DNA of 45,276 nucleotides. It comes from Rhodoferax sp. (GTDB lineage: Bacteria; Pseudomonadota; Gammaproteobacteria; Burkholderiales; Burkholderiaceae_C). The DNA is taken from positions 16,322-61,597 of the forward strand of contig NZ_JAQTWM010000010.1 of assembly GCF_028689305.1 (NCBI RefSeq). The letters run 5' to 3'. The first letter of the stretch is position 1, and every line of letters starts with the position of its first letter. Below the pieces are notes generated by a model. It was not told where the DNA came from, made no database searches, and saw only the letters and a list, made by a program, of their open reading frames with translations. The translations under genes were made by a program, and so were the position numbers. Of the stretch, positions 1-45,276 are shown one piece after another.

Positions 1-589
1 CCACCTCGCCCAAAAAGATACGCTCACCAGCGGGCAGTGACCAACTCAGCGGACCATCCCCAAATGTATTGACAAAACGCTCATTGGATTCAGCATCCAC
101 CTTGCCCACCACCTTCATCTCCAGCAGTTTTTCGGCAAATTCATACCCCACCCAACGCCCCTTGGCATCGCGGGCGCCGGTGCCCCAGGTCAACAATACA
201 CTGCCACCTGAAGCGACATACCGATCCACCGCCGCACGCTCCTGTTCATCCAGCAAAATGGCCGACCCCAGAACCAGCACCCCGGGCGTCAAGCCACCCA
301 GCAGGTTGGCCCGGGACACCTCCTTGAAAGTGGTGGTCGACTGCCTGAGGTAAGTCTTCCAACGATCGTACATTGCGTCATAAGTGGCCCCATTGGTCTT
401 GAAAAACGCACGGGTCAAAGGCGCCTGATACAAATAAAACTGGCTCAGAACGGCTACAGGCTCGGCACTTGCGGCTTGAGGCCCCAGCGCACCCAGACCA
501 CACAGGCAGGCCAAAACAATGCCCCTCCCCATACGCCAAGTGTTTGCCCACCGGCACAAGCTGACGTTGATGACAGTCAATACACCCAT
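1..589 (-). CDS. Secreted protein of unknown function, partial at the window edge
   Basis: The gene starts at the ATG at 589-587, directly after the TAA of the upstream gene (TAAATG), so the two are almost certainly co-translated. I read about 196 open codons and the 3' end lies outside the window. The N-terminus has a hydrophobic signal segment (GIVLACLCGLGALG) and a likely cleavage site after QAASA. The mature part includes LTPGVLVLGSAILLDEQERAAVDRYVASGG-type sequence, which looks like a Rossmann-like class I glutamine-amidotransferase/ThuA-type fold with an alpha-beta-alpha pattern. No catalytic triad can be seen in the part present. The substrate is unknown; an envelope or polysaccharide-related role is only a guess from the signal peptide and fold. 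Confidence 0.7.
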   Translation of the reverse strand, partial: MGVLTVINVSLCRWANTWRMGRGIVLACLCGLGALGPQAASAEPVAVLSQFYLYQAPLTRAFFKTNGATYDAMYDRWKTYLRQSTTTFKEVSRANLLGGLTPGVLVLGSAILLDEQERAAVDRYVASGGSVLLTWGTGARDAKGRWVGYEFAEKLLEMKVVGKVDAESNERFVNTFGDGPLSWSLPAGERIFLGEV

Positions 590-1057
590 TTAATCCCCTT
601 TGAAATCTGGCTTCCAGTCCGGGTCCAACATCCGAGATGGCGCCTTGGCGGACACATGGGACTGCGGGGTCGATACCGCCGTCGGCGCGGTGACCACCGC
701 AGCCGACACCTCTGCCGAGGCGGTTCCCGCCGGCACCACCACCGGCGCCGACGCATCCAGCCACTTGAACGTCCGGTCTGGCTCCAGGATACCCAACGGT
801 GCCATAAACACTGCGGGCTCGCCGGTCATGATGCGCTTTTCAGAACGATTTTTGAAAGTCAGACGAATCGTGTCGCGAATAAACAGTTCGGTCCTGTCAA
901 ACAACCGGGCCACCGGACCACCCAGCGGCATACCCGCCCATACCGCCAGATACAACCCCGACCCGAACGCCAGCAGACCAGAAAGTACGGCCACCACCAA
1001 CCATTGGCGCGGCGTCAACAGATGCACAACGTGATTAAAAAAGTACTGGCGGGGCAT
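590..1057 (-). CDS. Single-pass membrane protein of unknown function
   Basis: This 155-residue protein has one clear membrane segment near residues 18-40 (WLVVAVLSGLLAFGSGLYLAVW). It is followed by a polar region and an Ala/Val/Pro-rich tail. I chose the ATG at 1057; a GTG 18 bases upstream (1075) is also in frame and neither has a strong ribosome binding site. Its stop codon touches the start of the secreted protein downstream, so the two probably act together at the envelope. I recognise no family. The low-complexity part near residues 100-140 looks like a periplasmic linker. Confidence 0.65.
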   Translation of the reverse strand: MPRQYFFNHVVHLLTPRQWLVVAVLSGLLAFGSGLYLAVWAGMPLGGPVARLFDRTELFIRDTIRLTFKNRSEKRIMTGEPAVFMAPLGILEPDRTFKWLDASAPVVVPAGTASAEVSAAVVTAPTAVSTPQSHVSAKAPSRMLDPDWKPDFKGD

Positions 1058-1256
1058 GGTGAAAAGTATAGCCACCAGACGTGCGACAATATGCGGGTGT
1101 GTGGGGCTTCAGTTGCCCGCATGTCCAGCACCTTGCTGGGAGCCGCTGACACTTTGCCAGGGTTCCGTTTTTGATCCCATCTGCCTTTGACTGAATTGAC
1201 GTTTAAGTACGCCAAAACAGGCCGATGCCCTAGCGCCCTGGATGGGGTGCACCTCT

Positions 1257-3014
1257 ATGAAATTTGAAGAATTAAATTTGGCTCCGGCCATCGTCAAAGC
1301 CGTGCTTGAGCAAGGCTACGAAACTCCCACGCCAATCCAGGCCCAGGCGATCCCTGTGGTACTCGAAGGTCATGATCTGCTCGGCGGCGCCCAGACCGGC
1401 ACCGGCAAAACTGCCGCCTTCACCCTGCCCATGCTGGACAAGCTCAGCCGCGGCGAAGCCGGTGTCAACAAGTTTGGCGGCAAAGCCACCCGTGCCCTGG
1501 TGCTGGTTCCCACCCGGGAATTGGCGGCCCAGGTGGAAGAGTCCGTCACGGTTTACGGCAAATACCTGGAACTCAACTCCGCCGCCATTTTTGGTGGCGT
1601 TGGCATGAACCCACAAATCAGCCGTATGAAAAAAGGCGTGGACATCCTGGTGGCCACCCCCGGGCGTCTGCTTGATCTGATGCAACAAGGCATGCTGGAC
1701 CTCAGCCAGGTGCAGATTCTGGTGCTCGACGAAGCCGACCGCATGCTCGACATGGGCTTTATCCATGATGTGAAGAAGGTGCTGGCCGCCGTGCCCAAGG
1801 ACAAACAAAGCCTGTTGTTCTCGGCCACCTTCAGTGACGAAATCCGTGACCTGGCCGCCACACTGCTGAAAAATCCGCAAAGTGTCCAGGTGACACCGCG
1901 CAACACCACGGTGCAGCGCATCACCCAGCTGATCCACCCGGTCGGCCGCGGCAAGAAAAAAGCGCTGCTGGCGCACATCATTCAAGAGAACAACTGGAGC
2001 CAGGTGCTGGTGTTCACCCGCACCAAGTTTGGCGCCAACAATGTGGCCGAATTCCTGTGCAAAAACGGCATCAACGCCATGGCGCTGCATGGCAACAAGA
2101 GCCAGTCTGCCCGTACCCAGGCACTGGCTGGCTTCAAGACCGGCGAGATGCGCGCCCTGGTGGCCACCGACATTGCCGCACGTGGCATCGACATCGACGA
2201 CCTGCCGCATGTGGTGAACTACGACATCCCCAACGTGTGTGAAGACTATGTGCACCGCATTGGCCGCACGGGTCGTGCCGGTGCAGATGGCACAGCCGTG
2301 AATTTGGTCAGCCTCGATGAGGAAGGCTTCATGCAAGCCATCGAACGCTTCACCAAGCAGGACATTCCGGTCAAGATTTATGAAGAATTCATGCCCGAAC
2401 CCGGGGAAAAGGCCGAGCCTATTGCGATGGGGCGGCAAACCATCTGGGGTGGTGCGGGCAAACCACCCAGCCGCGAAGTCATGCAAGCGGCCGCCAAGGC
2501 GGCTCGCTCCGAAATGCTGACCCGCGTGCGTGAAAGCAAAGGCCCCGGCGCCGCTCGCCCGGGTCAGGGCGGCGGCGGACGCGGCCCCAGCCCCGAAGGT
2601 CGCAACAACAGCAGTGGTGGCCGCGGTGCCCGCGGCCATGGCGGCGAAGGCCGTGGTGCAGGCAGCAACGCCGAACCACGCAGCCACCTGTCTGCAGCCG
2701 AACAAGCGGTACGCGGACCGGGACAGCGCCCGGCACGCGGCTACGGTGGCGGTAACGGCGGCGGTTATGGCGGTGCCACACCAGCCCCCTCACGTTCCGG
2801 TGGTGGTCAGCCTGATCCCATGCGTACCAGCGTGGACATGATGGCCGACCGTGGCCCGCGTCGTGGTGGTTTCGGTGGCGGCAACCGCAATGGCGGCGCC
2901 CCTGGCGGTAACTTTGGCGGTGGTGGTGGTCGCCCCGGTGCAGGCCGCCCTGGTGGCCCTAACCGCTCGGGTGGTCGTGGCGGCCGCTCAAGTGGCCCAA
3001 GCGGCAATCGCTGA
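1257..3014 (+). CDS. rhlE: DEAD-box ATP-dependent RNA helicase, RhlE type
   Basis: The protein unwinds RNA duplexes using ATP; bacterial RhlE-type enzymes act in ribosome assembly, RNA decay and cold adaptation. The motifs are in order: Q motif GYETPTPIQ near residue 16, Walker A AQTGTGKT near 45, PTRELAAQ, DEAD near 158, SAT, ARGIDI, and HRIGRTGRAG near 332. The core ends near residue 400. From about residue 420 to the end is a Gly/Arg/Asn-rich tail typical of RNA-binding RGG extensions. I prefer the ATG at 1257 (MKFEELNL), which has GGATGGGG upstream at a workable distance; an ATG at 1242 would add five residues (MGCTS). The gene stands alone. The tail is low-complexity but stays in frame. 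Confidence 0.93.
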   Translation: MKFEELNLAPAIVKAVLEQGYETPTPIQAQAIPVVLEGHDLLGGAQTGTGKTAAFTLPMLDKLSRGEAGVNKFGGKATRALVLVPTRELAAQVEESVTVYGKYLELNSAAIFGGVGMNPQISRMKKGVDILVATPGRLLDLMQQGMLDLSQVQILVLDEADRMLDMGFIHDVKKVLAAVPKDKQSLLFSATFSDEIRDLAATLLKNPQSVQVTPRNTTVQRITQLIHPVGRGKKKALLAHIIQENNWSQVLVFTRTKFGANNVAEFLCKNGINAMALHGNKSQSARTQALAGFKTGEMRALVATDIAARGIDIDDLPHVVNYDIPNVCEDYVHRIGRTGRAGADGTAVNLVSLDEEGFMQAIERFTKQDIPVKIYEEFMPEPGEKAEPIAMGRQTIWGGAGKPPSREVMQAAAKAARSEMLTRVRESKGPGAARPGQGGGGRGPSPEGRNNSSGGRGARGHGGEGRGAGSNAEPRSHLSAAEQAVRGPGQRPARGYGGGNGGGYGGATPAPSRSGGGQPDPMRTSVDMMADRGPRRGGFGGGNRNGGAPGGNFGGGGGRPGAGRPGGPNRSGGRGGRSSGPSGNR

Positions 3015-3027
3015 ACATGCTTGCCGT

Positions 3028-3055
3028 TGCCGCAGCAGACAGCTTTGCTGCGGCA
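3028..3055 (+). terminator. Hairpin after the helicase gene
   Basis: A perfect 10-base inverted repeat, TGCCGCAGCA (3028-3037) and TGCTGCGGCA (3046-3055), has an 8-base loop and lies 14 bases after the helicase stop codon. No U-tract follows, so it is either a weak terminator or an RNA-stabilising hairpin. Confidence 0.5.
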
Positions 3056-3090
3056 GCCTGCAACGAGCCCTTGCCATGAAGTCAAGCATG

Positions 3091-3150
3091 TTTTAGGGCT
3101 CTAGCCCGCGTAAAATATGCCTTTATAGCTATACTATTTATAGCTAATAT
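3091..3150 (+). repeat. Dispersed Comamonadaceae-type repeat, copy A (intergenic)
   Basis: The copy begins TTTTAGGGCTCTAGCCC and ends in the AT-rich part TATTTATAGCTAATAT. It aligns along its whole length with the copy at 9421-9477. It fills much of the spacer between the convergent helicase and cupin genes. The 3' half holds a small TAGCTA/TATAGCT palindrome. Confidence 0.75.
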
Positions 3151-3151
3151 C

Positions 3152-3535
3152 TCATCCACGCACAAACAGTGTCACCAGGGGGTCGGGGCCTACCTGACGG
3201 CTCCAGTGACCATGAACCGTGGCATCAAAAGTCTGCCCGGCAGGCAGCACGTCGGCTGAATAAAAATGCTCACCCGGCTTGAAAATGCGAGCACTGCCGT
3301 CCTGCAGGCTGATTTCCATCTGCCCCCCCAGAATGATCACCCACTGCGGCTCGGTGGTGCAATGAAAACTGCTGCGAAAACCGACCGGACTGGTCCGTAG
3401 CTGGTAGCCCGCCGAGGGCATCAATGCCGACAAGGCCGACTGGGGTGACCCCTGATCCAGGGGAACCCTCTCTTCCCGGAATTTGGCGCGACCATCCAGA
3501 TCGGTGAACAAAACAACTTTGGTGAATTGCGGCAT
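3152..3535 (-). CDS. Cupin-domain protein
   Basis: This 127-residue protein matches a single small cupin barrel. The conserved cupin pattern is visible as PQWVIILGGQMEISLQDGS followed by FKPGEHFYSADVLP, and several His residues (H58, H90, H109 region) could bind a metal. It lies downstream of the MarR-type gene on the same strand with an 87-base gap, so it may be co-transcribed with it. Cupins of this size include small-molecule binders, isomerases and dioxygenases; nothing here fixes the substrate. Confidence 0.75.
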   Translation of the reverse strand: MPQFTKVVLFTDLDGRAKFREERVPLDQGSPQSALSALMPSAGYQLRTSPVGFRSSFHCTTEPQWVIILGGQMEISLQDGSARIFKPGEHFYSADVLPAGQTFDATVHGHWSRQVGPDPLVTLFVRG

Positions 3536-3622
3536 AGCGGCTCCAGTGCGGTAATTTCAGGGCATTATCCGGGATGGCACTTGCTGCCTGAGCAGCCGAC
3601 GTACCAGCGCCTGAACCGTGAC

Positions 3623-4093
3623 TCAAGGCTGCGATGGTTCGGTGGCATCCGATGACAAAGCTGTCATCACATCATCCAGCATGGCGTGCAGGGCCATCAC
3701 CTTGTCGGCCCCCAACCGGGCATTCAGACGCTCTTGCGCCACCCGCCAATGCTGTTGCGCCTCGACCCGCTTGATCTGCCCGGCGGGTGTGACGCTGATC
3801 AACTTGCTGCGCGCATCCACACCCGGGCCAACCACCAGCCAGCCCGCCGTCACCATGGGCTGCAAATTGCGCGACAGCGTGGAGGTGCTGAGTTTCAGGG
3901 TGTCTGCCAAATCCACCGCACGTATCGGCCCAAGTTTGACCACCGCGGACAGCAACGAATACTGGGTGCCCTTGAGTCCGGTCTTGCCGACTTCGTCGTC
4001 GTAATGCTGGGCCACGCGACGCATCAGTTGGCGCAATTTGAGGTTGGTACACCCCTGCGGTTTGGGTGGTGATGCGGCATCTGACGGTGTCAT
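3623..4093 (-). CDS. MarR-family transcriptional regulator
   Basis: The 156-residue protein has the MarR winged-helix layout: an N-terminal dimer helix, then the recognition part AVDLADTLKLSTSTLSRNLQPMV (residues about 60-82), then the wing with VDARSKLISVTPAG. It is transcribed away from the thioesterase gene at 4170. The spacer holds two adjacent TTGTA-type palindromes, so it probably represses both itself and the thioesterase-gloA pair and is released by a small ligand. The ligand cannot be told from sequence. Length is normal for the family. Confidence 0.88.
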   Translation of the reverse strand: MTPSDAASPPKPQGCTNLKLRQLMRRVAQHYDDEVGKTGLKGTQYSLLSAVVKLGPIRAVDLADTLKLSTSTLSRNLQPMVTAGWLVVGPGVDARSKLISVTPAGQIKRVEAQQHWRVAQERLNARLGADKVMALHAMLDDVMTALSSDATEPSQP

Positions 4094-4100
4094 GTTTTAA

Positions 4101-4127
4101 TTGTATCTACAATCGTTGTAACTGCAA
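4101..4127. promoter_or_regulatory. Two tandem palindromes, likely MarR operator
   Basis: TTGTATCTACAA (4101-4112) is a perfect 5+2+5 palindrome. TTGTAACTGCAA (4116-4127) is the same motif with one mismatch, shifted by 15 bases. Both lie in the spacer between the divergent MarR and thioesterase genes, 8 bases from the MarR start codon. That position fits autorepression. The assignment rests on position and symmetry only. Confidence 0.6.
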
Positions 4128-4169
4128 TTAATTCCATCCACTTCATTCAAATTCAAGAAACAACTTGCC

Positions 4170-4727
4170 ATGACCACCGATCTTCTTCCAACCTGGCTGG
4201 CCCAAGAGGCCGAAGTCACCACCCGCATGGCGCACGGCGCAGGTCCCGGCGTGGCCCGAGCTGATCAAATTGCGCACATGGATGGCCTGCAAATGATGCA
4301 GGCTATGCTGCGGGGAGACATTCCGTACGCAGCCATTGCCCAGACTCTGGACTTTTACCTCATGGAAGTCAGCCAGGGACGCGCCGTGTTTCAGGGCAAG
4401 CCCGGTCCGGCCCACCTCAACCCCATGGGCACCATTCATGGCGGCTGGTACGCCACCCTGCTGGACTCGGCGCTGGGGTGCGCTGTCCACACCATGATGC
4501 CCGTCGGGCGCGCCTATACCACCGCCGAATTGAGCATTAACCTGGTGCGCAGCATTGGCCACAAGGTGCAACGGGTGCGCGCCGAGGGCACCATCGTGCA
4601 TTGCGGCCGCCAACTTGCGACTGCCGAAGCCAGAATAGTCGGACCGGATGGCACCCTATTTGCCCATGCCACCACCACCTGTCTGGTTTTTGAGCTTAAA
4701 TCCGGTCTGAACAAAACCCCGACCTGA
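4170..4727 (+). CDS. PaaI-type hotdog-fold acyl-CoA thioesterase
   Basis: The 185-residue protein has the PaaI/YbgC-like hotdog core in its C-terminal 125 residues. It contains [22 protein letters not shown], whose HGG and the acidic D on the following helix are the usual active-site elements of PaaI-type thioesterases. The enzyme would hydrolyse an acyl-CoA or aryl-CoA to acid plus CoA in the cytoplasm. The N-terminal ~60 residues are an extension beyond the minimal fold, as in many Burkholderiales members. It is followed after 10 bases by gloA and is divergent from a MarR regulator, so expression is probably inducible. Confidence 0.85.
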
Positions 4728-4737
4728 AAGCCACCTC

Positions 4738-5124
4738 ATGAGACTGCTTCACACCATGCTGCGCGTTGGCAACCTGCAACGCTCAATTGACTTCTATACC
4801 CAGGTGCTGGGCATGACCCTGCTGCGCACCTCCGAAAATCCTGATTACAAATACTCCCTGGCGTTCCTGGGTTATGGCCGCAACCCGGAACACGCCGAAC
4901 TCGAACTCACCTACAACTGGGGCGTAGACCACTACGACATGGGCACGGCTTATGGCCATATTGCCTTGGGTGTGCCCGACGCCTACGCGGCCTGCGAGAA
5001 AATCCGCGCAGCCGGTGGCAATGTGACACGTGAAGCCGGTCCGGTCAAAGGTGGCAGCACCGTGATTGCCTTTGTCACCGATCCCGATGGTTACAAGGTG
5101 GAGTTGATCCAGCGGCCAGAGTGA
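4738..5124 (+). CDS. gloA: Lactoylglutathione lyase (glyoxalase I)
   Basis: The enzyme converts the methylglyoxal-glutathione hemithioacetal to S-lactoylglutathione. The 128-residue length and the start [20 protein letters not shown] are typical of the short Ni-type bacterial enzyme. The four metal ligands are visible: His5, the Glu of AELELTYNW, the His of YGHIALGV and the Glu of KVELIQ. The two beta-alpha-beta-beta-beta modules are complete. It lies 10 bases downstream of the thioesterase gene and is probably in one transcript with it. Confidence 0.95.
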
Positions 5125-5272
5125 GCGGACGGCGCAGCCTGAGGTGATCAACAGATTTTTCACCAACGTCGAAACACCGCCAGCATAATTAAACCAAATC
5201 AAAGTCCGACTGAAGGACAGTGATAGCCTTTCAAAAGGGAAGAAAAAAACAAAAGAACGATCATTTGGAACA

Positions 5273-6262
5273 ATGACTACCCACCCCAACTCAGAGAGCG
5301 TCATCACGTTCCCAGGCCATCGGGAATGGAGGGGTGCGTTGGTCATCCTTTCCCGGTCGGCAGCACTGGCCTCTGGCGTCGCGTTGACGCTGTTGGCCCT
5401 GATCGGGTGCCAGCCAACAACCGAGGACAAACCGCTGGAATACCGCACGGGGCCAGCCCAGCTGACGTCACCAGTCTACCGGCTTGTGCCTCACCCCTTG
5501 TACAACCCGCAGACCCTCAGCGAGGTGTTCCAGCCGCTGGTGGATCACATCAACGGCAAGTTACAGGGTGGTCACCTGGAGCTGGAAGCCTCCCGCGACT
5601 ACCAATCCTTTGAGCAGAAATTCCGTGCCCGCGAGGCCGAATTCCTGATGCCCAATCCGTGGCAGACCATTGAAGCCCAGAAAGTAGGCTACCAGGTGAT
5701 GGCCATGTGGGGCGACGCGGAGAACTTCAAGGGTTTGCTGATCGTGCGCAAAGATAGCCACATCAGGACACCGGCCGACCTCAAGGGCAAAACCGTGAGT
5801 TATCCGTCACCCACAGCATTGGCCGCGGCCATCATGCCCCAGTATTTCTTGCACACCCAGGGCCTCAACATCAACACCGACATTCACAACACCTATGTCG
5901 GTTCCCAGGAGTCGTCCATCATGAATGTCTATCTGGGGCAAGTCGCTGCGGGCGCTACCTGGCCTCCACCCTGGAACCTGTTTCAAAAAAACCATCCCGC
6001 AGAGGCCGCCGAGTTGAAGGTGATCTGGGAAACTCCACCGCTGGTGAACAATTCCGTGATGGTCCGCAACGATGTCCCGGTCGCCATCAGCCAACAGGTC
6101 AGGCAAGCCCTGCTGGATCTCGCGGAAACCCCCGAAGGCCAAAAAGTCCTGTCCGGCATGGAGACGGCGCGTTTTCACGCCGCCGATGATGCCCATTACG
6201 ATGTCGTTCGCACCTATGTTGAGCGGTTCGAGAAAGAAGTCCGACCGATTGAACGTCCATGA
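5273..6262 (+). CDS. PhnD-like periplasmic substrate-binding lipoprotein
   Basis: The N-terminal hydrophobic segment ends in a lipobox (LIGC, Cys46), so the mature protein is probably a lipid-anchored periplasmic lipoprotein. The rest reads as the type 2 periplasmic-binding fold of PhnD/PtxB-like phosphonate or phosphite binders: VPHPLYNPQTLSEVFQPLVDHI near the start and DLKGKTVSYPSPTALAA in the hinge region. No ABC permease or ATPase lies next to it. Its last four bases overlap the start of a membrane GGDEF-EAL protein, so I infer a sensory rather than a transport role: ligand-loaded protein signalling through the partner's periplasmic domain. The long N-terminus before the signal segment suggests that the true start could be further in, but no better codon is evident. 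Confidence 0.85.
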   Translation: MTTHPNSESVITFPGHREWRGALVILSRSAALASGVALTLLALIGCQPTTEDKPLEYRTGPAQLTSPVYRLVPHPLYNPQTLSEVFQPLVDHINGKLQGGHLELEASRDYQSFEQKFRAREAEFLMPNPWQTIEAQKVGYQVMAMWGDAENFKGLLIVRKDSHIRTPADLKGKTVSYPSPTALAAAIMPQYFLHTQGLNINTDIHNTYVGSQESSIMNVYLGQVAAGATWPPPWNLFQKNHPAEAAELKVIWETPPLVNNSVMVRNDVPVAISQQVRQALLDLAETPEGQKVLSGMETARFHAADDAHYDVVRTYVERFEKEVRPIERP

Positions 6263-9200
6263 TGCTCCCGCGTCTTAAATACCTGCTGGCAGGCACCCTG
6301 CGCCGACAACTCATCGTCGGTATGACCGTGGTCATGGCCATCACCATGTCGGTGTTTGTCTGGGACCAGACCCGCCGGCAGCAATCGGTGCTGTTTGAAC
6401 AACAAACCGATCAGGCCATGGTGCTGGCACACAGCGTGGCGACTTCGGCAGCCGTGTGGGTGATCTCCCGGGACTACGGTGGTTTGCGTGACATTGTGGA
6501 CAGCCTGAAGCAATATCCAGATGCACGGCACATCATCGTGCTGGATGTACGTGGCCGCGTGCTGGCGCACAGTGATCCTTCTCGGCTGGGTCTGTATCTG
6601 CATGATTTGCCGCCAACGGCCAAAGCCACGGTGCTGCAACACGGATCGAGTCAGGTTGATGTGGCCAGTCCCGTGGTGCTCTCCGGCCAACACATCGGCT
6701 GGGTCCGCATTGGCCTGGGCACCCAGGCACTCAACACCAAACTGGCCGAAACCAGGGAGCGTGGGATTCTGGTGGGGCTGACCGGCATTGTGCTGAGCCT
6801 GATCCTGGCAGCACTCACCGGCCAATACCTGACGCGCCGCCTGCATGCCATTCAACGCGTGGCCGATGCCGTCCAGGCGGGGGATTCCGGCGCACGCGCC
6901 AAAGTCACCGGTGACGATGAGGCAGCGCAACTGGCCCGTCAATTCAACCACATGCTCGATAGTCTGGCGCAACGAAAAGCCGCGCTGTTGATGAGTGAAT
7001 CACGCCTGCGGGCCACTTTTGACACCGCGCTGGACGCTGTGGTTGGCATGGACGTCCAGGGCCACATCGTCGAGTGGAACAAAAGCGCGGAGACCATCTT
7101 CGGCTGGTCCAAGCGCGAAGCCATCGGACAAGCGCTGCATGACTTGATCATTCCCGTGCAGCACCGCCAGGCCCATCAACGAGGACTGGCGAACTTCCTG
7201 CAAGCCGGTGAAGAACGATTCATCAACCACAACATCGAGATCACCGCACTGCGCCGCAGTGGTGAGGAGTTCCCCATCGAGTTGTCCATCACAGCGCTGA
7301 AGAATCACGACCTGCTGCAGTTCACGGCCTTTATTGCCGACATCTCACAGCGCAAGCAGGCCGAGGAACGGCTGCAACTGGCCGCCAGCGTGTTCACCCA
7401 TGCGCGTGAAGGCATCATCATTTCCGGTCTGGATGGCACCATCATTGATGTCAATGAAGCTTTCACGCGGATCACCGGCTACCCACGTGAGGAGGTGCTG
7501 GGCCAGAACCCGCGCATCATGAATTCCGGCCGGCAAAGCAAGGCGTTTTATGTGAATTTCTGGGAGCAATTGACCAGAAAAGGCCACTGGTATGGGGAGA
7601 TCTGGAACCGGCGCAAAAACGGTGAACTCTATGCCGAGATGCTCACCATCACCGCCGTGCGTGATGCCGACCAGCGGGCCACCCACTACGTTGGCCTGTT
7701 CTTTGATATCACGGCGGCCAAGGAACAGCAACAGAAGCTCGACCACATTGCCCATTACGACGCCCTGACCAATTTGCCCAACCGCGTGTTGCTGGCCGAC
7801 CGCCTGCGTCAAGGCATGCTGCAGGAGCAACGACGGGGCAAAAAACTGGCGGTGGTGTTTCTGGATCTGGATGGCTTCAAATCCGTCAACGACAACCACG
7901 GCCATGAAACCGGTGACCAGTTGCTGATTGCCCTGGCCACCCGCATGAAGCAGTGCCTGCGTGAAGGTGACACGCTGGCGCGTATTGGCGGAGACGAATT
8001 TGTCGCCGTTCTGGGTGATCTGGACGATGTCAATGCCAGTGTGCCCATGCTCATCCGGCTGCTCAATGTCGCCGCCCAACCGACGCTGATCAATGGCGAG
8101 CTGCTGCAGATCTCGGCCAGTCTGGGCGTCACTTATTACCCCCAGACGCAGGAGGTGGAAGCCGACCAGTTGTTGCGGCAAGCCGACCAGGCCATGTACC
8201 AGGCCAAACAGTCCGGTAAAAACCGCTACAACTTTTTTGACACCGAGCAAGACAGCGGCATCCGCAGCCAGCATGAAAGTATCGAACGCATCCGCCAGGC
8301 ACTGACCAACGGTGAATTCATTCTGCATTACCAGCCCAAGGTGAATTTGCGCACCGGTGAAGTCATTGGCTGCGAGGCCTTGATCCGCTGGCAACACCCG
8401 CAGGACGGGCTGCGGTCCCCCGCGCTGTTCCTGCCCATCATTGAAAACCATCCGCTCTCGATTGAGCTTGGGGAATGGGTGATTGCCAATGCCCTGGCCC
8501 AGATGGCGCGCTGGCAGGTGCGGGGGCTGAACCTGCCCGTCAGCGTCAATGTCGGCGCACGTCAGTTACAGCAATCCAATTTTGTGTTTCGCCTGCAAGA
8601 GATTCTGGCGGCACACCCGACGGTCCGGCCATCCAGCCTGGAGATCGAAATCCTGGAAACCAGCGCCCTCGAAGACCTGGCACGGGTATCCCAGGTGATC
8701 GAGGACTGCCGCGAGCTGGGTGTGAGTTTTGCCATGGATGACTTTGGCACTGGCTATTCCTCCCTGACCTATCTGCGCCGGCTGCGCGTCAACCTGCTCA
8801 AGATTGACCAGAGTTTTGTCAGCGGCATGCTCAATGACGTGGACGATCTGGCCATCCTGCAGGGCATCATCGGGCTGGCCAGATCCTTCCGGCGCGAAGT
8901 CATTGCCGAAGGCGTTGAAACCGTCGCCCATGGCACGCTGCTGCTGCAGCTGGGCTGTGAACAAGCCCAAGGCTACGGCATTGCCAAACCGATGCCGGCC
9001 CAGGAACTGCCGGACTGGATTGCCCATTGGACACCAGATGCATCCTGGGGGCGGCAATCCCCCATTGCTGCCGACAAGCTCTCACTGCTGTACGCGCAAA
9101 TCGAACATCGCAACTGGATCACTTCACTCCAAAGCCATCTTCAAGGGGAACGCCCGTTACCCCCACCCCTGGAGCACGATCAATGCCATTTCGGGCAATG

Positions 9201-9420
9201 GCTTCGTCAGGAAGGCCGGCGCCAGTTTGGCACACTGCCCCAGTTCGCCACCATCGAGCAACTGCATCATCAGATTCACGCTCTGGGCAAGGAGCTGGCA
9301 CAGCTCCAGACCCAGGGACAGCAAGCCCGGGCCCTGGCCCGGCTGGGTGAACTCGAAGCCCTGCGCGACACCTTGTTGCAGCAACTCGACCAACTGGTCA
9401 AAATCAGTCAGTCAACATGA
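6259..9420 (+). CDS. Membrane sensor HAMP-PAS-PAS-GGDEF-EAL-CZB, cyclic di-GMP turnover
   Basis: The 1053-residue protein has a membrane helix near 17-36, a periplasmic domain to about 168, a second helix at 170-191 and a HAMP linker to about 240. PAS domains follow at about 250-370 and 375-495. The GGDEF motif at residue 577 is intact, with an RxxD inhibitory site (REGD) five residues before it. The EAL motif (CEALIRW) is near residue 705, with DDFGTGYSSL and EVIAEGVE present, so both making and degrading cyclic di-GMP look possible. The C-terminal ~100 residues carry HxCxFGxW (near 973) and two downstream His, the hallmark of the zinc-binding CZB domain. It overlaps the PhnD-like gene by ATGA. 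Confidence 0.92.
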   Translation: MMLPRLKYLLAGTLRRQLIVGMTVVMAITMSVFVWDQTRRQQSVLFEQQTDQAMVLAHSVATSAAVWVISRDYGGLRDIVDSLKQYPDARHIIVLDVRGRVLAHSDPSRLGLYLHDLPPTAKATVLQHGSSQVDVASPVVLSGQHIGWVRIGLGTQALNTKLAETRERGILVGLTGIVLSLILAALTGQYLTRRLHAIQRVADAVQAGDSGARAKVTGDDEAAQLARQFNHMLDSLAQRKAALLMSESRLRATFDTALDAVVGMDVQGHIVEWNKSAETIFGWSKREAIGQALHDLIIPVQHRQAHQRGLANFLQAGEERFINHNIEITALRRSGEEFPIELSITALKNHDLLQFTAFIADISQRKQAEERLQLAASVFTHAREGIIISGLDGTIIDVNEAFTRITGYPREEVLGQNPRIMNSGRQSKAFYVNFWEQLTRKGHWYGEIWNRRKNGELYAEMLTITAVRDADQRATHYVGLFFDITAAKEQQQKLDHIAHYDALTNLPNRVLLADRLRQGMLQEQRRGKKLAVVFLDLDGFKSVNDNHGHETGDQLLIALATRMKQCLREGDTLARIGGDEFVAVLGDLDDVNASVPMLIRLLNVAAQPTLINGELLQISASLGVTYYPQTQEVEADQLLRQADQAMYQAKQSGKNRYNFFDTEQDSGIRSQHESIERIRQALTNGEFILHYQPKVNLRTGEVIGCEALIRWQHPQDGLRSPALFLPIIENHPLSIELGEWVIANALAQMARWQVRGLNLPVSVNVGARQLQQSNFVFRLQEILAAHPTVRPSSLEIEILETSALEDLARVSQVIEDCRELGVSFAMDDFGTGYSSLTYLRRLRVNLLKIDQSFVSGMLNDVDDLAILQGIIGLARSFRREVIAEGVETVAHGTLLLQLGCEQAQGYGIAKPMPAQELPDWIAHWTPDASWGRQSPIAADKLSLLYAQIEHRNWITSLQSHLQGERPLPPPLEHDQCHFGQWLRQEGRRQFGTLPQFATIEQLHHQIHALGKELAQLQTQGQQARALARLGELEALRDTLLQQLDQLVKISQST

Positions 9421-9477
9421 TTTTTGGCCTCTAGCCCAGGTAGAACGGCTTTATACTGCTATGTAATTTATAGCAAA
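9421..9477 (+). repeat. Dispersed repeat, copy B (fills a convergent spacer)
   Basis: The copy begins TTTTTGGCCTCTAGCCCAGG and ends ATTTATAGCAAA. It starts on the base after the TGA of the GGDEF-EAL gene and ends where the stop codon of eda begins, so the whole spacer is the repeat. It is the best reference copy in the window for aligning the others. Confidence 0.8.
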
Positions 9478-10134
9478 TTAGCCGCCAAATAGCTGGCGAT
9501 GCAACACCCGGGTTTCATTCGCCAAGCGGGTCACCCTGCCCCAGTCACCTTGTTCAGCCACGTTACCCGGCACCAACCAGGAACCGCCCACACACACCAC
9601 ATTGGGCAACGCCAGAAAGTCGGGCGCATTTTGCAGGGTGATGCCCCCGGTGGGGCAGAACTTCACATCAAAAAACGGGCCGCTCCAAGCCTTGAGCATG
9701 GCTACGCCGCCGGCCTGCACGGCGGGAAAAAACTTGAGCTCGGTGAACCCGTCTTCCTGCGCCATCATGATCTCGCTGCCAGTAGCCACGCCAGGCAACA
9801 GCGCCAAACCGGCATCGCGGCAGGCCTGTCCAATTGCACAGGTGTAACCCGGACTGACCGCAAAACGGGCGCCAGCCCTGGCAGCAGCCTGGGCGTCGGC
9901 CCTGGAGCGCACCGTGCCGGCACCCACCACAGCTTCGGGCACCTCACGCGCGATGGCTTCGATACACGCCAGCGCCTGCGGTGTGCGCAGGGTCACTTCC
10001 AGCATACGAATGCCGCCGGCCAACAAGGCGTGCGCCAGGGGCACGGCATGTGCCACGTCATTGAGCACAATCACCGGGATCACCGGGGCGTCCTGCATCA
10101 CTTGCAGGGCAGTCAAAGAGGATGGAGTGTTCAT
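9478..10134 (-). CDS. eda: 2-dehydro-3-deoxy-phosphogluconate (KDPG) aldolase
   Basis: The enzyme splits KDPG into pyruvate and glyceraldehyde 3-phosphate, the last step of the Entner-Doudoroff route. Family marks are GGIRMLEVTLRTPQALACIE, VGAGTVRS, ARFAVSPG, the Schiff-base lysine in ELKFFPA, and FCPTGGI. I chose the ATG at 10134 (MNTPSSLT), giving 218 residues; a GTG at 10146 would add four. It is 21 bases downstream of edd on the same strand, so the two form an operon and share the operator upstream of edd. Confidence 0.95.
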   Translation of the reverse strand: MNTPSSLTALQVMQDAPVIPVIVLNDVAHAVPLAHALLAGGIRMLEVTLRTPQALACIEAIAREVPEAVVGAGTVRSRADAQAAARAGARFAVSPGYTCAIGQACRDAGLALLPGVATGSEIMMAQEDGFTELKFFPAVQAGGVAMLKAWSGPFFDVKFCPTGGITLQNAPDFLALPNVVCVGGSWLVPGNVAEQGDWGRVTRLANETRVLHRQLFGG

Positions 10135-10155
10135 GATTACTTTCACAAAAAGAAC

Positions 10156-11982
10156 TTAGAGCCAGCTACAGGCACCTTCTTCGGCACTGCTGGCGTTGCG
10201 TCGCAGGTTGGCAAACAGGGCGCGCCCCATGCCCACACCGTTGGCCGCACGCAAGGTCTCGGGCATCACCAGCACCTCACGCGCCGCCAACTCATCCTCG
10301 GGCACCAGCACCTGCAGCGTGCCGGCAACCGCATCAAGCCGGATCACATCACCGTCGCGTACTTTGGCCAGCGGACCACCGGCAGCCGCTTCCGGCGAGA
10401 CATGGATGGCTGACGGCACACGGCCGGACGCCCCGCTCATGCGCCCGTCAGTCACCAGCGCCACCCGCAGGCCCCGGCCTTGCAACACCGCCAGCGGCGG
10501 GGTGAGTTTATGCAGCTCGGGCATGCCGTTGGCCTGCGGCCCCTGCCAGCGCACCACGCAAACGACATCGCGATTGAGCTCCTGGGCAGCAAAAGCCGCA
10601 TGCAAGGCTTCCTGCGAGTCAAACACCCGGCATGGTGCCTCGATCACATGGCGATCCTCTGGCACGGCAGAGACCTTGATCACGCTGCGTCCGAGGTTGC
10701 CCAACAGCAGCTTCAGGCCACCGCTGGGGCTGAACGGAGCGCTGACCGGGCGCAGCACGCTGTCGTCCTGGCTGGCACCACTGTCCTGCCAAACCAGCGT
10801 CACTGCACCATGTGGCCCGGCTGCCGACGGGACACGGGTGTATTCACGCAGACCACCAGCGCGGTTGGTCAGCACATCCGGGTGCATGAAACCACCGTCC
10901 AGTAATTCCCGGATCACGTAAGCCGGGCCACCAGCGGCCTGAAACTGGTTCACGTCAGCACGACCGTTCGGGTAAACACGGGCCAGCAGCGGCACCACCT
11001 CAGACAGGGCCGAGAAGTCGTCCCAGTCAATGAGGATCCCCGCCGCACGCGCCACCGCCACCCAGTGAATCAGGTGATTGGTCGAGCCCCCCGTGGCCAG
11101 CAGTGCCACCATGGCATTGACGATGCAGCGTTCGTCCACCACCAGCCCGATCGGTGGGCATCTGGCATCCGCTTGCCCCAGCACCGTGCGCAGTGCTTCG
11201 CGCGTGAGTTCGTCACGCAGGGCCGCCCCGGGGTTGACAAAAGCGCTACCTGGCACATGCAGCCCCATGGCCTCCATCAACATCTGGTTGCTGTTGGCCG
11301 TGCCATAAAAGGTACAGGTGCCCGCGCCGTGGTAGGCCGCTGATTCGGCCGCCAGCAGTTCAGCGCGCCCCACCAGGCCCTGTGCCGCCTGCTCACGCAC
11401 CTTGGCTTTGTCCTCATTGGACAAGCCCGAGGTCATCGGGCCGGCCGGGACAAACACGGTGGGCAAATGACCAAACTGCAAGGCACCAATCAACAGGCCC
11501 GGCACAATCTTGTCGCACACCCCCAGCATCAGGGCGCCGGCAAACACGTCGTGGCTCAAGGCCACGGCCGTGGCCATGGCAATCACGTCGCGCGAAAACA
11601 GACTCAGCTCCATGCCCGGTGTGCCCTGGGTGACACCGTCACACATGGCTGGTACACCACCGGCCACCTGCGCAGTCGCCCCAAGCCGGCGCGCCTCGGC
11701 CTTGATCAGGTCGGGGTAATGCTGAAACGGCGCATGTGCAGACAACATGTCGTTGTAGGCCGTCACCATGCCAATGTTGGGCGCACGCTGCTCAACCACC
11801 TTCAATTTGTCGTTAGCCGGCAAGGCTGCCAACGCGTGCGCCACGTTGGCACAGCCCAGGCGCTGGACTCCCGGTGGGCGCTGCGCTGCCACATGAAGTT
11901 GGGTCAGATAAGCGCTGCGCGTGACCCAGCTGCGTTTGCGGATGCGCTGGGTTACAGCGTCGACAGAGGTATGGAGTTTCAT
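10156..11982 (-). CDS. edd: 6-phosphogluconate dehydratase
   Basis: The enzyme dehydrates 6-phosphogluconate to KDPG. From the ATG at 11982 (MKLHTSVDAVTQRI) it has 608 residues, close to the 603 of the E. coli enzyme; upstream in-frame starts (11991, 12042) would run into the operator region. The iron-sulfur cluster cysteines of the IlvD/Edd family are present in MCDGVTQG, GVCDKI and GAGTCTFYGTANSNQM. The C-terminal DGRMSGASGRVPSAIHVSPEA is the family signature. It heads the edd-eda operon and probably carries gluconate and glucose flux. Confidence 0.96.
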   Translation of the reverse strand: MKLHTSVDAVTQRIRKRSWVTRSAYLTQLHVAAQRPPGVQRLGCANVAHALAALPANDKLKVVEQRAPNIGMVTAYNDMLSAHAPFQHYPDLIKAEARRLGATAQVAGGVPAMCDGVTQGTPGMELSLFSRDVIAMATAVALSHDVFAGALMLGVCDKIVPGLLIGALQFGHLPTVFVPAGPMTSGLSNEDKAKVREQAAQGLVGRAELLAAESAAYHGAGTCTFYGTANSNQMLMEAMGLHVPGSAFVNPGAALRDELTREALRTVLGQADARCPPIGLVVDERCIVNAMVALLATGGSTNHLIHWVAVARAAGILIDWDDFSALSEVVPLLARVYPNGRADVNQFQAAGGPAYVIRELLDGGFMHPDVLTNRAGGLREYTRVPSAAGPHGAVTLVWQDSGASQDDSVLRPVSAPFSPSGGLKLLLGNLGRSVIKVSAVPEDRHVIEAPCRVFDSQEALHAAFAAQELNRDVVCVVRWQGPQANGMPELHKLTPPLAVLQGRGLRVALVTDGRMSGASGRVPSAIHVSPEAAAGGPLAKVRDGDVIRLDAVAGTLQVLVPEDELAAREVLVMPETLRAANGVGMGRALFANLRRNASSAEEGACSWL

Positions 11983-11998
11983 CAATGGCATCCGTTCA

Positions 11999-12013
11999 TG
12001 TAACAAAATTACA
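11999..12013. promoter_or_regulatory. HexR-like operator upstream of edd
   Basis: TGTAACAAAATTACA is a 5+5+5 inverted repeat with TGTAA/TTACA arms. From memory the proteobacterial HexR consensus is TGTARTNNNAYTACA, and this site departs from it at one position (C for T at position 6). It lies 17-31 bases upstream of the edd start, where a bound repressor would block edd-eda expression until KDPG accumulates. No hexR gene is in the window. Confidence 0.65.
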
Positions 12014-12020
12014 TCAGCAA

Positions 12021-12075
12021 TGGTAACCCAGGTCTCCCCCAAAAAGAAGGACTGATCGTTACCAATGGGTTACCA
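12021..12075. promoter_or_regulatory. Inverted repeat TGGTAACCCA / TGGGTTACCA between edd and pdxH
   Basis: TGGTAACCCA (12021-12030) and its exact reverse complement TGGGTTACCA (12066-12075) are separated by 35 bases. A further GTTACC sits at 12058-12063. The arms resemble half-sites of LacI/GntR-type gluconate regulators, which would fit edd, but a looped pair or a hairpin in a transcript is equally possible. Confidence 0.35.
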
Positions 12076-12125
12076 AGACAAAGTTGACGCCTGCGCGCCC
12101 GCTGGCGGTTTCTTATACTGCGCCC

Positions 12126-12779
12126 ATGCAAAACATCGCCGACCTCCGCAAAAGTTACGAACGCGCCGAACTCAACGAGGAAGCCTCCCATGCCGACCCG
12201 CTGAAACAGTTTGAACAATGGCTCAACGAGGCGATCACCGCCGAGGTGCCCGAGCCCAACGCCATGACGGTGGCCACTGTCGGCAGCAACCTGCGCCCAA
12301 GCACGCGAGTGGTGCTGATCAAGGGATTTGATGCGCGCGGCATCGTCTGGTATACCAACTACGAGTCCCGCAAGGGGCTGGAGCTGGCCGGTAACCCTTA
12401 TGCGGCGCTGCAGTTCCACTGGGTGGAGCTGGAACGGGTGGTGCGCATTGAAGGTGTGGTTGAAAAAGTCAGCGACGCCGAGAGCGACGACTACTTTCAC
12501 AGTCGTCCGCTCGACTCCCGGATTGGCGCCTGGGCCAGCCCGCAAAGCCAGGTGATCTCGGGGCGGGGCGTGCTGGTGGCCAATGCCGCCCGTTATGGGG
12601 CGCAGTTTTTACTCAACCCGCCCAGGCCGCCCCACTGGGGCGGTTATCGGCTGAAACCGGACAACTGGCAGTTCTGGCAAGGGCGCAAAAGCCGCCTGCA
12701 TGACCGGCTGCGTTACACCCTGCAGCCGGGTGGAGATGGGGTTGAAGTGGCATGGGTTCGGGAACGATTGGCGCCTTGA
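12126..12779 (+). CDS. pdxH: Pyridoxamine/pyridoxine 5'-phosphate oxidase
   Basis: This FMN enzyme oxidises PNP or PMP to pyridoxal 5'-phosphate. The 217-residue product has [25 protein letters not shown], the FMN-binding central part [12 protein letters not shown], and the C-terminal [24 protein letters not shown] signature. The ATG at 12126 ([12 protein letters not shown]) is the usual start; a TTG at 12084 would add 14 poorly conserved residues. There is no clear ribosome binding site, and a TATACT box lies at 12114-12119, so the message could be leaderless or nearly so. It is divergent from edd. Confidence 0.95.
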
Positions 12780-12803
12780 CTGGCTGCTGCGCAGCGCCGT
12801 CAT

Positions 12804-13754
12804 TCAGCCCAGAAGCCCCACCAGCGACATCACCAGTGTGATCGTTGCCAGCCCCAGCACCGTGGACACGGCCATGCTGGCGGTGACCAGTTCCTGCGCC
12901 ACCTCATAACGCTGGGCAAACAAAAACACATTGGCCCCCATCGGCAAGGCAGCAGCCACAATCATCACCGTCAGCGGCAGACCCGACATGCCGAACACCA
13001 GTCCCAGCGCCGCCATGATCGCCGGCAAGGCCAGGTTTTTCAACACGCTGATGCCCAAGGCCTTTTTTAGGTGCTCACCCACCTGCACCTGGGTCAGGGT
13101 CGCCCCCACCAGCACCAGAGCCACCGGACCAAAGGCGCTGCCAAGCAGTTGCAAAGGGCGGTCCACCACCGAGGGCAGCACCAGTCCGGTCTGGGCAAAC
13201 AACAAGCCAAGAATGATCGGCAAGGGCACTGGGTGGATGATGCCACCCTGGATGGCTGACAACACCGTCATGGCCATGTTGCGCTGCCCACCTACCCCAC
13301 CGGCACGGTCCTCGCGGGCGGCCGCCATCTCCAGCACGATGGTGGACAGGGTGAGCAACACCAGTGCATGAACGGAAATCAGCGTGAACAGGGTGACCAG
13401 ACCGGTTTGCCCATAAGCCAGGCCAATCAGCGGGATGCCAATCATCACCGTGTTGCTGAAGGTGCTGGCCAACGCCAGCACGGCTGAGCGCCGGTTCAGC
13501 CCCCGCCACAGCAACATGGCAGCAAACAACAACAGCGCGGCCACAAAGTACATGGCCACTGGCTGGAAGTTGAGCTGCTCCACATGCACCGTGCTCATGG
13601 TACGAAACAGCAGTGCCGGCGTCAGCACCATGAACACCAGATTGGACAGGTCTTTTAGCGACTCTGCCCGTATCCAATTGACCTTTCCCGCTATAAAACC
13701 AATAGCAATCAGCAAAACGACAGGAAGCAGCGCAGAGACAACCGGACTATTCAC
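12804..13754 (-). CDS. AEC-family (auxin efflux carrier-like) permease
   Basis: The 316-residue protein has about ten hydrophobic helices in two five-helix halves, as in the AEC/YfdV family. The first helix ALLPVVLLIAIGFIAGKV and the segment PALLFRTMSTV are typical, as is the C-terminal half with LPMGANVFLFAQRYE. Characterised bacterial members carry malate, malonate or other small organic anions; the substrate here is unknown. The start is a GTG at 13754. The gene converges with pdxH, with only 24 bases between the stop codons. Confidence 0.85.
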   Translation of the reverse strand: MNSPVVSALLPVVLLIAIGFIAGKVNWIRAESLKDLSNLVFMVLTPALLFRTMSTVHVEQLNFQPVAMYFVAALLLFAAMLLWRGLNRRSAVLALASTFSNTVMIGIPLIGLAYGQTGLVTLFTLISVHALVLLTLSTIVLEMAAAREDRAGGVGGQRNMAMTVLSAIQGGIIHPVPLPIILGLLFAQTGLVLPSVVDRPLQLLGSAFGPVALVLVGATLTQVQVGEHLKKALGISVLKNLALPAIMAALGLVFGMSGLPLTVMIVAAALPMGANVFLFAQRYEVAQELVTASMAVSTVLGLATITLVMSLVGLLG

Positions 13755-13801
13755 ACGAGACCCAGGAGTTGACGAGTCCCGATTGTGTCCGAAAACACCT
13801 C

Positions 13802-13822
13802 TTCACCCCGTGGCGGGGTGAA
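13802..13822 (-). terminator. Hairpin between the DUF3149 gene and the AEC permease gene
   Basis: TTCACCCCG (13802-13810) pairs with CGGGGTGAA (13814-13822) over a three-base loop. Read on the minus strand it follows the DUF3149 gene and is followed by a short, broken U-rich stretch. It may separate the two genes. A second hairpin at 13838-13860 (CCAGGCG/CGCCTGG) lies just before it. Confidence 0.4.
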
Positions 13823-13878
13823 AGCGATCAATGACAACCAGGCGAATACCAGCCGCCTGGAAAAAAAAACTGTGCCAG

Positions 13879-14022
13879 TTATTTGTCGGCCTGCGCGGCA
13901 GACTCGGCCATTTTTTTCTTCAGCACACCATAAGCCACACCCAAACCAACAATCGTCAAGCCAATAACGACAAAACTGGCGATGCCATAGTCAGTAGAAA
14001 AAAGATCTTGAATTGCTTTCAT
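13879..14022 (-). CDS. DUF3149 small membrane protein
   Basis: From the ATG at 14022 the peptide is 47 residues and starts MKAIQDLFSTDYGIASFVVI, the conserved beginning of DUF3149 proteins. One membrane helix (residues about 13-33) is followed by a basic KKK stretch and a short charged tail. An AGGA sequence sits a suitable distance before this ATG. A longer reading from 14118 adds 32 residues with no family support. Function is unknown across the family. Confidence 0.8.
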   Translation of the reverse strand: MKAIQDLFSTDYGIASFVVIGLTIVGLGVAYGVLKKKMAESAAQADK

Positions 14023-14165
14023 ATTGCAGGTCCTAGTTAAATCAGCCCCAAAAAAACAAGATGACTGAGGGTTCGGACTATGCATCAGGCCAACGTCTGA
14101 AAACCTGATATTTATCAATTATTGTGCACTTCCGGCACCGAGCACATCACAGGCAGGCGCTGGAT

Positions 14166-14723
14166 TTACTTCACCCCTGTGCCATCGGTGATCCGGTAAT
14201 ACAAGCCATAGGGGTCATCGGTCAGCACCGAGAACTTGCCCTCTACCACCACCGGCTCCATGGTGTATTTGACAGCACTGGAGGTGGTAACTTCCACCAT
14301 GCTTTCGGGGCCACCGGGCACGCAGAAAGAACAGGTCAAAGGCACGGAACTCAGCAGGAAATGTTTTTGCCGCTCACCGGGCTCCAGCGGCATCATGAAA
14401 CCTTGGATCCGCTGGACCTTGCCATTGAGCGCCTGCTGCTCCGGGTTGAAACGCGGGCGCGGTCCCTTGGCGCCGTCGCGCAGCTTGACCGCCGTCAGCA
14501 GGGACCAGGGCACCACATCGGTACGTTGCGGCAGCGGTTTGAAAGGGCTGTTGGGACTATGCACACCGGGCCCCGTCCCGCTGGGGATGCCCGCAGGGGC
14601 GCCGCCGGGGACGGGCGAACTGAGCTGTGCCAGCCCCCCCATCGGCAAGACAGCCAGCAGCAGCCCCAGCCAGCACACGCCAACCCCATACCACGCTCTT
14701 TTCTTGAACATCCCATGACACAT
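14166..14723 (-). CDS. DUF3299 exported protein, possible ZrgD-like zinc-uptake accessory
   Basis: The protein has an N-terminal hydrophobic export segment (WLGLLLAVLPMGGLAQ) followed by a Pro/Gly-rich linker. The C-terminal half is the DUF3299 core, with IQGFMMPLEPGERQKHFLLSS and a Cys pair in CSFCVPGGPESMVEV. I start it at the ATG at 14723, which has AAAGGGG seven bases upstream. It is the last gene of a minus-strand operon headed by zur, with an ABC ATPase and an FtsX-type permease. As I recall, the Zur-regulated ZrgABCDE zinc importer of Vibrio cholerae also includes a DUF3299 protein; a role in periplasmic zinc handling is inferred from that. Confidence 0.75.
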   Translation of the reverse strand: MCHGMFKKRAWYGVGVCWLGLLLAVLPMGGLAQLSSPVPGGAPAGIPSGTGPGVHSPNSPFKPLPQRTDVVPWSLLTAVKLRDGAKGPRPRFNPEQQALNGKVQRIQGFMMPLEPGERQKHFLLSSVPLTCSFCVPGGPESMVEVTTSSAVKYTMEPVVVEGKFSVLTDDPYGLYYRITDGTGVK

Positions 14724-14755
14724 CACGAAGCCCCTTTGTTGTCGTCTGGCAGATA

Positions 14756-15019
14756 TTAATGCGTGTGCTTCATGCCGCAAAATTTGCCGATGGCCAAGCC
14801 TTTGCAGTCGAGCTGCAATTGTTTTTCACAAACCTCATCACTTTTGCCCGATGCCAGGCATTTGGCGGCGTTTTCATGCGCCAGCGCCATGGTGCGATGA
14901 CGAGCGATGTCTTCCTGCGTCGCCTTATCCAGCGCAGCTTGCCCCTGAACAGGCTGAGCCGCTATGGATGTTGCAGCTGAAAATGCAGTAAACACGAGGG
15001 CTAGAGCCAAATTTTTCAT
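14756..15019 (-). CDS. Small secreted four-cysteine protein in the Zur operon
   Basis: The 87-residue product has a signal peptide (MKNLALALVFTAFSAATS, cleavage near AAQ). The mature part is helical and charged, with four Cys (AKCLA, EVCEK, LDCKG, KFCGM) and the tail KHTH. The Cys could form two disulfides or, with the His, bind metal. It lies between the FtsX-type permease and the DUF3299 gene with gaps of 13 and 32 bases, so it is part of that operon. I know no characterised family for it; a zinc-carrying periplasmic peptide is my inference from the context. Confidence 0.7.
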   Translation of the reverse strand: MKNLALALVFTAFSAATSIAAQPVQGQAALDKATQEDIARHRTMALAHENAAKCLASGKSDEVCEKQLQLDCKGLAIGKFCGMKHTH

Positions 15020-15032
15020 AAATATTCCTGGG

Positions 15033-16235
15033 TTAACGAGACTGAAGGAGTTCGAGCACGCTGACCCGATACGCCCCCAGCGCAGGCAACAAGGCTGCGC
15101 CCAGGGCCACGCCCAACGCCACCGCAGGCACGACCAGTAAATCAGCGGGCCAAATCAGGCCCCCCACCAGCAAGGAGGTGTCCAGCTGCAAAAACCAGCC
15201 CAGTGCCGCGGCAAAACCCTGACCCAGCGCCAGGCCCAGCACCGCAGCCAGCAGCCCCAGCCACAAGGCCTCGCTGAGCAACAGGGCAGCCACCCGCGCG
15301 GGCGGTGCACCCAACATGCGCAGCAGCGCTAGATCCGCCCGGCGCTCACGCACCACACTCCACAGCGCAATAAACACACTCAAGCCAGCCGTCAGCAGCA
15401 ACACGGCGGCAAAAGCCCGCAGCACGTCCGTCCCCAAGCCCAGCATGCTTAATAAGCGGGTGATTTCCAAAGCTGGCGCGGCAGCCTGCATTTCGGTGCT
15501 GGTATTGACGTAGCGCGGGAAACTCAGCGCTGCCAGCGGTGTCTTGTACTTGATCAGCGCCATGGTGACTTCACGCTCCTCAGCCATGATGGCGCGGTCC
15601 TCGTCGTCGACGGCGGTGTAATCCTCATGCACCTGCCAGACCGAGGCGGTATCGGTCAGGATCAAGCGGTCCAGCACACTGCCATTGGGTTGCAGAACTC
15701 CCACCACGGTGTACATGCTGTCACCATGCGCATGGCCACCAGCGCCCAGGCCGTGCGACCCAACAAACGTCTGCCCGAGCTGCAGCCCCAGCTTGCGTGC
15801 CACAGTCGCGCCCAGCACCACCTGCATCGGGCTGTGCCACAACTGCCCCTGCGCCAGTTGGGCACCGTAATGGCCGATGTAGGCGTGTGAGGTGCCCACA
15901 ATGCGATAAGCCTGATAGTTGTCGCCCAGGCTGATTGGGATGAGGCTGGCCACCAGCGGGTTCTTTTCCAGCTCGTGCACGGCTGCCAAGGGAACATTGC
16001 CCGGCGGCACATCAATATGCAGTACCCCACTCAAAATCAATTGCATCGGGCTGCCTTTGGCCCCGACCACCACATCAATGCCGGCCAGATCGCGGTCAAA
16101 CGCTTTGGTCAACTGATACCCCACCAGCAGCAAAAACGTGATTGACGCCAAGCCCAAACTCAACAGCAGCACATTGAGTACCGCCCCCAGAGGTCGAGAC
16201 CACAGATAGCGCCAGGCGAAAAAAAGCGTTTTCAT
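15033..16235 (-). CDS. FtsX/MacB-type ABC transporter permease, probable zinc-linked
   Basis: The 400-residue protein has one N-terminal helix (about 17-42), a large periplasmic domain (about 45-265) and three C-terminal helices ending in GAYRVSVLELLQSR, the FtsX/MacB fold. The FtsX signature LSVFIALWSVVRERRADLAL..LGAPP is intact. A His-bearing loop, GAGGHAHGDSMY, in the periplasmic part could bind zinc. No membrane-fusion protein gene is nearby, so it is not a MacAB exporter. The order zur, ATPase, permease, small Cys protein, DUF3299 suggests zinc uptake or metal-dependent envelope work. Confidence 0.85.
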   Translation of the reverse strand: MKTLFFAWRYLWSRPLGAVLNVLLLSLGLASITFLLLVGYQLTKAFDRDLAGIDVVVGAKGSPMQLILSGVLHIDVPPGNVPLAAVHELEKNPLVASLIPISLGDNYQAYRIVGTSHAYIGHYGAQLAQGQLWHSPMQVVLGATVARKLGLQLGQTFVGSHGLGAGGHAHGDSMYTVVGVLQPNGSVLDRLILTDTASVWQVHEDYTAVDDEDRAIMAEEREVTMALIKYKTPLAALSFPRYVNTSTEMQAAAPALEITRLLSMLGLGTDVLRAFAAVLLLTAGLSVFIALWSVVRERRADLALLRMLGAPPARVAALLLSEALWLGLLAAVLGLALGQGFAAALGWFLQLDTSLLVGGLIWPADLLVVPAVALGVALGAALLPALGAYRVSVLELLQSR

Positions 16236-16245
16236 GCTCTACTTT

Positions 16246-16914
16246 TCATAGTGAATTGCGTATGAACTGCACGGGCACAAAGCCAATTTGCCCCGCAGAT
16301 TCGGCGCTGATCAAAGCCGCCACACGGGCATCGTGACTGGCAATCACCAGTGTGGCCGCTTGCGCACGCGCGGTGGACAACAGCAGGCGTACAGCGTCAG
16401 CTGCTGCTTCATCGTCCAAACTGGCCGTGGGCTCATCGGCCAGAATCACCTGCGGCTCCAGCAACACGGCGCGCGCCAATGCCACACGTTGTGCCTGACC
16501 ACCGGAGAGCTGTGCCGGCAGACGTGCGGCCAGCTCGGCAACCCCCAACGCCGACAGGGCTGCCTTGATACGCCCAGGTGCCTCAGGCTGACTCGCGGCC
16601 CACTGCGCCATGGCCAGGTTCTGTTGCACCGTCAGCGCCGCACTCAGATGCAGTTTTTGCGGCAAAAAACCAATGGTCCTGGCACGCCAGGCATCGGCCG
16701 CCATCCTGTTGAGTTCGCTCAATGACTGACCCGCCACCCACAAGGCCCCACTGGTCGGCGCCACCAGTGCCGCGACCAGCGCCAGCCAGGTCGATTTGCC
16801 GCAACCCGACGGACCACTGAGCAACAGCACCGTCCCCTGAGTCACATCCACGTCCGGGAAGACCAGCCTGGGGCCGTTGGCGTATTGATAAGTCAGACCC
16901 TGGCTACGGATCAC
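16246..16914 (-). CDS. LolD/MacB-type ABC transporter ATPase of the Zur operon
   Basis: The ATP-binding subunit has Walker A GPSGCGKST, signature LSGGQAQR, Walker B VILADEPTASLD and the H-loop ASHD. I start it at the GTG at 16914, which overlaps the TGA of zur (GTGA), giving 222 residues. A longer reading from 16962 would use zur codons and add a non-family N-terminus. It is followed after 10 bases by the FtsX-type permease, its obvious partner. The overlap with zur implies translational coupling. Confidence 0.9.
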   Translation of the reverse strand: MIRSQGLTYQYANGPRLVFPDVDVTQGTVLLLSGPSGCGKSTWLALVAALVAPTSGALWVAGQSLSELNRMAADAWRARTIGFLPQKLHLSAALTVQQNLAMAQWAASQPEAPGRIKAALSALGVAELAARLPAQLSGGQAQRVALARAVLLEPQVILADEPTASLDDEAAADAVRLLLSTARAQAATLVIASHDARVAALISAESAGQIGFVPVQFIRNSL

Positions 16915-17444
16915 GGTGCCACCGCCTTCGGTACAGCCGCCGCACCGGCGCAATCGGCACACACGCCACGCACCGCCAGATCCAGGCTCAGCCCCTGGTA
17001 ACCAAGTGCTTGGAGCGCCTGCAGGGCGTTCTGGGCCGCGGCCTCCAGGTCCATGGCATTGCCTTGCAAGGCCCCGGTCAGCGGACTGTCACGATGGCAG
17101 CTTTGACACTCGAAATGCGGCATGGCTTTGACACTCTCAGGCATGGCCTGGTAACGGCGCACCCGTTTGGCATCCACCCGACACAACAGTAGACCGACCT
17201 GGGTCAGGCGGTCAATCAGGCGGTACAGCGTGACACGGTCCAGCGTGACACCACCTTCACCGACCCCATGCGCCGACTCAGCACTTTGCAGCGCTGCCTG
17301 CAACTGGGCATGGGTATAACTGGTGTCAGGATGCGACAAAAACCACCCCAGCACCAAACGCGCCGCCCCGGTACGGCGCAAGCCGTGGGCAGACAGCAGT
17401 GCATCAATCGGGTCCGGCTGCGCTGGGGTTGAAGTGGAAGCCAT
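16911..17444 (-). CDS. zur: Fur-family regulator, probable zinc repressor Zur
   Basis: The 177-residue protein has the N-terminal winged helix (AHGLRRTGAARLVLGWFLSHPDTSYTHAQL; the VTLDRVTLYRLIDRL recognition part). The C-terminal dimer domain has HFECQSCHRDSPL and VCADCAG, two CxxC pairs that make the structural zinc site. It is more diverged than Fur itself, as Zur proteins are. It faces znuCBA and heads its own ABC operon, so it probably represses both when zinc is sufficient. Four palindromes in the 128-base spacer are candidate operators. Confidence 0.88.
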   Translation of the reverse strand: MASTSTPAQPDPIDALLSAHGLRRTGAARLVLGWFLSHPDTSYTHAQLQAALQSAESAHGVGEGGVTLDRVTLYRLIDRLTQVGLLLCRVDAKRVRRYQAMPESVKAMPHFECQSCHRDSPLTGALQGNAMDLEAAAQNALQALQALGYQGLSLDLAVRGVCADCAGAAAVPKAVAP

Positions 17445-17477
17445 CTTGTTGAGTACCTACTTTTGTCCGAAATTATC

Positions 17478-17543
17478 GCAATTGAGTTGCGTTTGCAAAT
17501 TATTGCAACCAAATTGCGATAAACTATACCGCAACTCAATTGC
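17478..17543. promoter_or_regulatory. zur: Four GCAA-N4/5-TTGC palindromes, likely Zur operators, with znu promoter
   Basis: The sites are GCAATTGAGTTGC (17478-17490), GCAAATTATTGC (17495-17506), GCAACCAAATTGC (17505-17517) and GCAACTCAATTGC (17531-17543). The first and last are exact reverse complements of each other. A plausible promoter toward znu, TTGCAA (17503-17508) and TATACC (17525-17530) with a 16-base spacer, runs through them. Zur binding here would block both divergent operons. The assignment comes from symmetry, number and position beside zur. Confidence 0.75.
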
Positions 17544-17572
17544 AGTATCTTGACTTGCCTGCGGAATTTTCC

Positions 17573-17785
17573 ATGCCCGATTCAGACCACACCCATGATC
17601 CAGGCCATGCCGCCTCGCCTTCACATGATCATGCCCACCCCCACCATCCGGTCCCGGTGGGTTCACCGCCGATCAGCGGCGTGTTGGGATGGCCCGCCTG
17701 GCAGCGTGTGCTGGTGGTGTTGCCGCTGCTGGTCCTGCTGTGGCTGGCCGTAGGCTGGGCCAGTGCCGAGGTGCAGCCGTGGTGA
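17573..17785 (+). CDS. His-rich small membrane peptide heading the znu operon
   Basis: The 70-residue product starts at the ATG at 17573. The first 25 residues hold eight His (HTHDPGH, HDHAHPHH), and a single membrane helix follows at about 46-62 (VLVVLPLLVLLWLAVGW). The ZnuC gene overlaps its last codons. The His cluster is of the kind that binds zinc or nickel and could act as a reservoir or sensor at the membrane. I know no characterised family. Its place as first gene behind the Zur sites supports a zinc role. Confidence 0.65.
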   Translation: MPDSDHTHDPGHAASPSHDHAHPHHPVPVGSPPISGVLGWPAWQRVLVVLPLLVLLWLAVGWASAEVQPW

Positions 17786-18531
17786 CGCTTGATAACCTGA
17801 CGGTGAGTTACCGCCAGCACCCGGCTTTGCACCACATCAGCGGCCAGTTTGCGCCAGGGTCGTTCACCGCAGTGATCGGCCCCAATGGTTCGGGCAAGAG
17901 CACGCTGCTCAAAAGCATCATGGGCTTGTTGAAGCCGGCGGGTGGACAAGTCACGGTGACCCCGCCGCGCGCGCGCATCGCCTATTTGCCTCAGCTCAGC
18001 GAGATCGACCGCAGTTTTCCGATGTCGGTGTATGACTGCGTGTTGTTGGGTTGCTGGAGCCGCGTGGGTGCCTGGGGACGGGTCACGCCAGCACTGCAGA
18101 ATCAAGTGGCTGCCGCAATTCACGAGGTTGGCCTGGAGGGGTTCGAGCAGCGCACGGTGGGCTCGTTGTCCAGCGGACAGTTTCAGCGGGTGTTGTTCGC
18201 CCGGCTGCTGGTCCAGGATGCCGAGCTGATCTTGCTGGACGAGCCTTTTACCGCCATGGATTCACGTACCACGGCCGCACTGCTGGCGCTGGTGCATCAG
18301 TGGCACGAACAAGGCCGCACGGTCATCGCCGTGCTGCATGACGATGCCCAGGTGTTGGCACATTTCCCACAGACCCTGTTGCTGGCACGCGAGCTGGTGG
18401 CATGGGGTAAGACCTCGGAGGTCCTGACACCGGTGCATCTGCAACGTGCACGCGCGCTGGCCGAAGCCTGGGATGACCACGCCGATATCTGCCACACGGA
18501 CGAAGCGCCCACACCAAGGCAGGCGGCATGA
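17779..18531 (+). CDS. znuC: Zinc ABC transporter ATPase
   Basis: The 250-residue ATPase has Walker A GPNGSGKST, signature LSSGQFQR, Walker B LILLDEPF and the H-loop VLHDD. I place the start at the GTG pair 17779/17782, because GAGG lies seven bases upstream and the protein then begins VVTLDNLTVSYR like the family. It overlaps the His-rich peptide gene by a few bases and znuB by ATGA, so translation is coupled. The family also transports manganese, but the Zur neighbour points to zinc. Confidence 0.92.
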   Translation: MVTLDNLTVSYRQHPALHHISGQFAPGSFTAVIGPNGSGKSTLLKSIMGLLKPAGGQVTVTPPRARIAYLPQLSEIDRSFPMSVYDCVLLGCWSRVGAWGRVTPALQNQVAAAIHEVGLEGFEQRTVGSLSSGQFQRVLFARLLVQDAELILLDEPFTAMDSRTTAALLALVHQWHEQGRTVIAVLHDDAQVLAHFPQTLLLARELVAWGKTSEVLTPVHLQRARALAEAWDDHADICHTDEAPTPRQAA

Positions 18532-19412
18532 CGGCGACTCTGCAGGCACTGTGGGACCTGGCCGTTGGCCCGTTTGCCGAATTCGCCTTCATGCGCCGGG
18601 CGCTGGTGGCCACCCTGGCCTTGTCGCTCAGTGCCGCACCGTTGGGGGTGTTTTTGACCCTACGACGCATGAGCTTGCTGGGCGATGCGCTGAGCCACGC
18701 AGTTTTGCCCGGTGTGGCTGTGGCTTATATGTTGTTCGGCCTGTCCCTGACGGCCATGGCCGTGGGAGGTGTGCTGGCCGGACTGCTGGCCGCAGCGCTG
18801 GCTGGGCTGATCAGCCGTTTTACCCAGCTCAAGGAGGACGCCAGTCTGGCCGCCATGTACCTGGTCGCGCTGGCACTGGGGGTTACCTTGCTGGCACGCC
18901 ATGGCACGCAGCTGGATCTGCTTCACATCCTGTTTGGCAGTGCACTCGGTGTAGATAGCACCGGTCTGCTGCTGGTGTCTGGCGTGGCCAGCCTCAGCCT
19001 GCTGACGCTGGCGGCCGGCTATCGGGGCCTGGTGCTGGAAACCTTTGACCCGGTTTTCCTGAGCGCCTGCGGCCACCGCAGCTGGGTCTGGCAACAGGGT
19101 TTTCTGATGCTGGTGGTACTCAATCTGGTGGCGGGGTTTCAAACCCTGGGCACACTGATGGCGGTGGGCCTGATGATGTTGCCGGCGGTGTCTGCACGGT
19201 TGTGGCACGACACCCTGAGCGCCCAACTCATCAACGCCAGTGTCCAGGCGGCGCTGGCCAGTCTGGCCGGGCTGCTGCTGTCATACCACCTGGACACCCC
19301 CAGCGGCCCCACCATCATTGGCTGCGCCGGGCTGCTGTACGTCCTGTCCTTGTTGCTGTCTCCCAGCGGTTGGCTGCCCAAATTGCTCAAACGCCCCCAC
19401 CGCGTGGGCTGA
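18528..19412 (+). CDS. znuB: Zinc ABC transporter permease (ABC-3 family)
   Basis: The 294-residue protein has about eight hydrophobic helices and the ABC-3 family features: LRRMSLLGDALSHAVLPGVAVAYML near residue 45, and the late GTLMAVGLMMLPAVSARL. It forms the inner-membrane channel driven by ZnuC. It overlaps znuC by four bases, and znuA starts 34 bases after its stop. Length is normal. Confidence 0.93.
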   Translation: MTATLQALWDLAVGPFAEFAFMRRALVATLALSLSAAPLGVFLTLRRMSLLGDALSHAVLPGVAVAYMLFGLSLTAMAVGGVLAGLLAAALAGLISRFTQLKEDASLAAMYLVALALGVTLLARHGTQLDLLHILFGSALGVDSTGLLLVSGVASLSLLTLAAGYRGLVLETFDPVFLSACGHRSWVWQQGFLMLVVLNLVAGFQTLGTLMAVGLMMLPAVSARLWHDTLSAQLINASVQAALASLAGLLLSYHLDTPSGPTIIGCAGLLYVLSLLLSPSGWLPKLLKRPHRVG

Positions 19413-19446
19413 CCTCCCTTCATGTTGTTGTACGAAAGAGCTTGTT

Positions 19447-20358
19447 ATGAAACGTCTGACCCTGCAACTGCTGGCCTGTGCCGCCCTCAGCCCAGGCTGG
19501 CTGCTGCCTTCCGCCAGCCAGGCGGCTGACAAGCTGCCGGTGGTGACCAGCTTCAGCATCCTGGGTGACCTGGTGCAGGCGGTGGGTGGTGATCGGGTTC
19601 AAGTGACCACGCTGGTGGGCCCCGATGCCGATGCGCATGAATTTGAACCGACACCGGCACATGCAAAAGCCATTTTGAAGTCCCGGCTGTTTGTCATCAA
19701 TGGGCTCAACTTCGAGCCCTGGGCTTCCAAATTGGCCAAATCTGCTGCGTACAAGGGCAACACGCTGGTGGCCAGCCAAGGTATCTCAGTGCGTCAACTG
19801 CCTGCCAAACCGGGCCACGCGCACGCCGATACTGACCCTCACGCCTGGCAGGACCCTCGCAATGCGGTTCTGTATGTCAAAAATATTGCCAAATCACTCT
19901 CCAGTCTGGACCCAGAGGGCACTAGTAGCTATCAAAAAAATAGCGAGGCATACATCAAGGAACTCGAAGCGCTTGACGCATTTGCGCAAACCCAATTTGC
20001 CCCCCTCAACCCGCGCCAGCGTCAGGTGATTACTTCGCACGATGCGTTTGGCTACTTTGCCGCGCGATACCAGATCAGGTTCTTGGCACCACAAGGCGTA
20101 TCGTCAGAGGGCGAGCCCAGCGCCAAGGAGGTAAGCCAGCTCATCCGCCAAATCCAACGCGACAAGATCAAGGCGGTGTTCGTGGAAAACATGACCAACC
20201 CCAAGTTGCTGGCGCAGATCAGCCGCGACACTGGTGTCACCCTCGGTCCCAAACTGTACGTGGACGCCCTCTCGGGCCCAACAGAGCCTGGCAACACCTA
20301 TTTAAAAATGATGCGGTACAACGTGACGCAACTGGCAGCAGGAATGCGCCTGAATTGA
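19447..20358 (+). CDS. znuA: Zinc ABC transporter periplasmic binding protein
   Basis: The 303-residue protein starts at the ATG at 19447 with a signal peptide ending near SQAADKLPVV. The metal ligands of the cluster A-I family are present: His in DADAHEFEP, His in DPHAWQDP, His in TSHDAFGYFA, and an acidic residue near the C-terminus in LYVDALSG. A short HAHADTDPH stretch takes the place of the long His-rich loop of E. coli ZnuA. It delivers zinc to ZnuBC. A TAGCTATCAAAAAAATAGC palindrome near 19926 lies inside the coding region and resembles half of the dispersed repeat, but the peptide there is family-like. Confidence 0.93.
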   Translation: MKRLTLQLLACAALSPGWLLPSASQAADKLPVVTSFSILGDLVQAVGGDRVQVTTLVGPDADAHEFEPTPAHAKAILKSRLFVINGLNFEPWASKLAKSAAYKGNTLVASQGISVRQLPAKPGHAHADTDPHAWQDPRNAVLYVKNIAKSLSSLDPEGTSSYQKNSEAYIKELEALDAFAQTQFAPLNPRQRQVITSHDAFGYFAARYQIRFLAPQGVSSEGEPSAKEVSQLIRQIQRDKIKAVFVENMTNPKLLAQISRDTGVTLGPKLYVDALSGPTEPGNTYLKMMRYNVTQLAAGMRLN

Positions 20359-20369
20359 CGACGCTGCGT

Positions 20370-20388
20370 GTCTGGCTCTGGTCCAGAC
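20370..20388 (+). terminator. Hairpin between convergent znuA and HDOD genes
   Basis: GTCTGG (20370-20375) pairs with CCAGAC (20383-20388) over a seven-base loop, in the 33-base spacer between the two stop codons. There is no U-tract, so termination strength is uncertain. Confidence 0.35.
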
Positions 20389-20391
20389 GGC

Positions 20392-21255
20392 TCACTCAAA
20401 CATCACTTCCAGACCTTCCGTGAGCTGCAACAGTGGCGGCATGACCACCGGCTCTCCCTGTGGCAACAGGGAGGCCGATGCAGGGTTGCTCCAACCTGGG
20501 TTCAAACCCAGTCGCTCACCAACCTGGCCCGGGTAACTGGCCACCTGCGCATCTTCACTCAAACCCAACACCTCAACGCGTGCACGCCAGGCCCCCATAT
20601 GGACCCAGGCAGCAGGCTCCGAAAAATCGGGCGACAGCAAGGGCTGGGGGATATGGCGCAAAGCCTCAATCAGCGGCAGCGGAAAATTCCAGATTCGCGC
20701 CAGTTCTGCAGACACCTCACCATAATGGAAACCAAAGGTGTGTACTTCCAGTTGAGCACGACCTGCATCCAGCACCCCCATCTGCTTGTCCAGCTGGGCC
20801 ACCTCCTGGGGCATCACCATGTGCATTTGCAACTGGCCAATGCCGTGCATCAGACCCAGCGTGAAGACCATGTCCGAGTTGGCCTCACCATGCTGCGCCA
20901 ACCAACGCGCCGTACAGGCGGTGTAAAGGTTGTAACGCCAGAATTGTTTGAGATCAATGCCGGGAACATGTTTGAACGCACCCGCCACACTGTTGCCCAG
21001 CACCAGGTTGCGTACCATCACAAACCCCAGCATTTGCAGGGCAGCCTCGACGGTGCCAATGGTGCGCGAAACATGGAAGTAAGCCGAATTGGCCAGCCGC
21101 AATAACTTGGCGCTCAAAGCCGGGTCTGCGGTCAGCTGGCCGGCAATTTCCCTCACCGACACATCGTCTGAACTGAAGCTGGCAATCAACTGCTGACCCA
21201 CCTTCGGGATCGTGGGCAGTTTGCCGGGCTGGTCAATGAGGCTTTTCAGGTCCAT
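20392..21255 (-). CDS. HDOD-domain signalling protein
   Basis: The 287-residue protein is an HDOD domain over most of its length, with LPTIPKVGQQLIASFSSDDVSVREIAGQL at the start, DPALSAKLLRLANSAYF, and RTIGTVEAALQMLGF. HDOD proteins are HD-like domains that lack phosphodiesterase metal ligands and act as scaffolds in signalling. There is no other effector domain. It stands alone and converges with znuA. Target and signal are unknown. Confidence 0.88.
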   Translation of the reverse strand: MDLKSLIDQPGKLPTIPKVGQQLIASFSSDDVSVREIAGQLTADPALSAKLLRLANSAYFHVSRTIGTVEAALQMLGFVMVRNLVLGNSVAGAFKHVPGIDLKQFWRYNLYTACTARWLAQHGEANSDMVFTLGLMHGIGQLQMHMVMPQEVAQLDKQMGVLDAGRAQLEVHTFGFHYGEVSAELARIWNFPLPLIEALRHIPQPLLSPDFSEPAAWVHMGAWRARVEVLGLSEDAQVASYPGQVGERLGLNPGWSNPASASLLPQGEPVVMPPLLQLTEGLEVMFE

Positions 21256-21438
21256 GGCATCCTTGACTGTCTGTACTGAAGTTGATTATGACAGTGAGGC
21301 CCGCAGCGCAGCCGCCGATTCGTTGCCACTTTGCGCTGGATCAACATCGAACCTGATTGATGTCGGCACCCAGTGCCTTCGGCAGCCGCCTGAACTATGA
21401 TGGAACCCGTTCGAATCCGCATCTTTTGGGGAAGCATC

Positions 21439-23757
21439 ATGCCCGCCAACGCCACACCCAAACAAGCCAGCGTCACCCCACCTGCCCGCTCTGACAATGC
21501 TGCGGCCAAGGTGTCCAACGACTACTTCACCGATGCCATCCAGCGCACGGTGTTGTTTCTGGATACGCTGCTGGACCGTGGCAACAATTACCTGGAACAC
21601 CTTGACCAGGGCACACCACCATTGCTGAAGTTCGAGCACGAAATGGTGATGGACGGACACTTGTTGCCCGAGCCCTGCAACTACGCCCTGCTACGCCTAG
21701 TGCCCCCGGAGGACCTGCCGGTCAATCCTCAGGCGCGTCCAGTGATTGTGGTTGATCCCCGTGCCGGGCATGGACCTGGGATTGGTGGCTTCAAGCTTGA
21801 TTCCGAAGTGGGTATGGCCATGCGGGCCGGTCATCCCGTGTACTTTGTTACCTTCCGGCCGGAGCCGGAAGAAGGCCAGACCCTGTTCACCGTCATGCGT
21901 GCCGAGGCCCGGTTCATTGAAACTGTGATCGCGCGTCATCCCAATGAGACGGGTGCCCGCCCGGTGGTCATCGGCAACTGTCAGGCTGGCTGGGCCATGA
22001 TGGCGCTCAATGCCTTGCGGCCCGAACTGTTTGGCCCGCTGATGATCATGGGTGCGCCGGTGTCGTTCTGGGCCGGAAGCTCCAAACTCAATCCCATGCG
22101 GTATTCGGGTGCCGCACTCGGTGGCTCCTGGCTGGCCTCTCTGACCGCCGATCTTGGCGCCGACCGCTTTGATGGTGCACACCTGGTGGAGAACTTTGAG
22201 CGCCTGAACCCGGCCAACACCTTTTGGAGCAAGTATTACAACCTGTGGCGCCACGTGGATACCGAGGCGGAACGTTTCCTGGAATTTGAACGCTGGTGGG
22301 GCGGCTTTTTCCGCATGACAGGGGCCGAAATTGAAGGCATTGTGGAGAACCTGTTTGTCGGCAACCGACTGGCACGCGGCACAATGATGGCCGACGGCCG
22401 GGCCATTGATCTGCACAACATCACCTCCCCGGTGGTGGTGTTTGCGTCATGGGGAGACAACATCACGCCACCGCCTCAGGCGCTGAATTGGATCATTGAC
22501 ACTTGGGGTGACGAACAGGCCATCGCAGCAGCCGGACGGACCATTGTGTACGTGTTGCACGACAGCGTAGGACATCTGGGCATTTTTGTCGGTGGCGACG
22601 TCGCCCGCAAGGAGCACGACCAATTGGTGACGTCTCTGGACATCATCGAAAGCCTGCCGCCAGGTTTGTATGAGATGAAGCTCAAGACCAAAGCTGGACT
22701 GGATCCCTTGCGATGGGAAGAGCTTGAACCCGGCGATTACACGGTGCACTACGAACACCGCACCATGCAGGACATTCTGGCGCTGAACCCGGAAGGGCGC
22801 GCCGAAGAGGCCATGTTTTCGACCTTGGCGAAAATATCCGAATCCAATGAACGGTTTTACAAAGCTTGGGTGCGCCCCTGGTTGAAGATGACCATCACGC
22901 GCCCCGCTGCAGATGCCCTGGGCAAGCTGCATGCGTTGCGCTTGCAGCGCCAGTTGCTGTCTGACGAGTCCCCGATCGCACCTGTCATTCGCGCAGCAGC
23001 TGTTCAAGCCAAGGCGCAACGTGTACAGGTTGATGACGATCACTACCTACGCCGGCTTGAACAAAAAATGGCCCAGCTCATCAGCGACACACTGAACCAG
23101 TTTCGTGAATCGCGCGATGCCGCGCTGGTGGAGTGGACACGCCTGGTTTTTGGCCACAAAGGACTGGGGGCTTTCATCCCGCCAGACACACCCGACGCCG
23201 ATATCGCCCTGACACGGGCCATGGCTGAACTGGCCGCTCAGCGCCAATCTGCACTGGAACATATCACGGAGGGTGGTTTTGCCGAAGCCGTCTGCCGCAT
23301 CGTGCTCGCCGGCATGGTGTCGGTAGGCGCTTTTGAGCGACGCAGCCTGCGCCTGGCACGCCTGCTGGCACAACTGCCACCACAAACACTGAAAGGGATG
23401 GGGACCTCCACCAACTGGAACAAGCTGCTCAAACAGCAGGCGCGCCTGACAGCAGTAGCCCCGGTTGAAGCGCTCAACGCGCTCGAACAGTTGCTACCTG
23501 ATCAGACCAGTCGGGAAACCGCTTTGGCCATCTCGGCGGCCGTCATGATGATTGAACCCACATTGGCAAACCCACGCTCGGAAATCATCGAGTTTTTGAT
23601 GGGAACGCTTGGAGCCGATCCCGACCGGGTGATTGAACTGGCGCGCCAACTCACTGCGGCGGTGGATGTCCCGGAGAAATCCGCCAGTGCACCCCGAACG
23701 CGCCGGACCAACCCGTCCCACGGCAAAACCTCACTCGCCCAAAAAAACACCGGCTGA
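21439..23757 (+). CDS. DUF3141 protein, PHA-synthase/alpha-beta-hydrolase related
   Basis: The 772-residue protein starts at the ATG at 21439 (MPANATPKQ), which has GGGGAAG upstream. The N-terminal half is an alpha/beta-hydrolase-like domain with PVIVVDPRAGHGPGIGG and GNCQAGWAMMALNALRPELFG; GNCQAG is in the nucleophile-elbow position with Cys as nucleophile, as in polyhydroxyalkanoate synthases. The C-terminal half (about 480-772) is helical and specific to the DUF3141 family. No phaC or phasin lies nearby. A role in acyl or polyester metabolism is inferred from the fold only. Confidence 0.85.
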   Translation: MPANATPKQASVTPPARSDNAAAKVSNDYFTDAIQRTVLFLDTLLDRGNNYLEHLDQGTPPLLKFEHEMVMDGHLLPEPCNYALLRLVPPEDLPVNPQARPVIVVDPRAGHGPGIGGFKLDSEVGMAMRAGHPVYFVTFRPEPEEGQTLFTVMRAEARFIETVIARHPNETGARPVVIGNCQAGWAMMALNALRPELFGPLMIMGAPVSFWAGSSKLNPMRYSGAALGGSWLASLTADLGADRFDGAHLVENFERLNPANTFWSKYYNLWRHVDTEAERFLEFERWWGGFFRMTGAEIEGIVENLFVGNRLARGTMMADGRAIDLHNITSPVVVFASWGDNITPPPQALNWIIDTWGDEQAIAAAGRTIVYVLHDSVGHLGIFVGGDVARKEHDQLVTSLDIIESLPPGLYEMKLKTKAGLDPLRWEELEPGDYTVHYEHRTMQDILALNPEGRAEEAMFSTLAKISESNERFYKAWVRPWLKMTITRPAADALGKLHALRLQRQLLSDESPIAPVIRAAAVQAKAQRVQVDDDHYLRRLEQKMAQLISDTLNQFRESRDAALVEWTRLVFGHKGLGAFIPPDTPDADIALTRAMAELAAQRQSALEHITEGGFAEAVCRIVLAGMVSVGAFERRSLRLARLLAQLPPQTLKGMGTSTNWNKLLKQQARLTAVAPVEALNALEQLLPDQTSRETALAISAAVMMIEPTLANPRSEIIEFLMGTLGADPDRVIELARQLTAAVDVPEKSASAPRTRRTNPSHGKTSLAQKNTG

Positions 23758-23767
23758 TTGACCGGTG
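23741..23767 (-). terminator. Intrinsic terminator of msrA
   Basis: Read on the minus strand, CACCGG (23767-23762) and CCGGTG (23753-23748) form a GC stem over an eight-base loop and are followed by seven T (23747-23741). It starts three bases after the msrA stop codon and overlaps the 3' end of the DUF3141 gene on the other strand. Confidence 0.75.
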
Positions 23768-23769
23768 CC

Positions 23770-24312
23770 TCAACCCCGAGCCAGTCTGGCAAAGGTTTGC
23801 CGAAACTTGGCGACCTTGGGGGCCGCCACGGCCATGCAATAACCTTGGTGTGGATGACGCGCAAAATAGTCCTGGTGGTAGCTTTCTGCTGGCCAATAGT
23901 TGGCAACAGGCACGACCTCAGTGACGATGGGATGATGGTAGGTGCCGCTGGCCACCATCTCGGCAACCACTTGCTGCGCGATCAACTGATGTTCGGGGTC
24001 AGTGAAATAGATACCACTGCGGTACTGCGTCCCACGGTCATGGCCTTGGGCGTTGAGCGTAGTGGGATCATGGATGACAAAAAATATCTCCAAAAGCTCC
24101 CGCAAGCTGACCTGTTCGGGGTCAAACACCAGCTTGACCACCTCGACATGACCGGTTTGACCAGTACAGACCTGCTCATAACTTGGCTGCACAACATGTC
24201 CATTGCTGTAACCGGATTCCACATCAAGAACCCCTTTGACGTTCACGTAAACTGCCTCCGTGCACCAAAAACATCCTCCGCCCAATGTGATGGTTTGGGT
24301 ATGAACTGCCAT
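23770..24312 (-). CDS. msrA: Peptide-methionine (S)-S-oxide reductase
   Basis: The enzyme reduces methionine-S-sulfoxide in proteins. From the ATG at 24312, preceded by AAGGAG, it has 180 residues. The catalytic motif GGGCFWCTEAVY is near the N-terminus, and GYSNGH, GHVEVVKLVFDP, DRGTQYRSGIY and YHQDYFARHP follow as in the family. A longer reading from 24402 adds 30 residues without family support. It stands alone, with a strong terminator directly after it. Confidence 0.96.
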   Translation of the reverse strand: MAVHTQTITLGGGCFWCTEAVYVNVKGVLDVESGYSNGHVVQPSYEQVCTGQTGHVEVVKLVFDPEQVSLRELLEIFFVIHDPTTLNAQGHDRGTQYRSGIYFTDPEHQLIAQQVVAEMVASGTYHHPIVTEVVPVANYWPAESYHQDYFARHPHQGYCMAVAAPKVAKFRQTFARLARG

Positions 24313-24438
24313 GTGGGTTCTCCTTGTAGACACCAGACAAACTCTGACCGCAGCATGGTACTGCGTGTAGATACGCTGGACCACCCGCGACGTTTCTCTC
24401 AAATTACCGTGAAATCCGTCGGGCCATGCACCTTGGCG

Positions 24439-24468
24439 TTGACATCCTCACGGGCAAACGCTTATATT
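24439..24468 (+). promoter_or_regulatory. Sigma-70-type promoter of the TetR-RND operon
   Basis: TTGACA (24439-24444) and TATATT (24463-24468) are separated by 18 bases, close to the consensus. Start of transcription would be near 24475, giving a short leader before the ATG at 24492. Confidence 0.75.
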
Positions 24469-24488
24469 AATAACCAGCCAGTCATTAA
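24467..24488. promoter_or_regulatory. Imperfect palindrome over the promoter, likely TetR operator
   Basis: TTAAT and ATTAA arms flank AACCAGCCAGTC; 16 of 22 positions are symmetric. It covers the end of the -10 box and the predicted transcript start, directly before the TetR-type gene. That is where an autorepressor of the efflux operon would bind. Confidence 0.55.
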
Positions 24489-24491
24489 CTT

Positions 24492-25184
24492 ATGTCTTCA
24501 CTCACCTCTACCGATCCTCCCCTGTTTGCCGGCCACACTCGACGCGAACGACGCAAGGACGCTCGCCCGGGTGAGTTACTGGCGGCGGCCTTGGATTTGT
24601 TTGTAGAAAAAGGTTATGCCGCGACAAGGGTGGAAGAAGTTGCCAAGCGTGCCGGTGTTTCCAAAGGAACGCTGTTTCTGTATTTTTCCAGCAAGGAAGA
24701 GCTTTTCAAAGCCGTTGTGCGCGAACACATTACTGGCCGTTTTGCCCAGTGGAGTGACGAAATCGAAAATTTCGAAGGCAATTCACAAGAAATGCTGCGT
24801 TATTGCCTGCACAGTTGGTGGGAACACATCGGAGCGACTCAAGCATCGGGTATCCCGAAGTTGATGATGAGTGAAGCAAGTAACTTTCCTGAATTGGGTG
24901 CCTTCTACCAAGCTGAGGTGATGCAACCTGGCAAAGCACTGATTGAGCGTATTCTGCAACGCGGTATAGAACGTGGCGAAATCCGCGCCATGGATTTGAA
25001 ATACGGGGTTTACATGGTGCTGGCCCCGTTGCTGTTTCTGGCCATGTGGAAACATTCTTTTGGCACCTGTTGCGGCACGCTCGCTCAGATTGAGCCTGAA
25101 AGATATCTGGAAACACAGCTTGACATGTTGTTGCTGGGTTTCAGCACCGACAGCGCCCGCCCTTCCCTTTCCCTGAGCACCTGA
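24492..25184 (+). CDS. TetR/AcrR-family repressor of the RND operon
   Basis: The 230-residue protein has the TetR DNA-binding domain at about 27-75: ELLAAALDLFVEKGYAATRVEEVAKRAGVSKGTLFLYFSSKEELF. The C-terminal helical part would bind a ligand. Its stop codon is four bases from the membrane-fusion gene, so it is first in the efflux operon and autoregulated if the palindrome before it is its operator. Family members of this layout respond to drugs, fatty acids or aromatic compounds. Confidence 0.9.
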   Translation: MSSLTSTDPPLFAGHTRRERRKDARPGELLAAALDLFVEKGYAATRVEEVAKRAGVSKGTLFLYFSSKEELFKAVVREHITGRFAQWSDEIENFEGNSQEMLRYCLHSWWEHIGATQASGIPKLMMSEASNFPELGAFYQAEVMQPGKALIERILQRGIERGEIRAMDLKYGVYMVLAPLLFLAMWKHSFGTCCGTLAQIEPERYLETQLDMLLLGFSTDSARPSLSLST

Positions 25185-25188
25185 TGGC

Positions 25189-26331
25189 ATGAAACCCTGG
25201 ATCAAATGGAGCATTGCTGGCGTGGTTGTCGCTTTGCTGGCCGCTGGCACCCTGCGTACCCTGTCGGCACGCCAAGCCAAACGAGCGACCCTGGAAACAC
25301 AACAGATCGCACAAAAAACCCAGGTGGCGATCCAACTGATGCCGACCGATCTTGTGCAGGTCAAAATGCTCGACCTGCCTCACAACATCGCTGTATCGGG
25401 TTCTGTCAATGCTGCCCAAACAGCTTTGGTCAAGGCACGGATTGCGGGTGAATTGCAGGGTTTGACGGTGCGCGAAGGCGACTCCGTCAAGGCTGGACAA
25501 GTGCTGGGCCGGATTGACCCCACCGAATCCGAGGCTCGTCTGCGTCAGGCACAGCAACAAGCCCAGGCTGCCAAGGCGCAGGTGGATATCGCTCAGCGTA
25601 GTCATGACAACAATGTGGCATTGGTAGCACAAGGTTTCATCTCCAGCACGGCGCTGGCTGCATCGCAAGCCACTCTGGCAGCCGCCCAGGCTACCCACGC
25701 GGCCGCCCAATCAGCAGCGGATATCGCCGTCAAGAGTTTGAACGACACCGTGCTGCATGCGCCGATTGCCGGACACATCGCACAACGATTGGCGCAAACT
25801 GGTGAACGTGTCGCCATAGACACGCGAATTGTTGAAATCATCGACCTCAACCATCTGGAACTGGAGTCAGCGCTGAGTCCAGAGGATGCACTCCAGGTCA
25901 GGGTAGGCCAGAAAGCAATGTTGCGTGTCGAAGGGAGCACACAACCGATATCAGCCAGTGTGGCACGCATCAACCCCAGTGCCTCGGCAGGAAGCCGCGC
26001 CGTACCGGTCTATCTGACCATTGCTGCTGGCTCCGCACTGCGGCGGGGTCTGTTCCTAGAGGGCACGATCTCTACCAGAACGCTGCACACACTGGCTGTG
26101 CCCTTGAGTGCGGTACGCACAGATAAACCCAAACCCTATGTCCAACTGGTGCGGGACAAACAGGTGCAGCATGTCAATGTGGAGATGGGCATGCGCAGCC
26201 AGATAGACGAGCAAACCATGGTCAGCGTCAAGGGCCTGCCGGAGGGGTCAATCGTCATTGCCGGTACTGTCGGTCTTTTGCGTCCTGGCGCCTCGGTCAA
26301 CGTCACGGTTCCAGAACAAGGAGCCCGCTGA
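25189..26331 (+). CDS. RND efflux membrane-fusion (periplasmic adaptor) protein
   Basis: The 380-residue protein has an N-terminal anchor helix (WSIAGVVVALLAAGTL), then the first lipoyl half (ARIAGELQGLTVREGDSVKAGQVLGRIDP), an Ala/Gln-rich coiled-coil hairpin at about 105-180, the second lipoyl half (LHAPIAGHIAQRLAQTGERV), and beta-barrel and membrane-proximal domains. It links the inner-membrane pump to a TolC-type channel. The stop codon touches the ATG of the pump gene. Confidence 0.93.
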   Translation: MKPWIKWSIAGVVVALLAAGTLRTLSARQAKRATLETQQIAQKTQVAIQLMPTDLVQVKMLDLPHNIAVSGSVNAAQTALVKARIAGELQGLTVREGDSVKAGQVLGRIDPTESEARLRQAQQQAQAAKAQVDIAQRSHDNNVALVAQGFISSTALAASQATLAAAQATHAAAQSAADIAVKSLNDTVLHAPIAGHIAQRLAQTGERVAIDTRIVEIIDLNHLELESALSPEDALQVRVGQKAMLRVEGSTQPISASVARINPSASAGSRAVPVYLTIAAGSALRRGLFLEGTISTRTLHTLAVPLSAVRTDKPKPYVQLVRDKQVQHVNVEMGMRSQIDEQTMVSVKGLPEGSIVIAGTVGLLRPGASVNVTVPEQGAR

Positions 26332-29300
26332 ATGTGGTTCACCCGTGTCAGCCTGAATAATCCGGTTTTTGCCACCATGATGATGCTCGCCCTGGTCGTA
26401 CTGGGCCTGTTTTCGATGCAGCGGTTGCAGGTTGATCAGTTCCCCAACGTCGACTTCCCAGTCGTGGTCGTCATCACCGATTACCCCGGTGCCTCGCCAG
26501 AAATAGTCGAAAGCGAAGTCACCAAAAAGGTTGAGGAAGGTGCCAATACCATTGCTGGTATCAATGCCCTGACTTCACGCTCTTATGAAGGTCAATCGGT
26601 TGTGATCATCGAATTCGGCCTGCACATGGATGGCCGCAAGGCGGCTGAAGATGTGCGAGAAAAGGTGGCCTCCATCCGCCCCACACTACGCACCGAGGTG
26701 AAAGAACCACGGGTGTTGCGCTTTGACCCAGCCAGCCGTGCTATCTGGTCAGTGGCAGTATTACCTGACAACAGCGTCCAGGGCCAGACCATGAACCCGG
26801 TGGAGTTGACCAACTGGGCCGAACAGGTGCTCAAAAAGCGACTGGAGAACGTGCGCGGTGTTGGTTCGGTGACACTGGTCGGTGGTAGCAAGCGCGAGAT
26901 CAATATCTATTTGAATCCCCAGGCGCTGGAGGCTTTTGGCATCACGCCAGATCAGGTCGTCAATGCCGTGCGCAGTGAGAACCAGGACTATCCAGCAGGC
27001 AGTATCCGTTCAACCGAACAAGAGCGCGTCATCCAGATTGCAGCGCGGGTACAGCGCCCGGAAGACTTTGGCCGGATCATCATCACTCGCAAAAATGGTG
27101 CCCCGGTGCGGGTAGATCAGGTTGGCAGTGTCAGTGATGGTGCCCAGGAGATCGATAGCCTGGCGCTGTACAACGGCCAACGTACCCTGCTCCTCAACGT
27201 GCAGAAGTCACAGGACGAAAACACCATTGGTGTCGTTGACGCTTTGAACAAAACCCTGGAAGGCATCCAGCAGACCTTGCCGCCCGGTGTCAAACTGAAC
27301 CCCATTACCGACGGTTCCCGGCAAATTCGCGTGTCCGTGTCCAATGTGCGCCAAACACTGATTGAAGGTGCACTGCTCACGGTGTTGATCGTGTTCCTGT
27401 TCCTTAATTCCTGGCGATCCACCATCATCACAGGACTGACCTTGCCGATTGCACTGGTCGGTACGTTTTTCTTCATGAACCTGCTGGGCTTCACGATCAA
27501 CATGATTACCATGATGGCGCTCAGCTTGTGCGTCGGTCTGCTGATCGATGATGCCATTGTGGTCCGCGAGAACATCGTGCGCCATGTGCAAATGGGCAAA
27601 GGTCCATTCCAGGCGTCAATGGACGGCACCCGTGAAATTGGTCTGGCCGTGTTTGCCACCACCTTGTCCATCGTGGCCGTGTTTTTGCCCATTGGTTTCA
27701 TGGGCGGCATCATTGGCAAGTTTTTCCATGAGTTTGGCCTGACGATTGTGGCTGCGGTGCTGATCTCGATGTTTGTCAGCTTCACCCTTGACCCCATGTT
27801 GTCAAGCATCTGGCACGACCCAAGTATTGAGGCCCACGGCAAGCACCATGCGCCGGTCAGCTTCTACGACCGTTCTGTAGGGCGCATCACGGCCCTGTTT
27901 GATCATGGCACCGATGTGTTGGTAGAGATTTACCAGAACATCCTGCGCTGGGCGCTGGCACACAAGCTCAGCACCATCACTTTGGCCGGGATGATTTTTA
28001 TTGGCAGTATTTTCATGGTGCCTCTGTTAGGCACTGAATTTGTGCCCAAATCCGATTTTTCCGAAACGAATCTGACCTTCAACACCCCGGTGGGCTCGTC
28101 ACTGGAAGTAACCGAGGCGCGCGCGCGCCAGGTTGAAGCCATCATCCGATCTTTCCCCGAAGTACGCTACACCCTGACCACCATCAATACCGGCAACGCG
28201 CAGGGCAAAATCTACGCCAGTACCTACATCCGGCTGGTTGATCGCAAGCTGCGTCAGCGCGATGTGGATGCCATGTCGGTAGCCTTGCGCCAGCGCCTGC
28301 GGCAGGTACCTGGTATCACCGTGACCCATGTGGGATTGCTGGATCCGGTGGGTGGGCAGAAACAGATTTCCTTTTCGATCCAGGGAGCCGACATGGACGA
28401 ACTCTCGCGCCTGACCACACTGGCGCTGGAAAAAGTCAGGGGCATTCCCGGTCTGGTCGATCTGGACTCTACTCTGAAACCCAACAAGCCCACTTTGGAT
28501 GTCCAAGTACACCGAGAAGCCACCTCCGATCTGGGCTTGAGTGTGGCGCAAATCGGTAATGCGCTACGTACACTGGTAGCAGGGCAAACTGTAGGCAATT
28601 GGCGCGCTCCGGATGACCAGACCTATGACGTGAACGTGCGTCTGTCACCCCAATCACGCAATCAAGCGGAAGATCTGGCTCATCTGCCGTTTGCCCTCGG
28701 GACAACAGCAGACGGCAGTGCCCGTGTGGTGCGCCTTAACCAAGTCGCCAGCGTCGTGGCTTCGTCCGGTTCCAACCAGATCAACCGGCGCGATCTAACC
28801 CGTGAAGTGGCCATCACCGGTAATGTGGCAGGCCGCTCGGCTGGCGAGATATCGGCCGATATCAAACTGGCGATGGACAGCATCGTCCTGCCACCGGGCT
28901 ACAGCTACAAGTTCAGCGGTTCCACCAAGGACATGGGTGAGGCCTTTGGTTATGCACTGTCGGCACTGGTGTTGGCGGTGATCTTCATCTATATGATTCT
29001 TGCCAGTCAGTTCAAAAGCTTTTTCCAACCACTGGCGCTGATGACTTCGCTACCCCTGACCCTGATCGGGGTGGTGTTGGCGCTGCTGATGTTCAACTCC
29101 ACGCTGTCCATGTTTTCGGTCATCGGCGTGGTCATGCTGATGGGTTTGGTGACCAAAAATGCCATTCTGCTGGTGGACTTTGCCATTCGGGCACGCGACC
29201 TCAAGCACGACGCAGAAGGCAATGAAATACCTGGTTTGTCACGCCAGGAAGCCTTGCTGATGGCTGCACGGGTACGGTTGCGCCCTATTTTGATGACCAC

Positions 29301-29559
29301 CCTGGCGATGATTTTTGGCATGGCGCCGCTGGCATTTGCGATGTCGGAGGGATCTGAAATGCGCGCGCCCATGGGCCAGGCGGTCATCGGCGGCGTCATT
29401 ACGTCATCTCTGCTGACCTTGGTGGTGGTTCCAGTGGTGTACTGCTACATGGATGACCTGGCGCAATGGCTGCGCCGCCGATGGAATCCCTCAGCCAAAA
29501 CACCGCCACATGCTCAGGCCTTTGTTCCTACGCCAGCTAAAATCGAAAAAGTCCGTTAA
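26332..29559 (+). CDS. RND-family efflux pump, HAE1 type
   Basis: The 1075-residue pump has the standard layout of 12 membrane helices with two large periplasmic loops. The start WFTRVSLNNPVFATMMMLALVVLGLFSMQRL and the proton-relay Asp pair in LLIDDAIVVREN (helix 4) are present, as is GLVTKNAILLVDFA in the second half. The porter-domain signature DQFPNVDFPVV matches multidrug or lipid-type HAE1 pumps rather than heavy-metal (HME) pumps. It acts with the adaptor upstream and probably with the TolC protein three genes downstream. Confidence 0.95.
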   Translation: MWFTRVSLNNPVFATMMMLALVVLGLFSMQRLQVDQFPNVDFPVVVVITDYPGASPEIVESEVTKKVEEGANTIAGINALTSRSYEGQSVVIIEFGLHMDGRKAAEDVREKVASIRPTLRTEVKEPRVLRFDPASRAIWSVAVLPDNSVQGQTMNPVELTNWAEQVLKKRLENVRGVGSVTLVGGSKREINIYLNPQALEAFGITPDQVVNAVRSENQDYPAGSIRSTEQERVIQIAARVQRPEDFGRIIITRKNGAPVRVDQVGSVSDGAQEIDSLALYNGQRTLLLNVQKSQDENTIGVVDALNKTLEGIQQTLPPGVKLNPITDGSRQIRVSVSNVRQTLIEGALLTVLIVFLFLNSWRSTIITGLTLPIALVGTFFFMNLLGFTINMITMMALSLCVGLLIDDAIVVRENIVRHVQMGKGPFQASMDGTREIGLAVFATTLSIVAVFLPIGFMGGIIGKFFHEFGLTIVAAVLISMFVSFTLDPMLSSIWHDPSIEAHGKHHAPVSFYDRSVGRITALFDHGTDVLVEIYQNILRWALAHKLSTITLAGMIFIGSIFMVPLLGTEFVPKSDFSETNLTFNTPVGSSLEVTEARARQVEAIIRSFPEVRYTLTTINTGNAQGKIYASTYIRLVDRKLRQRDVDAMSVALRQRLRQVPGITVTHVGLLDPVGGQKQISFSIQGADMDELSRLTTLALEKVRGIPGLVDLDSTLKPNKPTLDVQVHREATSDLGLSVAQIGNALRTLVAGQTVGNWRAPDDQTYDVNVRLSPQSRNQAEDLAHLPFALGTTADGSARVVRLNQVASVVASSGSNQINRRDLTREVAITGNVAGRSAGEISADIKLAMDSIVLPPGYSYKFSGSTKDMGEAFGYALSALVLAVIFIYMILASQFKSFFQPLALMTSLPLTLIGVVLALLMFNSTLSMFSVIGVVMLMGLVTKNAILLVDFAIRARDLKHDAEGNEIPGLSRQEALLMAARVRLRPILMTTLAMIFGMAPLAFAMSEGSEMRAPMGQAVIGGVITSSLLTLVVVPVVYCYMDDLAQWLRRRWNPSAKTPPHAQAFVPTPAKIEKVR

Positions 29560-29580
29560 CATACCCCCTGGAGTACCAAA

Positions 29581-30243
29581 ATGAATTTGCATAACGTCGA
29601 ACAAGCCCGCTTCAACATGATTGAACAACAAATTCGCCCATGGAACGTGGCGGACAGTGCGGTACTGCAGTTGCTCTCGACGGTCAAACGTGAAGACTTT
29701 GTTCCTCTGGTGCACAAATCCTTGGCGTTTGTTGATATGGCCATACCGTTGCCAGGTGAACAGCTCATGCTCACGCCCCGCATCCAGGCACGCCTGGTTC
29801 AGGATGCGGCCGTCAACCCCACCGACAAGGTACTTGAAATTGGTACTGGCACTGGCTTTACCACTGCTTTGCTGGCGCATCAAGCCCAGCGGGTGATTTC
29901 ACTGGAAATCAACCCGGAGTTGGCAGACATGGCGCGCACCAATCTGCAACAGGCCAACATTCACAATGTCGAAGTACGCCAGGCTGACGGTGTCAATGGC
30001 GCAGCGGCAGACGCGCCATTTGATGTGATTGTGCTGGGTGGTTCCGTGGCCGAAGTACCGCCAAACCTGCTCAATCAGCTCAAGGTTGGTGGACGACTGG
30101 TGGCCATTGTGGGTGACGAGCCCATCATGCACGCGGTAACCATCACCCGCACCAGCGAAACTTATTTCAAAACCGATGAGAAATGGGACGACAACGCCCC
30201 ACGCCTGTTGAATTTTCCAACTTCCCCCGCTTTCAGGTTCTAA
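29581..30243 (+). CDS. PCMT-family (protein-L-isoaspartate type) methyltransferase
   Basis: The 220-residue protein has the SAM-binding motif VLEIGTGTGFTTALLA at about 82-97 and the second motif in DVIVLGGSVAEVPPNLL. The N-terminus MNLHNVEQARFNMIEQQIRPW and VKREDFVPLVHKSLAF fit the PCMT superfamily. True repair enzymes usually have a motif such as VPR-AAY and a more typical acceptor region; here the IPLPGEQLMLTPR part is more distant, so activity on isoaspartate is uncertain. It lies 21 bases after the pump gene and two bases before the rhodanese gene. Confidence 0.85.
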   Translation: MNLHNVEQARFNMIEQQIRPWNVADSAVLQLLSTVKREDFVPLVHKSLAFVDMAIPLPGEQLMLTPRIQARLVQDAAVNPTDKVLEIGTGTGFTTALLAHQAQRVISLEINPELADMARTNLQQANIHNVEVRQADGVNGAAADAPFDVIVLGGSVAEVPPNLLNQLKVGGRLVAIVGDEPIMHAVTITRTSETYFKTDEKWDDNAPRLLNFPTSPAFRF

Positions 30244-30245
30244 CC

Positions 30246-30587
30246 ATGATCACTCAAATCCGCCCCTCCCAACTACCAGCCTGGCTTGAATCCGTGCGTG
30301 GTCACGGTAGTCCCGTGGTGTTGGATGTGCGTGAACCCGCTGAGCTGCAGATGGCCAGCATCAAGGCAGATGGATTTGAATTGATCACCATCCCGATGGG
30401 CGTGATACCTCCTCGGTTAGCTGAGCTGGACCCCAGTCAGCCGATTGCCTGCATCTGTCACCATGGTGGGCGCAGTATGCAAGTCGCGGCTTTTTTGAAG
30501 GCGCGTGGCTTTGACCACGTTGCCAATATCACCGGGGGTATCAACGCGTGGGCAGCGGAAGTCGATCCCACCGTGCCACGCTACTGA
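30246..30587 (+). CDS. Single-domain rhodanese
   Basis: The 113-residue protein is one rhodanese domain with PVVLDVREPAE, and an active-site loop CHHGGRSMQ (CxxGxRS type) with the catalytic Cys near residue 75. GFDHVANITGGINAWAAEVDP closes the fold. It would move sulfane sulfur to a thiol acceptor. I start it at the ATG at 30246, three bases after the methyltransferase stop; a longer frame from 30183 would overlap that gene. It sits between the pump and TolC genes of the efflux operon. Confidence 0.9.
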   Translation: MITQIRPSQLPAWLESVRGHGSPVVLDVREPAELQMASIKADGFELITIPMGVIPPRLAELDPSQPIACICHHGGRSMQVAAFLKARGFDHVANITGGINAWAAEVDPTVPRY

Positions 30588-30646
30588 CACTGCAAGCTGT
30601 TACGCCTCTTGATCTGTCTGTCATCTGCCCATTTTTCTGCCACATC

Positions 30647-31969
30647 ATGAATACTATGCGCCTATCCTCCCTCTCGCTGGCTCTCTCCGCCGCGCTGGCG
30701 CTACCCGCGCAGGCCCAAAGTCTGGTGGATTTGTACCAGGCGGCAAAAGCCTTTGATGCCAACTACCAGTCGGCCAAGTCACTGTACGAAGCCAATCTGG
30801 CCAAAGGTGAGCAGGCCCAAGCAGGGTTGTTGCCCAGTGCCAACCTGGCCATGGGAGTGAATCGCACCAACATCTCCAGCGATATGGCGACATTTGACCG
30901 CGGCAGTTACGGTAATCAGAGCGCCACACTGAGTGCATCACAACCGTTGTACCGACCTGCCAATAGGGCTACTGCGGAACAGGGGAAAAAGCAGGCAGAA
31001 CTGGCACAGGCTCAGTTGACAGCAGCAAGCCAGGATTTGATCGTACGTGTCAGCCAAGCCTACTTTGACGTACTGGCTTCCCAGGACAGCCTGAATTTTG
31101 TCAAATCGCAAAAGACGGCAGTGGCCGAACAATTGGCTTCAGCCAAGCGGAATTTTGAAGTCGGTACCGCCACCATTACCGACACACGTGAGGCGCAAGC
31201 TCGATATGACTTGGTACTGGCACAGGAAATCGCTGCAGACAACGATTTGCGCGTGAAGAAAATCGCCCTTGATCAACTGACCGGCAAAACGCCTTCCACC
31301 CCAAAGGCCATGCGGCTGCCAGTCAACCTGCCGGAAATCGCACCCAATAATGTGACACCGTGGGTGAACCAGTCAGAAGACATTCACCCTTCGGTTCAAC
31401 AAGCCCGTTTGGCATTGGAAGTCGCTCAACTGGAAACCCAGAAAGCCCAGGCAGGCAACAAGCCGACACTGGACTTGACCGGCAGCTACAACATCACAAA
31501 AAACAACGGAACCTCCAGCACAACGCTGGACTACCGCAACAATGTCGCAGCAGTGGGGCTGAGCTTTAACCTGCCGCTGTTTGCTGGCTACGCCATTCAG
31601 AACCGGATCAAAGAAACACTGGCACTCGAAGACAAATCACGGTCCGACTTGGAGGCCGCCAAGCGCGGTGTGGCGCAAGCCACTCGCAGCGCTTTTTTCG
31701 GTGTGCAATCCGGCCTGGGTCAAGTCAAGGCCTTGGAAGCGGCCGAAGCGTCCAGCCAAAGTGCACTGGATGCCACCAAGCTGGGTTATCAGGTTGGCGT
31801 GCGCATCAACATCGACGTGCTCAACTCCCAAAGCCTGCTGTTTGACACCAAGGCCAAGCTGGCCAAAGCACGCTACGACGTGCTGGTAGGCGGCTTGAAA
31901 CTGCGTCAGGCCAACGGCTCGCTCAAGGAAGATGACCTCGCAGCCATCAATGCGCTGCTGATCCCCTGA
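30647..31969 (+). CDS. tolC: TolC-family outer-membrane channel protein
   Basis: The 440-residue protein has a signal peptide (LSLALSAALALPAQAQS) and two outer-membrane-efflux repeats. The first begins LVDLYQAAKAFDANYQSAK; the second includes LGYQVGVRINIDVLNSQSLLFDTK, the conserved TolC repeat end. Long Ala/Gln-rich helices between them form the periplasmic tunnel. It lies 59 bases after the rhodanese gene and closes the efflux operon. A start at 30656 (MRLSSLSL) is equally possible. Confidence 0.93.
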   Translation: MNTMRLSSLSLALSAALALPAQAQSLVDLYQAAKAFDANYQSAKSLYEANLAKGEQAQAGLLPSANLAMGVNRTNISSDMATFDRGSYGNQSATLSASQPLYRPANRATAEQGKKQAELAQAQLTAASQDLIVRVSQAYFDVLASQDSLNFVKSQKTAVAEQLASAKRNFEVGTATITDTREAQARYDLVLAQEIAADNDLRVKKIALDQLTGKTPSTPKAMRLPVNLPEIAPNNVTPWVNQSEDIHPSVQQARLALEVAQLETQKAQAGNKPTLDLTGSYNITKNNGTSSTTLDYRNNVAAVGLSFNLPLFAGYAIQNRIKETLALEDKSRSDLEAAKRGVAQATRSAFFGVQSGLGQVKALEAAEASSQSALDATKLGYQVGVRINIDVLNSQSLLFDTKAKLAKARYDVLVGGLKLRQANGSLKEDDLAAINALLIP

Positions 31970-32075
31970 ATTGGCCAATGCCTCCGTGAGAGGCTGATAC
32001 CCCACGACACGCCGAGTCAGCTTGGCTTGTGAACCTGTTCGCGATCCAGCTGACGTCTCGCGTGCTCCAAAAACA

Positions 32076-32110
32076 AGGGGTGGTGAATTGCACTGCCATT
32101 CACCACCCCT
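32076..32110 (-). terminator. Strong terminator at the end of the electron-transfer operon
   Basis: A perfect 13-base inverted repeat, AGGGGTGGTGAAT (32076-32088) and ATTCACCACCCCT (32098-32110), has a nine-base loop. On the minus strand it follows the cytochrome b/c fusion gene and is followed by TTGTTTTTGG. It lies between the convergent tolC and cytochrome genes and could stop both transcripts. Confidence 0.8.
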
Positions 32111-32123
32111 CAGCACATGCGAA

Positions 32124-34136
32124 TCAGAGTGCCGTAAAGAACCCGATAGCCACCAGCGTCAATAATGTCAGCCCGATAACAATCAGCACAAATCCCAACA
32201 CCTTGGACGCAGCCAGCTTGCCAGGTGACGGAGCATCCACCAAGCGACTTTGTAGCTCACCACTATCCAGCAAGCGCTGGTATTCCAGCGGATGCTCATG
32301 CTTGAATTCCTCGACAGAGAAGGTTCCGGTGAACATCACCACCTCCAGCGGGAATTTGTCGGGCCGGAAATGGTTGTTAAAGAAGTGCACAGTGAACAGA
32401 AACACCACGGCAAGGAAGGCTTCTTCAGCGTGGAAGATCGCTGCCACGTTAAACACCCAGCCTGGCAGGAAGGCGCCGAAGAAGTTGGGCAGCCACATGA
32501 TCAAGCCACTCACACCAATGATGGTCACCCCCCAGAACGGCGCCCAATAATCAAACTTCTCCCAATAAGTCCAGCGATCAAATTTGGGCCGTGGACCCTT
32601 GCCAAAGAACCACTTGAACATCCCCAACATGTCTTGAGCATCTTTCAGATTGGGAACCATCGAATTCGGCCCAAAGAACTTGAAGTTCTTCCAGTCACGG
32701 ACGATGCGCCACCCCATATAGAACAGGTGCCAGAAGAACACACCGGCAAAAATGACCGCATTCACCCGGTGGATGGTGCCAGCAATGTGTGGTCCCCCCA
32801 AGGCGCTCATCAACGGTTGTGCCCACGGCGAGCTCGGGTAGAACAGTGGGATACCGGTCAGTGTCAGAATCATCAGACTCAAGGCAAAAGTGATGTGGGC
32901 CGCACGCCAGATCGGGCTGAAGCGCTGAATATGCTTGCCCGCAACGCCGACAGGCAGTGCATCAACCTTGATGTGCGGCAGGGTACTGCGCACCCTGCGT
33001 TCTTTCCATTCACGGTAGAACCACAACAAGGTGTGTAACCAGAAAAACGCAAACGTCCCCACCAGCAGTTGCACCATGATCTGCCAGGCGACCCAAATTT
33101 GCGGGTAACGCTTGAAGTCTCCGGCATGGCCATGCGGCTGGAAGGTGGCAAAACCCGCAGGTGCTTTGGCCAAGTCCTTCTTGCCACTGTGGCACGACTC
33201 GCAGGTCTTCAACCGGTTGTTGGCATGCACCATGGACTTGGGGTCATCGACCTTCAATATCTTGTGACTGCCATGGCAGTCATAACATTTGGCGGTGTAA
33301 GCGTAACCCAGCGTACTGATCTGACCATGATAAGTAGCCTTATAGGTCTTGAGATTTTCTTTGTGACAAGAGCCACAACTCTGCGTAACGGCCAGCTTGA
33401 AGGGGTCCACCGAAGAGTTGACGATGTCATGGACACCATGGCAGTCCGTGCAAACAGCAGCCTTGGCATTCTTCTTGTCCAGAACCTCCATACCGTGTAC
33501 GGAACCAGCATATGCCTCCAATTGATCCTCGTGGCAGCTTTGGCCACAGTTATTGGCAATGTTCAGACGCCACTGCGCATATTGAGGTGACTCTTTGGCC
33601 GGAACGTTGAAACTATGGGTGTCATGACAGTTGTCGCATGAAGCATTCGGCCGGGCCTTGTTGTCCTCACTGGGGCGGGCATGAAAGGACTGCTGGTAGG
33701 CTGTTATGTTTTTAGCCACAAATTCAAGTTTGGGTTTGTCCTTGGCGGTGCCCGCTTTTTGTACCTGCTCCCACAGCGTCTGATGACACCCCGCACAATC
33801 CACCTTGGCCAGCTTGAGTGCCGGATCTTTGCTGTGGGCATTGGCTTTTTCCGCGTTGTCTTTGATATCTGTATGGCAGGCCACACAGCTCATGCTAGCG
33901 TGCACGCTCTGCGCAAACTTGTCAGGAACCACGGCATGCATCTCACGCGGCCTGCCTTCAGCGCCGGCTATTTCCAGCTTGCCCTTTTTGCCATCATGGC
34001 AACTCAGGCAAGTGGCATTGTCCAGTTTGGTGCCAGCAGTTGCGGACGCTACATCGGCGGCCATAACCGGCACACTCAGGCAGGTGCCCAATAACCAGAC
34101 CAATCCACCCAGCAGATGAGAAGATGTCAATCGCAT
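32124..34136 (-). CDS. Nine-heme cytochrome c fused to a membrane cytochrome b (CbcL-like)
   Basis: A signal peptide (residues 1-26) leads into a periplasmic part with nine heme-binding motifs at residues 43, 84, 114, 167, 197, 229, 254, 284 and 312. Eight are CxxCH; the one at 197 is CGQSCH, with three residues between the Cys. From about residue 350 to the end follow several membrane helices of the cytochrome b561/formate dehydrogenase gamma type, with His in WLHTLLW, RAAHITFAL, GTIHRVNAV and FFWHLFYM for b hemes. The layout matches Geobacter CbcL, a menaquinone-linked reductase. Here it would exchange electrons between the quinone pool and periplasmic MtrA. The length is 670 residues. It is the last gene of the operon, 83 bases after the monoheme gene. 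Confidence 0.88.
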   Translation of the reverse strand: MRLTSSHLLGGLVWLLGTCLSVPVMAADVASATAGTKLDNATCLSCHDGKKGKLEIAGAEGRPREMHAVVPDKFAQSVHASMSCVACHTDIKDNAEKANAHSKDPALKLAKVDCAGCHQTLWEQVQKAGTAKDKPKLEFVAKNITAYQQSFHARPSEDNKARPNASCDNCHDTHSFNVPAKESPQYAQWRLNIANNCGQSCHEDQLEAYAGSVHGMEVLDKKNAKAAVCTDCHGVHDIVNSSVDPFKLAVTQSCGSCHKENLKTYKATYHGQISTLGYAYTAKCYDCHGSHKILKVDDPKSMVHANNRLKTCESCHSGKKDLAKAPAGFATFQPHGHAGDFKRYPQIWVAWQIMVQLLVGTFAFFWLHTLLWFYREWKERRVRSTLPHIKVDALPVGVAGKHIQRFSPIWRAAHITFALSLMILTLTGIPLFYPSSPWAQPLMSALGGPHIAGTIHRVNAVIFAGVFFWHLFYMGWRIVRDWKNFKFFGPNSMVPNLKDAQDMLGMFKWFFGKGPRPKFDRWTYWEKFDYWAPFWGVTIIGVSGLIMWLPNFFGAFLPGWVFNVAAIFHAEEAFLAVVFLFTVHFFNNHFRPDKFPLEVVMFTGTFSVEEFKHEHPLEYQRLLDSGELQSRLVDAPSPGKLAASKVLGFVLIVIGLTLLTLVAIGFFTAL

Positions 34137-34219
34137 GATGCGTTACCGTAAAACAAAAAGATATGGCCGCTATTCACAGGGAATGCGGCCAAGAGGTTGC
34201 GACATTCGGTACCGGCAAA

Positions 34220-34564
34220 TCACTGGGACAGAATCCAGTCGGCCAGGTTTTGCTGGACTTTCGGGTCCTTGCTGTCAAGCATCTTGTGTTCGACTTCCTT
34301 GCCGTCAGAGGTCTTGACCATACCGCCAGACGTGAAATTTTTGATGGCCTTGGCCTGACCATCAGGCTTGCCTTTGTATTTCTCAGCGATCTTTTTCAAT
34401 GATGGGCCTTTTTTGGCCTTATCCACGGCATGGCATTTTGTGCAGTCGTTGTCCTTGAACAAAGCCTGTGCCGCAGCAGCATCCACTGCCGCTTGAGCCG
34501 GTGTCAGGCTTGCGAGGGTCAATACAACAGCGCTACTGACGAGAGTGACGGATGATTTGAACAT
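34220..34564 (-). CDS. Monoheme class I cytochrome c
   Basis: The 114-residue protein starts at the ATG at 34564, preceded by AGGAG at nine bases. A signal peptide ends near AQAA. The single heme motif is CTKCH at residues 41-45, and a late Met (M95, or M82) would be the other axial ligand. The fold is like cytochrome c5/c-551. It sits between mtrB and the CbcL-like gene and probably shuttles electrons in the periplasm. It takes the position that MtoD has in the Sideroxydans mto cluster. Confidence 0.9.
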   Translation of the reverse strand: MFKSSVTLVSSAVVLTLASLTPAQAAVDAAAAQALFKDNDCTKCHAVDKAKKGPSLKKIAEKYKGKPDGQAKAIKNFTSGGMVKTSDGKEVEHKMLDSKDPKVQQNLADWILSQ

Positions 34565-34681
34565 TTGGAAGACTCCTGAAAAACATGCTGCACTCAGCAC
34601 ACAAAAACGAACCATCATGAATGGCAAGAAAAGACCTATTCACCCAAGGTGATACCAGGCCTTAGTCATATCAATCCCTGC

Positions 34682-37000
34682 CTAGAACTTGTAAATGTAA
34701 GACACCCCCAGGAAGGTGACAGATTGATCTGGATTCATGCCCACCGTGGTGTTGTCCTGGTACACGAACGCACGTCCGTTATTCGTCCATGACCATTCCC
34801 TGAGCTCAGCACGTTGGTGAATCAAGCTGAAGCGGATATCGGCATTTTTACGCAACGCATATTTGCCATACAGATTCAGAGTGGTACTCTGGTAGCTCAC
34901 GTCCGGCACACCGATGGCAGCTTGGGCCAGATTGGCGGCCGTCGGAGCAGTCCCCGTCACACCAGACGCAGCTCGCAGCCCGTATTTGGTAGTGTCATTG
35001 AGATAGGTCAGCTGCGCCCCCACCTCCAAATTGGAGGAAATGACACCCTTCACACCCAAACCGATACCATCACTGCGAGTTTCCAGATCCGCCATATAGC
35101 CGGTACTATGGTTGATTTTCTGGTTTTGTGTCCCTTGAGACAGGTAACCATTGATCTTCCATTTGTCCGTCACGGCAAAGCTGGCGTCCAGGCTGTATTG
35201 CCGGGTACTGGACTCCAGCCAGCCCTTTTGCCCGGCAACGGGATTGAATGCTGTGGCATTCTTGTCCTTGCCGTCTTCCACATTGAACTGCACTTCCACC
35301 TTGTCATTGGGCATCCAGTTGGCAGACAGCTTGATCTTGTCGCGATCAATATCCACCATGTTCATCGGGAAAGCATTACCGGCATTGAGCGCAATGAATT
35401 GGCTAGCCGAGCCAGTTTGGCCATAACCCAAGCCCGCTGCCACAAAAGCGGCACTGTTGCTCAGGCTGGTCCAGTCACCACCAGTGCGCTTGCTGTTGGA
35501 ATACCCGACCGAACCCGTGAGTGTTTCAGACATGCTGCGACGCAATTCCAGCCGATACCCCTTCTCGGTGTTTTTGGCACGCACAGCACCCAAGCCAGCC
35601 AGCTCTTCCTCGGTGATCGACACCGGAACCGGCCGGTCATACGAGCTGTAGTCCAGTCCAATCGTGCCACGCAGATCGACAGGCAGTTGGTAACTGGCCT
35701 CCAGCTTTCCGACTACCTTGGTCGATGACGCCAGATAGTTGTACCAAGACCGATTGACATAGGTCGCCGGCGTGGTGGCCGGGACCACCGCCCCGCCTTC
35801 CACGTTGTAGAGCGCTTCGGTGGAAGAATCCTTCTTGTCTTCATACCGTACATTGGCCAGCAGGCTCAATTTGGGCATGGGTCTGGCCGTCACGCCAAGC
35901 TGAACCAGCTTGGTGTCCACCACACCATTCAGGCTGGTGACCCCGGCAGGCGCATTGGTCAGCCCATTGGCCAGGAAATTGTCATCCTGCGTGGCATGGG
36001 TATAAGCCACCTTGAAATTGCCCTGGGTGGTTGGCGTAAACCGGTAATTGCCAGACACATAAAACTGGTGTGCCTGATTGTCGGGCTGCAAAGCGATTGG
36101 GGACTGCAGCACATTGCGCAAACTGGTACCACCCCCTGCAATATTGGTCGTGGCCGGAGCCAGGGTGCTGAGCACCCCCAGCGGATTATTCAGGCTGTTT
36201 GGCACGGCGGCCGTCATATTCCCGTTGGCATTGGTGAAAAACGAACCGTAATACCCGGCACTCACGCTAAATTTTTGATCGTGGTAATTCAACCGGGCTT
36301 CAATTTGCCGTGTGGTGGTATCCACCGGCTCGGGCAACAACAACAAGGCCCAGGTCTGATTGGTGGCGGTCTGCGTGTTGGTGCACACATAAGCCGCACA
36401 GGCGTAACCAACGCCGTAGGTGCGGGCCCCTGTCTTGGTCTCATTGCGAAACGCCACTTCAAACTGCAGGTTCTTGTTGAGCCATTTTTCGCCACTCAGA
36501 CCCAAACCAACCCGTTTGAGCTTGAGGTCATAGTCCTGCCCGGTACCCGGCGTTGCCAGACGCACCACCGAAGGTGTGGTCGACCCCAGGCCGACCATAC
36601 CCGTGTTGATGGTACGAATTTCATGATGCACCAACTCGGAATAGTCAGCCCCGAGCTTCCAGTTACCCTGATTTTCGTAGGAGACAGAAAGATCACGGTT
36701 GTCAAGGCCGAGGTTGTTGCCCTTGATGTAGAGCGAAGTGCCTGTGGCCTCATCACGCTTGTTGATGTCCAGATCCACCTGCAAGGTGGTGTCGTTGTCA
36801 CGCAGGCCGTTGTATTGGCCCATCAGTGAACGGTCCTTCTGGCTGCCACTCGAAGCCCCCACCCCCACGCTGATCGAGCTGGTGGGTTGGGTCAACTGAG
36901 CGATTTCAGCGTCATCCGCATACGCTGGTGCATAGGCGGCCAGAACGGCCAGAGCCAGAATTGATTTACTGAACCCAAAATACTGCTGACTGGTTTTCAT
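34682..37000 (-). CDS. mtrB: MtrB/PioB-family outer-membrane beta-barrel of the electron conduit
   Basis: The barrel wraps decaheme MtrA to carry electrons through the outer membrane. The product has a signal peptide ending at AYA and long runs of alternating polar and hydrophobic strand sequence, and it ends in SYIYKF with a terminal Phe, as outer-membrane barrels do. The 772-residue length suits the family (about 700-800). I prefer the ATG at 37000, with AAAGG nine bases upstream, over 37006. The N-terminal CxxC of Shewanella MtrB is absent; the only two Cys I see are at 201 and 206 (CAAYVC). It lies 15 bases after mtrA. Confidence 0.9.
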   Translation of the reverse strand: MKTSQQYFGFSKSILALAVLAAYAPAYADDAEIAQLTQPTSSISVGVGASSGSQKDRSLMGQYNGLRDNDTTLQVDLDINKRDEATGTSLYIKGNNLGLDNRDLSVSYENQGNWKLGADYSELVHHEIRTINTGMVGLGSTTPSVVRLATPGTGQDYDLKLKRVGLGLSGEKWLNKNLQFEVAFRNETKTGARTYGVGYACAAYVCTNTQTATNQTWALLLLPEPVDTTTRQIEARLNYHDQKFSVSAGYYGSFFTNANGNMTAAVPNSLNNPLGVLSTLAPATTNIAGGGTSLRNVLQSPIALQPDNQAHQFYVSGNYRFTPTTQGNFKVAYTHATQDDNFLANGLTNAPAGVTSLNGVVDTKLVQLGVTARPMPKLSLLANVRYEDKKDSSTEALYNVEGGAVVPATTPATYVNRSWYNYLASSTKVVGKLEASYQLPVDLRGTIGLDYSSYDRPVPVSITEEELAGLGAVRAKNTEKGYRLELRRSMSETLTGSVGYSNSKRTGGDWTSLSNSAAFVAAGLGYGQTGSASQFIALNAGNAFPMNMVDIDRDKIKLSANWMPNDKVEVQFNVEDGKDKNATAFNPVAGQKGWLESSTRQYSLDASFAVTDKWKINGYLSQGTQNQKINHSTGYMADLETRSDGIGLGVKGVISSNLEVGAQLTYLNDTTKYGLRAASGVTGTAPTAANLAQAAIGVPDVSYQSTTLNLYGKYALRKNADIRFSLIHQRAELREWSWTNNGRAFVYQDNTTVGMNPDQSVTFLGVSYIYKF

Positions 37001-37015
37001 GATCATCAGCCTTTC

Positions 37016-38056
37016 TCAACGGAAGTTGAACTGGGGAGTCGGGTTGGTCGCGGCAGGGTTGTTGGTGCCATGAACCTGCGTGTGGCAATTCATGCAACTA
37101 CGCCCCTGGGTCAAATTGGTCGTGCTCTTGCCCGACTGGGTTGCCGTGTTGGGTACGGCCTGAGCACCCAGCAACTGCGGGATAAATCCGCCGTGTGGGG
37201 TATGACACTGATGGCACAGGAAAGGTGCACGCACTTTCAGCAGATTTTCAACCACCGTCCCATGCGGGTTGTGGCAATTACCGCAGTCTTCACTGACCGG
37301 CTCATGGTTGTGCACAAACGGGCCACGTTTTTCCATGTGACAGGTGTAGCAGGTCTCCACCACGCTGTCACGTTTCATGAGCTTGGGACCCACCGAGCCA
37401 TGCGAGGCGTGGCAATCCGAACAACCCATCTTGCCTTCAGGCACCGGATGGCGCGAAGGTTTGCTCATTTGGACACGCTGCTCCTTGTGGCAGCTGTAGC
37501 AAACCTCGGGCTGGGTCTTCTTGTCACGCACCTTGTCATTGGCGGTGTGAATCTGATGACACGACGTGCAGGCCACGTCCTTGGTCTGGTGGGCGCTGCC
37601 CTCCCAATGGGAACGCTTGGCATCACTCTGGTGGCAGCTCAGACAGGCCTGGTTTTTTGTCGCTGCCGGAGTGGTCGACCCCTTGGTGAACTGGTTATCA
37701 GCCTTGGGCGGTTTGCCGCTGCCGCTGTAATTCAGGTGCTTCTCGCTGGCACCATGACAGTCGGTGCAGGTGGGCGTGCGTCCATCCGCCTTGACACCAT
37801 GCCGGGTCTTACCGATCGCCAGTACCGATGGGTGCAAGTCCAGCATCGTGGGCACTTTGTCGTCCGTCTCATCATGGCAACCTGTGCATTTGGCGTCGCC
37901 CTTCAGGATCAGATCCTTTGGTGCCGCCGCAGCCGTGGCTGGCGCCGCCTTGACCACATCTGCGGCGAAGCCAGAACCCGCCGCCAGCGCCGCACCCAAC
38001 ACAGCGCCCTTGAGGGCTGTCCAGAACAGCCTTCTGATTTCAGCATGATGTTTCAT
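37016..38056 (-). CDS. mtrA: MtrA/MtoA-type periplasmic decaheme cytochrome c
   Basis: The 346-residue protein has a signal peptide ending near GFAA and ten CxxCH motifs at residues 57, 97, 138, 163, 186, 212, 236, 258, 281 and 321. The spacing of two five-heme halves fits the MtrA/MtoA/PioA family; Shewanella MtrA has 333 residues, so this is normal length without the PioA extension. It is the wire inside the MtrB barrel. I start at the ATG at 38056, with AAAGGG seven bases upstream. It is the first gene of the operon, with a perfect FNR box about 100 bases upstream. Confidence 0.93.
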   Translation of the reverse strand: MKHHAEIRRLFWTALKGAVLGAALAAGSGFAADVVKAAPATAAAAPKDLILKGDAKCTGCHDETDDKVPTMLDLHPSVLAIGKTRHGVKADGRTPTCTDCHGASEKHLNYSGSGKPPKADNQFTKGSTTPAATKNQACLSCHQSDAKRSHWEGSAHQTKDVACTSCHQIHTANDKVRDKKTQPEVCYSCHKEQRVQMSKPSRHPVPEGKMGCSDCHASHGSVGPKLMKRDSVVETCYTCHMEKRGPFVHNHEPVSEDCGNCHNPHGTVVENLLKVRAPFLCHQCHTPHGGFIPQLLGAQAVPNTATQSGKSTTNLTQGRSCMNCHTQVHGTNNPAATNPTPQFNFR

Positions 38057-38125
38057 AAACAAACCCTTTACATTGGCTTTACAAGGAGAACTGGCGCGAT
38101 GTTAATTCCGCACCCGTCTTGTGGG

Positions 38126-38165
38126 AATATATTTTTAATTGTTCCAAGCACTTGATTTAAATCAA
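38126..38165 (-). promoter_or_regulatory. FNR/ANR-dependent promoter of the mtr operon
   Basis: TTGATTTAAATCAA (38152-38165) is a perfect FNR box. On the minus strand TATATT (38131-38126) lies downstream so that the box centre is about 40 bases from the predicted start, the position of class II activation. This points to induction of mtrA and the genes after it at low oxygen. Confidence 0.78.
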
Positions 38166-38175
38166 AGACGAATAA

Positions 38176-38187
38176 ATAGCAAATTAG
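38176..38187 (+). repeat. Possible remnant of the dispersed repeat
   Basis: ATAGCAAATTAG is identical to the last twelve bases spanning the end of copy B and the base after it (9470-9481). No other part of the repeat is recognisable here. It lies at the boundary between waaA and the mtr operon and could be chance. Confidence 0.25.
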
Positions 38188-38257
38188 GTGAAAACCCTAG
38201 GTTCGTCGTTCATACATGACCAACATCAAGAAACGCCTTGATACCCAGGATTCACGG

Positions 38258-39577
38258 TCAAAAGCCGACAAGATAGTGATTCAAGGCAGCGGCTTGACGA
38301 ATGGCGGCCCCTTGATGTGCTTGCGCAAATTGCCCTGCTGCCAAGCGGGTCTTTGACAATTCATCGTTGTCAAATGGCAACGCACTGGCGACGGTCACCG
38401 CCTGCTGCAAATTGATGGTGCGCAGTGCGGCGCCAGCGGCCAGCGCCTGCTCGGCAGCCTCGGCAAAGTTGAAGGTGTGTGGCCCCATCACCACCGGACA
38501 GCCACAGGCCGCCGCTTCGATCAGGTTCTGGCCCCCCAAGGGCTCGAAACTGCCGCCCAGCAGGGCTACATCTGCCAGACCGTAATACAACGCCATTTCA
38601 CCCAAAGAATCCCCCAACCAGATCGTTGGCCCCTGGGGCATCGCACCAGGTCCCTCTGGCGACCATTGGCAGCGCCGTGATACGGCAAAACCCTGCGACT
38701 GAATCAGCTCAGCCACCGCCTCAAAACGCTGCGGATGCCGCGGCACAATCAGCCACAAGACTTGGTTTACTATAGATTTTGTAGCAACCAAAGGTTGATT
38801 CATGTCGGCTAGAGGCCAAAATTCCTTCAAAATTTGCAACAGGGCCAGTTCCTCCCCCTCACGCGAGCTGGCCAACATCACCACCGGTCTGCCCACACCC
38901 AGACGCCATTGGCGCCCCAGGGCCAGCTGAGTCTGATCGGGCGTTGCATCAAATTTGAGGTTGCCCAGCACCCCACGCACTGGTGCGCCCAGTTGGGTCA
39001 ACCGCTCGGCGTCCGCTGCGGTCTGCGCCCAGACTGCGGCCAGCCCGGCATAAGCTGGCCGCGCCAGCCAGGCCAGCCGCTGCGCCTGTCGCAACGACTT
39101 GTCACTCAAACGGGCGTTGACCAGCACCAGCGGTACACCCTGACGGCGACACAAATGAACCAGGTTGGGCCAGATTTCGGTTTCCATCAGCACCCCCAGA
39201 TCCGGCTGGAAGTGCGCCAGAAAACGCTGCGCGGCACCGGGTGCATCCCAAGGCTGCCAAGTCTGCAGATCCCCGGGCTGCAGTAGCTTCTGCCCTTCAG
39301 CGCGCCCGGTGGCCGTCCCGTGGGTCAACAACAGCCGCATGCTTGGCCATTGGGCGCGCAAGGCCGCAATCAACACCGCCGCCGCCCGGGTTTCGCCCAA
39401 GGACACGGCGTGCACCCACACCGTTGGCCCGTTGTGTGGCGCCACCGCTTGGGTGTAATGGCCAAAACGCTCGTCGATGGCATGCAGGTAACCGGCCTCC
39501 TGCGCGCCACGGCGGCACAGCTTGCGCCGCAGCAGTGGCTGCGCCAGCCACATCAGCAGGGAATACAGCCAGCGCAT
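38258..39577 (-). CDS. waaA: 3-deoxy-D-manno-octulosonic acid (Kdo) transferase
   Basis: The enzyme adds Kdo from CMP-Kdo to the lipid A precursor at the inner membrane. The 439-residue protein starts MRWLYSLLMWL at 39577 with a membrane anchor, then VWVHAVSLGETRAA, LMETEIWPNL with the catalytic Glu region, and the C-terminal FEPLGGQNLIEAAACGCPVVMGPH typical of GT30. Residues about 253-271 (including EFWPLADMNQ) are encoded by an in-frame copy of the dispersed repeat, in the loop before LIVPRHPQRF. The gene overlaps waaC by one base. An upstream frame to 39697 lacks family support. Confidence 0.93.
   Translation of the reverse strand: MRWLYSLLMWLAQPLLRRKLCRRGAQEAGYLHAIDERFGHYTQAVAPHNGPTVWVHAVSLGETRAAAVLIAALRAQWPSMRLLLTHGTATGRAEGQKLLQPGDLQTWQPWDAPGAAQRFLAHFQPDLGVLMETEIWPNLVHLCRRQGVPLVLVNARLSDKSLRQAQRLAWLARPAYAGLAAVWAQTAADAERLTQLGAPVRGVLGNLKFDATPDQTQLALGRQWRLGVGRPVVMLASSREGEELALLQILKEFWPLADMNQPLVATKSIVNQVLWLIVPRHPQRFEAVAELIQSQGFAVSRRCQWSPEGPGAMPQGPTIWLGDSLGEMALYYGLADVALLGGSFEPLGGQNLIEAAACGCPVVMGPHTFNFAEAAEQALAAGAALRTINLQQAVTVASALPFDNDELSKTRLAAGQFAQAHQGAAIRQAAALNHYLVGF
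38769..38821 (-). repeat. Dispersed repeat, copy D, in frame inside waaA
   Basis: On the minus strand the copy begins TTTTGGCCTCTAGCC, identical over the first 15 bases to copy B, and ends in ATCTATAGTAAA. It is read in frame as part of WaaA and adds about 18 residues. Confidence 0.8.
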
Positions 39578-40587
39578 CACGGCGAACGGAGCGTGGCCGA
39601 CACGGACAGCCATGCCTGCCAGACCGCCTCTACCGACGGCGCAGGCTGGGCAAACACACTGCATTGCCGCGTCCCGGCCAGTGGTCCGGTCCGCCAAGCG
39701 GTGTCAAAGTTGTAAAGCTGCACATGCGGCAAGTCCAGCGCCACCGCGATGTGGCTCAGGCCACTGTCCACCCCGATCACACCGGCGCAGGTCGCCAGGG
39801 CATCCGTCAGTGCATCCAGTGCCAGCATCGGCCAGACCTGGACATGGTGCAACCCTTGCGCCAACGCCAAAGCGGCCTGCTCCTCAGCCGCATTGCCGTG
39901 CGGCAGAGCCACACCGTAACCGGCCTCATCCAAGCGCTTGGCCAAGGCACGCCAGTGGTCCAGCGGCCATTGTTTGTCAGCCCGGGAAGTCCCATGCACC
40001 AGGGCCACCACCCCTTTCAGGCCGGTCCTGAATGCTACGTTTTTCATAGCATCAGGTGCTTGTTCCATGTGGGCCAGAAGGCCAAAATGCATCAAGGAAG
40101 GCAGGTGGTAACCCAGTGCTGCAGCACACAGTGCGCGAGAACGTGTCACCGCATGGCTGTGCGCTGGCATGGGCAGCGCCACATCAGCCACCCAGCGCGC
40201 CGGTGCCTCGAAGCTGGAGCCTTCGGTCTGGTTGGCCAGGCCGTAACGCCGGCCATCCGGGTTCAAAGACGCCAGCCACGACACCAGCGCCGATTTGCTC
40301 AAGCCCTGCAAATCAATCACCGCGTCATAAGACACCTGCTGCAGTTCGGCCTTGAACAGTTGCCAGGCCTGGCGGGTGTCGCGGCTGAACATGGCCTTGC
40401 GCCAGCGCCGCAGATCGCAGGCGATCACCCGGTGCACGCCTGCACAACGGCGCACCAGCGGAGCAAACCCGCGCTCCACCACCCAGTCGATCTGCGCGTC
40501 GGGCAAGGCCCGGCGAATGTCTTGCACCGCCGGCATGGCATGCACCACGTCGCCAAGCGAAGACAGCTTGACGATCAGGATCTTCAA
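39577..40587 (-). CDS. waaC: Lipopolysaccharide heptosyltransferase I
   Basis: The enzyme adds the first heptose to Kdo in the LPS inner core. The 336-residue protein starts MKILIVKLSSLGDVVHAMPA, has DAVIDLQGLSKSAL, HGTSRADKQWP and GVDSGLSHIAVAL, all GT9 heptosyltransferase marks. Residues about 167-184 (FGLLAHMEQAPDAMKNVA) are encoded by a copy of the dispersed repeat, in the linker between the two domains. The start overlaps the stop of the phosphohexomutase gene by ATGA, and the stop overlaps waaA by one base, so the three genes are co-translated. Confidence 0.93.
   Translation of the reverse strand: MKILIVKLSSLGDVVHAMPAVQDIRRALPDAQIDWVVERGFAPLVRRCAGVHRVIACDLRRWRKAMFSRDTRQAWQLFKAELQQVSYDAVIDLQGLSKSALVSWLASLNPDGRRYGLANQTEGSSFEAPARWVADVALPMPAHSHAVTRSRALCAAALGYHLPSLMHFGLLAHMEQAPDAMKNVAFRTGLKGVVALVHGTSRADKQWPLDHWRALAKRLDEAGYGVALPHGNAAEEQAALALAQGLHHVQVWPMLALDALTDALATCAGVIGVDSGLSHIAVALDLPHVQLYNFDTAWRTGPLAGTRQCSVFAQPAPSVEAVWQAWLSVSATLRSP
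40034..40087 (-). repeat. Dispersed repeat, copy E, in frame inside waaC
   Basis: On the minus strand it reads TTTTGGCCTTCTGGCCCACA and ends near TAGC. It is more diverged than the other copies: an extra T shifts and then restores the frame match with copy D. Both coding copies give the peptide pattern LA-x-M-x-Q. Confidence 0.65.
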
Positions 40588-41966
40588 TGCGCCGCCTCGT
40601 CCATCACGGCATCGGGCTTGACTGAACGCAGCAGCGCCAGCATGTCGGTCTGGATGCGTTGCAGCGCCTCGGGCGTGTGACCCTCAAAACGCAGCACCAG
40701 CACCGGTGTGGTGTTGGAGGCACGGATCAGCCCAAAACCATCGGGCCAGTCCACGCGCAGGCCATCAATGGTGGTGACCTGTGCCGGCGCCGCAAAATCA
40801 ACCTGTGCCACCAGCTGGTTCACCAGCGCATGGGGTTCGCCCTCGGCACAGGCTACATTGAGTTCGGGCGTGCAATAACTGCTGGGCAGGGCATTGAGCA
40901 CGGCGTTCGCATCGGGTGACTGGCTCAGGATTTCCAGCAGGCGGCAGCCGGCATAAGTGCCATCGTCAAAGCCGTACCAGCGTTCCTTGAAGAAGATGTG
41001 GCCACTCATCTCGCCACCCAAGGGCGCGCCGATTTCTTTCATCTTGGCCTTGATCAGCGAGTGCCCGGTCTTGAACATCAGCGGCACCCCACCGGCCGCT
41101 TCAATCGTCGGCGCCAGGCGCTGGGAACACTTCACATCAAAAATGACGGTGCCGCCAGGCACACGCTTGAGCACGTCACGGGCAAACAGCATCATCTGCC
41201 GGTCCGGGTAAATGGTGTTGCCGTCCTTGGTAACAATGCCCAGGCGGTCGCCATCACCATCAAACGCCAGGCCGATTTCCGCATCACCAGCCTGCAGTGC
41301 GGCCACCACATCACGCAGGTTCTCGGGTTTGCTGGGGTCGGGGTGATGGTTCGGAAAGTTGCCATCCACCTCGCTGAACAACTCGGTCACTTCACAACCA
41401 ATGGCGCGCAGAATGGCCGGTGCCGAGGCACCAGCAATGCCATTGCCCGAGTCAACCACAATCTTCATCGGCCGCGACAGCTGGATGCCCCCGACAATGC
41501 GCGCCTGGTAGTCAGCCAGCACATCCACCGAACGAATTCGGCCGCCACCGGCCAGCTCCCAGGTTTCACGCGCCATCATGTCGCGCAGCGCCTGAATCTC
41601 ATCACCATAAATGGCACGCCCGGCCAGCACCATCTTGAAACCGTTGTAGTCCTTGGGGTTGTGGCTACCGGTGACCTGGATGCCACTGGCACACACCGTG
41701 CTGGCGGCAAAGTAAAGCATCGGCGTGGTGACCCGGCCAATGTCAATGACATCGATCCCAACCTGCATCAAACCACGCATCAGCGCCGTGCTCAGAGCCG
41801 GGCCGCTCAAGCGTCCGTCCCGCCCCACCGCCACACTGGCCTGCCCTTCGCGGCGGGCCAGCGTGCCAAAGGCGCGCCCCAGCGCTTCGGCCATGGCCTC
41901 GTTGACGGTGTCGGGCACCACGCCGCGAATGTCATAGGCCTTGAAAATGGACGCTGGTAACTGCAT
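40584..41966 (-). CDS. Phosphomannomutase/phosphoglucomutase (AlgC type)
   Basis: The 460-residue enzyme interconverts hexose 1- and 6-phosphates for nucleotide-sugar and LPS synthesis. It has the phosphoserine loop VTGSHNPKDYNGFKM near residue 105, the metal-binding loop DGDGDRLG near 240, the sugar-specificity loop GGEMSGHIFFKE near 320, and the C-terminal phosphate-binding part RASNTTPVLVLRFE. It is first of the three-gene LPS operon with waaC and waaA. AlgC-like enzymes accept both mannose and glucose phosphates. Confidence 0.94.
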   Translation of the reverse strand: MQLPASIFKAYDIRGVVPDTVNEAMAEALGRAFGTLARREGQASVAVGRDGRLSGPALSTALMRGLMQVGIDVIDIGRVTTPMLYFAASTVCASGIQVTGSHNPKDYNGFKMVLAGRAIYGDEIQALRDMMARETWELAGGGRIRSVDVLADYQARIVGGIQLSRPMKIVVDSGNGIAGASAPAILRAIGCEVTELFSEVDGNFPNHHPDPSKPENLRDVVAALQAGDAEIGLAFDGDGDRLGIVTKDGNTIYPDRQMMLFARDVLKRVPGGTVIFDVKCSQRLAPTIEAAGGVPLMFKTGHSLIKAKMKEIGAPLGGEMSGHIFFKERWYGFDDGTYAGCRLLEILSQSPDANAVLNALPSSYCTPELNVACAEGEPHALVNQLVAQVDFAAPAQVTTIDGLRVDWPDGFGLIRASNTTPVLVLRFEGHTPEALQRIQTDMLALLRSVKPDAVMDEAAH

Positions 41967-42102
41967 GCAAACCCCCTTGAAACGAGATTGGATATGGATT
42001 GTGTGCCCAGGATTGTAGGGTCGGGTTCAGCCACAGCCACATGTCCGAAAACGGCCAAAAATGGGGCACTGCCAGAGGGTCAACACACCTATCATTCAGG
42101 GC

Positions 42103-43665
42103 ATGTCCAACCGCACCCACTCCACGTTTGACGATGCCTGCTACCTGGCATTGAAGGCGCGTGACGCCCGCTTTGACGGCTGCTTCTTCACCGGCATCAC
42201 GTCCACCGGCATCTATTGCCGCCCAGTCTGCCGGGTGCGCACACCCAAACGGGAAAACTGCCGTTTTTTCCACCACGCCGCGCAGGCAGAACAGGCCGGG
42301 TTTCGCCCCTGCCTGCGCTGCCGCCCCGAACTGGCCCCGGCCACCCAGGCCGGGGCTGTCCCGGCCTGGTCAATGCAGGATGCGTCCAGCATCCTGGCGT
42401 TGCAGGCGGCGCGGCTGATGGACGTGTCCGCTGACAACACCCTGGTCAGCGGCAATGTGGCTGCACTGGCGCAACGGCTGGGCATCAGCGACCGGCATTT
42501 GCGCCGCATCTTTGAAGCGCAATTTGGCGTATCCCCATTGCAATACCTGCAGACCCGTCGCCTGCTGTGCGCCAAACAATTGCTGACCGACACGCGGCTG
42601 CCAGCCGCCCAGGTGGCGCACATGAGCGGTTTTGCCAGCGTGCGGCGTTTCAACGCGGCATTTGTTGGCCACTATGGCCTGAACCCAACCCAACTGCGCC
42701 GCACTGGCGCGGCGTCAGTCCAGAGTGGCCAGCCCGCCAGCATCCAGGTCCGGCTGGCCTATCGGCCGCCCTACGACGTCACCGCCATGCTGCAGTTTCT
42801 GGAGACCCGGCAGATTGCCGGGGTCGAGCAGGTGACACAAACACCCCAACAGCAAAGCATTGCCCGAACACTGCGCGTGTCGCAAGGCCAGCAGGTTGTC
42901 ACCGGCTGGCTGATAGCCCGCTTTGATCAGGCCCATTGCCGCGTGATCCTGACGGTCAGTGACACCCTGGGCGACGTGCTGCCACAGGTGATGGCCGCCG
43001 TGCGCCGCCTGCTGGACCTGGACGCCGACCCCAGCGCCATCAACCAGGTATTGCACGATGCGTTCCCTGACGCTGACGGGCTGCGCCTGCCCGGCACGGT
43101 CGACGGGTTTGAGCTTGCGGTGCGCGCGGTGCTGGGTCAGCAGATTTCAGTGGCCGCAGCCCGCACACTGTGTGCCCGGTTGGTGGCCCGTTTTGGTGAC
43201 CCCGTCAGCACCCCCATCGCCGGGCTGAACCGCTTGTTCCCCAGCGCAACCACCCTGGCCGCCGCCAGCGGGGACGCGCTGGGCCAGTTGGGTATCGTGC
43301 GGCAACGGCAAGCCGCCATCCAGGCGCTGGCCCGGGCCGTGGCCGAACAGGGCCTGTCATTACATGCCGGTGCCGATCTGGCGCAAACCCAGGCCGCCCT
43401 GCTGGCCCTGCCCGGCATTGGCGACTGGACGACCCAGTACATCAGCATGCGCGCCTTGGGCTGGCCAGACGCCCTGGTCGCCGGTGACGTGGCGTTGCAA
43501 AAAGCGCTGGGAGTACGCGACCAGCCACAGCCAGCCCGTGCGGCGCAGGCAGCGTCGCAGGCCTGGCAACCCTGGCGCAGCTACGCCGTGATCCGGGCCT
43601 GGGCTGGGCTGCCGACAGCCGCTCCGCCCAAGGCCACACCGACGCCACTTTCACTATCAATTTAA
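42103..43665 (+). CDS. alkA: Ada-type regulator fused to AlkA 3-methyladenine DNA glycosylase
   Basis: The 520-residue protein combines three parts. Residues about 5-80 are the Ada N-terminal zinc domain with GIYCRPVC and RPCLRCRPE, whose Cys accepts methyl from DNA phosphotriesters. Residues about 95-200 are an AraC-type HTH (RLGISDRHLRRIFEAQFGVSPLQYLQ). The rest is AlkA: N-terminal beta domain, helix-hairpin-helix LPGIGDWTTQYISMRALG and catalytic Asp in AGDVALQKALG. It senses alkylation and also removes alkylated bases. I start at the ATG at 42103 (MSNRTHS). It is followed by ogt. Confidence 0.93.
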   Translation: MSNRTHSTFDDACYLALKARDARFDGCFFTGITSTGIYCRPVCRVRTPKRENCRFFHHAAQAEQAGFRPCLRCRPELAPATQAGAVPAWSMQDASSILALQAARLMDVSADNTLVSGNVAALAQRLGISDRHLRRIFEAQFGVSPLQYLQTRRLLCAKQLLTDTRLPAAQVAHMSGFASVRRFNAAFVGHYGLNPTQLRRTGAASVQSGQPASIQVRLAYRPPYDVTAMLQFLETRQIAGVEQVTQTPQQQSIARTLRVSQGQQVVTGWLIARFDQAHCRVILTVSDTLGDVLPQVMAAVRRLLDLDADPSAINQVLHDAFPDADGLRLPGTVDGFELAVRAVLGQQISVAAARTLCARLVARFGDPVSTPIAGLNRLFPSATTLAAASGDALGQLGIVRQRQAAIQALARAVAEQGLSLHAGADLAQTQAALLALPGIGDWTTQYISMRALGWPDALVAGDVALQKALGVRDQPQPARAAQAASQAWQPWRSYAVIRAWAGLPTAAPPKATPTPLSLSI

Positions 43666-43705
43666 TAGCTTATTAAATATATTCCACCTGGGCTAGAGAC
43701 CAAAA
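43653..43705 (-). repeat. Dispersed repeat, copy C (between alkA and ogt)
   Basis: On the minus strand it begins TTTTGGTCTCTAGCCCAGGT, one base different from copy B over that stretch, and ends TAAATTGATAGT. It overlaps the last codons of the Ada-AlkA gene and fills most of the spacer to ogt. Its orientation opposes the genes on both sides. Confidence 0.75.
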
Positions 43706-43710
43706 TCATC

Positions 43711-44205
43711 ATGAAACTTCCCCCAAATACAGTTCAAACCGATTACGCCAGCCCCATGGGTCGGATGCGCCTGGCCAGCGCCGGCCAGCAACTGGTCGGG
43801 GCCTGGTTTGACCATCAGGCGCATCTGCCCGATCTGTCCGCCTGCCCAGTCGAGCCACAACAGCCCGTCCTGTTGCGTGCCATCGAGCAATTGACACAAT
43901 ACTTTGCCGGCCAACGTCGCGCGTTTGACTTGCCGCTGGACCTCTCCTGCGGCACGGTTTTTCAGCAAAGTGTGTGGCGAGCGCTGCAAGGCATTGCGCC
44001 CGGCAGCACCTGCAGCTATGGCGCACTGAGCGCCCAAATTGGCCGACCGGCTGCGGTCCGCGCCGTTGGCGCTGCCGTCGGGCGTAATCCCTTGAGCATC
44101 ATCGTGCCCTGTCACCGGGTGATTGGCGCCAACGGCAGCCTCACCGGCTACGCCGGTGGTCTGGAACGCAAATCAGCCCTGCTGCAACTGGAGAAAACAC
44201 ATTGA
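43711..44205 (+). CDS. ogt: Methylated-DNA-protein-cysteine methyltransferase
   Basis: The enzyme repairs O6-methylguanine by moving the methyl group to its own Cys. The 164-residue protein has [30 protein letters not shown] (helix-turn-helix with Arg finger) and the active-site [24 protein letters not shown]. It is downstream of the Ada-AlkA fusion on the same strand, so the alkylation response is gathered in one place. The next gene overlaps its stop codon. Confidence 0.95.
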
Positions 44206-45098
44206 ACACCGCCCCTCACGCCAAACACTGGTTACCTGAATTCATCCTGCTGGCCGCTCTCTGGGGCGCATCGTTCCTGTTCATGCGGCTGGGCGCGGCG
44301 GAATTCGGTGCCCTGCCCACCGCCGGTGTACGCGTCAGCATCGCCACGCTGGTGCTGCTGCCACTGCTGCTGGTGCGCGGACAGTGGCCGCAGTTGCGCC
44401 ATCATCTGGGCAAAGTGGCGTTCATGGGCATGTTGAACTCGGGCATCCCATTTGCCTGCTTTGCCTACGCCCTGCTGAGTATCAGCTCCGGTCTGTCATC
44501 GCTGCTCAACGCCACCGTACCGCTGTTTGGTGCCCTGGTGGCCTGGGTCTGGCTGAAAGACCGGCCTCATGGCATGAAAATCATCGGGCTGCTGATCGGT
44601 TTTGTCGGTGTGACCCTGCTGGCCTGGGACAAGGCCAGTTTCAAGCCCGACGCCTCCGGCCTGTCCAGCGGCTGGGCCATCGTGGCCTGCCTGACCGCCT
44701 GCCTGTGTTATGGCATTGCCGCCAGTTACACCAAACGCTATCTTGGCGGCGTGCCTTCGCTGGTGGTGGCAACCGGCAGTCAGATCGGTGCGGCCATCGG
44801 CCTGGCTCTGCCCACCTGGTGGCTCTGGCCCGCCACCCAGCCTGGCCCGACCGCCTGGATGGCGCTGGCTGCTGTGGGTGTGCTGTGCACCGGGCTGGCT
44901 TATGTGCTGTATTTCCGACTGATCGAAAAAGTGGGAGCCGCTGGTTCGTTGACCGTGACCTTCCTGATCCCGGTGTTCGCCGTGTTTTATGGCGCCATTT
45001 TTCTGGGTGAGACCGTGACCGCCTGGATGCTGTTGTGCGGCGCGATCATTCTGTGCGGCACGGCACTGTCGGTGGGGGTGCTGAGGTTGTGGCGTTAA
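44202..45098 (+). CDS. EamA-family (DMT) transporter
   Basis: The 298-residue protein has ten hydrophobic helices in two EamA halves: [21 protein letters not shown] at the start and a second half beginning near [20 protein letters not shown]. It starts with TTG at 44202, overlapping the ogt stop (TTGA). Family members export amino acids and other metabolites; the substrate is unknown. Coupling to ogt is positional only. Confidence 0.88.
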
Positions 45099-45157
45099 CG
45101 GGCCGCGGGCGCTCAGCAGGCGCCCCCGCCCCCAATGCAATGCACAGCACCAAAGCA

Positions 45158-45192
45158 AAAAGCCCTGTAATTCAATGAACTACAGGGCTTTT
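45158..45192. terminator. Bidirectional intrinsic terminator between EamA gene and tRNA-Asp
   Basis: AAAAGCCCTGTA (45158-45169) and TACAGGGCTTTT (45181-45192) form a perfect 12-base stem over an 11-base loop. The A and T ends give a U-tract in both directions. It serves the tRNA on the minus strand, starting five bases after its 3' end, and probably the EamA gene on the plus strand. Confidence 0.85.
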
Positions 45193-45196
45193 AAAC

Positions 45197-45273
45197 TGGC
45201 GGAGCGGACGGGACTCGAACCCGCGACCCCCGGCGTGACAGGCCGGTATTCTAACCAACTGAACTACCACTCC
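45197..45273 (-). tRNA. tRNA-Asp (anticodon GTC)
   Basis: On the minus strand the 77-base gene starts GGAGTGG at 45273 and ends CCGCTCC-G-CCA at 45197, with the CCA encoded. The acceptor stem pairs fully, with one U-G pair. The D arm (AGTTCAGTTGGTTAGA), anticodon loop CTGTCAC (GTC at 45239-45237) and T loop GGTTCGAGTCC are all regular. The window ends three bases upstream of it. Confidence 0.96.
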
Positions 45274-45276
45274 TGG

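Follow-up and report, generated by a model that had tools for sequence, protein, structure and literature searches.

A probable Mto-type electron conduit in Rhodoferax sp. with a CbcL-like cytochrome fusion as its quinone module

Introduction

A cluster of MtoA, MtoB, the monoheme MtoD and a nonaheme MtoC is described for Gallionella capsiferriformans ES-2 and Dechloromonas aromatica RCB in excerpts of two papers (PMC5566968, PMC6295460). The CbcL/MtrH/MtoC family was surveyed in 2018 (PMC6295460); that survey reports mtrH together with mtrABC and two CymA in Rhodoferax ferrireducens, puts the identity of Geobacter CbcL to MtrH/MtoC at only about 35%, and finds no feature that separates oxidising from reducing family members.

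Here we analyse an operon in a 45,276-nucleotide stretch of DNA (the window) from a freshwater Rhodoferax sp. A preliminary description had presented it as a Shewanella-type outer-membrane conduit joined to a Geobacter-type inner-membrane module, giving a route from quinone to surface that needs no CymA. The combination stands; its novelty does not, as mtoABCD clusters are published and this operon is a further member of the mtoABDC kind.

Results

Four genes make up a single minus-strand operon in the slot that the convergent genes waaA and tolC flank; their products are a ten-heme MtrA, a barrel of the MtrB/PioB type, a cytochrome c with one heme, and a fusion of a nine-heme c part with an FdnI-type cytochrome b. 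Open reading frames, profiles and heme counts confirm the four genes with the strand and positions first assigned to them:

37016..38056, minus strand: mtrA/mtoA, ten-heme periplasmic/outer-membrane cytochrome (10 CXXCH; TIGR03508)
34682..37006, minus strand: mtrB/mtoB, MtrB/PioB outer-membrane barrel (PF11854, E 3.5e-117; TIGR03509 above cut-off)
34220..34564, minus strand: mtoD-like monoheme cytochrome c, 114 aa (PF00034 above cut-off; start picked from homologues)
32124..34136, minus strand: mtoC/mtrH/cbcL-type fusion, predicted as nine c hemes (residues 43-316), an FdnI-type diheme cytochrome b (about 401-620) and a final helix
38258..39697, minus strand: waaA (Kdo transferase), upstream border of the slot, kept in same-genus genomes (PF04413, E 1.2e-62)
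30548..31969, plus strand: tolC-type outer-membrane efflux protein, the other border, convergent with waaA (PF02321, E 2.4e-50)

MtrA scores 267.5 with TIGR03508 (DmsE/MtrA family, NCBIfam; cut-off 192.2), and MtrB scores 393 with PF11854 (cut-off 23) and 350.6 with TIGR03509 (cut-off 240). We rejected chance open reading frames: the scores of MtrA, MtrB and the monoheme protein exceed curated profile cut-offs, and in the fusion the heme and histidine ligands are conserved. The mtrA gene starts at the ATG at 38056, while a TTG at 38062 opens the longest frame; the longest frame of the monoheme gene extends to 34627, and the 114-aa start is based on 114-aa homologues that adjoin other fusions. 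Intergenic gaps are 9, 54 and 83 bp between the longest frames, the 54-bp gap widening to 117 bp if the monoheme gene starts at its more probable ATG. The order is A-B-D-C: decaheme MtoA and the MtoB barrel occur together, a PF00034 protein between mtrB and the fusion is by family and place the putative counterpart of MtoD, and a nonaheme MtoC replaces CymA. Promoters in our scan did not exceed shuffles (1 found, mean 3.5), so that we propose none, and terminators were only mildly above them (12 versus 7.1). Base composition was not informative as a sign of transfer (operon 54.9% GC, tolC 56.1% GC).

The fusion carries eight CXXCH motifs and one CXXXCH (residue 197), each of which is conserved in 99% or more of 82 aligned homologues. 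Its b domain has no Pfam match in the window protein, and scores 37.3 with the NCBIfam formate dehydrogenase gamma profile, well under the cut-off of 115.9; its sequence (E 0.00058) and its predicted fold (E 5.1e-4, probability 1.00, TM 0.75 over the target) both match FdnI, the cytochrome b556 subunit of Escherichia coli formate dehydrogenase-N. His414, 456, 569 and 584, invariant in the 82 rows, align with FdnI His18, 57, 155 and 169, which we take to be the ligands of its two b hemes. An AlphaFold2 model (mean pLDDT 78.7) has six long helices, compatible with six membrane spans; by hydropathy alone six spans are less clear. The marks of the CbcL/MtrH/MtoC family are thus found in the fusion, namely several CX2CH in the N-terminal half (3-23 are reported), about six C-terminal spans in the model, and a HydC/FdnI-like b domain with conserved histidine ligands by sequence and fold. 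The predicted build is therefore that of CbcL, nine c hemes plus an FdnI-like b domain, in the place that CymA takes in the Sideroxydans mto cluster, as first proposed, and profile, sequence and fold searches gave no sign that the fusion belongs with nitrate- or tetrathionate-type reductases.

A genome scan for relatives of the fusion, of which the best 80 of at least 587 confirmed were kept, recovered from Gallionella a locus (L117) that combines a fusion with a monoheme protein, MtrA and MtrB; its fusion is 54.6% identical to that of the window. These best 80 are titled mostly as betaproteobacteria, with a few gammaproteobacteria or entries named merely Proteobacteria, and 26 of them have MtrB no more than 8.5 kb from the fusion. 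Nothing among these 80 relatives suggests a transplant from Geobacter, and we set such an origin aside. A plasmid search with the fusion as query returned no match. The locus class 'decahemeOM', polluted by fusions above 700 aa, was left unused.

The Rhodoferax genome itself (G000) holds three fusion genes, whose partners are MtrAB, an ArrA-like arsenate-reductase operon and a 446-aa cytochrome with four heme motifs. The arr operon spans two contigs, joined solely by an exact 127-base overlap. Regulators resembling arxXSR nearby had suggested an ArxA arsenite oxidase beside this second copy; its MRGRYSPTS contains the (R/K)GRY motif, which an excerpt of PMC6549141 assigns to ArrA as against GRGWG for ArxA, and this favours ArrA. 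The best solved structure match is ArrA (6cz7), and the score with the NCBIfam ArrA equivalog is 1041 bits, below the cut-off of 1600, so that we call the enzyme ArrA-like only. The ArrA-linked fusion and the MtrCAB-linked one of the same-genus genome G010 share 91.9% identity and are sisters in the tree (100/100); partners have therefore been exchanged recently. A single clade of the four Arr-linked rows as against the eleven Mtr-linked rows was rejected (p-AU 3.7e-81, in a test whose groups were picked once earlier trees were known). The monohemes beside these two fusions are only 64.0% identical, so that a monoheme and fusion always travelling as a fixed two-gene unit is unsupported.

Exchange of partners is not free, as partner labels are clustered on the fusion trees. 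On the 83-row tree the five labels change 27 times where shuffled ones give 41.2, and none of 200 shuffles is as low; a count of 8 label changes excludes the 39 of 83 rows without a partner label. A second tree, built from 31 selected rows including three additions from G003, G008 and G010, gives 12 changes against 14.9 (10 of 200 as low). Labels denote a match to MtrB, ArrA or the 446-aa cytochrome within 8.5 kb, so that L061 and L063, with MtrB farther away, count as 'other', and the Arr label of L072 depends on a weak, motif-less molybdoenzyme match.

The waaA-tolC slot was compared in 30 genomes of the genus including our own; it is empty in 20 and holds cytochromes of extracellular electron transfer (EET) in 8. 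The quinone module of these eight is a fused c/b protein in two, a nine-heme c protein with a separate cytochrome b in three, and a NapC/CymA-type tetraheme in one; none was seen in one, and one was lost at a contig end. G003 holds MtrAB with no quinone module seen, G005 holds MtrA-MtrB-NapC in the opposite orientation, and G010 holds a fusion adjoining MtrCAB. In five genomes the same contig carries both flanks (G000, G002, G003, G005 and G010, the last a single contig), and the slots of G011, G022 and G023 were visible only from waaA as far as the contig end. A match to the monoheme protein occurs in seven of the eight occupied slots, that of G005 being only 46% identical. The slot MtrB proteins do not form one clade (p-AU 0.0005, again for a group named after earlier trees). 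That tree contains 4 of 11 same-genus loci from elsewhere in the genome, has no row for G011 (contig end), and had L077, L077_2, L106, L063, L089 and L096 removed as long, partial or odd. G010 and G023 are sister genomes (100/99), and their MtrB are 39% and 87% identical to that of the window.

Discussion

We read the operon as an Mto-type electron conduit whose quinone module behaves as an exchangeable plug in this lineage, with a probability of roughly 0.8. Judging from gene content, profiles and the conservation of hemes and histidines, the fusion would exchange electrons with membrane quinone through its two b hemes and relay them over the nine c hemes on its periplasmic side. From there the monoheme protein would ferry them to MtrA, which within MtrB would conduct them through the outer membrane. 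In the genome of the window no OmcA/MtrC homologue was found (TIGR03507, E 1e-3), and the surface end of the route first proposed is unproved; neither MenB above cut-off nor MqnA was found there, which counts against menaquinone, and RuBisCO is present, which counts for autotrophy. Because of these three absences and of RuBisCO, the direction is probably inward or reversible, and the predicted function is two-way EET, probably on the Fe(II) side. The absences are weak, since the genome is 86.5% complete in 187 contigs. That no CymA is needed holds for the operon, which has no NapC-family protein, and not for the genome, which has one such tetraheme protein, encoded on contig C41 with a monoheme cytochrome on either side.

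The operon might instead work outward only, as a reductive pathway for Fe(III) or humics like mtrABC-mtrH of R. ferrireducens. In keeping with this, G010 has its fusion adjoining MtrCAB in the same slot, the family occurs in Fe(III) reducers as well as in Fe(II) oxidisers and the survey cited above found nothing that tells the two apart (PMC6295460), and MtoA and MtrA may be interchangeable according to an excerpt of PMC10734462. However, MtrC was not found, and the window MtrB groups not with the MtrCAB clade but with loci such as L043 and L083, which have no further ten-heme surface-type protein in the stretch examined. We consider an outward-only pathway unlikely, if the most serious of the alternatives to a conduit that runs inward or both ways.

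EET is probably not the sole task of this fusion type, because a close paralogue sits in the ArrA-like operon. One could go further and regard the window fusion as an arsenic-respiration module that adjoins MtrAB by chance, given that the smallest well-supported set containing it (9 rows, 98/94) includes all four ArrA-linked rows and that the genome carries an ArrA-linked copy. Yet the window fusion is co-directional with mtrAB across short gaps, MtrB is close by in the 26 of the best 80 loci, and the arr operon already has a fusion of its own, so that such a chance neighbourhood appears very improbable.

For the Mto-type conduit we tentatively propose, with a confidence just short of even, that in this genus the quinone modules which serve outer-membrane conduits can replace one another: the slot would repeatedly receive MtrAB and a monoheme, the module would swap between fused, split and CymA-type forms, the fused type would also be lent to arsenate-reductase-like operons, and the monoheme, on account of its match in seven of eight occupied slots, would be the common adaptor. 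It is hardly credible that faulty assembly, or vertical descent and divergence alone, produced the variety of the slot, for while most genomes are fragmented and three of the eight occupied slots were seen from one side, five have both flanks on one contig, the slot MtrB proteins are not one clade, the sister genomes G010 and G023 hold MtrB proteins that differ as given above, and the G005 cargo is inverted.

The operon thus adds one member to a published family, and its interest lies in the natural swap experiment around it. Closely related species carry the same type of outer-membrane conduit at one site with different quinone modules attached, so that one can ask by experiment whether the direction of EET, or its redox window, is set by the module.

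Compared with known systems, the operon is closest to the mto clusters of G. capsiferriformans ES-2 and D. aromatica RCB, which hold the same MtoA, MtoB, monoheme MtoD and nonaheme inner-membrane MtoC; the host genus differs, and the nearest kin of the window fusion include ArrA-linked paralogues. The R. ferrireducens mtrABC-cymA-mtrH cluster shares the genus and the fusion family (MtrH) with MtrAB, whereas its MtrC and two CymA are absent from the window operon. Sideroxydans lithotrophicus ES-1 (mtoAB-mtoD-cymA), as given in excerpts of PMC5566968 and PMC8805035, has the same MtoAB and monoheme shuttle, but its quinone module is a CymA-type tetraheme. The G005 slot is of this ES-1 kind. Geobacter CbcL, likened here by description, has the same nine c hemes and FdnI/HydC-like diheme b domain, and works with other porin complexes. 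Shewanella MtrCAB with CymA has the MtrA and MtrB families in common with the window operon, which in contrast lacks both MtrC and CymA; Shewanella CymA serves several reductases, and the fusion paralogues likewise seem to serve several partners.

Gene organization of the operon and properties of the fusion protein

The operon lies on contig C2 of the source genome (G000, a 3.83-Mb draft in 187 contigs, 86.5% complete) and consists of four minus-strand genes, whose longest ORFs in the window are separated by intergenic gaps of only 9, 54 and 83 bp.

32124..38056, minus strand: whole operon, in the order of the four following lines
Minus strand: MtrA, ten hemes, above the curated profile cut-off
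Minus strand: MtrB, above the curated profile cut-off
Minus strand: monoheme cytochrome c, above the curated profile cut-off
32124..34136, minus strand: fusion, 670 residues, nine c-heme motifs and a b-type domain

Each of the nine c-heme motifs of the fusion, one of which is CX3CH, is kept in at least 99% of 82 aligned homologues. A Pfam search of the fusion gave no b-domain match and the NCBIfam formate dehydrogenase gamma profile matched it under cut-off; FdnI was the sole solved structure with E < 0.001 to its AlphaFold2 model (mean pLDDT 78.7), and four invariant histidines of the b domain align with FdnI His18, 57, 155 and 169, which we take to be the ligands of the two b hemes of FdnI.

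Judging from the protein families, the fusion would react with quinone at its b hemes, electrons would pass from there to its c hemes and on to the monoheme protein, and the latter would hand them to MtrA inside MtrB; we infer function, direction and partner use of the fusion and its operon from gene position. A ubiquinone-linked conduit with an Fe(II)-side or reversible role would fit, because G000 has a RuBisCO and because OmcA/MtrC and MqnA gave no match there and MenB none over cut-off (14 weaker matches), all weak absences at 86.5% completeness. The cultivated Rhodoferax MIZ03 both oxidizes and reduces iron and carries mtrABC, the responsible genes being reported as not known (PMC8552755).

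A variable chromosomal slot between waaA and tolC

The operon sits between two convergent genes, waaA (38258..39697, minus strand) and tolC (30548..31969, plus strand). Of 60 genomes searched for waaA, G000 included, 57 gave a match, and our survey of this slot covers the 30 waaA loci returned with flanks, all from the same genus and many from fragmented genomes. The slot is empty in 20 of the 30, with waaA facing tolC within about 85–390 bp (match ends), and holds cytochromes of extracellular electron transfer (EET) in eight; one genome has other sequence (G020) and in one the contig ends there (G030).

Contents of the eight EET-occupied slots (G numbers are genomes)
G000 (window): MtrA-MtrB-monoheme-fusion
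G023: MtrA-MtrB-monoheme, then contig end
G010: monoheme-MtrC-MtrA-MtrB-fusion
G002: nine-heme c, separate cytochrome b561-type protein, monoheme, MtrC, MtrA, MtrB, second MtrC
G022: as G002 up to MtrB, except that the place of MtrC is taken by an 867-aa ten-heme protein, an MtrC candidate by position
G011: begins as G002, then breaks off at a contig end within the multiheme gene that follows
G005: MtrA-MtrB-NapC, oriented the other way round, and upstream of them a monoheme match of 46% identity
G003: MtrA-MtrB, no quinone module seen

In five genomes (G000, G002, G003, G005 and G010) a single contig spans both borders, and in G023 the only fusion match at E 1e-60 sits on a different contig. 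A monoheme match is found in all occupied slots except that of G003 (7/8). The split nine-heme proteins have no b domain and are 22–31% identical to the c domain of the window fusion (E 3e-9 to 2e-16). In the G003 slot (L170, 5964-7455), waaA and MtrA are separated by an ORF for an XRE-type regulator and by another whose frame is uncertain. We found nothing in the openly licensed literature that joins waaA, tolC, mtrB and EET.

A single clade of slot MtrB proteins was rejected for the seven slots with MtrB (p-AU 0.0005). The slot label requires 5 changes on the MtrB tree, of which starred branches force 5 (mean on shuffles 6.5; 36/500 as low), and on the waaC+waaA tree the EET-occupied versus empty state also requires 5 changes over the 28 genomes with either label. 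On the latter tree G010 and G023 group as sisters (100/99); despite this, their MtrB proteins share 39% and 87% identity, respectively, with that of the window.

Three fusion copies in one genome

G000 encodes, besides the window fusion, a 77–78% and a 61–62% identical copy. The second is divided between contigs C168 and C38, whose ends overlap by exactly 127 bases; upstream lie genes for an ArrA-like molybdoenzyme, an iron-sulphur subunit, a TorD-like chaperone and a monoheme cytochrome, and downstream lies mobB. The continuation of the C168 operon in C38 is supported by another locus, L056, where the fusion and mobB also come after an ArrA-like operon. The ArrA-like operon of G034 has torD-mobB with no fusion between, as does that of G033 as far as the contig end. 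The molybdoenzyme beside the second copy of G000 carries an RGRY motif, has ArrA 6cz7 as its best solved match (E 3.6e-275) and scores 1041 bits with the NCBIfam ArrA profile, under the cut-off of 1600. Two cytochrome genes precede the third copy: one for a 446-aa protein containing four heme motifs, the other for a monoheme protein.

The ArrA-like operon on C168 (L010, 7600-16148), which shares its genome with the Mto operon, is accompanied by a divergent periplasmic binding protein, a histidine kinase and a response regulator in the arxXSR/arrXSR layout. In the 86.5% complete G000 we found a single NapC-family match, a tetraheme protein flanked by two monoheme cytochromes (L013, contig C41, 7366-8853).

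Partners of the fusion and their exchange

Among 80 named loci, the best 80 of at least 587 relatives, the fusion has MtrB within 8.5 kb in 26, an ArrA-type enzyme within 8.5 kb in nine and, in 51, a monoheme gene no more than 600 bp away; in ten, at least one flank is short and none of the partner classes we looked for was seen.

Several other neighbours were observed. In 12 of these best 80 of at least 587 (L041, L043, L044, L047, L048, L049, L050, L053, L055, L057, L058 and L060), a short signature identified FrdA-type fumarate reductase genes less than 8.5 kb from the fusion; these genes may mark a second preferred site or be a further partner. A homologue of the ArxX/ArrX-like periplasmic sensor that adjoins the ArrA-like operon is divergent beside the MtrAB-fusion clusters of L091, L097 and L117, with no ArrA-type match within the stretch examined; a metal- or oxyanion-sensing role for EET clusters is possible. 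Molybdoenzymes with neither ArrA nor ArxA motif in the stretches examined adjoin the fusion in L056, L084, L100 (a partial gene) and L108, and within a few kb upstream of the fusion L059, L069, L092 and L115 have an ORF of 437–462 aa whose N-terminus is conserved and which contains one heme motif.

On a careful tree of 31 rows, the window fusion falls within a nine-row set (98/94) in which all four ArrA-linked rows are also found, and the ArrA-linked fusion of G000 is sister (100/100; 91.9% identical) to that of G010, a single-contig genome of the same genus, where the fusion comes directly after MtrC, MtrA and MtrB. The four Arr-linked rows, a group chosen after the tree had been seen, were rejected as one clade against eleven Mtr-linked rows (p-AU 3.7e-81), and a quick tree of 83 rows needs eight partner-label changes over 44 labelled rows. 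Partner exchange is not free, since with five labels this 83-row tree needs 27 changes, compared with 41.2 on shuffles (0/200 as low). Our search of the openly licensed literature found nothing joining arxA, MtrB, cytochrome b and multiheme proteins. Some papers in it do mention CbcL, or Rhodoferax and mtrB, together with arrA and arsenate, and may be relevant to the arsenate link.

Comparison with published mto clusters

The central claim of the preliminary description, that one operon joins MtrAB to a CbcL-like quinone module, stands in substance but is not new, because such mtoABCD and mtrH-type combinations are described in three papers (PMC5566968, PMC6295460, PMC8805035). The CbcL/MtrH/MtoC family has been named, with 138 members counted, and mtrH or mtoC adjoins mtrAB or mtoAB in further species (PMC6295460). 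Genes clustered with mtrCAB, mtoC and mtoD among them, are seen as possible passengers in an evolution termed modular (PMC8805035). In Gallionella ES-2, monoheme MtoD passes electrons from MtoA to the nonaheme inner-membrane MtoC, encoded within the mto operon, and Dechloromonas has a comparable mtoABCD operon (PMC5566968). It is these two mto operons that the window operon resembles, as judged from its genes and from the published descriptions of MtoC, MtrH and CbcL.
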